Part shown: piece by piece, positions 1-34,038 of the stretch
Numbering within the stretch: position 1 is the first letter of the stretch
How the letters are laid out: every line of letters begins with the position of its first letter
DNA from: a virus
IMG/VR virus record: IMGVR_UViG_3300034104_002530
Coordinates: 1-34,038 of that record
Strand: one strand, 5' to 3'
DNA: 34,038 nucleotides
Notes under the pieces: generated by a model
The model's database searches: none
Seen by the model: the letters and a program-made list of their open reading frames with translations, nothing else
Told to the model about the DNA's origin: nothing
Position numbers and translations under genes: made by a program

Positions 1-104
1 GATTCATCAATCGCAAACTGACTCAAACGATTAAACGACTGGTTGGATCTAATCCTCCAGGTATCAAACGTATTGGTCAGGGCGACATTTGCAATTTTAG
101 CCAT
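1..104 (-). CDS. Tail fibre-like structural protein, N-terminus only (partial)
   Basis: An ATG at 104 follows directly on the stop of the upstream gene, with AAGGGA about ten bases before it as ribosome binding site. The reading frame stays open to the window edge, giving 34 residues that begin MAKIANVALTNTFDTWRIRS. From memory, this opening, with its NTFDTWR core, is typical of fibre or neck/whisker-type structural proteins of T4-like marine phages, in which the first 30-40 residues are the conserved virion attachment part. It is the last visible gene of the minus-strand baseplate operon, which fits a fibre at the end of the wedge block. Function of the missing part cannot be judged from this window. 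Confidence 0.6.
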   Translation of the reverse strand, partial: MAKIANVALTNTFDTWRIRSNQSFNRLSQFAIDE

Positions 105-323
105 TTATGACTGTCCCTTGGACCCGAGTATCTGTCTTAGCAGGTCCTTAATCTCAGCGACATCCTGCTTCAAATTATTTATCTCGTCTAATTTATCCTG
201 TTCGCGCTTTCTTCTGGCACGATATGCTTCAAGCCCGGAATTGTCAGTAGAGATAATGGCCTGGCATGCTTTATCCTTTACATACCCAGGCTCATTTTCT
301 ATCTTTACTAATTCAGGTTTCAT
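105..323 (-). CDS. Small coiled-coil protein of the tail operon, unknown function
   Basis: A 72-residue protein whose ATG overlaps the stop codon of the 2058-residue structural gene (ATGA), so the two are probably translationally coupled. The first 30 residues (MKPELVKIENEPGYVKD...) look like a short conserved domain. Residues about 34-68 form a charged heptad helix (REQDKLDEINNLKQDVAEI) likely to make a coiled coil. Similar small proteins sit beside fibre genes in T4-like marine phages (recalled, not searched). A role as a minor virion component or fibre-assembly factor is inferred from position only. There is no signal peptide and no catalytic motif. Confidence 0.7.
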   Translation of the reverse strand: MKPELVKIENEPGYVKDKACQAIISTDNSGLEAYRARRKREQDKLDEINNLKQDVAEIKDLLRQILGSKGQS

Positions 324-3300
324 CGTTGTAGCGCAATCACTCTAATATCATCAAGACGTGGTGGGTTTGTTGTGGTAGAGTTTGTAAGCACTACCTTAAT
401 CGATAGGTACTTATAACCAACAAACCGCGATCTTGCAGAATTTCGATATTCAATGATATTTGCATTAGTTGTGTTTGCACCAGACAATACCGCATTGCTA
501 TAATTTGGTACAACAAAAACATATTCTTTAAAGTCATCAACAATATCTGTACTAGAGAATACAGTTGATGATGTAAACCCTGTTTCTGTCGTATATGACA
601 TTGGGATCCAACGCGCATTATCAAACGTATCGCTATCTTCACGATGCAGAATCTTATAGTATACGTTTATGTTAGACCCAGGTGGGCGATATGCGCTAAC
701 ATATACGCGGATATCTTCTGCATCCTGACCATCTGCAAGAGTCATCTTACGGGTAATATATTTTGCTAGAGCATTACCACCACTTGCTGTATTGGCTTCA
801 CCTGTGGTATCATTATTAATGAGATTTTGAACCGTAATGGCTGAAATTCTCTTGACATCAAGAACGGGTGACGCATATCTGCTAGTGCTAGTGAATAGTG
901 CTCTAACTTCAGCGGAACGACCCGCAGCCATAGATGCACCACTAATTGATGTATTTGATTCCATGCTGCGGCTTAGAATATATCTTGGTGCGGTAAATTC
1001 GGTATCAGCATTTACATTCAAGTCAAAATAGTTTGAATCCCTTGATGTATTGCTTGTAGCAAATTTACCTGAGAATCGAATATTCGTATTCGTTGGAGTT
1101 AAGAAGTCAGAAGAAATATTGATTATATCGGCCTGCAAACGATCAAGTCTAACTATGCGAGCAATATAACCATTAGTTTGACCTCTAATCCAGTTATTTG
1201 CAAAGAATACCCGACCTGCGCCCGATGCAGGGCCGCTATTTGTAAATGACACATTAGCTAGATGCAGATAGGTATTTGCAAAGGATACTGAATCATAGTA
1301 AATTGCTTTACCAGTTGGTGTTGTCGCAGATGTAATACCACCAGTTGAATTACCAACTATTATACCAGTTGTTGAATTTGTATTGCGAATGCGAATCCGC
1401 TCTCCGCCCACAAATTTAGTATTCAGAGATACATTTCTTACTCTAAGCTGTGTAGAGCTAAAGCGAGAGATTGTTCCTGTTGCACCAGATGTCATACCTT
1501 GAACGAAGGTGACACCAGTATTTACTGCCTTAGTATTAGCAAATGTACCAACAAGAATCGTCTCGCCGTGAATATCTTCACCCGTGCGAATAAATGCGGC
1601 TGATACATTTGCAATCTGATAATAATCTCTTAGCTCATTCTTAAATATTACTGTGCCTGTTGTTGAGGTATTAAAGTTTGCCACATAAAGGGTAAACTTT
1701 AGATCCTCTTCCTGAATTGGGCTATACACAATATCATTTGATGATGCTGATAGAATACCAGCGGCCGGCTGCGATGAAATTCTGTTACCAGTAATTCTAT
1801 CAACCTCACCAAGACGAGCAATGTGCATATTATAATTTGGATTGCTACCAACCGGCTTTATCACGATAGCGTAATCGCGTGCATTTTGCAGATATACAGG
1901 CGATGGGAAATATACAGGTGTTGGTGCAGAACCATTATCACTTGTATTAATTTCGCCAGGCTGTAGAATTACGCGACTAAACGGAATCATGCGACCAGTA
2001 ATGGTATTTGTTATAGGATCGATTGCACGAATATGGATTTCACAACCAATTTGTGTATCTTTGGTAGCAAAGAATAGATCAACCTTTGTTACAAATGCAC
2101 CAGACCCTGATATCTTACCAATAGCATTAGTATCCATGGTAAATGATTGAGCAATTGGGTCAATAATTGTCTGATTGACAGCAATTGTATTTCTAGTATC
2201 TAAAACAGATTCGGAAACAGTCTCACCTGTTCTGGTGCTTATGATTGTATTTTGTACATCTTGCGTAAGACCTTCAGCCGTATATACAGATTCGGCCGAT
2301 GTTAAAAATGTACCTTGTGTGGTATCATTTGTGGGTGAGTCCGTTAGTCTAAAAATGCGGCTACCAGTTCTAAATCTCATATTTTCATTAGATGGAAGAC
2401 GGAATATACCATACACATTACCATTTGCTACGGAAACAAGCCGTCCGCCCTCATTTGCAGTATTTGCAAATGAAGCATTGGTTGGGGTTACATATTGAGA
2501 AACAGGTGTGCCGTCAAAAAATGGATAAATTCTAGATGTAGGTTTAATACCTCTGCCTATAAATCTAATCGAACGTGATCTCATAAAAGGCTGGATATTT
2601 GAACTTACAACTCTATTACCTGTGCTAGTTGTAGTGGTTACAGGGACTAGTGATGTGCGTGTCCCGCTTCTAACCTGACTTGATGTTGTTGTTGTCGTTA
2701 CTCTAAATGCTTGAGCAACACCAAGGAATTGTCTATCAACAGTAGTTGATTGAGCAACAGTTTGCCAATCACCCCATGTTGTACCCCATGCTCCACTTTG
2801 CTCCCAATTATCATCAAAATTATCAATATTAACAAGAACATCGGGAAGCTGAACAGTATCCACCCAGTAGTCCGAAGGTGGATCTAGAGTAACGCTACCA
2901 TTCCATTTCCAGAATAGACCTGCGGCATTTCTTGTTGTAGAATTATAGGGCTGGCTCACAAAAACTTCGTGACTATATGGCAGGGTTATAATTTCACCAG
3001 CAGATGGCAGATACACACCTGAAATTGTCGATGAAACAGGGCCGCTAGAAATTGTTGATGTTGTAACAAAATTACCTGTTGCATTTTCAACATACAACTT
3101 ATTGCCGACTTTAAATCTTAGTGTTGCTGTTGTTCCACCAGAACTTACTGTAGAACCATTTGCAAAAGCTGATGCTGAGTTGGCAATAAACACTATCTGA
3201 TCACGTGCAACACCTGCTGACGTAACATTGGTACGCACAATATTAGATGAATTTGCTGCATTATAAAAGAGTTCAATATTATCAAGTTTAAACGGAGGTC

Positions 3301-6300
3301 TTGCCTCACCATAATTGGAATCAATTGAAATCTTATAATCCGAATTCTTTACATCACCAACATTATGGCCATAGAAAGGATCTACAAGGATACCGTTTTT
3401 AAATCTATTATTACCAGAAGAATCTTGAATAAGAAGATTTTTAGTATCCATTTCAAGTAGATTTAAAGTAGTATAATATTCAAGATTCTCAATTCTATCG
3501 CGTAAAACCCCAATATCTCTCATTGTAAAGCGAGGATTTTTTACAGGAAATACTCTAGAAGCTAAATCGCCTCTATTAACTCTGCGTGCTTGCTCATCCG
3601 CAAGAGACGGATATGGTGAAAGATTTATAGTCGCAATTGACATAGTATCTTTCGACTCATCCGGTGTAATCGGATTAAGTGATGGTACGCCCTTTACAGC
3701 AGTAAAATTACCATCACGATCAAGAACAATTCTATCATTTCGGAGTAGATAATAATCAAGATCGGCAGTAAAGTTTTCACCTGGAGCCATAAATCTCAGA
3801 CCACCTGACGGCTGATCAAAGGTGGTTGAAAGTCTTGGATTAATTGATATATTGGTAAGTGATGTAACACCATTTGCGGTATCCGTCATACGAGGACGAA
3901 TATCAATACAATCTCTCAGGTCAAATCTATTACCAGTCCGTGATGAGGTATAGACAGGAATTTCATATGTAAATATTTTTGTGGTATCGGTTGCAGCATT
4001 TGTATCATCGACTGGGTAAGAATCGACAGAAAAATATCCAACACCAGTTGAATAGCTATGAGTAAAGTGATCAAGAGTAACTAGAAGTCGATCACCTGTT
4101 GACAGAGAAATGCCGCTACCAGACTTACGCACAAGACGAGCATGACTATAAAAGTCATCAAGCATCCCAGTATCAAGGGTAAAGTTATTTGTTACATCTG
4201 TACCTTCGGTAAGAGACGCAAAGTTTGACCCAGACTTTCTACGAACAGACACTAGTTTGAAACCGTCAGATAGACCAAGTGGCCATGGCCCGGTGGTGTT
4301 TGCAACATAAGATGTGCCACCACCCGCACCAATTCTAACTTGTACGCGACGATTTCTATTAACTGTCTTTGCGGCCTCTTGCCCATCAACCTTATTCAGC
4401 TCCGTAATTACGGTAGCATTTAGTGATGATCCAAGAGTTTCTTGAAGATTAAAATCTGTCTGTGTCGATGATGACACGGTAATTGTTCTTGCAGATCCAG
4501 TTGAACCAGAGCCACCAAAATCTAATACCTGACCTTGACGAATAAGCTTGTGAACTCGCATTCCGGTGCGAGTAGCGCCGGCCGTAGTCAGAGTGTTTAG
4601 AGATGCCGAAGAAACAGATGTAACAATAAAGTCACCAGTGTTTGCCACGCGAATTAGTTCGCCTGCACTAAATCTAGTAGTTAGATCGATTGCGCTATTA
4701 GAACGGGTTATTGTATTTGATCCGTTTGTTGTGCTAAGTCTTAGCGTGCTAATTGCTCCGGTATTAGACGAGCCGCGTGCTGTAATATAATAATTTGAGC
4801 GACCTATAGCGGTTGATAGCGCACCACTACCTGAGAATGTCTCGCTAGCTGTACCAGTTGATACAGATGCAGTACCACCGGTACCAAATGTAATATCAAA
4901 GGATTTTTCAAATCTAAAATTATTATCAACGTTACCTGTTGTATCTCTTAGTCGTCTAATTGCATTAGCAGGAAGACGGAAGATGGCAATATCAAATGAT
5001 GGGTCTGTTGTATTTGCATTTCTACCGTTTGACCCGAGAATATCGGCTTTACCGTTAGCCTGACCAGCGCCAGCACTAAACATGATTGACTGAGCATTGG
5101 CAAAACCAAACCCGGCATTCATATTAATATCTGTCAGATATACCCTATATTGTGCTGAAGGGAGACCCGGCGTTCCTGCATGATATTCAATTGCACGAAC
5201 TCTTGCGGTACCAATCTCAGAACCAGAGAATGAAGTGAGAGAATAATTTCTGGTTGAAATTGCATTGGCCTGCTGCGATCTAAGGCTGACTCTACCCTGA
5301 GCATTTACATCCCAAGAACCAACAACATTGTCCGCTATGACATAATTACCATAATCAATTAAAGCACTAGCTTGCTCAACTGAATTATAATCGGTTGCTT
5401 TGTCAATTGGTATGCGCTTACTTTGTAAAAGTTCAATATCAAACCCCTGAACATATGATTTTCCTGGGTTTACTTCAACAACCAACTTAGATGCGCTTCC
5501 ACCCTCTCCCGCAGTAAAGACACCCTGGTTATTACCAGTCAATAGATGCTCACGAAGTCTAGGTGAAAGACCACTTACAATATAATTACCAGATTCATCA
5601 TAAGTTCTTTGAGCAATATAATCCTTAAGAAGATTGTATTGCGGAGAATCTGAGCGTGATTGAATCTCACCACCCTTAAGCTGAATTAGCTCAATAAAAT
5701 TATTGCTAGCTGTTGCATTAGTATCAATGCGAGTAAATTGCGCCGTTAGCTTAAGGCGCGCCGCCCCTGGTGCGGCAAAGTTATAAGCACCTGATGCAGG
5801 ATCAAGTAGAGTTGAATCATCGGCTTCTTTAACAATAGTCTCGATTACATTGTAACCAATACGTGCCGACCCATTTGAGCTATATTTTGATATAACAAGA
5901 AGATCGGGATCGGTTCGAATGAAATGATCCTTAGCATAAATTACGCCTTCATTAATTTTCATTAGGGCCGAATAGCCTGTGGCACCAGATGAAATTAGAT
6001 TGGCTGTTAGGCCACCACCACCGGTTGCGGTAATAACTTCGCCGTTAGCAAATGAACGGCGATTGCTATTACCACCAGTAAATTTGACAAATAAAGTTTT
6101 AAAATTTGGTGTATTTGCTTCTGATCCATCATTTACTTTAATGACGCTAGCTGACACACCAGATGTTGCACCAGTTACGGTTCTATTCAAAAATGCATAG
6201 ACATTTACTGAAGTAGTACCATTTGAAGCTGCATCGCGCAACTTCATATAAACTACATCTTTGTCTAGAAGGGTTTGGCAGCCTCTTACGATACTACCTT

Positions 6301-6496
6301 CTTTAAAAATATGCTCGGCAAAACGATCAATCTGATTTTGTAGAATTGACTGAATCTGTGTAAGCTCGCGCGCTTGAACGGCAAGCCCAGGGCGAAACAG
6401 AATGCGATGAAAATTCTTTGACTCATTAAAATCATCATAATACGGGTCAACATTTAGATCCGTAGAAATCGTGACGGTGTTAGCAATAGACGCCAT
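320..6496 (-). CDS. Giant tail/baseplate structural protein (DUF4815-like), 2058 residues
   Basis: This is the largest gene in the window. The N-terminal 75 residues (VDPYYDDFNESKNFHRILFRPG, then AVQARELTQIQSILQNQ) match the start of DUF4815-type virion proteins that follow gp8 in T4-like marine phages. The body is very rich in Ser, Thr, Asn and Gly and poor in Cys, as expected for a beta-rich extended virion protein. It contains several copies of a small module of the form G-x-SGATG...L-x-V...F-x-x-GE-x-I, for example near nucleotides 1500-1390 and around 6050-6190. The C-terminal part (about 1850-2058) looks like a globular receptor- or sugar-binding type domain, but this is a guess. AAGGGA lies eleven bases before the ATG. 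It follows gp8 by 15 bases in the late operon. A role as a peripheral baseplate or fibre-connector protein is inferred. Confidence 0.8.
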   Translation of the reverse strand: MASIANTVTISTDLNVDPYYDDFNESKNFHRILFRPGLAVQARELTQIQSILQNQIDRFAEHIFKEGSIVRGCQTLLDKDVVYMKLRDAASNGTTSVNVYAFLNRTVTGATSGVSASVIKVNDGSEANTPNFKTLFVKFTGGNSNRRSFANGEVITATGGGGLTANLISSGATGYSALMKINEGVIYAKDHFIRTDPDLLVISKYSSNGSARIGYNVIETIVKEADDSTLLDPASGAYNFAAPGAARLKLTAQFTRIDTNATASNNFIELIQLKGGEIQSRSDSPQYNLLKDYIAQRTYDESGNYIVSGLSPRLREHLLTGNNQGVFTAGEGGSASKLVVEVNPGKSYVQGFDIELLQSKRIPIDKATDYNSVEQASALIDYGNYVIADNVVGSWDVNAQGRVSLRSQQANAISTRNYSLTSFSGSEIGTARVRAIEYHAGTPGLPSAQYRVYLTDINMNAGFGFANAQSIMFSAGAGQANGKADILGSNGRNANTTDPSFDIAIFRLPANAIRRLRDTTGNVDNNFRFEKSFDITFGTGGTASVSTGTASETFSGSGALSTAIGRSNYYITARGSSNTGAISTLRLSTTNGSNTITRSNSAIDLTTRFSAGELIRVANTGDFIVTSVSSASLNTLTTAGATRTGMRVHKLIRQGQVLDFGGSGSTGSARTITVSSSTQTDFNLQETLGSSLNATVITELNKVDGQEAAKTVNRNRRVQVRIGAGGGTSYVANTTGPWPLGLSDGFKLVSVRRKSGSNFASLTEGTDVTNNFTLDTGMLDDFYSHARLVRKSGSGISLSTGDRLLVTLDHFTHSYSTGVGYFSVDSYPVDDTNAATDTTKIFTYEIPVYTSSRTGNRFDLRDCIDIRPRMTDTANGVTSLTNISINPRLSTTFDQPSGGLRFMAPGENFTADLDYYLLRNDRIVLDRDGNFTAVKGVPSLNPITPDESKDTMSIATINLSPYPSLADEQARRVNRGDLASRVFPVKNPRFTMRDIGVLRDRIENLEYYTTLNLLEMDTKNLLIQDSSGNNRFKNGILVDPFYGHNVGDVKNSDYKISIDSNYGEARPPFKLDNIELFYNAANSSNIVRTNVTSAGVARDQIVFIANSASAFANGSTVSSGGTTATLRFKVGNKLYVENATGNFVTTSTISSGPVSSTISGVYLPSAGEIITLPYSHEVFVSQPYNSTTRNAAGLFWKWNGSVTLDPPSDYWVDTVQLPDVLVNIDNFDDNWEQSGAWGTTWGDWQTVAQSTTVDRQFLGVAQAFRVTTTTTSSQVRSGTRTSLVPVTTTTSTGNRVVSSNIQPFMRSRSIRFIGRGIKPTSRIYPFFDGTPVSQYVTPTNASFANTANEGGRLVSVANGNVYGIFRLPSNENMRFRTGSRIFRLTDSPTNDTTQGTFLTSAESVYTAEGLTQDVQNTIISTRTGETVSESVLDTRNTIAVNQTIIDPIAQSFTMDTNAIGKISGSGAFVTKVDLFFATKDTQIGCEIHIRAIDPITNTITGRMIPFSRVILQPGEINTSDNGSAPTPVYFPSPVYLQNARDYAIVIKPVGSNPNYNMHIARLGEVDRITGNRISSQPAAGILSASSNDIVYSPIQEEDLKFTLYVANFNTSTTGTVIFKNELRDYYQIANVSAAFIRTGEDIHGETILVGTFANTKAVNTGVTFVQGMTSGATGTISRFSSTQLRVRNVSLNTKFVGGERIRIRNTNSTTGIIVGNSTGGITSATTPTGKAIYYDSVSFANTYLHLANVSFTNSGPASGAGRVFFANNWIRGQTNGYIARIVRLDRLQADIINISSDFLTPTNTNIRFSGKFATSNTSRDSNYFDLNVNADTEFTAPRYILSRSMESNTSISGASMAAGRSAEVRALFTSTSRYASPVLDVKRISAITVQNLINNDTTGEANTASGGNALAKYITRKMTLADGQDAEDIRVYVSAYRPPGSNINVYYKILHREDSDTFDNARWIPMSYTTETGFTSSTVFSSTDIVDDFKEYVFVVPNYSNAVLSGANTTNANIIEYRNSARSRFVGYKYLSIKVVLTNSTTTNPPRLDDIRVIALQR

Positions 6497-6511
6497 CTGT
6501 TTTCTTATCCC

Positions 6512-8080
6512 TTAAAACGTCACGACAAAACGAAATTCTTCAAGTTGATCTGGTTTTCTGACAATTGGCTGATTGCTTTCTATGTATAAGACATCCCCAG
6601 TATTTTCTCTAACTGCCGGCTTTATCGCATTGATAATAGTAGCGGTTACCCCGGATGACGAAGATGTCAATGATTCTGTTTGTGCAAACCCACCACCAAT
6701 ACCATTGGTTGTCAAACGAACAACACGAAGAACACCCTTTGTGCGTGCTGAATTAGTATTCGCAAAATATACAACTCTGGCTTTAGCGCCACTAGTACCA
6801 CCAGTTACAATTTCATCGGCGGTGTAGTCGCCTGACACATTTTGTAGCACTATACGATGACATTGATCAATTACCGATGCATTGGCTACAGGGCCACTTC
6901 TAAGCTTAGGGTCTCTAATTATACCAATGGTTCTAAAATCATTATTGGTTGGGAATGTATTTGACTCGCCGCCAGTTACAGATACAGACAGCATTAAATC
7001 TTTAGCATATAATTCATTACGCGCATTACTACCATGACCACCTCTCGGTGATATGATAGCTTGTGCGATAGCACCTGACCCATATGATGAATTTGCTATG
7101 ATGGCCACATTTGCTTCGCCATAACTACGACCGTTAGTTATCATGGTGATTTTGCGAACTTGCCCACCCAATGTGTTAGAAACATGTGCGGTCGCGCGTA
7201 TGGATGCTGTTGCACCACTATCACCTCTAATTATAACTGAGGGTGCAACAGAATATATTGATGATGTATTTGGTGTAATAGTAAATGCACTGTTGACGGT
7301 AACTACTCTACCAGTACCAACGTATTTTACTATGCGACGAAGCTGACCAACACCAAGACCGGCTGAAATATACAATGTTGACCCAGTATATGCACCATCA
7401 ATCTGCAATGCATTAGTTGCCAATCTTACTGTTGTAGAATTTGTTACAGACAAGAATGTATTTGAAGTGCTTATATAACCACTACCGTTAGCAGTAACTA
7501 AAACATGATCTATTGTCCCATTAGCTGCGGCCTGCTGCACAGACCACTGTGCGCTTCCGTTGTTAGCTGTTAGCTGTCTAACTGGAATATAAGTGCTATT
7601 TAAAAATTTCTGCGCGTCGGCCGTAGTAATAGCAAATAAGAATTTCCAACGATATCCATCGGCTGTGCTAACAACTGACGTGCTAATACCAGAGGGTTCT
7701 TCTGTTGATACTGCACCTCTATTATTGTCTATGCACTTATAGACATTATTTTCTGACGTAAGCACGTAAAATTGTCTATCATATAAATTTGCAGTTCTAT
7801 CGTTATATTCAGTATATACAGTATTGTTTGTCCAATTATATCGAGGTGCAATTGAAATAATATCGGCTGAATTGATTCGTTTTAGCGCAACCATATCTCG
7901 ATATATGTTAAATTCTGTAGTAAATTGATTATTTGTTACTGCGGGTGGTGATGAGTCATTAGCAAAAGGTGTTACCCCACCCATAAACATGTAAAGCCGA
8001 GTCGGCGAAGGTTCATCAAATGATTCCTTCAGCTGATCGGCCGTGTTTAAACGAAAGAATGGGGTGATTCTATTTGTCAT
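6512..8080 (-). CDS. gp8: Baseplate wedge protein gp8
   Basis: A 522-residue gp8-family wedge protein. In T4, a gp8 dimer joins gp7 and gp10 in each of the six wedges. The first 170 residues carry the family pattern: a short opening, a RLYMFMGG segment, the wedge core around MVALKRINSADIISIAPRYNW, a FYVLTSENNVYKCIDNN strand pair and the GYRWKFLFAI motif. T4 gp8 is 334 residues, so this one is longer. The extra C-terminal half (about 200-500) consists of Gly/Ser/Thr-rich beta segments including a G-TSGA-ARV module shared with neighbouring baseplate genes. The start has AGGAAAAGG about eight bases upstream and its own late-promoter-like box at 8103-8110. It lies downstream of the gp7-position gene, as in T4 (6-7-8). 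Confidence 0.85.
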   Translation of the reverse strand: MTNRITPFFRLNTADQLKESFDEPSPTRLYMFMGGVTPFANDSSPPAVTNNQFTTEFNIYRDMVALKRINSADIISIAPRYNWTNNTVYTEYNDRTANLYDRQFYVLTSENNVYKCIDNNRGAVSTEEPSGISTSVVSTADGYRWKFLFAITTADAQKFLNSTYIPVRQLTANNGSAQWSVQQAAANGTIDHVLVTANGSGYISTSNTFLSVTNSTTVRLATNALQIDGAYTGSTLYISAGLGVGQLRRIVKYVGTGRVVTVNSAFTITPNTSSIYSVAPSVIIRGDSGATASIRATAHVSNTLGGQVRKITMITNGRSYGEANVAIIANSSYGSGAIAQAIISPRGGHGSNARNELYAKDLMLSVSVTGGESNTFPTNNDFRTIGIIRDPKLRSGPVANASVIDQCHRIVLQNVSGDYTADEIVTGGTSGAKARVVYFANTNSARTKGVLRVVRLTTNGIGGGFAQTESLTSSSSGVTATIINAIKPAVRENTGDVLYIESNQPIVRKPDQLEEFRFVVTF

Positions 8081-8102
8081 CTGAACCTTTTCCTAGTCGC
8101 AT

Positions 8103-8110
8103 TATTTATC
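8103..8110 (-). promoter_or_regulatory. Candidate T4-type late promoter box for gp8
   Basis: GATAAATA on the minus strand, 22 bases before the gp8 start codon, in the 34-base gap after the upstream gene. It differs from the T4 late consensus TATAAATA only at the first base. No -35 element is expected for gp55/gp33-dependent promoters. The same GATAAATA occurs before gp25. Confidence 0.5.
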
Positions 8111-8114
8111 AAGT

Positions 8115-10592
8115 CTAAGTTGACCTTTGGTAAGTATAAACTATATCGGATGCTGTACCCACAATAAACATTTTCTTTTGATCTGTGCTTAGTGCAATAC
8201 CGTGTGGTGCAGATTCTTGAGCACCAATACTTAAACTCTTATTATCATATGTTGCTGTAGAAATATCCCAAGCTGTTGATAGTGTATATTGATAAACCGT
8301 GTCATTAGTGCTACCAGCAACAAGCACTTTCTTACCATCACTACTAAATGCCATTGCAAGTGGGCTGTTTTCTTGTGATGCTACCGATAAGAATTTAGAC
8401 GCATATGTTGCTGTAGAAACATCCCAGGGTGATGATAGTGTATATTGAAATATTCTATCATTTGTAGAACCAAGAATATACATCTTGGTGCCATCATCAC
8501 TAAAGGCTAGTGATTGCGGGTTGGTGTCTTGGGCAGATACGTCTTTGCTCTTAGATGCATATGTTGCTGTAGAAACATCCCATGCCGTAGAAAGTGAATA
8601 CTGATAAACGGTATCTCTATCAATACCAACAATATACATTGTATGACCTTCAGGGTGAAACTGAACCTCGCGGGGGTCTTTATCACCGGGGCCAGCATTT
8701 GACGTATTTGCAATCGATATACTTTTATTCATATAAGTTGCTGTTGATACGTCAAATGACGTTGATAATTTATATTGATATACTCTGTCATTATTTAAAC
8801 CCATAATATACATTCGTCTACCCGATGGACTAAATGTCAGACCTGTAGGTTGAGAATCTTGCGAAATAAACACGTTTGCTGATCTTAGCGTTGCTTTATC
8901 AACACTTAATGTAATTGGTAAAATTGCTTCTTGATTATAAAGAATATTATGATTGTGTGATAGATTTGTATTAGATACAAATTGATAGCTACCAAACATC
9001 TTGGAGCCTGATGGGTGCAACACTCTCTTGACAACATCTCTATATCGATCTACAATTTCAGTAACCTTAATCAGATATGAATATTCTTGATAGAAATCAT
9101 TATCTTGTAGTCTCATATTCCAGCTAAGGAATCCTTTGGTATCAATATAACGTCCTGGCTGAGTTATAACGCCCGCAATAATAGGTTTAATATCAGCATT
9201 ATATGTTGTATTTCTAATGGTAAATCGTTGATTACCACCCAAGTCAGTATTTTGATCTATTGTTGGCCCAGTGCCGCGAGAATTGACTACAATAGCATCA
9301 GCAAATTTATCAAATGATGCATCAGATGATACTATCTCTAGGCCTGTAATTGCACCAGGTGCACGTATTGCGATGATAACAGCATCATCACCCTTAAGTC
9401 TACCAGCCTCACCAGCAAGTCCTTGCTCAAATACAATTTGATCGCGCGCCACTACGGTTGGGAGTTCAGGAACATAACCACTACCAACACTAGTGACAGA
9501 AATAGCATTAATTGTACCAGCAACGGAGTTTGAAAAGTGCAAAGATGATGCTAACGTTGATGATATATTGGCAACTGCTAAGTTTGCAAACACAGCAGCC
9601 GTATTAGTACCAAGAGACACAAAAGTAGGGCCCGTATTAAGAAGTACGTTTGATAGCGGACCAATTTGATCTGTGTTTAAGCTAACAAATGTGGTATTAG
9701 ATAGGGAAGATACTATTGCAGCCGCACCCGTTCCAGACCCACCATTTACTGATATTACGGTTTGCCCTAAACGATAACCGCTACCACCTCTATTGATACG
9801 AAATGATACAGGCCCTCGATCATTTGTTGATGATACTCTTGCCGACGCAGTAGCACCGGATGATGTTATTACAACAGCATCACCAGATTGATGGAATGCC
9901 CCCGGGTCGACAACTTCTTCAATACCAATCAAGCTACCAAATGCTGAAGTAATTGTTGCATTGTTGCCTAAATCATCCGATACTGTTTCACCATCAACAA
10001 ATGTACCGACAACATTTTCAACAAGTAGTTCAAATAATGGGTGACCAAGAACAACTACGCGAGTAACCTTTTGTACTCTGGCCGTAGCACCTGAAACAGA
10101 GCCGACAATATTTCTACCATCAAGATTTGTCGGTAATGTTGAATATGGGTTACCAACTCTAAGAATTGTTTCTCTCACCCATCTACCATCAGACGCTCTT
10201 AGAATGTAATCGCCTGGGTAAACAAGTTCTATCTGCTTATTGAATAGTGCATAGAACAGAAAATCATATGAAAATTTTGACCCTCTAGTTCTATAGAAAT
10301 CTCTGATATGCTTGACTAGTAATCTTTTGTCAGCCAAAACATCCTTGGGGATGTTTATCATAAACTCTCGACGAAAATATTCAACAAATGAATCTAGTGT
10401 TCGGTCTATATCTTGATAGTCAATCAAGCTGCGAGTCGCATTACCCGCCTGCCCAGACTGCTCCATAAATTCGTAATACGCTTTTAAGAACGAAACAAAT
10501 CTGGGTCCTTCTTCGCGTATGAACGCAGGAAACTGCGACTCAATGAGCGGAGATAATTTTACGAAGGTTTCTTCGGCGCCTGATATTGCCAT
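8115..10592 (-). CDS. Baseplate wedge protein in the gp7 position, with C-terminal propeller-like repeats
   Basis: An 825-residue protein between gp6 and gp8, the place of gp7 in T4. Residues 1-140 are a helical domain (LSPLIESQFPAFIREEGPRF, a YYEFMEQ helix, and FYRTRGSKFSYDFLFYALF) that is widely conserved in T4-like marine phage baseplates. Residues about 150-540 are Gly/Ser/Thr-rich beta modules, including SGATARV segments. Residues 582-825 hold five tandem repeats of about 52 residues, each with the pattern P-x-x-L-x-F-S-x-DG-x-x-MYI-x-G-x-x-ND-x-VYQY-x-LST-x-WDVSTATY. This looks like an NHL/YncE-type beta-propeller, the last blade being short. T4 gp7 is 1032 residues and has no such ending that I know of. 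The ATG lies one base after the gp6 stop. gp7 equivalence is by position; a ligand-binding role of the propeller is inferred. Confidence 0.75.
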   Translation of the reverse strand: MAISGAEETFVKLSPLIESQFPAFIREEGPRFVSFLKAYYEFMEQSGQAGNATRSLIDYQDIDRTLDSFVEYFRREFMINIPKDVLADKRLLVKHIRDFYRTRGSKFSYDFLFYALFNKQIELVYPGDYILRASDGRWVRETILRVGNPYSTLPTNLDGRNIVGSVSGATARVQKVTRVVVLGHPLFELLVENVVGTFVDGETVSDDLGNNATITSAFGSLIGIEEVVDPGAFHQSGDAVVITSSGATASARVSSTNDRGPVSFRINRGGSGYRLGQTVISVNGGSGTGAAAIVSSLSNTTFVSLNTDQIGPLSNVLLNTGPTFVSLGTNTAAVFANLAVANISSTLASSLHFSNSVAGTINAISVTSVGSGYVPELPTVVARDQIVFEQGLAGEAGRLKGDDAVIIAIRAPGAITGLEIVSSDASFDKFADAIVVNSRGTGPTIDQNTDLGGNQRFTIRNTTYNADIKPIIAGVITQPGRYIDTKGFLSWNMRLQDNDFYQEYSYLIKVTEIVDRYRDVVKRVLHPSGSKMFGSYQFVSNTNLSHNHNILYNQEAILPITLSVDKATLRSANVFISQDSQPTGLTFSPSGRRMYIMGLNNDRVYQYKLSTSFDVSTATYMNKSISIANTSNAGPGDKDPREVQFHPEGHTMYIVGIDRDTVYQYSLSTAWDVSTATYASKSKDVSAQDTNPQSLAFSDDGTKMYILGSTNDRIFQYTLSSPWDVSTATYASKFLSVASQENSPLAMAFSSDGKKVLVAGSTNDTVYQYTLSTAWDISTATYDNKSLSIGAQESAPHGIALSTDQKKMFIVGTASDIVYTYQRST
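8118..8849 (-). repeat. Tandem in-frame repeats of 156 bases encoding propeller blades
   Basis: The 3' end of the gp7-position gene consists of five in-frame units, most exactly 156 bases (52 codons) apart. The same phase point (the CATATGTTGCTGTAGAAA stretch of the plus strand) recurs at 8246, 8402 and 8558 with near-identical flanking bases. The first unit is six codons longer and the last is truncated after 30 codons. High DNA identity between units 2 to 4 suggests recent duplication. Confidence 0.8.
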
Positions 10593-10593
10593 G

Positions 10594-12438
10594 TTAGAAT
10601 GTCGTCAGCTGTGATATTGAAGTTGCGCCCAGAGTCGCACTATTACCAACTGTGCTAACACTATCAAGGCGAGCATCAATAGACCCAGTGTTATCATTTA
10701 TAAGTGTTATTTTTGCACCAGCTATTAGTAATATTTGATTGCGAATCGGTGTGACGTTATAATCATCAAGCTCAACACGAACATCAATTTCACCAGTTGG
10801 TACTGATGTAGGTTGAAATGCGTTTAGTGTTATCAAACCAGTCATATAATCTATTGTGCCTACATTCTTGATGTAAGTTCTTGTGCCCTGTGACACGTAG
10901 TAGGCACGAACATTACCATTACCGTCATCATCTAAGAAAGCAGTAAACCCATTTATGGTAAATGATGTTGATGACGTTGCTGTTAAATACCCATCGCTCG
11001 GGTGATATATCATTCGATTAAATGATATGCGATATGTGTTTGATTGCGTAGTTGACGGCAAGAATTTCTTTTGAGCTTCAATTTTAGCCGTGCTTGATAC
11101 TATCGAATCTTCAGCCGAATCGATTGAATCCAAAAATCTAGAATATCTAAACTTACCTTCAAATCGATTCAGATTTGTTGATTCATATGCTATGACTTTA
11201 TTAGCAACGCGAACAGCAATTTCAGATGGTTGCAATGTGGTTAAGAGCGGGTCATATCTGACAATCAATGTTGGTACAACATAGAGATATGTTGGGTCAA
11301 CAATTTCTAGATCAATAGATTGCACATTATATGGCTTAATGCTTAATTTAATACGCTCTTTTCGATTTGTTGATACGAGAGTCCCAACCTTAGGCTTCAC
11401 GCAAGCGTAGACTTTACCAAATATCGGTGGATCATTTTCTTCACCACCCCAAACATTGACAGCCGACAGATCAGGGTTATCGCGCAGAATAATTCTCTTA
11501 TAATCTTCTCTGGTCACCGCACGATTTTGAGTTTCATAAAGTCTCGGTGCATTAAATCTAATAGATTCTATTGATTCAATCTCCGCACCACCTGTTGCAC
11601 GCTCAACAGTTGTGAGGGTAAAGCTACTCTGCCCACCAACTGTGCTTACGGCTGTAAAGTTATTTGCACCGTTTGCTCTTGTACCATTTGTAACTCGGTA
11701 CGACACTGCAACTGTGCTGTTAAATGCGGGCTTCTTACCAAGAACATTGTCACCAAAGCTAATTTTGTATAGCTTGTTACGATCAGGTTCTATGAAGAAA
11801 ACTCTTGATGTTGAATTGACAGTTCTTAAATCGGATGCCTGCGTGTATGTTAGTGTATTACCCGAAGTTGTGACAGAGACAGTTATGCTTGATGTATCTG
11901 TATTTGCGTTAGGTAATACAAATGCGGTATTGGCAGCAGAAAACAAGAATCTATGCGTTAGCGGCACACCTTCTGTTATCTGTATGAAACCGTTAAATCT
12001 ATTTGAAGAATTTGCAGTTATTGGGTATGACTGTGGCGTAACAAATGTGTATGATACACCATTAACCGTTGCTCTAAATTGTGTATTTTTAGCAATGTTA
12101 ATCGTGCGAAACGTTGAATTTGCGGGCGTGGTAAATGATACACGCACATTAGCTGTTGGTCCGCGTGTTGAAGTTGGTAGATACCCAAGCAGCTTCGCGC
12201 GCGATACAACGTTGTCGTAAATCTGTGCGGTATCAAGAAATGCTTCATTTGCTGCCATGTTTGCATAGAATGCATTGTAATACGTGTTATACGCTAGAAG
12301 ATCGATGAGTGTACCGATAGCCGAATCTTCAAAATCGAAATCTGCAAAATCTGGCTTACCCGCGATAAAGTTTCTCAGATTTAGTCTGATGGTATCAAAG
12401 TCTAGCCCAGTTACTGTGATTGCACTATTTGCTACCAT
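10594..12438 (-). CDS. gp6: Baseplate wedge protein gp6
   Basis: A 614-residue gp6 homologue (T4 gp6 is 660). In T4, gp6 forms the continuous ring that joins the wedges around the hub. The family signature is plain in the first 90 residues: LDFDTIRLNLRNFIAGKPDF, DFDFEDSAIGTLIDLLAYN, YYNAFYANMAANEAFLDTA and then the GYLPTS turn, all close to the T4 sequence. The middle part carries a RAVTREDYKRIIL motif common to gp6/gpJ-type wedge proteins (about 300-330). The C-terminal region (about 440-610) is beta-rich and more variable. The ATG overlaps the gp25 stop codon (TAATG), so the two wedge partners are translationally coupled, and the next gene starts one base after its stop. Confidence 0.93.
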   Translation of the reverse strand: MVANSAITVTGLDFDTIRLNLRNFIAGKPDFADFDFEDSAIGTLIDLLAYNTYYNAFYANMAANEAFLDTAQIYDNVVSRAKLLGYLPTSTRGPTANVRVSFTTPANSTFRTINIAKNTQFRATVNGVSYTFVTPQSYPITANSSNRFNGFIQITEGVPLTHRFLFSAANTAFVLPNANTDTSSITVSVTTSGNTLTYTQASDLRTVNSTSRVFFIEPDRNKLYKISFGDNVLGKKPAFNSTVAVSYRVTNGTRANGANNFTAVSTVGGQSSFTLTTVERATGGAEIESIESIRFNAPRLYETQNRAVTREDYKRIILRDNPDLSAVNVWGGEENDPPIFGKVYACVKPKVGTLVSTNRKERIKLSIKPYNVQSIDLEIVDPTYLYVVPTLIVRYDPLLTTLQPSEIAVRVANKVIAYESTNLNRFEGKFRYSRFLDSIDSAEDSIVSSTAKIEAQKKFLPSTTQSNTYRISFNRMIYHPSDGYLTATSSTSFTINGFTAFLDDDGNGNVRAYYVSQGTRTYIKNVGTIDYMTGLITLNAFQPTSVPTGEIDVRVELDDYNVTPIRNQILLIAGAKITLINDNTGSIDARLDSVSTVGNSATLGATSISQLTTF

Positions 12439-12836
12439 TAGCGTATGGCCTCCAATGTCAACGAGACGGTAGCTGGTGCCTCTGAATTTCTAACTGAAAA
12501 AGAAATATTTACTTTTAAATTGTTGCTGTCGGGTTCTGCATCAACACCAACGCCAAGTAATGTTGCTCTTTCTTCGTATGATTTGATGGCATAATCAACA
12601 TCAGATTTTATATTCATTTCGATTGCGGGGTCCATCAAATCGAAAAGACGATATTTTATGTCAGACCCAAATAGTGGTCTAAAGGGTCTTTCGCCTCTGT
12701 CAGTAAGAATAAGAGACTTAACAGCTTGCTTCACGGCGTCAGAATTCTTACGCATAATAAGCTTACCAGTAACCGGATGCATCTTCATATTAAGATCGAA
12801 ATCTTTATATACTGGGGTTTTTATAGCACCGGCCAT
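12438..12836 (-). CDS. gp25: Baseplate wedge protein gp25
   Basis: At 132 residues this is the same length as T4 gp25. The gp25-like fold is supported by VYKDFDLNMKMHPVTGKL at the start, a helix VKQAVKSLILTDRGERPF and the R-P-L-FGSDI stretch at residues 53-60, which contains the region of the EPR motif used for contact with gp6 and the sheath-end. The C-terminal half alternates strands typical of the family (LKVNISFSVRN, then VSLTLEA). In T4, gp25 is a core wedge component that starts sheath polymerisation. GGAGAG sits five bases before the ATG, and a late-promoter-like GATAAATA lies 22 bases upstream, so gp25-gp6 may have their own late transcript. It overlaps gp6 by one base. Confidence 0.93.
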   Translation of the reverse strand: MAGAIKTPVYKDFDLNMKMHPVTGKLIMRKNSDAVKQAVKSLILTDRGERPFRPLFGSDIKYRLFDLMDPAIEMNIKSDVDYAIKSYEERATLLGVGVDAEPDSNNLKVNISFSVRNSEAPATVSLTLEAIR

Positions 12837-12857
12837 GTAAGCTCTCCGTTTCTGGCA

Positions 12858-12865
12858 TATTTATC
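12858..12865 (-). promoter_or_regulatory. Candidate T4-type late promoter box for gp25-gp6
   Basis: GATAAATA on the minus strand in the 44-base gap between the 270-residue gene and gp25, ending 22 bases before the gp25 ATG. It has the same 7-of-8 match to TATAAATA, and the same distance to the start codon, as the box before gp8. Confidence 0.5.
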
Positions 12866-12880
12866 AAGATTGTAAATGAA

Positions 12881-13693
12881 TTATCGACCGGAGAGCAAAT
12901 CACTAATTCTATTTTGTATATCACCCATCTGCTGAGTTAATGATTCTCTAGCTTCAGGTGAGCTTTCAAAATTTCTCTGCAATGACAGTCTATATCTTTC
13001 GACTGTCAGTTGTTCTACCTGTTGACGACGAAGATTAGCTAAAGTTGTTTCAACTTGTGTGGGTGTAGCATCAGCTACGCCAGCTGGTGCGGGTAATTGT
13101 TCTCTAGTTATTGCAGACTGCGCAGCGGTTGACGTATTAGGTGATGATTCAACTTCAGGTGCAGCGGGGATGGGTTCTGGTGGTGGTGCAGCTTCAGCTG
13201 GTTGATTTGACGGTGGGTGATTTGCTGGCTGTTCGGCAGCTGTCGCAGACGCTTGACATATGCTTACGCCAGATAATAGATTGTTCAATAGCCCATTCAA
13301 GTCAATGTTTGGGAACAATAACTGTATTCTAAGATATTGTGACAAAAACCCAACAGGGTCATTTATTAATCGAACAAGTGACGCAATTTCCTGTTCAACT
13401 TGATTGGCTAAACTGCGCACTGGACCTAAAACATTTGATATGGCAGATGATACAACGGCCGTCACCTGTGCAGTCATCAAAGCTGGAAGATTTTGAACAA
13501 ACGCAACGATATCGGTTGCGGTTTGTACTGCATTATTGATAGCAGTAGTTGCGGTGTTTATTGCTGATCTAACCTCAGATAGAGCAGAGCCAACACCACA
13601 ACCAGATGTGATAGCTTGCTGAGCAGAATTTATTATTGAAGGGTTAGATACTAATGCATTTTGGATTTCTTGAGGTGATGATGGTATTGTCAT
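12881..13693 (-). CDS. Unknown tail-hub-region protein with helical N-terminus and Pro/Ala linker
   Basis: A 270-residue protein whose ATG overlaps the gp5 stop (ATGA). Residues 1-110 are predicted helical, rich in Ala, Ser and Val with few charges. Residues 110-150 continue as amphipathic helix (LVRLINDPVGFLSQYLRIQL and a following LLNNLLSG). Residues about 151-205 form a Pro/Ala/Glu linker of low complexity. Residues about 210-270 are a charged helix with heptads, probably a coiled coil. I do not recognise the family. Its place between the spike gene and the wedge genes, in a late operon of structural genes only, suggests a minor hub or spike-associated protein or a chaperone. It has no catalytic motif and no signal peptide. 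It could be an analogue of a T4 hub protein not seen here, such as gp28, but nothing in the sequence proves that. Confidence 0.7.
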   Translation of the reverse strand: MTIPSSPQEIQNALVSNPSIINSAQQAITSGCGVGSALSEVRSAINTATTAINNAVQTATDIVAFVQNLPALMTAQVTAVVSSAISNVLGPVRSLANQVEQEIASLVRLINDPVGFLSQYLRIQLLFPNIDLNGLLNNLLSGVSICQASATAAEQPANHPPSNQPAEAAPPPEPIPAAPEVESSPNTSTAAQSAITREQLPAPAGVADATPTQVETTLANLRRQQVEQLTVERYRLSLQRNFESSPEARESLTQQMGDIQNRISDLLSGR

Positions 13694-14928
13694 GGGTTAA
13701 GATCAATCCTTGAGCCTTTAATTGTAGTTGGGCCAGGTGACCCAGCTGTCAAAGAGGATTTACCTGCAATAGACGCATCGCCACCAGAACCAATATCAAT
13801 ATCACCCGCAGACACTTGTGTCATCTTACCAATAGATGCAGTCAAGACAGTGCCGCTAATGATATTTGTTACATTACCACCTGCGGTATAATCGTGCGTA
13901 GATGCATAATTTTCTGATACTGTACCACCAACACCTCTAACTCTGTTGCCACCAACAGTCTTTGAATCGTTAGTGTTAATTTGAGTTACAGATGAACCAA
14001 TAACTTCAGTTTCTTGATTGCCTTCTATCTTAGATGTCATATTACCAACAACATGCAAGTGATAATTACCCATTACTTCCTGAATCATATTACCATCGAC
14101 TCGCACGCGCGCGTCACCTTGAATAGTGACACTACATTCACCAAATATCATTACCTTCTTATCTTTTACGACAATCTCATAATCGTCACCAACTATTCTT
14201 GTTACCCTAGTACCATCATCCATTATTTCTCTGTTGGTACCTGATGCATGATATTCGTGTATGCGTCGAGCACCGTTAGTGTCGTCAACTTCAAAGATAT
14301 GCCCAGATTCAGTAGTGCGAACGTGATTGAATGGGTATAGTGGTGGAGTTGTCGTTGCGTGTAATTCGGGTTGACTCCAAGTTGGCGTCTCATATGTCGC
14401 AGCTGACTCATCATATGAAACAGATGATGTTGCCCGTATTGCTGCTTCAGGTACGCTTGTTAGACGAGTTGCCATACGATCAATCGTATTGACATTACCC
14501 ATGTATTCTTGCCCACCTGCAGCCAGTGCAGATGTATCAGGTATACCTTGTGCTAGTGGGTATGTACCGTATGGGTCATTGAACCCCTCAGTAGAAGAAG
14601 GACCATCACCAGAAACACCATGAAACGACCCCATGACCATTGGGCTTTGTGCTTTATTACCGTCTAGAAAGAAACCGACTACCCACGAACCTTCAACAAG
14701 ACCTGTTGGTGAGCTACCAATGCCGCTTGTAGATGCTGAAGAAGTCGGGACCATGACTTGTGCCCAAGGTAATGATTCTTTTGGTAATTCAGTTTTGTTG
14801 GGTGTGTGCCAACCAAAGCATCTAACGCGAACACGACCAACTCTTAGCGGGTCATTGCGATCTTCGACAATACCCATAAACCAAGTAAAGCCATTTGTGC
14901 CTAGCCATTCATCATCACGTACCGGCAT
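13690..14928 (-). CDS. gp5: gp5-like central spike protein without a lysozyme domain
   Basis: A 412-residue spike of the gp5/VgrG type. Residues 10-110 are an OB-fold domain (FTWFMGIVEDRNDPLRVGRV, the FGWHTPNK stretch, then VVGFFLDGNKAQSPMVMGSF). Residues 110-220 are a flexible linker. Residues about 225-412 make an intertwined beta-helix with eight-residue repeats such as V-x-GN at VDGNMIQEVMGNYHLHVVGN, and the chain ends in a Gly-rich segment. T4 gp5 is 575 residues because a phage-type lysozyme lies between OB-fold and helix; here that domain is absent and no catalytic residues are seen. The protein should form the membrane-puncturing needle under the gp27-like hub. It lies three bases downstream of the hub gene and overlaps the next gene. 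Confidence 0.88.
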   Translation of the reverse strand: MPVRDDEWLGTNGFTWFMGIVEDRNDPLRVGRVRVRCFGWHTPNKTELPKESLPWAQVMVPTSSASTSGIGSSPTGLVEGSWVVGFFLDGNKAQSPMVMGSFHGVSGDGPSSTEGFNDPYGTYPLAQGIPDTSALAAGGQEYMGNVNTIDRMATRLTSVPEAAIRATSSVSYDESAATYETPTWSQPELHATTTPPLYPFNHVRTTESGHIFEVDDTNGARRIHEYHASGTNREIMDDGTRVTRIVGDDYEIVVKDKKVMIFGECSVTIQGDARVRVDGNMIQEVMGNYHLHVVGNMTSKIEGNQETEVIGSSVTQINTNDSKTVGGNRVRGVGGTVSENYASTHDYTAGGNVTNIISGTVLTASIGKMTQVSAGDIDIGSGGDASIAGKSSLTAGSPGPTTIKGSRIDLNP

Positions 14929-14931
14929 ATA

Positions 14932-16233
14932 CTATCTCCCATCGACTGGCTGAGAATAAGAATCCTTGACACATTCTAGCGCAGTACCATAACGCAACCC
15001 TCGCGGACCTACTCTATGAGCCAAAGCAACTATGAGATATTTACCACCCGAAAATCCATCTGTTTGTCTGCGCCTAAGTGAGCTTTCACCTGACTGCGGT
15101 ATTCTAATTTCAATCGTATCACCAACAGATAAGTTACTATCACCATGCACAAGTATTTTTGTTACGTGCGACATAAGCTCAGCTTTTGATGCAGTTTCCG
15201 CAGCCAAAAACTCTTGTCTGCGCCGAAACACGTTTTGTGAATCAGTATCTCTTTCTGTCACAAACGGTATAGTGCCGCGATATGAATTAGATACTATAAA
15301 TTTTTCGCGTGATATTGAAGAGCCAAATGTTTGAGATGATTGAGGTGACAATTTTGGGTTAGAAGATGAATGATCATAGCTTGCAAAATCTCGATTATAG
15401 AGATATGTCGATGTTCTAAATCTTTTTGCAACAGGGTCAATTGATAATACTTGCGTACCAAACTGACCTGACGATACGCCCTCTAAGATATCAAAACCCA
15501 CGTCTTCTTGCATTGATACTATACGATTTCTCTCAAACGCACGGTCACCTGCAATTTTATTTTCAAGATAATAAAATGTCTTTTTCACTGGCTGACGCAT
15601 TAGATATTGAAAAGAGGCAAAATTATACCCCTGCGAATTCTCAAAAAAGAAATAGTTAGATGTGCTTCTTATGTCCTGAGATTTTGCTTCATCTGCTAGA
15701 TAATTTAAAGCAGTAAATGGGCTAACTCTTGGAAATATTGAGTCAAAAGTACCTTCAGTCTGTTCTAGCGTTACTAGTCTTTTATTTGATATTGACGCAA
15801 CATTATCATCAAATATCTTTTTGGCCATATCAGCAACATTTAATGATTCTTGCGAATTTGATATGATAGTGTATTGATCTCTTAGCATTTCTGGTGATGC
15901 GGCAAAAATTTCATACCCGTCAGCACCTGGGTTAATTCTTGTTTTGCTTGTTAGCTTATAAACTTGCATTGACCCAGTTATGCGTCGAGAATTTCTTTCA
16001 CTATCTGAAAATGAAAAAGTTATAGTCTCACCACCTATTATCGGCAAAGATGATCTTAACCCAATACCATCAACAATGCTTAATGTTATAGATGCTGAAG
16101 GTTGATCTAAGCTTTCATAATAACTTGTCTCAATTACCAAATCGGATATGTCTATAGATTGACCTGTTGTAGTAGACTTTATTGATATTCCGTGGACTAG
16201 GCCAGTACCTGACCTCTGCTCATATTGCGACAT
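14932..16233 (-). CDS. gp27: Baseplate hub protein, gp27-like
   Basis: A 433-residue protein encoded directly before the spike. It has the layout of gp27/gpD-type hub proteins: a tube-like barrel at the start (SIDISDLVIETSYYESLDQP, then SITLSIVDGIGLRSSLPI and ETITFSFSDSE), a helical insertion around DMAKKIFDDNVA, a second barrel (FTALNYLADEAKS through NYFFFENSQGYNF), and a C-terminal domain with GDTIEIRIPQSG and GKYLIVALAHRV. T4 gp27 is 391 residues and forms the trimeric torus that links the gp5 needle to the tube. The start codon overlaps the gp53 stop. The order 53, 27-like, 5 keeps hub and spike together, unlike T4 where gene 27 is far from gene 5. The family call rests on fold pattern and position; sequence identity to T4 gp27 is clearly low. 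Confidence 0.8.
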   Translation of the reverse strand: MSQYEQRSGTGLVHGISIKSTTTGQSIDISDLVIETSYYESLDQPSASITLSIVDGIGLRSSLPIIGGETITFSFSDSERNSRRITGSMQVYKLTSKTRINPGADGYEIFAASPEMLRDQYTIISNSQESLNVADMAKKIFDDNVASISNKRLVTLEQTEGTFDSIFPRVSPFTALNYLADEAKSQDIRSTSNYFFFENSQGYNFASFQYLMRQPVKKTFYYLENKIAGDRAFERNRIVSMQEDVGFDILEGVSSGQFGTQVLSIDPVAKRFRTSTYLYNRDFASYDHSSSNPKLSPQSSQTFGSSISREKFIVSNSYRGTIPFVTERDTDSQNVFRRRQEFLAAETASKAELMSHVTKILVHGDSNLSVGDTIEIRIPQSGESSLRRRQTDGFSGGKYLIVALAHRVGPRGLRYGTALECVKDSYSQPVDGR

Positions 16234-16811
16234 TATGCGTACAGCGACCTAAATGCGTCAAGTATTGCTGGGACATACGAGGGTTTTATAACATCAATAG
16301 TTCTGTTTTTCTCATTTTTTGATATTTCAAAATCATATACAGTAACAGCTTTTCTCATGGTCGGCGATAATGATGTGTATGTTGTTTGATCAACAATCAA
16401 CGTTTTTTCTGGGATATCAATAGTATCACCGTCAGACGTTATCACTGATGATTTAGTTTGAATTATTTGCTCATAATGATGAACAGTCGCTTGTGCGTTT
16501 GATATGCTACCATATCTATTTCTGAGGTATTCATTTATTTCATATTGCGTTCTTGGCCACTCATAATATGGGTCAATCATTTCATTTGGTAAAAGTATCA
16601 ACCAATCAAGATTAGAATCACCATAAAAATCATATGCGACATTATCAGGTCTTTGACCTTCAATAACGTCATAACGATAAAAATCAATTAGTGTTCTGCG
16701 ATAGAAATCACGTAATATGAATCTCTTGGTAACATCAACTGCCAAGAGAGAATTAGACATATTAGGTAGACGATATTGAATCGATGGGAAATTTGAGAAA
16801 TATTGTGTCAT
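16233..16811 (-). CDS. gp53: Baseplate wedge protein gp53
   Basis: A 192-residue protein (T4 gp53 is 196). The N-terminal part has the conserved pattern of the family: YFSNFPSIQYRL, a VTKRFILRDFYR segment, YRYDVIEGQRPDNVAYDFYG and then the LDWLILLPNEMIDPYYEWP block. The repeated tyrosines with YDFYGDSNLDWLIL make this one of the easier T4 baseplate proteins to recognise. gp53 clamps the wedge to the hub in T4 and binds peptidoglycan through a LysM-like fold. The C-terminal part (about 105-192) carries the substrate-type strands VYDFEISKNEKNRTIDVIKP. It overlaps gp48 upstream by four bases (ATGA type) and the hub gene downstream by one base. Confidence 0.9.
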   Translation of the reverse strand: MTQYFSNFPSIQYRLPNMSNSLLAVDVTKRFILRDFYRRTLIDFYRYDVIEGQRPDNVAYDFYGDSNLDWLILLPNEMIDPYYEWPRTQYEINEYLRNRYGSISNAQATVHHYEQIIQTKSSVITSDGDTIDIPEKTLIVDQTTYTSLSPTMRKAVTVYDFEISKNEKNRTIDVIKPSYVPAILDAFRSLYA

Positions 16812-17875
16812 CTAAAATACTCATCAACCTGTTCTTTGGTTACAATATCGGTTTCCTTAAATGTCAGTGCAATCGTTATTGATGCTGGGTGTGCAAGATT
16901 AGGGCTAGAAAGTGATCTAACATACGCAGGGTAATTTTGTGGGTGATAGTCAATAGAAAAATCCATAAGAACAGATTCGCCTATAGTAAACAATGATTTT
17001 TCATTATTAAATGTAATTTGAAATACATCCGGGTATTCAAAAAATGCTCTTGATGTAGAAGCTACCTGTGTTAGAAGATCATTATTGCCCGTAGCTGGGC
17101 TTGGAGGTTGTTCCCCACCTGGGTTTGCGCGTCTTATAAGATCCTCAAGTTTACCAAGCCCATACTTTGGTAACATATGCTTTTTAAAAGCTAATATGAT
17201 TTGCTGTATCGTGACAGCCTCTTTAAAGTTTTTTGGGGTTAATTTAAATGAAAATTGATGTGTTCTAAAATCAACACCGTTAAATTGCAAAACTTTTTGT
17301 GGGTTTCGCCCGAACCCAAACACGTTACCCACACCAGTTTGAGCTGCTGTACCTAATGCATTTTTGAAAGCATCCGCAGCAGTACCACCTGCAATAGCAC
17401 CACCACCAGCTTGCTGTGCCAATGCTTGCGCACCTTCAGCATAGCGACCGTTTCTAAAATTTTCATTTGCTTTTTGTAAATTGACGTTACTTATACCAGT
17501 AGCAAAAACTTCACCTGTTGCACTAATAGGTTCGTCAGCATATGCAGCATTATATCTTGTATTCAATTGATCTGGCATAGGTAAAGTTATTGATGTTAGC
17601 TGTCTAGTTGCTTGTGCATTACGATTTGACACGATAGGTCTATCAGTCGATATGGTTGAAGTTCTTGTTATACTTTCAAATTTTAACGCAGTAAACGTCA
17701 TGTAGTGAAATATATTCTGATAGTCTTGCGGGAAGTAAAGACTAGGGCGTATCTGTCTGGCACGCGCTTGCAGCGCATTTATATTTCTCTGTAATGACCC
17801 TGTTGGGTCGAGAAAATTACCCGAACCAATACCCGAATTTTGCGCGGCTGATATAGGATTAGAATTTTCAACCAT
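16808..17875 (-). CDS. gp48: Baseplate tail-tube cap protein gp48
   Basis: A 355-residue protein (T4 gp48 is 364), first gene of the minus-strand late operon. Residues 45-95 (YQNIFHYMTFTALKFESITR... and the SITLPMPDQL strand) and residues about 195-235 (GVDFRTHQFSFKLTPKNFKE, then the IQQIILAFKKHMLPKYGLG helix) fit the tube-fold domain of gp48/gp54 proteins, which continue the hub into the tail tube. Between them lies an Ala/Gly-rich loop (about 130-190), as in T4 gp48. The last part (YPDVFQITFNNEKSLFTIGE, then LMDFSIDYHP) is the second half of the tube beta-sandwich. The ATG has AGAGG about nine bases upstream and an exact late promoter box at 17901-17908. Confidence 0.87.
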   Translation of the reverse strand: MVENSNPISAAQNSGIGSGNFLDPTGSLQRNINALQARARQIRPSLYFPQDYQNIFHYMTFTALKFESITRTSTISTDRPIVSNRNAQATRQLTSITLPMPDQLNTRYNAAYADEPISATGEVFATGISNVNLQKANENFRNGRYAEGAQALAQQAGGGAIAGGTAADAFKNALGTAAQTGVGNVFGFGRNPQKVLQFNGVDFRTHQFSFKLTPKNFKEAVTIQQIILAFKKHMLPKYGLGKLEDLIRRANPGGEQPPSPATGNNDLLTQVASTSRAFFEYPDVFQITFNNEKSLFTIGESVLMDFSIDYHPQNYPAYVRSLSSPNLAHPASITIALTFKETDIVTKEQVDEYFR

Positions 17876-17900
17876 TAAAGTTACCTCTGATCGATCTGGA

Positions 17901-17908
17901 TATTTATA
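17901..17908 (-). promoter_or_regulatory. T4-type late promoter of the baseplate operon
   Basis: An exact TATAAATA on the minus strand, preceded by GC and ending 26 bases before the gp48 start. This is the T4 late consensus recognised by gp55 with gp33, and gp33 is encoded at 25706-25948. It is in the 50-base region between the divergent gp48 and gp4 genes. No matching box is seen for the plus-strand genes. Confidence 0.75.
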
Positions 17909-17925
17909 GCGCCATAGATACTGTT

Positions 17926-18372
17926 ATGGCATACAGCGGCAAATATCGACCAGTCAATTCTAGCAAATACAGGGGCGATCCGACAAACATCGTCTATAGA
18001 TCACTGTGGGAACGTCGCGTCATGGTAGAGTTTGACACCAACCCACACGTATTAGAATGGGGTTCTGAGGAAGTCATAGTCCCATATCGATCACCACTAG
18101 ATGGTCGATATCATCGATACTTTCCGGATTTTGTAGTCAAAATGAGAGAAAAGAGTGGTGCGATAAAGACAAAGATGATCGAGGTCAAACCGCTTTCTCA
18201 AACTGTTGCACCGCCACCGCATGATGGTAAGAGAAAACCAACTAAAAAGTATATTACAGAAGTGGCTAGATATGGGATAAATAGCGCAAAGTGGAAGGCT
18301 GCCCAAGAGTATTGTAAAGATCGTGGGTGGGAATTTGTTATTATCACGGAGAGGGAACTAGGCATCAAATAA
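17926..18372 (+). CDS. gp4: Head completion protein gp4 (PD-(D/E)XK nuclease-like)
   Basis: A 148-residue protein (T4 gp4 is 150). The family core is well preserved: SGKYRPVNSSKYRGDPTNIV, a YRSLWERR helix with Glu, the strand SEEVIVPYRSPLDGRYHRYF, the FPDFVV strand with Asp, and the MIEVKP strand giving E-x-K. This is a PD-(D/E)XK arrangement like TnsA-type endonucleases. In T4, gp4 acts at the head portal after packaging, before neck proteins and the tail join; nuclease trimming of the DNA end has been suggested. It opens the plus-strand late block and ends in a TAATG overlap with the next gene. The ribosome binding site is weak. Confidence 0.92.
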   Translation: MAYSGKYRPVNSSKYRGDPTNIVYRSLWERRVMVEFDTNPHVLEWGSEEVIVPYRSPLDGRYHRYFPDFVVKMREKSGAIKTKMIEVKPLSQTVAPPPHDGKRKPTKKYITEVARYGINSAKWKAAQEYCKDRGWEFVIITERELGIK

Positions 18373-18995
18373 TGGTAGCATCTGTCTTTGACAACCTACT
18401 AACGCAAGGCGAGAAGCAAGGGCAGCTACCTAATCGTACCATGCAGTCAAGAAATTGGTTTCGCGCGCAAGCGAGCAAGGTTGCAATGAGTCCAAATGCT
18501 CTTATGGCGCAAGATCGCAGCGCGATGGTAACCGTGCCGATGATTGGGCAGATGTATCTTTTTGCATATGAACCCAAAACAAAAGAAAAGCTGCCGTACT
18601 ACGACAGATACCCTCTTGTCATCCCATTTGATACTGTTAGAACAGGTGGTCGCGCTACAGGTGCGTCAAGCTCACCTGGATTTATGGGTCTAAACATGCA
18701 CTATCTACCGCTTAGACTGCGCGCTAGAATGATGGATGCGCTATACTCAGTCATAAGCGATGAAAAATATGATGAGCGCACGCATCTACAAATTTCATAC
18801 AAGATGTTAAGCTCGGTTACAAAATACAGATTTTACAAGCCATGCATAAAGCAATATCTATTTTCTCATGTAAGGACTAGATTTTTTCGTATAGATCCTG
18901 CTTCTTGGGATATCGCACTTTTTATGCCGCTAGAAAGATTCGTTGGGGCTAGCGTTGGCGCTGTTCACAGAGATAGCTACGCAAAGGTGCAATAA
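18372..18995 (+). CDS. Conserved T4-type morphogenesis protein, unknown function (gp2 position)
   Basis: The start is taken as the ATG that overlaps the gp4 stop (TAATG), giving 207 residues; a longer open frame runs into gp4 but has no support. The protein opens with a helix (VFDNLLTQGEKQGQLPNRTM), then SRNWFRAQASKV and the core block MIGQMYLFAYEPKTKEKLPY with YDRYPLVIPFD, followed by a GFMGLNMHYLPLRLRARMMDALY helix. The block with YYDRYPLV and GLN-x-HYLP is familiar from unannotated genes of T4-like marine phages next to gp4. In T4 the gene next to 4 is gene 2 (DNA end protector), so gp2 is a positional candidate, but I see no sequence proof. It ends in a TAATG overlap with the gp54-like gene. 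Confidence 0.75.
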   Translation: MVASVFDNLLTQGEKQGQLPNRTMQSRNWFRAQASKVAMSPNALMAQDRSAMVTVPMIGQMYLFAYEPKTKEKLPYYDRYPLVIPFDTVRTGGRATGASSSPGFMGLNMHYLPLRLRARMMDALYSVISDEKYDERTHLQISYKMLSSVTKYRFYKPCIKQYLFSHVRTRFFRIDPASWDIALFMPLERFVGASVGAVHRDSYAKVQ

Positions 18996-19906
18996 TGGCA
19001 AATCGTAGATTTAACATAAATGAATTTACAGCGGAAGTCAATAAAAGAGGTATTGCTAAACCGAATTATTTCTCGGTGATGATATCTCTACCCGCAAAGC
19101 TTAGCGGGTTTTTCAATACATCATTTCTGCCGCTCAGAATTGAAAGAGCATCACTCCCTGCACGTACATTAGATACCATCGTGCAAAGATATCATGGTCC
19201 CGAAAGACTAATCCCTTATGCGTTTAGCTATCAACCCATGACGTTGCAGGTTATTCTAAGTGAAAACATGATCGAGCGCGAGATATTCATGGCATGGCAG
19301 GACCTGTCAATATCTGCGGGCGGACTTGCAAGCTATAGACGTGGTGGCGGTAAAGCACCAAAGCAAGGTGGGTTTGATTCAACGTACTATGATGAAATGA
19401 CTGGTGGTGTTGAAATCATGCAGTTTGCTGAGTCGCCAAAATTTCAAAATCAATCAGCACTCAGCATTGCAACATCATTCATAAGAGGTGATACGCAATC
19501 ACTAATCAATGATGTAATCGATGCATTTAACCCGCTAAACCGAAACGAATTTACATCAAGAAACGACAGAGTGGTGTTCCCTCAATATAGAATCAAGCTA
19601 GAAGAAGCATACCCAATTGCCATAAATGATGTTGATCTAGATTGGTCAGCAGATGGTGCAGCTAAGATGTCTGTTCAAATGAGATATTTCATCTCGACAG
19701 AAAGACACCCAGATGCTCTGCCATTTGAAAATCTGTATGGTCTTGAATCTCTTCTGCGCGGCACTGCAAATGCTCTTGATAGATTTTCGCCGCTTGTTTC
19801 TCTGTTTACTAAGCAGGGTCTGGGTGGTGGTATACGTGGCCTTACTCAAACAACTGGGTCGGTGTTTAGAAATACTGCGACAGCGCAAAGAGGCGCTTTA
19901 TTTTAA
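18995..19906 (+). CDS. gp54: Tail-tube initiator, gp54-like (tube fold)
   Basis: A 303-residue protein with the beta-sandwich pattern of gp19/gp54 tube proteins: residues 20-33 KPNYFSVMISLPAK, then LPLRIERASLPARTLDT, a RLIPYAFSYQPMTLQVILSE strand pair, and the IEREIFMAWQDL helix. After a Gly-rich loop comes STYYDEMTGGVEIMQFAES, equivalent to the central strand region of tube subunits. Residues 185-235 (VVFPQYRIKLEEAYPIAIND, then SVQMRYFIS) close the sandwich. About 60 C-terminal residues extend past the fold. In T4, gp54 caps the baseplate on gp48 and starts gp19 tube polymerisation. A second tube-type protein (gp19 itself) would be expected elsewhere in the genome, so gp54 is preferred for this copy inside the baseplate cluster. 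Confidence 0.8.
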   Translation: MANRRFNINEFTAEVNKRGIAKPNYFSVMISLPAKLSGFFNTSFLPLRIERASLPARTLDTIVQRYHGPERLIPYAFSYQPMTLQVILSENMIEREIFMAWQDLSISAGGLASYRRGGGKAPKQGGFDSTYYDEMTGGVEIMQFAESPKFQNQSALSIATSFIRGDTQSLINDVIDAFNPLNRNEFTSRNDRVVFPQYRIKLEEAYPIAINDVDLDWSADGAAKMSVQMRYFISTERHPDALPFENLYGLESLLRGTANALDRFSPLVSLFTKQGLGGGIRGLTQTTGSVFRNTATAQRGALF

Positions 19907-19920
19907 CGTGAGGAGTTATT

Positions 19921-20637
19921 ATGCCTTTACCTAAGATTGCTGTACCTACGTTTTCGGTGACTTTACCATCTAATAAGAAAGAAATTATCTTTAGACCTTT
20001 CGTTGTTAAGGAGGAAAAGACACTTCTAATTGCGATGGAATCTAAAGACCCGGATCATATGCAGCGTGCAATGTTTGATGTGATATCAAGCTGCATAGTA
20101 ACTGAGGGGTTTGACATTACAAAGATCCCGTCATTTGACGTAGAATATTTGTTTCTACAGATTCGTGCTAAGTCAGCTGGTGAAAAGGTTTCACTGAGCT
20201 ACAGACACGTTGATGGTGTAAATTATAAGGGTGAACCCTGTGATGCTGTCACTAATGTTGAGATTGATCTTGACTCGATACAGGTAGAATTCAATGCAGA
20301 TCACAAGATGACGGTACCTTTGACAGACAAGCTGACGTTAAAGATGAAGTACCCAACTCTTGCTGATATTAAGGCTACGTTGTCGGCAGAAAAGTCAGAT
20401 GAAATTGATATGATAGCAAAGTGCATTGAATGTGTTTATGATGATGAAGAAATCTATGAGCCTGAAAGCGAAGAAGAAATTAAGAATTTCATAGGGTCTC
20501 TTAGCAACAAGCAGTTTATCGAAATTATGAAGTTCTTTGAGACAATGCCAAAGCTACAACACACCGTTACCTACAAGTGCGCAGGTTGTGGGCAAGAAGA
20601 TACTATTACACTAAAAGGTCTATCAGATTTTTTTTGA
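19921..20637 (+). CDS. gp26: Baseplate hub assembly chaperone (gp26/gp51 family), 0-frame product
   Basis: A 238-residue protein of the T4 gp26/gp51 hub-assembly family. The opening PLPKIAVPTFSVTLPSNKKE and FRPFVVKEEKTLLIAMESKD is the family hallmark. The middle part holds VEYLFLQIRAKSAGEKVSL and a TLKMKYPTLADIKA segment. The end has a half zinc-knuckle (Cys220-x2-Cys223 in CAGCGQED) and then GLSDFF before a TGA stop. Such proteins act in assembly and are not abundant in the virion. GAGGAG lies six bases before the ATG. The gene ends in a run of eight T bases, and a separate downstream frame carries what looks like the natural continuation of the protein, so a fraction of ribosomes probably shifts by -1 (see the slippery-site and extension entries). 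Position ahead of the tape-measure candidate parallels G/GT genes of other tailed phages. Confidence 0.87.
   Translation: MPLPKIAVPTFSVTLPSNKKEIIFRPFVVKEEKTLLIAMESKDPDHMQRAMFDVISSCIVTEGFDITKIPSFDVEYLFLQIRAKSAGEKVSLSYRHVDGVNYKGEPCDAVTNVEIDLDSIQVEFNADHKMTVPLTDKLTLKMKYPTLADIKATLSAEKSDEIDMIAKCIECVYDDEEIYEPESEEEIKNFIGSLSNKQFIEIMKFFETMPKLQHTVTYKCAGCGQEDTITLKGLSDFF
20628..20634 (+). other. Slippery heptamer T-TTT-TTT for -1 frameshift
   Basis: Read in the frame of the hub chaperone, the last codons are GAT TTT TTT TGA. The seven bases T TTT TTT fit the X-XXY-YYZ rule for -1 slippage and sit directly before the TGA stop. After slipping, translation goes TTT TTT TTG ATA and stays open for 58 codons to 20807. 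A base miscount in the eight-T run is the main alternative. Confidence 0.65.
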
Positions 20638-20810
20638 TAGCCCTCTCTCATAATACATTGGGTAATTATTATTCGTTGAATTTTTCTCTCATGCAGCATC
20701 ACAAGTATAGTCTGACTGAGATAGAAAATATGATACCTTGGGAGAGGGACTTATATGTTAAAATGTTACTAGACTATATCGAATCAGAAAAGGCTAAAAG
20801 AGAAAATTAA
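20634..20810 (+). CDS. Hub chaperone C-terminal extension reached by -1 frameshift
   Basis: An open frame of 58 codons plus stop in the -1 frame relative to the hub chaperone. Its product (LIALSHNTLGNYYSLNFSLM..., later MIPWERDLYVKMLLDYIESE) has the coding look of a real helical domain, with the ENM-PWERD-YV-LL pattern known from the C-terminal ends of phage tail and hub chaperones. It has no start of its own with a ribosome binding site; the only internal ATG (20691) would give 39 residues and follows a pyrimidine tract. Joined by the shift, the fusion would be 296 residues. Its stop overlaps the start of the GH19 gene (TAATG). If there is no shift it would be a short separate gene with internal start. 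Confidence 0.65.
   Translation: MIALSHNTLGNYYSLNFSLMQHHKYSLTEIENMIPWERDLYVKMLLDYIESEKAKREN
20641..20748 (+). promoter_or_regulatory. Long-range RNA stem after the slippery site
   Basis: CCCTCTCTCA at 20641-20650 can pair with TGGGAGAGGG at 20739-20748: ten base pairs, nine Watson-Crick and one G-U. The 5' arm starts six bases after the slippery heptamer, the usual spacing for a -1 frameshift stimulator. The 88-base loop is long for a simple hairpin. Confidence 0.45.
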
Positions 20811-22285
20811 TGGCAGCATTGATGGAAGCTACTGAAAGATACCTATCTCGGGACAACCGAGCGATGGGTGCTGTCGCTAGCGTTGTAGCTTCCACAATGG
20901 CTTTACCTACATCTGGTGGTATGACGCGCGCTGGTGGATCAACTTCACCTATATCGCAAGTTACCAGCACATTTAGAAGTATGATAGGCGCACTTCGCGG
21001 TATAAACAACGAAAAAGACAAACAAAGAGAAATAGCAGAACGTGTTCGTCGCGCGTCAGCAGAAGATCGCAGAGAACAGGGCGCACCTACTCGAAATTTA
21101 CCTGAGGAACCGCAAGTTGAAGACAGAACAAACACTGGCGGTATTCTTGAAATTATATCATCAATTTTAAAGAAAGTATTTTCTACAATAAAATCTATCA
21201 TGTCTTTATTGATGCGTGTTATATCCAGAATTGTTTCAGCTGTTATTAGAGTTGGTGCAAGAATAGTAGCGAGTTCGCTAAGAGCAGTGCTATCCGGTAT
21301 CTCAAGCATAATGAGAAACCCAAGACTACGAATTCTTGCAATGGCAGCAACCGCAGCTGCCGCAGCAGCAGCTTACATATTTGGTAGAGGTGATGAAGAA
21401 ACACCAGAAACCGCAGCCACACCATCAGAAAGACCAAGAAGTGGCGCTGCGCCTGGGACTGCTCAAAGAGTACCAGAATCTCAATCATACACACCGACAG
21501 GTGATGGTGGGTCACCATCAGCAAACAGAGAAATATTAAATCGAGTGATGGATGAAATGGGTTACAATGACCCATCTCAGAGAGCGGGTTTAGCTGCAAT
21601 CATACAGGGCGAATCTGGTTTTAGATCGATAGCCGAAAATATGAATTATTCACCCGAAAGACTTCGACAGGTATTCCCACGATTTACAATAGAAGAAGCT
21701 AGACAAATCACAGCAGGTGGGCCAGTTGCTGTGGCAGAAGCTGTATATGGACATCAGACCTCTACGGGCAGAACGTTAGGTAACACAGAACCCGGTGATG
21801 GTTGGAGATATCGTGGTCGTGGGTTTATTCAGCTAACAGGTCGTAGCAATTATGCGCAGTACAGTCAAGCCGCTGGTGTTGATCTAGTAGCAAACCCAGA
21901 TGCGCTTCTAGACCCAGAAATAGCAGCTAGAGTATCAGTTGAATACATGAAAAGAAGAACGCGCGGCAGCGGATCTTTTGAAGATCAGCTATCGGCTGTA
22001 GGTGGTAGTCGATTGGGGTTTGAGGGTAAAAGACAAAGCTATCAGCAATTTCTAAGCTCAGGTAGTTTTGCGCCTAGTGGGCAAAGACCCGTCATGACTG
22101 CTGCAACGCCGCAACAAGCAGCGCCCGCAGCAACACCAGCACCAGCACCTAGCTCACCTGAACCTGTTGCGCCAGCACCATCTCAGGCACCACAAACAGT
22201 AGCATCACTACCCACATCTGGGATGGGTGCAACTGAAACAATTACACAAGTTCAACCCATAGTCATCCGCGAAAGGGCTGCATAA
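20810..22285 (+). CDS. GH19 lysozyme/chitinase-like tail protein with membrane-active helix
   Basis: A 491-residue protein. Residues 112-192 form a long hydrophobic or amphipathic helical region (ILEIISSILKKVFSTIKSIM, then RIVASSLRAVLSGISSIM and an Ala-rich stretch), likely to touch or cross a membrane. Residues about 238-412 are a GH19 domain: GESGF with probable catalytic Glu268, ENMNYSPERLRQVFPRF, and the hallmark GDGWRYRGRGFIQLTGRSNY at 329-348. Phage enzymes of this family cut peptidoglycan. The last 70 residues are Ala/Pro low complexity. The start overlaps the upstream stop (TAATG), and the next gene overlaps its stop. Since the spike protein has lost its lysozyme domain, this enzyme is the best candidate for the tail-borne cell-wall hydrolase used during entry. 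A role as lysis endolysin is less likely in this tail operon. Confidence 0.83.
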   Translation: MAALMEATERYLSRDNRAMGAVASVVASTMALPTSGGMTRAGGSTSPISQVTSTFRSMIGALRGINNEKDKQREIAERVRRASAEDRREQGAPTRNLPEEPQVEDRTNTGGILEIISSILKKVFSTIKSIMSLLMRVISRIVSAVIRVGARIVASSLRAVLSGISSIMRNPRLRILAMAATAAAAAAAYIFGRGDEETPETAATPSERPRSGAAPGTAQRVPESQSYTPTGDGGSPSANREILNRVMDEMGYNDPSQRAGLAAIIQGESGFRSIAENMNYSPERLRQVFPRFTIEEARQITAGGPVAVAEAVYGHQTSTGRTLGNTEPGDGWRYRGRGFIQLTGRSNYAQYSQAAGVDLVANPDALLDPEIAARVSVEYMKRRTRGSGSFEDQLSAVGGSRLGFEGKRQSYQQFLSSGSFAPSGQRPVMTAATPQQAAPAATPAPAPSSPEPVAPAPSQAPQTVASLPTSGMGATETITQVQPIVIRERAA

Positions 22286-24099
22286 TGCCTAGTTTAGCAG
22301 ATGTTGTCCAGCAGATGGGCCCGTCTATAACCTATGATGAAAGAACAAGACGCTTTCATGATATGGAACAAAGCTATAGAATGGTTAGCACTAGAGGTGT
22401 TGTGTCTGGCAGCCCTGCTAGATCAAATGGTGGCGCAGCTTCAGGTTACGTAACACAAGATGCATTCAACTCCTTTAAAACAGAAATATATCTGTACATA
22501 AGCAAGGTTGCATCTTTTACTAGAGAAGCTTTGGTCGAAATGCAAAGGACCATGGCAGGCGAACAGCGAGATACTGATTCTCTAAGGAATGAAGAAAGAA
22601 GAGAAGCAGAGGAAAGAAAAGAGCGCAGACGCGAATTAGTTTCTGGTGCATTGAGGAGAGTATCATCTGGTATTAGAAGTGTTACAGGGTTGGGCCCACT
22701 TGGTGCATTATTTACAGGTCTCGCAGCAAGCTTAACAGCAGTTCTTGCAAATATAGACTTAGACACATTAAGAGATACGTTTGATAGAATCGGGTCAGTA
22801 TTTGATAGCGTCAAAGAATTTTTTAACAAACTGCAAGAATATTCTAACATCATACTTGCAATAGGCGCTGCACTTGCTGCAATGGTAGCAGCAAACATGT
22901 TAGATAGAACGCCTAAACCATCGCGCGGTGGTGGTAAGCCGTCAGGAGGTGGTGGTAGGCCAGCTGCGCCTGGTACTGGTTCTGGTGGTGCGCCTTCTGG
23001 TGCTAAGCCAGCAACTGGTGGTGCACCCTCTGGTGCTGGTGCAGGTGCTAAGCCAACACCACCAGCACCACCTGCGCCAGCACAACCTCAAGTTAAATCT
23101 GGGTATAAAGCAACAGAAACGCCCGGTGGTACACGATACCGTTCTGAAAAAACTGGTAGATTTGTAAAACCGTCAGAGGCATTAACTGAACCCGGTGCGC
23201 CGACAAGAGAACCTAAACCAAGTCAATCAACACCAGGGCAACCAACACAAGAACGCCCTATGAGGTCAAAAGCTTCTAGATTACGACTAAGTGGGTTTTT
23301 AGCTGCATTGGGTCCAGCGATAGATATTCTTAGTGCAAGAAGTCAACTTGAATCTCTTAGCGAACAAAGAGATGCCGAAAGTATAGATGAAGAAAAATAT
23401 AAGGACGAAGTTATCAAAATATTGGGCGGAACAGCAGGTTCAATAATTGGTGGTCTTACAGGCGGTGCATTAGGGTCGCTGCTCGGACCTGCCGGCGCTA
23501 TGCTAGGTGGTTTTGCAGGGTCTATAGGCGGCGAAAGACTGGGTCAGTGGTTAGCAACCACTGGTGTGGGTAAAAGAGTCGGCGAATTAATTTATGATAG
23601 ATTTTTCTTAGCGAGCCCCACCAATATACCCGAAGCTCAGTTAATAAGCCAACTGACCGAACTGCAAAGACGAAGCAGAGCAGAAACATCAGCTATCGAT
23701 GAAATGGTTAATCTCACAGAACGTGCTGCAAATGAGGGTAGAATAACTAGCAGTCAAGCGAGACAATTAAATGAAGTTGGCTCTCAGATACGCACAACAG
23801 ATTTAAGAGCGGGTGACATTGAACAGGCAATAAACATGATGCAGTTTTCTGGTATGGAGGGAATAAACTACAACCCAACTACAGATCGGAGCGGTAGAGT
23901 TGTTGTTCTACCGACGATATATCAAGAAGTGGCTACCCCAAGATCAAGTCAACCAGCAGCCAGACCAACACCCGAAACATCGTCAGAAATTCAAACTAGA
24001 ACACCTGATGGTACTCTGGGAGAGGCTGCTGCGGCCACCAATTTTGGTGGTGGCCAACAACAACCGCGCCGAGGTGGTTTGGCTAGAAGGATTTATTAA
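22285..24099 (+). CDS. Tape-measure candidate with glycine-zipper segment
   Basis: A 604-residue protein, close to T4 gp29 (590), encoded after the frameshifted hub chaperone and the GH19 gene. Residues 57-125 are strongly charged helix (TREALVEMQRTMAGEQRD, then EERREAEERKERRREL), a likely coiled coil. Residues 134-205 hold two hydrophobic helices (LGALFTGLAASLTAVLA; IILAIGAALAAMVAA). Residues 210-330 are Gly/Pro/Ala linker. Residues 381-420 form a glycine zipper (GSIIGGLTGGALGSLLGPAG), typical of membrane-inserting proteins, followed by more helix. I infer a tape-measure or DNA-channel protein inside the tube from size, helicity, membrane segments and position. The long Pro/Gly linker is unusual for a pure ruler, so a hub-associated protein is an alternative. 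Its last four bases overlap the convergent gp32 gene. Confidence 0.7.
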   Translation: MPSLADVVQQMGPSITYDERTRRFHDMEQSYRMVSTRGVVSGSPARSNGGAASGYVTQDAFNSFKTEIYLYISKVASFTREALVEMQRTMAGEQRDTDSLRNEERREAEERKERRRELVSGALRRVSSGIRSVTGLGPLGALFTGLAASLTAVLANIDLDTLRDTFDRIGSVFDSVKEFFNKLQEYSNIILAIGAALAAMVAANMLDRTPKPSRGGGKPSGGGGRPAAPGTGSGGAPSGAKPATGGAPSGAGAGAKPTPPAPPAPAQPQVKSGYKATETPGGTRYRSEKTGRFVKPSEALTEPGAPTREPKPSQSTPGQPTQERPMRSKASRLRLSGFLAALGPAIDILSARSQLESLSEQRDAESIDEEKYKDEVIKILGGTAGSIIGGLTGGALGSLLGPAGAMLGGFAGSIGGERLGQWLATTGVGKRVGELIYDRFFLASPTNIPEAQLISQLTELQRRSRAETSAIDEMVNLTERAANEGRITSSQARQLNEVGSQIRTTDLRAGDIEQAINMMQFSGMEGINYNPTTDRSGRVVVLPTIYQEVATPRSSQPAARPTPETSSEIQTRTPDGTLGEAAAATNFGGGQQQPRRGGLARRIY

Positions 24100-25022
24100 T
24101 CGCCCTGAGCCAGACGCTCAAAAAGATTGATATCGGAATCATCTTCCCAAGGCGGGCGAGCCGAACCACGTGCTGCAGGAGCTTCAGCCACACGGGCCTT
24201 AGGCTCAGCAGTCGCGCGCGCGACGGGGCGCTCCTCGCGCGTATCATCCTCATCATTGTCACGACGACGAGGTGCGCTGCTTTCGTTAAGCACCTTATCG
24301 AGGCGAGCCTTCAGTTCATCGTAGCTTTTGAATTGATCAGGAGCAACAAAGGCCTGAAGCTTGTGCTGAGAATTCCAGATACGCTCCAGCTCCGAATCAT
24401 CGTCAGACAGAGGCTCTGACCGATCAAACTCGGACTTGTCATAGTTACGATAACCTTCGACATTGCGAATCTTCAACTTGAAGTTTGCGCCAGCCCAGAA
24501 ATCGAAGGGGTTAACAGCCTTCTCATCTTCAAACTGAGGCGTCATCAGTTCGTTGATCTTGTCGAAAATCTTCTTACCAAACTTGAACAGCTTGACCTTA
24601 CCCTCGTTCTGAGGGTTAGCAGGATCCTTGACAACATAGATGTTGGCAATGTAAGAAAGGCGACGCTTCTGCTTGCGCGCGACTTCCTTGTCCTTATCGC
24701 TACCGCTATTCCACAGCTTGGAATTCATTTCAGCGACAGGGTCTTTCTGACCGAGAGTCGTCAGAGAGTTTTCGATATACCAACCACCCGGGCCCTGAAA
24801 GCCGTGCGACCAGATGCGAACCCAAGGCAGGTCTTCACCCTTGGCAGCAGGAAGAAAGCGAATGACTGCGTAACCGTTGCCTGCCTTATCAACCTCGGGC
24901 TGCCAGAAACGGTCATCAGCTTCACGCTGGTTGCCGTTATTAGCAAGCTTACCAAGCTCCTTAGAGAGCCTGTCGAGATTGCTGGTAGTAGAACGCTTCA
25001 GCGAAGCGAAATCGTTAGACAT
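24096..25022 (-). CDS. gp32: Single-stranded DNA-binding protein gp32
   Basis: A 308-residue gp32 (T4: 301). It has the N-terminal cooperativity motif (LKRSTTSN, residues 8-15, the LAST motif of basic residues followed by Ser/Thr), the core with RFLPAAKGEDLPWVRIWSHGF, WYIENSLTTLGQKDPV, KLFKFGKKIFDKI and NPFDFWAGANFKLKI, and an acidic C-terminal tail (WEDDSDINLFERLAQGD) that binds partner proteins. The T4 protein binds zinc through one His and three Cys in the core; this protein contains no cysteine at all, so the zinc site is gone. An Ala/Arg/Pro-rich linker (about 245-290) precedes the tail. The gene is visibly richer in G and C than the tail genes. GGAG lies eight bases before the ATG, and a strong sigma70 promoter stands upstream. 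It coats replicating and recombining DNA and cooperates with gp59. Confidence 0.95.
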   Translation of the reverse strand: MSNDFASLKRSTTSNLDRLSKELGKLANNGNQREADDRFWQPEVDKAGNGYAVIRFLPAAKGEDLPWVRIWSHGFQGPGGWYIENSLTTLGQKDPVAEMNSKLWNSGSDKDKEVARKQKRRLSYIANIYVVKDPANPQNEGKVKLFKFGKKIFDKINELMTPQFEDEKAVNPFDFWAGANFKLKIRNVEGYRNYDKSEFDRSEPLSDDDSELERIWNSQHKLQAFVAPDQFKSYDELKARLDKVLNESSAPRRRDNDEDDTREERPVARATAEPKARVAEAPAARGSARPPWEDDSDINLFERLAQGD

Positions 25023-25091
25023 TGTATGTTCTCCGTATGTTTTGTATGTTGCGTGTGTATCTTGTTCACATCGATCATGACCACACTTGTA

Positions 25092-25120
25092 CTTATATCA
25101 TGTCGAAGGTCGTATGTCAA
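25092..25120 (-). promoter_or_regulatory. Sigma70-type promoter for gp32
   Basis: TTGACA (25120-25115) and TATAAG (25097-25092) on the minus strand with a 17-base spacer, 70 bases before the gp32 start. The -35 box overlaps the TGA stop of gp59. This would give gp32 its own early, host-polymerase-driven transcript. Confidence 0.75.
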
Positions 25121-25704
25121 GAAATAAACACTTGACGCATGGTTTTCTTTATCGTGTCATTATCTGCCTTCACGAATGGCGCGTATTTCTTCATGAGACG
25201 AGATACATCAGGCCAGATGATGGTATCTGTAATGCGAGAATCCCATCGACCCTGAAAATTAAGGACACGATCAGATAGAATTAGACTTTCTATCGACAGC
25301 TTCCCGCCAAGATAAAGACGCAATACCTCAGGGTGGTCACCACTCGTTGACCACGCTTTGGCTACATCATTGCAGCTTTCAGCGACGTTCTGCATATCTT
25401 GCTTGAAGCGATATGTGATTGACTCCATGTGGCGCTTCCAATCAACATATCGCTTCTCGGCTTCGACAGTAACCATCTCACGAATAAATCTGACGCCCTG
25501 AGACATGTTTGCAACATAGAACCCAGTGAGGTCATCTTTATATCTGCGCTCAAGGCGACGAAAATGAAATACATCATTTCGCGCCTCAAACGTAGAACCC
25601 TTGATTGGCTTCACTTTACCTTGATATTTGAAATAATCATAACTATCCTGCGTAAAGTGTAGCCGCAAGGCGACATATTCTTGATATGCCTTCATACCTT
25701 CCAT
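25117..25704 (-). CDS. gp59: Helicase loader gp59
   Basis: The chosen start (ATG at 25704) lies one base after the gp33 stop and gives 195 residues; T4 gp59 is 217. An upstream extension overlapping gp33 is possible but unsupported, and a second ATG three codons on (25695, after GGAAGG) is an alternative. The all-helical pattern fits gp59: AYQEYVALRLHFTQDSYDYF (YDYFKYQGK is the YDVIKY equivalent in T4), FHFRRLERRYKDDLTGFYVA, an NMSQG turn, then helices with DWKRHMESITYRFKQDM. The C-terminal domain holds SIESLILSDRVLNF, close to the T4 FETFILLDSFLN. gp59 puts the gp41 helicase on gp32-coated forked DNA. It lies directly upstream of gp32, its functional partner. Confidence 0.88.
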   Translation of the reverse strand: MEGMKAYQEYVALRLHFTQDSYDYFKYQGKVKPIKGSTFEARNDVFHFRRLERRYKDDLTGFYVANMSQGVRFIREMVTVEAEKRYVDWKRHMESITYRFKQDMQNVAESCNDVAKAWSTSGDHPEVLRLYLGGKLSIESLILSDRVLNFQGRWDSRITDTIIWPDVSRLMKKYAPFVKADNDTIKKTMRQVFIS

Positions 25705-25705
25705 C

Positions 25706-25948
25706 CTAAATCGGTAACCTAACCTCACCAGGCTTGCGCTTTAGTAGATTAAGACCATTAGCTTCACTGGTCAGAATCTTTTTAATTCGCGGCGAGAGGA
25801 GGCGAGGGATCACCTCAACCTCCAAACCCGTAGTATCACATACATGCATGATCGCATCAAGATACGTCATGTTCTTTTCGATGACGGTCTTCTCGATTGT
25901 CGAGGCAAACCGCTCAGGCGTCATGATAGACAGTTCAGGCTGCATCAT
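25706..25948 (-). CDS. gp33: Late transcription co-activator gp33
   Basis: An 80-residue protein if the first ATG at 25948 is used; a TTG one codon earlier is also open. The pattern MTPERFASTIEKTVIEKNMT, YLDAIMHVCDTTGLEVEVIP, RLLSPRIKKILTSEANGLNL and LKRKPGEVRLPI fits the small gp33 of T4-like marine phages: two helices that hold the RNA polymerase beta flap, then a C-terminal tail that contacts the sliding clamp. T4 gp33 is 112 residues. With a gp55-type sigma it switches on TATAAATA promoters, and such boxes occur in this window. The start lies inside the end of the cupin gene (14-base overlap), and gp59 follows after one base. Confidence 0.85.
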   Translation of the reverse strand: MMQPELSIMTPERFASTIEKTVIEKNMTYLDAIMHVCDTTGLEVEVIPRLLSPRIKKILTSEANGLNLLKRKPGEVRLPI

Positions 25949-26315
25949 CAACCGTCTTAGCAGCTAATGCAGCGATGAACCCGCCGACATCCTTGCGAAC
26001 GATATCAATCGACTCCATATGCTGAGGCCAGTAAATCTCAAGGGCCTGAGCATCTTGGGTGCAGACAAAGCAATGCACCTCATTTGGCGGCACCGCAGTA
26101 AAGTCACCTGGGCGAAGCACAGTTACATCTGTCAGACCATACTGCTTTTCGGTGTGAATTTCGATAATGCCGCTAATCACATAGAAGCCATTCCAACGAT
26201 GACGATGACTATGCAGCGAGCATCGAAAGCCCGCCTTAGTATTGATACGATGAACCTCTACATTCGGTGATGTAAACAGGTCCTCGGTATCACCCCAAAC
26301 CTTACCAAGCTTCAC
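25935..26315 (-). CDS. Cupin-domain protein
   Basis: A 126-residue single-domain cupin starting at GTG with AGGAG seven bases upstream. Motif 1 is at residues 31-50 (RCSLHSHRHRWNGFYVISG) with His35, His37 and His39; the usual Glu is replaced by Asn42. Motif 2 is PGDFTAVPPNEVH (69-81) with His81. This keeps a metal-binding set. The layout is like the small cupins related to the C-terminal domain of mannose-6-phosphate isomerase/GMP enzymes, which act on sugars. It overlaps kdsA upstream by 14 bases and gp33 downstream by 14 bases, so its translation is tied to both. A link to surface-sugar metabolism is inferred from the neighbour; a sensory or dioxygenase-type function cannot be excluded. Confidence 0.85.
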   Translation of the reverse strand: MKLGKVWGDTEDLFTSPNVEVHRINTKAGFRCSLHSHRHRWNGFYVISGIIEIHTEKQYGLTDVTVLRPGDFTAVPPNEVHCFVCTQDAQALEIYWPQHMESIDIVRKDVGGFIAALAAKTVDDAA

Positions 26316-27150
26316 TTTGTTCTCCTCTAGATGACATATGAGCCTTCACGACATAATCTAACTCAAGTAGCTGCTGAAGTACAGACTTAAAATTGGCTAA
26401 GTGCAGCATATTCGGACCATCGCACGGTGCATTGTCTGGGTCCTGATGCACTTCCATGAACACACCAGCAATACCGACAGCTGTGGCTGCACGCGCGATG
26501 ACGGGCACCATCGAACGATTACCACCAGACGAGATACCGTTACCACCAGGCGACTGTACCGCGTGGGTGCAGTCCATGATGACAGGGTAATTCATTGGCG
26601 TGTTACCTCGCATGATATCAAGTGAGCGCATGTCAACAACAAGATCGTTATAGCCGAATGTAGTGCCGCGCTCAGTCATCATGACCTTAGTGCAACCAGA
26701 TGACTCCAGCTTATGCACGATATTAACCATCTCACGCGGCGAGAGAAACTGACCCTTCTTTACATTTACAGGCTTGCCTGATGCAGCAGCAGCCTGCAGC
26801 AGGTCAGTTTGACGGCAAAGAAATGCTGGGATTTGAATAATATCTGCGGGTACAGTTTCGCAATGCCACGGCTCATGCACGTCAGTCAAAACTTCAAGCC
26901 CCAACATTTCCTTGACGGCAACAAACCCATAGAATGCTTCATCAAACCCAGCACCTCGATATGAAGTGACACTTGTTCGATTTGCCTTGTCAAAAGAAGT
27001 CTTATAGATGTAGTTTACATTTAAGTCTTTGCAGATTTCAGATAACTGACCTGCCATATCAAGCGCATGTTGCTTGGACTCAAACACACATGGCCCGGCA
27101 ATCACACTCAAGTTAAATTCATTTCGACAATTATCATAAAAAAGACTCAC
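26302..27150 (-). CDS. kdsA: 3-deoxy-8-phosphooctulonate (KDO-8-P) synthase
   Basis: A 282-residue KdsA, which joins phosphoenolpyruvate and D-arabinose-5-phosphate to KDO-8-phosphate for lipopolysaccharide inner core. Clear blocks: VIAGPCVFES (16-25), YKTSFDKANRTSVTSYRGAG (49-68), LTDVHEPWHC (88-97), IIQIPAFLCRQTDLL (104-118), NVKKGQFLSPREM (129-141), TERGTTFGYNDLVVDMR (159-175), MDCTHAVQSPGG and EVHQDPDNAPCDGPNML. Cys21, His196, Glu233 and Asp244 line up with the four metal ligands of the Aquifex enzyme (Cys11, His185, Glu222, Asp233), so it is of the metal-dependent class, unlike E. coli KdsA, which has Asn at the first site. GTG start with AGGAG about eight bases upstream, directly after the SleB-type gene. 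All catalytic blocks are intact. This is an auxiliary metabolic gene. Confidence 0.94.
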   Translation of the reverse strand: MSLFYDNCRNEFNLSVIAGPCVFESKQHALDMAGQLSEICKDLNVNYIYKTSFDKANRTSVTSYRGAGFDEAFYGFVAVKEMLGLEVLTDVHEPWHCETVPADIIQIPAFLCRQTDLLQAAAASGKPVNVKKGQFLSPREMVNIVHKLESSGCTKVMMTERGTTFGYNDLVVDMRSLDIMRGNTPMNYPVIMDCTHAVQSPGGNGISSGGNRSMVPVIARAATAVGIAGVFMEVHQDPDNAPCDGPNMLHLANFKSVLQQLLELDYVVKAHMSSRGEQSEAW

Positions 27151-27153
27151 AAC

Positions 27154-27732
27154 TTATCTCCTATAAAACATATGCGACCCAATACGCAGTGCATTTCTCT
27201 GCGGCGAAGACCCACTCACGGCATGAAAACGTATTGCGCCATCTGTGATATCGGGTAGATTACCAGACATGACATGCATCGCAATATCATTGGCCATTTG
27301 CCACTGAGGGTCATTTGCTGGCGGGACTCGATTACCAACCTTGCAGTAATATTCAAACTGACAAATGTTTCGGGTTCTCTGTCGAGTGACACCACAGATC
27401 GTATTAGGGTAATCTGGGTCTTGTGAACGATTTAAGATCACATTAGCCACTGCAAGCATACCGACAAATCTTTCACCGCGAGCCTCATAGTATATAGCGT
27501 GGGCCATGCAATGCAGATCAGCCTGACTTGTAGTGATATGATCTTCAAACTCAGGCGGTGTTAGATCAATACCAATATCAAACTGAGGGACACTAACTCT
27601 AGCTTCTCTAACCTCAGATTGATTGTTTCTTGGTGCAGCCTCAGCCGAGTGATGTAGCATATCACTACCAAAAACAACTAAAGCTGCGCCTACGAGCGCG
27701 CCCAGGGCAACGCTTATAACCCTTTCCGTCAA
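27154..27732 (-). CDS. SleB-type cell-wall hydrolase with N-terminal membrane anchor
   Basis: No ATG is available. TTG at 27732 has GAAGGA nine bases upstream and is preferred (192 residues); TTG at 27765 would add 11 residues but lacks a binding site and lies in the hairpin next to the tmRNA. After the start comes a hydrophobic segment (VISVALGALVGAALVVFG) followed by an Ala-rich possible cleavage site, so the protein is probably a signal-anchored or exported lysin. The C-terminal 120 residues are a Hydrolase_2/SleB domain: CMAHAIYYEARGE with the catalytic Glu, VANVILNRSQDPDYPNTICG, the CQFEYYC motif, and DGAIRFHA near the end. This enzyme family cuts peptidoglycan and is frequent in phages of alphaproteobacteria. 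It is the likely lysis endolysin, separate from the tail GH19 enzyme. Its stop is four bases before kdsA. Confidence 0.87.
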   Translation of the reverse strand: MTERVISVALGALVGAALVVFGSDMLHHSAEAAPRNNQSEVREARVSVPQFDIGIDLTPPEFEDHITTSQADLHCMAHAIYYEARGERFVGMLAVANVILNRSQDPDYPNTICGVTRQRTRNICQFEYYCKVGNRVPPANDPQWQMANDIAMHVMSGNLPDITDGAIRFHAVSGSSPQRNALRIGSHMFYRR

Positions 27733-27755
27733 GATGTTTTGTCCTTCTGTTGTGG

Positions 27756-27784
27756 CCCTATTCAAGAGGATACATTGAGTAGGG
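27756..27784 (-). other. Hairpin at the 3' border of the tmRNA
   Basis: On the minus strand CCCTA-C-TCAA pairs with TTGA-A-TAGGG around a nine-base loop: nine pairs with one C-A mismatch. No T tract follows, so it is not a standard terminator. It may mark the end of the tmRNA coding piece or a processing site, and it lies just before the hydrolase gene. Confidence 0.4.
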
Positions 27785-28057
27785 TGGGGAGCTTCTGTTG
27801 CCCGGTGCTCCCCAAACCGCGCTTACCTATTAGGCAGCGAGTGCTACGGCAAAGCCGTTGTCATTGGCACTTATCAATAGCGATTAGGTCGCTAGCCGTC
27901 ATCTCCGGTCAACCTTTACCATACCCGTCGATTCTGTTTCAGCCCCAAAGAAAACCGTGACGTACCTAGGGCAGAGGTCACGGCCGTATTATTGGTGGAG
28001 CTGCGCGGCACTGCCCCGCGGTCCGTAGTATCTATTATATCGCCATCAACGATGACA
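27785..28057 (-). ncRNA. ssrA: Circularly permuted (two-piece) tmRNA, alphaproteobacterial type
   Basis: The tRNA-like halves occur in reversed order. The acceptor piece comes first and ends with CAGCTCC-A-CCA at 28003-27993. A 46-base spacer follows, holding a 7-bp stem CCGTGAC/GTCACGG (27983-27977 with 27961-27955). The coding piece then starts at 27946 with GGGGCTGAAACAG and AATCGACGGG, close to the classical tmRNA 5' end. The acceptor stem pairs GGGGCUG with CAGCUCC over seven bases, including G3-U70, the identity pair for alanyl-tRNA synthetase. The T stem (CGCGG/CCGCG) is perfect, but its seven-base loop is GGCAGUG rather than UUC-type. The tag frame at 27868-27827 reads ANDNGFAVALAA and two stops. 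A GGGGAGC/GCTCCCC stem (27813-27807 with 27792-27786) follows. Mature ends other than CCA and GGGG are estimates. Function: rescue of stalled ribosomes with SmpB, which is not encoded here. Confidence 0.92.
27827..27868 (-). other. tmRNA tag reading frame (ANDNGFAVALAA)
   Basis: GCC AAT GAC AAC GGC TTT GCC GTA GCA CTC GCT GCC followed by TAA TAG. The ANDN start and the hydrophobic ALAA end match the alphaproteobacterial tag pattern, and AA ends are degradation signals for ClpXP-type proteases. Tandem stops are usual in tmRNA genes. Confidence 0.9.
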
Positions 28058-28061
28058 AGAA

Positions 28062-28092
28062 TATTTATACAGCAAATTCGCTATTTTGTCAA
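28062..28092 (-). promoter_or_regulatory. Promoter of the tmRNA gene: sigma70 match and late box combined
   Basis: TTGACA at 28092-28087, a 17-base spacer and TATAAA at 28069-28064 on the minus strand. The -10 box is also the start of an exact T4 late promoter TATAAATA (28069-28062). The site lies immediately after the oxygenase stop codon, and start of transcription is expected near 28057, about 37 bases upstream of the T stem. Confidence 0.78.
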
Positions 28093-28095
28093 TGG

Positions 28096-28689
28096 CTATG
28101 TAAAGTGTAGATATGACCCAACCATGTACTTTGGTCCCGAGATTGGCGTATTCGCACGATGTGGGAACATCCACATCGGCGGGAAAATTAATGCACGACC
28201 AGCCTGTGGTTTGACAGATATGTCAAGAGAAGGAAAACATGTCTCACCACCTTCTGTGACATCATTTAGATACCAGAAAAAAGCTAGGTATCTTTTTGAT
28301 GTTGATAGATCCGCAGCATCGACATGATCATCAAATCTATGATTACTATTTGGCAAATATCTCTTTATTCTAAATTCTTCAAGCGCAGTTCTATCTGGCC
28401 AGAATGAAGATTCCGATACACGCTGCTTATAAAACTTAAGCGCATTCAAGCTAGCATGAACCAATTCATCATGCATAATTTTGCATTCCTGATTGATAGA
28501 AGAATGTCTGGTGACATTTAACTGCGAGAAATTATACCCATCTGTCGCATGATGTTCATGACTTGATGCCATATTGTCAAATAGTGAGATGGCCCGACGA
28601 CATACATCATGCGACAGAATATTACTCGCTACGATAATATAATCGCGCAGAGGCTTATATGTTGTCTCTGTGATATTCGAGTATGACAT
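28096..28689 (-). CDS. 2-oxoglutarate/Fe(II)-dependent oxygenase (prolyl 4-hydroxylase-like)
   Basis: Start chosen at ATG 28689 (MSYSN..., 197 residues); a start six codons earlier lies deeper in the upstream gene and has no binding site. The fold is that of P4H-type oxygenases: an N-terminal helical part with ILSHDVCRRAISLFDNMASS, then EEFRIKRYLPNSNHRFDDHVD with the iron-binding His122-x-Asp124, the strand RYLAFFWYLNDVTEGGETCFP, GRALIFPPMWMFPHRANTPI with the distal His177, and GPKYMVGSYLHF with Lys187 for 2-oxoglutarate. All key residues are present. Such genes are common in T4-like marine phages, where their substrates are unknown; peptide or DNA/nucleotide hydroxylation are both possible. 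It overlaps the end of the exonuclease gene by 35 bases and ends just before the tmRNA promoter. Confidence 0.88.
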   Translation of the reverse strand: MSYSNITETTYKPLRDYIIVASNILSHDVCRRAISLFDNMASSHEHHATDGYNFSQLNVTRHSSINQECKIMHDELVHASLNALKFYKQRVSESSFWPDRTALEEFRIKRYLPNSNHRFDDHVDAADLSTSKRYLAFFWYLNDVTEGGETCFPSLDISVKPQAGRALIFPPMWMFPHRANTPISGPKYMVGSYLHFT

Positions 28690-29323
28690 CGCACAATTTT
28701 TCCACATATTTGTCGCGGTATCGACAGAACATTTGAGGCTTTACCTCATCATCAACACCAATAAGAATTACTATGCCAGGTATAATCCGAGCAGTACGCT
28801 CCTCAAACATCAGAGAATATGCAGTAGCCTGAAGCAGATAGTTATCAATATGCTCTTCGGTCTTAAGGCGCTTTGAAGTCTTGAAATCAATGATGCAATC
28901 TGTACCAGCCCACTTACCAACCAAGTCACATCGACCAGCGACCTTCATGCGATCGGAGTATAGTGGCGCTTCCATAGCATAAACATGCGTAAGATGCTTA
29001 TCAAGCACAGACCTGATCGAATTAAACATCGTGACATTGTTAGGCATTTCACCAATTGTTGGGTCTTCACCTACGATGTATTTTTCCATCATAGTATGAA
29101 TCGAAGTTCCGCGGCGTGAAGCTTGTGCAGACACGCGATTCGCCTCTTGCTCACCAACGCGAGCGCGCCACTCAGCGATAATACGCTTCTTTTCTGGGCG
29201 TGCACCTAAGACTGTGGTAATTGATGGGTAAGCTTCACCAGAAGGTGTGTTATAGAGCCTACCGCGATCTGTTTGAACCGCGATAAGCTCAGGTAGTTCA
29301 ACTAAATCATGAACAAATCTCAC
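28655..29323 (-). CDS. RecB-like PD-(D/E)XK exonuclease
   Basis: A 222-residue nuclease. The start region YNTPSGEAYPSITTVLG is typical of phage Cas4/RecB-like nucleases. Residues 70-80 carry RRGTSIHTMMEKYI with the conserved His, followed by Glu118, GRCDLVG (Asp133) and the IIDFKTSK motif (Asp146-x-Lys148) of the PD-(D/E)XK core, and the QATAY (Q-x3-Y) motif at 165-169. All metal and catalytic residues are there. Similar genes in T4-like marine phages are annotated as exonucleases and are thought to process DNA ends in recombination or host DNA degradation. The ATG overlaps the PhoH stop by four bases, and the gene overlaps the oxygenase at its end. Confidence 0.88.
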   Translation of the reverse strand: MRFVHDLVELPELIAVQTDRGRLYNTPSGEAYPSITTVLGARPEKKRIIAEWRARVGEQEANRVSAQASRRGTSIHTMMEKYIVGEDPTIGEMPNNVTMFNSIRSVLDKHLTHVYAMEAPLYSDRMKVAGRCDLVGKWAGTDCIIDFKTSKRLKTEEHIDNYLLQATAYSLMFEERTARIIPGIVILIGVDDEVKPQMFCRYRDKYVEKLCDVILEYHRDNI

Positions 29324-30105
29324 ACAAGTCCTTCTTCCAGCTTCGCCTCAATATATTCCCGAACGAGGTCAGACCTCACAATATCATCTTTCGTAAATTC
29401 TACACGCGCGAAGCTACGCATATGCTTTATGACAGACATGAATGTATGTAGCCCTTCTCGTTCGTCATTTCTCCAAAGGTCACTCTGGCGAAAATCACCG
29501 CAGAAGATAACTCTGCACCCAGTACCCATGCGAGTGATGACAGAATCTAGCTCATGAAACGTCATATTCTGACATTCATCCACTATAACAATGTTATCTC
29601 TGAAAGTCAAGCCGCGAAGGAATGAAGTAGTGGCAAACTGAATGGTACCATCGCGCTTAAGTGTATCATATGCACCGGGCTTCTTGAAAAGCTCATTGCA
29701 TATTGCTGAATATGGTTCCTCATAGACAGCGGATTTCTCTTTCTGTGTGCCCGGGAGAAAGCCCATGTCGCGGGTTGGCACAACTGATCGAATAATTACG
29801 ACTGGTTTTGGCGCATCACCGTCTAAAACGGCGCGAAGTGCAAGATAGACTGACATGAAAGTCTTACCAGTACCAGCCACACCATGTAAAATCAGATTTT
29901 TTCCGTCATCGAAGGCTTGAAATGTGCGAGCCTGACCGGAGGTTAGAGGGTTTATCTTTGGTAATTGCATAATATTTTGCTGAGGTTGAGCCTTATTTGG
30001 CTGCTTGTGCTGTCGAACCTGTTTCTTTAGTTTCTTTTTCTGATTTCGTGTTAGAAATTCAGGTAAAAATTCATTTTCGATATCGACAGTTTGAGCAAAC
30101 CCCAT
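29320..30105 (-). CDS. phoH: PhoH-like P-loop ATPase
   Basis: A 261-residue PhoH. After a basic, Gln-rich N-terminal stretch (20-45, RNQKKKLKKQVRQHKQ) comes the ATPase domain: PLTSGQARTFQAF with the Q-motif-like Gln, Walker A GVAGTGKT (75-82), IIRSVVPTRDMGFLPGTQKEK, a second block ATTSFLRGLTF, and Walker B VIVDECQN (173-180), then VIFCGDFRQSDL. It is a helicase-related RNA/DNA ATPase; phage phoH is common in marine myophages and its role is not settled. GGGAG lies eight bases before the ATG. Downstream overlap with the exonuclease suggests they are made together. A hairpin terminator of the preceding gene stands 39 bases upstream. Confidence 0.93.
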   Translation of the reverse strand: MGFAQTVDIENEFLPEFLTRNQKKKLKKQVRQHKQPNKAQPQQNIMQLPKINPLTSGQARTFQAFDDGKNLILHGVAGTGKTFMSVYLALRAVLDGDAPKPVVIIRSVVPTRDMGFLPGTQKEKSAVYEEPYSAICNELFKKPGAYDTLKRDGTIQFATTSFLRGLTFRDNIVIVDECQNMTFHELDSVITRMGTGCRVIFCGDFRQSDLWRNDEREGLHTFMSVIKHMRSFARVEFTKDDIVRSDLVREYIEAKLEEGLV

Positions 30106-30143
30106 GTGCTACTCCCGTTGGTTAGGGTTGACATAGCAAAACA

Positions 30144-30169
30144 GGTCTACCACGTATTCATGGTAGACC
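30144..30169 (-). terminator. Hairpin terminator after the MPTYN protein gene
   Basis: A perfect nine-base inverted repeat, GGTCTACCA/TGGTAGACC with an eight-base loop, followed on the minus strand by TGTTTTG. The last codons of the small gene are inside the stem. It separates the dNMP kinase operon from phoH, possibly as a partial stop. Confidence 0.6.
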
Positions 30170-30380
30170 CTCGATTGTGTTTCTTGATAGTCTTTAGAAG
30201 GTCGCGGAAGCCCTCAGAAGGCTTATTATGCTTCGAGGCTACACCAGAGACAATTTTAGGTGACCCAATAATCAATCGCTTATTCGGATTGTCCTTGAGG
30301 AGCTGTTCCATCTCAGCCACGGTCATCATTTCCGTGGTGATGATACCAGTTTCGGTATCTTCGATATTATACGTCGGCAT
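30147..30380 (-). CDS. Small conserved phage protein of the MPTYN/FmdB-like type
   Basis: Start set at ATG 30380 with a strong AAAGGAGC seven bases upstream, giving 77 residues; the frame is open further upstream but lacks a start with a binding site. The protein opens MPTYNIEDTETGIITTEMMT, then AEMEQLLKDNPNKRLIIGSP, IVSGVASKHNKPSEGFRDLL and ends STMNTW. The MPTY opening and spacing resemble FmdB-type zinc ribbons, but no cysteine is present, so the metal site is lost or never existed. Homologous small proteins ending in the same K-x-GFRD-LL pattern are widespread in T4-like marine phages without known function. Its last codons form the 5' arm of a terminator-like hairpin. Confidence 0.85.
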   Translation of the reverse strand: MPTYNIEDTETGIITTEMMTVAEMEQLLKDNPNKRLIIGSPKIVSGVASKHNKPSEGFRDLLKTIKKHNRGSTMNTW

Positions 30381-30405
30381 TACTGCTCCTTTTTCATGAT
30401 GGTAT

Positions 30406-30972
30406 TTAGCTATTAGGCCACCAGCTAGGCGGCTGACGATTGGTCCATTTTGCAAAACGAACCTTCTTTTCGATATAATATTTACGATAGGCCTCAACGG
30501 GGTCTTCATGCTTACATTCATCGGGCATGGCCTGCGGGAATTGTGTAAGAATTTGGCCATATTGAATCTTGTGCGGTGGGTGAGACAGCACATCAATTAG
30601 CTTAGTCTCAACCAAGTGGGTCTTACCGTAACGTAGAGTATATTCTTTGCACAGAGCCTCAAGCAATTCATAACCCCAGAGATAATTGTCGCGGCAAACA
30701 CGCGACCAAACCGCGCATGGGTGATTGATATGAGTGGCCTGATACAGAACCTTATCTAGATCGGGGTTAGAATGTACCCATCGCTTGACATTTCGAAAGC
30801 GGGCCGGCAGAGAGCCTTGCACATATCGCTGCTCGATTGTCATTGAGCCGTCAAGCACGCGGTGTGCTGTGGATAGCATCTGAGCCTCTTCAAGAATCAT
30901 CTTGACGACATGCTTATCGCAATGCATCTGCGCGGCTTCGACGGGGTCTGTGGAGAGAATGAATCTGTTCAT
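30406..30972 (-). CDS. Conserved T4-like phage protein with MHCDKHVVKM motif, unknown function
   Basis: A 188-residue soluble protein. It starts NRFILSTDPVEAAQMHCDKH, then VVKMILEEAQMLSTAHR. The middle has THINHPCAVWSRVCRDNYLW and GYELLEALCKEYTLRYGKTH, and the end FPQAMPDECKHEDPVEAYRK, YYIEKKVRFAKWT and PSWW. The conserved His, Asp, Cys and Trp residues (HCDKH, NHPCAVW, FPQAMPD) look like an active or metal site. The family is common in T4-like marine phages and has no function I know. It lies 13 bases after the dNMP kinase and shares its promoter, so it belongs to an early or middle nucleotide-metabolism operon. An enzyme role in nucleotide or DNA processing is a guess from that company. Confidence 0.88.
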   Translation of the reverse strand: MNRFILSTDPVEAAQMHCDKHVVKMILEEAQMLSTAHRVLDGSMTIEQRYVQGSLPARFRNVKRWVHSNPDLDKVLYQATHINHPCAVWSRVCRDNYLWGYELLEALCKEYTLRYGKTHLVETKLIDVLSHPPHKIQYGQILTQFPQAMPDECKHEDPVEAYRKYYIEKKVRFAKWTNRQPPSWWPNS

Positions 30973-30984
30973 AAGAACATCATA

Positions 30985-31572
30985 TCAGACTTTGACAGCC
31001 TTGTACACGGCATTTTTTAAATCTTGAAGGCTACCTGTGTTCCAGAATGTTTGATCAGGTTCAATACCAAGCCATGCGCGTTCTGACAAATGCACTTCAG
31101 GTATATCTTTGCCCATAGCTGCGCGTTCAAACCAATATGGGAGTGGTGGGCGATACACATGCCAAATTTCCCCACCAAGACGACGAATGGCTGCAATTTC
31201 ATTTGGGAATCTGACATCACTAATAACAATATGAGGTCCATTTTCTGCATAGAATTTTTCCATGCACGCAACCCAAATGTCATCATGAAAGTTTTGGCGC
31301 ATAACTTCTGTGCCCATGTATTGTAACACCGAACGTGGTGTTATCTCGCGCGCGAGACGTTCAGACCACCAGTCATCACGTTGCTCACGCCACGCCCTCG
31401 ATTCTGCGGTATCACCTTCAACCATATCGCGCGGCCAATTGAATAGTGCAGCCGTCATATCCTTGAGCGGTTTAGCCATGCTATATCGCGTCCACCCAAT
31501 GCCGACAAGAGTGCCAGCAATGGTATCCTTACCAGAACCAATCAAACCGCATACGCCTATCAAATTTGTCAT
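30985..31572 (-). CDS. gp1: Deoxynucleoside monophosphate kinase, gp1-like
   Basis: Start chosen at ATG 31572 (MTNLIG..., 195 residues) with AAAGGTG four bases upstream; the longer frame is unsupported. The P-loop is GLIGSGKDT (9-17), followed by the substrate-binding helix YSMAKPLKDMTAALFNW and the block PRSVLQYMGTEVMRQNFHDD, then IVISDVRFPNEIAAI with the Asp/Arg of dNMP kinases and the C-terminal ERAWLGIEPDQTFWNTG. T4 gp1 phosphorylates dGMP, dTMP and modified dCMP; the same GSGKDT and SDVRFPNE motifs are seen here. It opens a minus-strand operon behind a consensus TTGACA/TATAAT promoter. Confidence 0.92.
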   Translation of the reverse strand: MTNLIGVCGLIGSGKDTIAGTLVGIGWTRYSMAKPLKDMTAALFNWPRDMVEGDTAESRAWREQRDDWWSERLAREITPRSVLQYMGTEVMRQNFHDDIWVACMEKFYAENGPHIVISDVRFPNEIAAIRRLGGEIWHVYRPPLPYWFERAAMGKDIPEVHLSERAWLGIEPDQTFWNTGSLQDLKNAVYKAVKV

Positions 31573-31586
31573 GATGCACCTTTGTG

Positions 31587-31594
31587 AATAAATA
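31587..31594 (+). promoter_or_regulatory. Late-promoter-like box before the holin-like gene
   Basis: AATAAATA, one base off the late consensus, 33 bases before the holin-like start codon on the plus strand. A late promoter would fit a lysis gene. The match is weak in such an A/T-rich stretch. Confidence 0.35.
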
Positions 31595-31605
31595 ATAGAG
31601 TATCC

Positions 31606-31633
31606 ATTATACAGGGTTTCGCGCAAATGTCAA
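31606..31633 (-). promoter_or_regulatory. Consensus sigma70 promoter of the dNMP kinase operon
   Basis: TTGACA at 31633-31628 and TATAAT at 31611-31606 on the minus strand with a 16-base spacer. Both boxes match the consensus exactly. The -35 box covers the start codon region of the divergent holin-like gene, so the two transcripts start close together and the promoters overlap. Confidence 0.85.
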
Positions 31634-31974
31634 CCACTGGTGCGACAGCTTTTCTTTTACATAAGATCGCATCTGGTGTGGGTGGTATGTTAGGTGGCCT
31701 TGCAATGTTTGCATTTTGGCGACCCATGAATATGCTAGATGCGTGCATTCGCTCTGGTATCTCGACAGGGTCAGCAGTCATATTTGCAATGCCAGTTCTT
31801 GAATTTCTAGAATTACGTGTCGATATGGATTTAGCTCTACTCTCTGGTGCTATAATTGGGTTCTTTGCATGGTCTATCTTATCGATGATGGCTAGAATGC
31901 TAAAAAGATTTGACAGAGAAGAAAAAGACTTAATCGATGCTATAAAAGAGGTTAGAGGTATCAAGGACAAATAA
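31627..31974 (+). CDS. Holin-like protein with three membrane segments
   Basis: A 115-residue membrane protein. Three hydrophobic segments are visible: about 14-31 (ASGVGGMLGGLAMFAFW), about 40-60 (RSGISTGSAVIFAMPVLEFL) and about 66-90 (MDLALLSGAIIGFFAWSILS), the last followed by a charged cytoplasmic tail (RMLKRFDREEKDLIDAIKEV). Length, three segments and a charged C-terminus fit class I holins, which time lysis by opening the inner membrane. It stands on the plus strand, apart from the minus-strand SleB-type lysin. The call is from topology only; a small unrelated membrane protein is possible. Its start codon is inside the divergent dNMP kinase promoter; the radical SAM gene begins three bases after its stop. 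Confidence 0.75.
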   Translation: MSTTGATAFLLHKIASGVGGMLGGLAMFAFWRPMNMLDACIRSGISTGSAVIFAMPVLEFLELRVDMDLALLSGAIIGFFAWSILSMMARMLKRFDREEKDLIDAIKEVRGIKDK

Positions 31975-31977
31975 TTT

Positions 31978-32958
31978 ATGAGTGATTTGCGAAAGGTATA
32001 TGATAATCATGCGGGTGCAATTATAAACCTGCAGAAAAATAACCTCTTCACCATCTATTGGTCCCCAGATTTTTTCTGCAATTACAGCTGCTCATACTGT
32101 TGGCCAGGGTCTCATAGCGATAAAAGGACCCATCTATCACCTGATGTCTTAATTTCAGGCTTGACTACATTAAAACAAAAAATAAAAGAGATTGGCTATA
32201 GTGACATACGCTTGGTGTTTGCCGGAGGCGAACCTACTTTGGTGCCAAAATTTTTAGAATTAATAGAAGCATATTGTGAAGATCAGTCTATCAGAAAAAC
32301 TTTAAGCATCAATACCAATTTGACGCATGGTAAAAACTGGTGGGGTAAATTTTTAGGCATAACCAATACGACTCAATTGTCGATAAATGCAAGTTGGCAC
32401 AGAGAAAGTGTTGGCGATTTTGAATTGGCAAGACAAAGATTTTTGGACGTAAGCTCTATATTTAAATCAGATCGCAAAAATTTTTTTATAACAATAGTGG
32501 TCCCACCATCGCAGTTTGATGATGTATATTCCGATGCTTTATTTTTTAGAAAAAATCAAGTTAGGGTTCTCATAAGGGTTGAGAGAAAAACTATTAACGG
32601 TAAGATGAGTGTGCATCCAGATTATACCGATGACATGATAGACGCAATCGTGAATTGGAATGAATATGATGATCGTATAACATTCACTCATACAGAAAAT
32701 GATATAACGACAAATTATAGCGATGTGGAACAAGCAATAGCACTAGGTAAACTTGATTATCACGGGTGGATGTGTTATGCTGGTGTGTCATCAATTGTAA
32801 TAAGACCAAATGGTGATATCATTAGAGGTCACACATGCATAGACAAAAAAATAGGCAACATTCAAGATGCTGCCTACTCACTATGGTCTGAACCCAAAAA
32901 ATGTATTACGAAAAAATGTGGATGCTCATCTGATATGATCACACCTAAAGTAAAATGA
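31978..32958 (+). CDS. Radical SAM enzyme with C-terminal cysteine cluster
   Basis: A 326-residue radical SAM protein. The cluster motif CNYSCSYC gives Cys34-x3-Cys38-x2-Cys41, followed by the GGE motif (FAGGEPTL, 82-89) and the strand LSINTNLTH of the SAM-binding barrel. The end holds a SPASM/twitch-like region: CYAG with Cys266, IVIRPNGDIIRGHTC with Cys287, and KKCITKKCGCSSD with Cys309, 314 and 316, enough for an auxiliary iron-sulfur cluster. Enzymes of this layout modify peptides or proteins or mature other enzymes; no substrate is evident. It is not QueE (too long, wrong motif spacing). AAGGA lies ten bases before the ATG. The gene is more A/T-rich than its surroundings and stands with the holin-like gene on a plus-strand island, so it may be a recent acquisition. 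Function in the phage is unknown. Confidence 0.88.
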   Translation: MSDLRKVYDNHAGAIINLQKNNLFTIYWSPDFFCNYSCSYCWPGSHSDKRTHLSPDVLISGLTTLKQKIKEIGYSDIRLVFAGGEPTLVPKFLELIEAYCEDQSIRKTLSINTNLTHGKNWWGKFLGITNTTQLSINASWHRESVGDFELARQRFLDVSSIFKSDRKNFFITIVVPPSQFDDVYSDALFFRKNQVRVLIRVERKTINGKMSVHPDYTDDMIDAIVNWNEYDDRITFTHTENDITTNYSDVEQAIALGKLDYHGWMCYAGVSSIVIRPNGDIIRGHTCIDKKIGNIQDAAYSLWSEPKKCITKKCGCSSDMITPKVK

Positions 32959-33105
32959 CTAAGCCTTATCGGACTTAATCGTATTCAATTCGTTCAATAG
33001 TTTTTCCATAGCGTCTGCTATGCGAGCATAATTTTCTTTATCAGCCCTAAACACAGTATAGGGAATGTGTGATCTTATCCATTCTGGCGTAACTTCTTCT
33101 TTCAC
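32959..33105 (-). CDS. Small protein of 48 residues, unknown
   Basis: GTG start that overlaps the TGA stop of the upstream 159-residue gene (GTGA), giving a translationally coupled 48-residue product beginning MKEEVTPEWIRSHIPYTVFR and ending in a helix (ENYARIADAMEKLLNELNTI). The last base adjoins the stop of the convergent radical SAM gene. The composition is that of a real protein: charged, one helix pair, no low complexity. No family is recognised. It is below usual gene-calling limits, but the overlap and the otherwise empty 140 bases support it. Confidence 0.65.
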   Translation of the reverse strand: MKEEVTPEWIRSHIPYTVFRADKENYARIADAMEKLLNELNTIKSDKA

Positions 33106-33581
33106 GTCCACAACCCGTCATAATACTTACCAAAAAGCTGAAGACCATTCTGCATTCGCTTGCGATGCGCTGTCTGACCATCATGATCCACCTTGAATGT
33201 GTGATTAGGTCCTTCATACATCAGACCAGCATCATCAATCTGTAGATCACATTCACCGCTATAATATTGGGTTTCCCATTCAGAATCGACATGTTGCTCA
33301 AATGCCCAAATCATTTCATCAAGAACCCACGCCCATCTTTCATGATGGGTTTCATCAGTCTCATAACTAGGTTCGGTTTGGGTAGAACGAAGATGCTCAG
33401 GCACATCGTCATTGTCAACATATGGCGACCCCTGCTTATCATCCTTAAGCATTTTAAGCATGGGCACGACAATTAAGGCCAGAGTGTGGTCCATATTCCA
33501 CACATCTGACCTATCAATACGCACAGATATCTTACGCTCTTTTTTCGGGCTTTTAGGGTAGCTTCCGATGGTGACTTTCAC
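33102..33581 (-). CDS. Conserved phage protein, unknown function
   Basis: A 159-residue acidic, His- and Trp-rich protein. Conserved-looking blocks: ISVRIDRSDVWNMDHTLALI, VVPMLKMLKDDKQGSPYVDN, DDVPEHLRST, RWAWVLDEMIWAFEQHVDSE and WETQYYSG. The pattern D-x-WNMDHTLA...LP/VPML-LK...GSP-VD-DDVP-LR and the WVLDEMIWAFEQ helix recur in T4-like marine phages as an unannotated family (recalled). There is no membrane segment or nucleotide-binding motif. The conserved His and Asp residues might bind metal, which is speculation. It overlaps the upstream gene by 29 bases and the 48-residue gene downstream by four, in a run of small early-type genes. Confidence 0.87.
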   Translation of the reverse strand: MKVTIGSYPKSPKKERKISVRIDRSDVWNMDHTLALIVVPMLKMLKDDKQGSPYVDNDDVPEHLRSTQTEPSYETDETHHERWAWVLDEMIWAFEQHVDSEWETQYYSGECDLQIDDAGLMYEGPNHTFKVDHDGQTAHRKRMQNGLQLFGKYYDGLWT

Positions 33582-33858
33582 GTGCAGGCTCCTTGTTTAT
33601 AAAGGACAACTTCTTTTCCGTAGGCCAACTCTCAAGATAACCATTAATCAGGTCGAACTCTTCGAGGTATGTAGCTTCATCGACAGGCCTGGCGCTAACA
33701 ATCGTCTCGCCAAGCCATTGCTGACCAAGCTCCTGAAAGTTGGTGCTATCGCTTGATTCGATAGCTACAATGTCGGACGCATGTTCTCGGCTCTCAGCCT
33801 CAACAGCATACACAATGCGATGCTGGGTGATACATTCGACAAGAAAAATCTCAGGCAT
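33553..33858 (-). CDS. Small protein, unknown function
   Basis: Start set at ATG 33858 with AAGGA eight bases before it, giving 101 residues (MPEIFLVECITQHRIVYAVE...). An upstream extension would run through the small membrane protein gene in another frame and is rejected. The protein looks like an alpha/beta domain: a strand pair FLVECITQHRIVYAVEA, a helix with REHASDIVA, then QELGQQWLGETIVSARPVDE and YLEEFDLINGYLES. Phage proteins with this strand-helix layout (FxVE...YxVEAES-EHA) are common in early regions, often without function. The ATG overlaps the stop region of the upstream 49-residue gene. Confidence 0.8.
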   Translation of the reverse strand: MPEIFLVECITQHRIVYAVEAESREHASDIVAIESSDSTNFQELGQQWLGETIVSARPVDEATYLEEFDLINGYLESWPTEKKLSFINKEPARESHHRKLP

Positions 33859-34000
33859 TTTGACTATCCTTCCACACATGATACCCAATGACGACAGCCA
33901 CAAGAATACCGAGCAGCGTCTGGGTGACATTACCAGTTACAGCATTAACAAATGTGGCCATCACATTGAGACCAAGAACCATATAGCTAAACGGAAGCAT
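33851..34000 (-). CDS. Small membrane protein of 49 residues
   Basis: ATG at 34000 with AAGGGGTG five bases upstream, an excellent ribosome binding site. The 49-residue product starts MLPFSYMVLGLNVMATFVNA, then a VTGNVTQ turn and TLLGILVAVVIGYHVW, so it has two hydrophobic stretches (about 6-20 and 28-43) and a short charged end KDSQNA. It ends eight bases inside the next gene, the usual packing here. No family is recognised; small inner-membrane proteins of this kind occur in early regions of T4-like phages. Its shortness explains why it is easy to miss. Confidence 0.72.
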   Translation of the reverse strand: MLPFSYMVLGLNVMATFVNAVTGNVTQTLLGILVAVVIGYHVWKDSQNA

Positions 34001-34002
34001 GT

Positions 34003-34038
34003 TCACCCCTTTTCAATATCAACAAGATCAATATATTT
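34003..34038 (-). CDS. Possible C-terminus of a further gene (partial)
   Basis: A frame open from the window edge to a TGA at 34005-34003 encodes KYIDLVDIEKG. It ends four bases before the start of the small membrane protein, the same tight spacing as other genes here. Too short to identify. Confidence 0.35.
   Translation of the reverse strand, partial: KYIDLVDIEKG

Follow-up and report, generated by a model that had tools for sequence, protein, structure and literature searches.

A complete, circularly permuted tmRNA of the alphaproteobacterial type is encoded on the minus strand (27783-28057) of the T4-like phage DNA analysed here, a stretch of 34,038 nt that we refer to as the window. tmRNA is the RNA that releases stalled ribosomes and labels incomplete proteins for destruction, and in the window its gene lies between genes for a 2OG-Fe(II) oxygenase (28096-28707) and a SleB-type hydrolase (27154-27765). 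Judging from covariance models, covariation, conservation of the mature pieces against a freely varying spacer, recurrent promoter boxes, the phage context and the presence of such genes in isolates, this is very likely a functional phage-encoded two-piece tmRNA. Its parts are as follows.

28087-28092 (minus strand): -35 box TTGACA (sequence; recurrence in viral tmRNAs).
28062-28069 (minus strand): -10 box TATAAATA, which equals the T4 late promoter consensus (position-specific recurrence in viral tmRNAs).
27993-28057 (minus strand): acceptor piece, ending in CCA (27993-27995), with an approximate 5′ end (Rfam, sequence, conservation).
28004-28020 (minus strand): T arm, with a 5-bp stem (5/5 pairs) and the 7-nt loop GGCAGUG (pairing, covariation).
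27997-28003 (minus strand): 3′ strand of the acceptor stem, CAGCUCC, with U70 opposite G3 (pairing, covariation).
27947-27992 (minus strand): spacer of 46 nt with a 9-bp hairpin, predicted to be cut from the precursor (folding, relatives).
27940-27946 (minus strand): 5′ strand of the acceptor stem, GGGGCUG, forming 7/7 pairs with CAGCUCC (pairing, covariation).
27783-27946 (minus strand): tag (mRNA-like) piece, beginning with GGGG, with the 3′ end according to Rfam (Rfam, conservation).
27827-27868 (minus strand): tag reading frame ANDNGFAVALAA with the stops TAA TAG (ARAGORN; identical peptide in four diverged relatives).
27786-27813 (minus strand): terminal hairpin GGGGAGC/GCUCCCC, whose loop contains the conserved GGCAACAG motif and which has no U run after it (Rfam, sequence).

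The initial annotation had placed a two-piece tmRNA of the alphaproteobacterial type in this apparent gap between genes, and had named Infernal and the permuted-gene search of ARAGORN as the means to verify it. Both supported the proposal. The sole gene called by ARAGORN in the window was a permuted tmRNA at 27739-28085 (minus strand), with the tag ANDNGFAVALAA and, as had been read by eye, two stops after it. Infernal cmscan matched the alpha_tmRNA model (RF01849) over its whole length at 27783-28096 (138.7 bits, E = 4.5e-38) and the tmRNA_permuted model (RF04321) at 27830-28054 (99.5 bits, E = 1.9e-18), both far above the Rfam gathering scores of 50 and 47, respectively. The acceptor half with its CCA precedes the GGGG half, with the spacer between them, and the CCA end at 27993, the GGGG start at 27946 and the spacer length of 46 nt had been given exactly. 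The tRNA-like domain comprises a 7-bp acceptor stem, a T arm and the previously noted G3-U70 pair, while the tag frame has a resume codon, a hydrophobic end in AA and a stop. Two details needed revision: the spacer, described as having a 7-bp stem, folds instead as 9 bp with an inner stem of 4 bp, and the extent of 27785-28057 does hold the tmRNA, but the transcription unit begins farther upstream, with its promoter at 28062-28092 (minus strand). The folding free energy of the whole tmRNA was not unusual when compared to shuffled sequences (z about -1.2 to -1.3); the identification is based on covariance models, covariation and conservation, and not on free energy. A second alpha_tmRNA match at 1770-1941 was rejected as a chance match of 15.3 bits, below the cut-off and within a large open reading frame.

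The assignment of the DNA to a T4-like phage, made at the outset, was borne out by the contig, which also carries genes for gp32 and gp59 homologues, PhoH, an exonuclease, head closure and the baseplate. The baseplate wedge protein was nearest to those of phage Melnitz and the pelagimyophages. T4-like genes flank the tmRNA on both sides, and the gene order around it recurs in other viral contigs. Since the tmRNA sits among phage genes in an order shared with other viral contigs, we conclude that it is encoded by the phage and does not represent host contamination.

It is established that RNase P and 3′ enzymes process two-piece tmRNAs, that these are charged with alanine, that tagging depends on SmpB, and that ClpXP-type proteases carry out the degradation. 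We infer transcription, processing, charging, tagging and benefit of the phage tmRNA along the following lines. From the tmRNA's own promoter, directly after the oxygenase gene, host RNA polymerase would produce a single precursor. RNase P and the 3′ tRNA-processing enzymes of the host would form its GGGG and CCA ends and the spacer hairpin would be discarded, with the acceptor stem holding the two pieces together. Host alanyl-tRNA synthetase would charge the RNA with alanine via G3-U70, and host SmpB and EF-Tu would carry it to stalled ribosomes, where ANDNGFAVALAA would be appended and the ribosome freed; the tagged chain would then pass to a ClpXP-type protease. The benefit would most likely be that ribosomes are kept free while cut or non-stop mRNAs build up and host transcription is off. 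A search for SmpB was negative for the window and for 19 further viral contigs, the majority of them with a tmRNA, whereas 10 of 14 control genomes were positive. This suggests that the phage tmRNA, if it works, probably uses the SmpB of the host and would need a host that is compatible with it.

The tag ANDNGFAVALAA has the usual form, with an ANDN start and an AA (LAA) end. Its exact pattern was not matched in 84,980 species genomes (contigs of at least 3,000 bases), and a scan of genome contigs for the GGGG-piece pattern returned nothing. The absence of an exact match is not remarkable in itself, since tags differ widely among the viral relatives, nearly all of which retain the alanine-alanine end. 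It could nonetheless be taken to mean that the phage makes a modified tmRNA that counteracts the host system, the tag diverting proteins from host proteases or the RNA competing for SmpB, and such a role would have a parallel in phage DS6A, whose tmRNA, consisting of the tRNA-like domain only, resembles a tmRNA-inhibiting molecule (PMC4131195; PMC11915505). We consider this very unlikely, because the tag retains ANDN at its start and LAA at its end, as is usual, every part needed for normal tagging is intact and conserved, and the tags of relatives drift, yet nearly always up to the two terminal alanines. Redirected proteolysis, which the initial annotation had suggested beside a replacement of host tmRNA, is unlikely in particular, since the retained C-terminal LAA is the signal read by ClpX.

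Further evidence for a functional tmRNA was obtained from viral relatives. Starting from 77 viral contigs that carry a relative of the neighbouring oxygenase, ARAGORN called a permuted tmRNA on 11 in the fetched stretch, and Rfam added four in 18 further contigs searched; many of the viral contigs sampled are fragmentary. In most of the oxygenase-linked cases, no more than tens of bases separate the end of the oxygenase gene from the start of the tmRNA. In the nine diverged phage tmRNAs of this set, the acceptor and T stems were 100% paired (9/9), the third acceptor pair was invariably G-U, and 26 doubly changed cells were counted, as compared to a shuffled mean of 7.1, with none of 500 shuffles reaching 26. 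A pattern search of IMG/VR with GGGGCTGAANNNGNNTCGAC gave at least 120 stretches, and ARAGORN called a permuted tmRNA in at least 69 (69 of 120 among the GGGGCTGAANNNGNNTCGAC matches listed). Since this pattern fixes part of the acceptor stem, the covariation count was confined to the oxygenase-linked set.

The contrast between mature pieces and spacer was most evident in four relatives, L042, L051, L093 and L118. Their flanking genes were 68-84% identical to those of the window, whereas the mature tmRNA pieces were 91-97% identical and the tag peptide was the same; the spacers, by contrast, measured 7, 45, 45 and 76 nt, respectively. Even in a near-identical phage, the spacer was 107 nt long versus 46 in the window. 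The oxygenase was absent from all four relatives, with just a 42-base match in L051 and L093, so the tmRNA persists where this neighbour is missing. Together, these sequence comparisons indicate a genuine gene subject to strong selection. They also bear on the idea that the tmRNA was carried over from a host, either as a passenger or as what remains of an integration site, and is useless to the phage, which we strongly disfavour and regard as hardly credible: phages do integrate into ssrA and may carry fragments (PMC9004378), and the tmRNA type is that of alphaproteobacterial cells, but the gene is complete and no fragment, its mature parts are far more conserved than the adjoining protein genes, its stems show covariation among diverged phages, relatives have preserved the tag frame, and the phage is T4-like.

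The spacer of L042, whose tmRNA lies near 13338-13649, reads TTTTTAT and is the shortest seen, with mature pieces and tag intact. In two other relatives, the spacer was 89-91 nt long, was closed by a 10-bp stem and contained a T-arm-like hairpin with the loop UUCGAUU. This hairpin raised the suspicion of a tRNA inside these spacers, which was dismissed as Rfam found no tRNA even at E values up to 1.

Upstream of the tmRNA, TTGACA (28092-28087) and TATAAATA (28069-28062) are separated by 17 nt on the minus strand. Among 60 unique viral permuted tmRNAs, 34 had TATAAAT 73-80 nt before the CCA, where 0.3 would be expected by shuffling. A -35 box matching at least five of six positions was present in 29 of these 34, in 27 cases exactly 17 nt upstream. 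Roughly half of the viral permuted tmRNAs sampled, and Melnitz too, share a TTGACA-N17-TATAAAT-type layout. In the Rfam alignment, the TATAAATA box coincides with a UAUAUU stretch of the cellular consensus. Several structural genes of the window phage have NATAAATA boxes with a -35 of at best 4/6. Upstream of the gp32 gene (upstream of 25022, minus strand), TTGACA-N17-TATAAGTA represents the same kind of hybrid promoter as that of the tmRNA. While the -10 box equals the T4 late consensus, the perfect TTGACA 17 nt upstream also fits sigma-70, and its conservation at this distance led us to reject a purely late promoter. A host promoter with a late -10 box would fit these facts. Tentatively, such a hybrid, with sigma-70 -35 box and spacing and a T4 late -10 box, may drive the tmRNA gene of T4-like phages: host polymerase would read it from the outset and the gp55/gp33 machinery once more at the late stage, so that the phage could do without tmRNA supplied by the host for the whole infection; we consider this scenario somewhat less likely than not. 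The tmRNA of Melnitz was located downstream of an early promoter by its authors (PMC9004378).

The conservation of the mature RNA versus the free spacer, the occurrence on many viral contigs and the conserved promoter layout suggest that ribosome rescue may be a regular need in these infections. In the literature, we found no experiment on the reason why phages keep their own tmRNA.

The window tmRNA is not new in kind, since two-piece tmRNAs of marine and aquatic phages have been described before. The annotation had left it undecided whether a permuted tmRNA had been described in a T4-like phage; it has, in Melnitz (2022; PMC9004378). The same study derived 133 distinct tmRNA structures from 402 phages, 53 of them two-piece, and 50 of these 53 came from marine or aquatic samples (PMC9004378), while a tmRNA database holds 79 phage sequences (PMC11915505). 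What is new here is a genuine further two-piece phage tmRNA with a tag unmatched in the species genomes searched. Like the window, Methylophilales phage Melnitz EXVC044M (MZ577097, 45984-46436) has a permuted alpha-type tmRNA in a T4-like genome, with the same order of acceptor half, spacer and GGGG half and the same TTGACA-N17-TATAAATA upstream. Its tag, ANDNYVPVDYALAA, shares the ANDN...LAA form but differs in sequence, its tmRNA neighbours are different, and blastn gave no nucleotide match between the two tmRNAs. For the Melnitz tmRNA, a link to a glutamine riboswitch was reported (PMC9004378), whereas Rfam gave no match to this riboswitch in the window. When phage records were searched at the nucleotide level, the only match to the window tmRNA was one of 34 bases in mycobacteriophages.

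The earliest demonstration of the two-piece tmRNA of alphaproteobacteria was made in Caulobacter (Keiler et al. 2000, cited from PMC9004378). The cellular alpha_tmRNA (RF01849) agrees with the window in fold, gene order, tag form and terminal hairpin, but its consensus has UAUAUU where the window has the -10 box TATAAATA, and the window copy resides on a phage genome. The tmRNAs of the Bxz1 group and of Bacillus phage G are standard one-piece genes, phage-encoded like that of the window but not permuted. They have been described for mycobacteriophage Bxz1 and its relatives and for Bacillus phage G (PMC4131195). Permuted tmRNAs like that of the window, unannotated in the respective records, were found in three cultured phages of alphaproteobacteria: Rhodobacter phage RcSimone-Hastad (MW677525), Erythrobacter phage vB_EliS-L02 (OL955261) and Mesorhizobium phage Cp1R7A-A1 (MT188704). 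Their tags differ from that of the window and no TATAAATA box was seen upstream. Within the phage collection, the closest oxygenase belongs to Rhizobium phages, and no tmRNA was found near that gene. The three cultured phages and Melnitz are isolates in which the role of the tmRNA can be tested by deletion. In the fetched stretch of the Erythrobacter phage, the tmRNA comes after a run of 12 tRNA genes.

Two further regions of the window phage deserve mention. At 26302-27150 (minus strand), it encodes a 3-deoxy-8-phosphooctulonate synthase, KdsA (TIGR01362, 362 bits over its cut-off). A small cupin gene comes next; the phage KdsA represents an auxiliary gene for a lipopolysaccharide sugar. At 31978-32958 (plus strand), it encodes a radical SAM protein with weak, below-cut-off likeness to the STM4011-type and viperin-type families.
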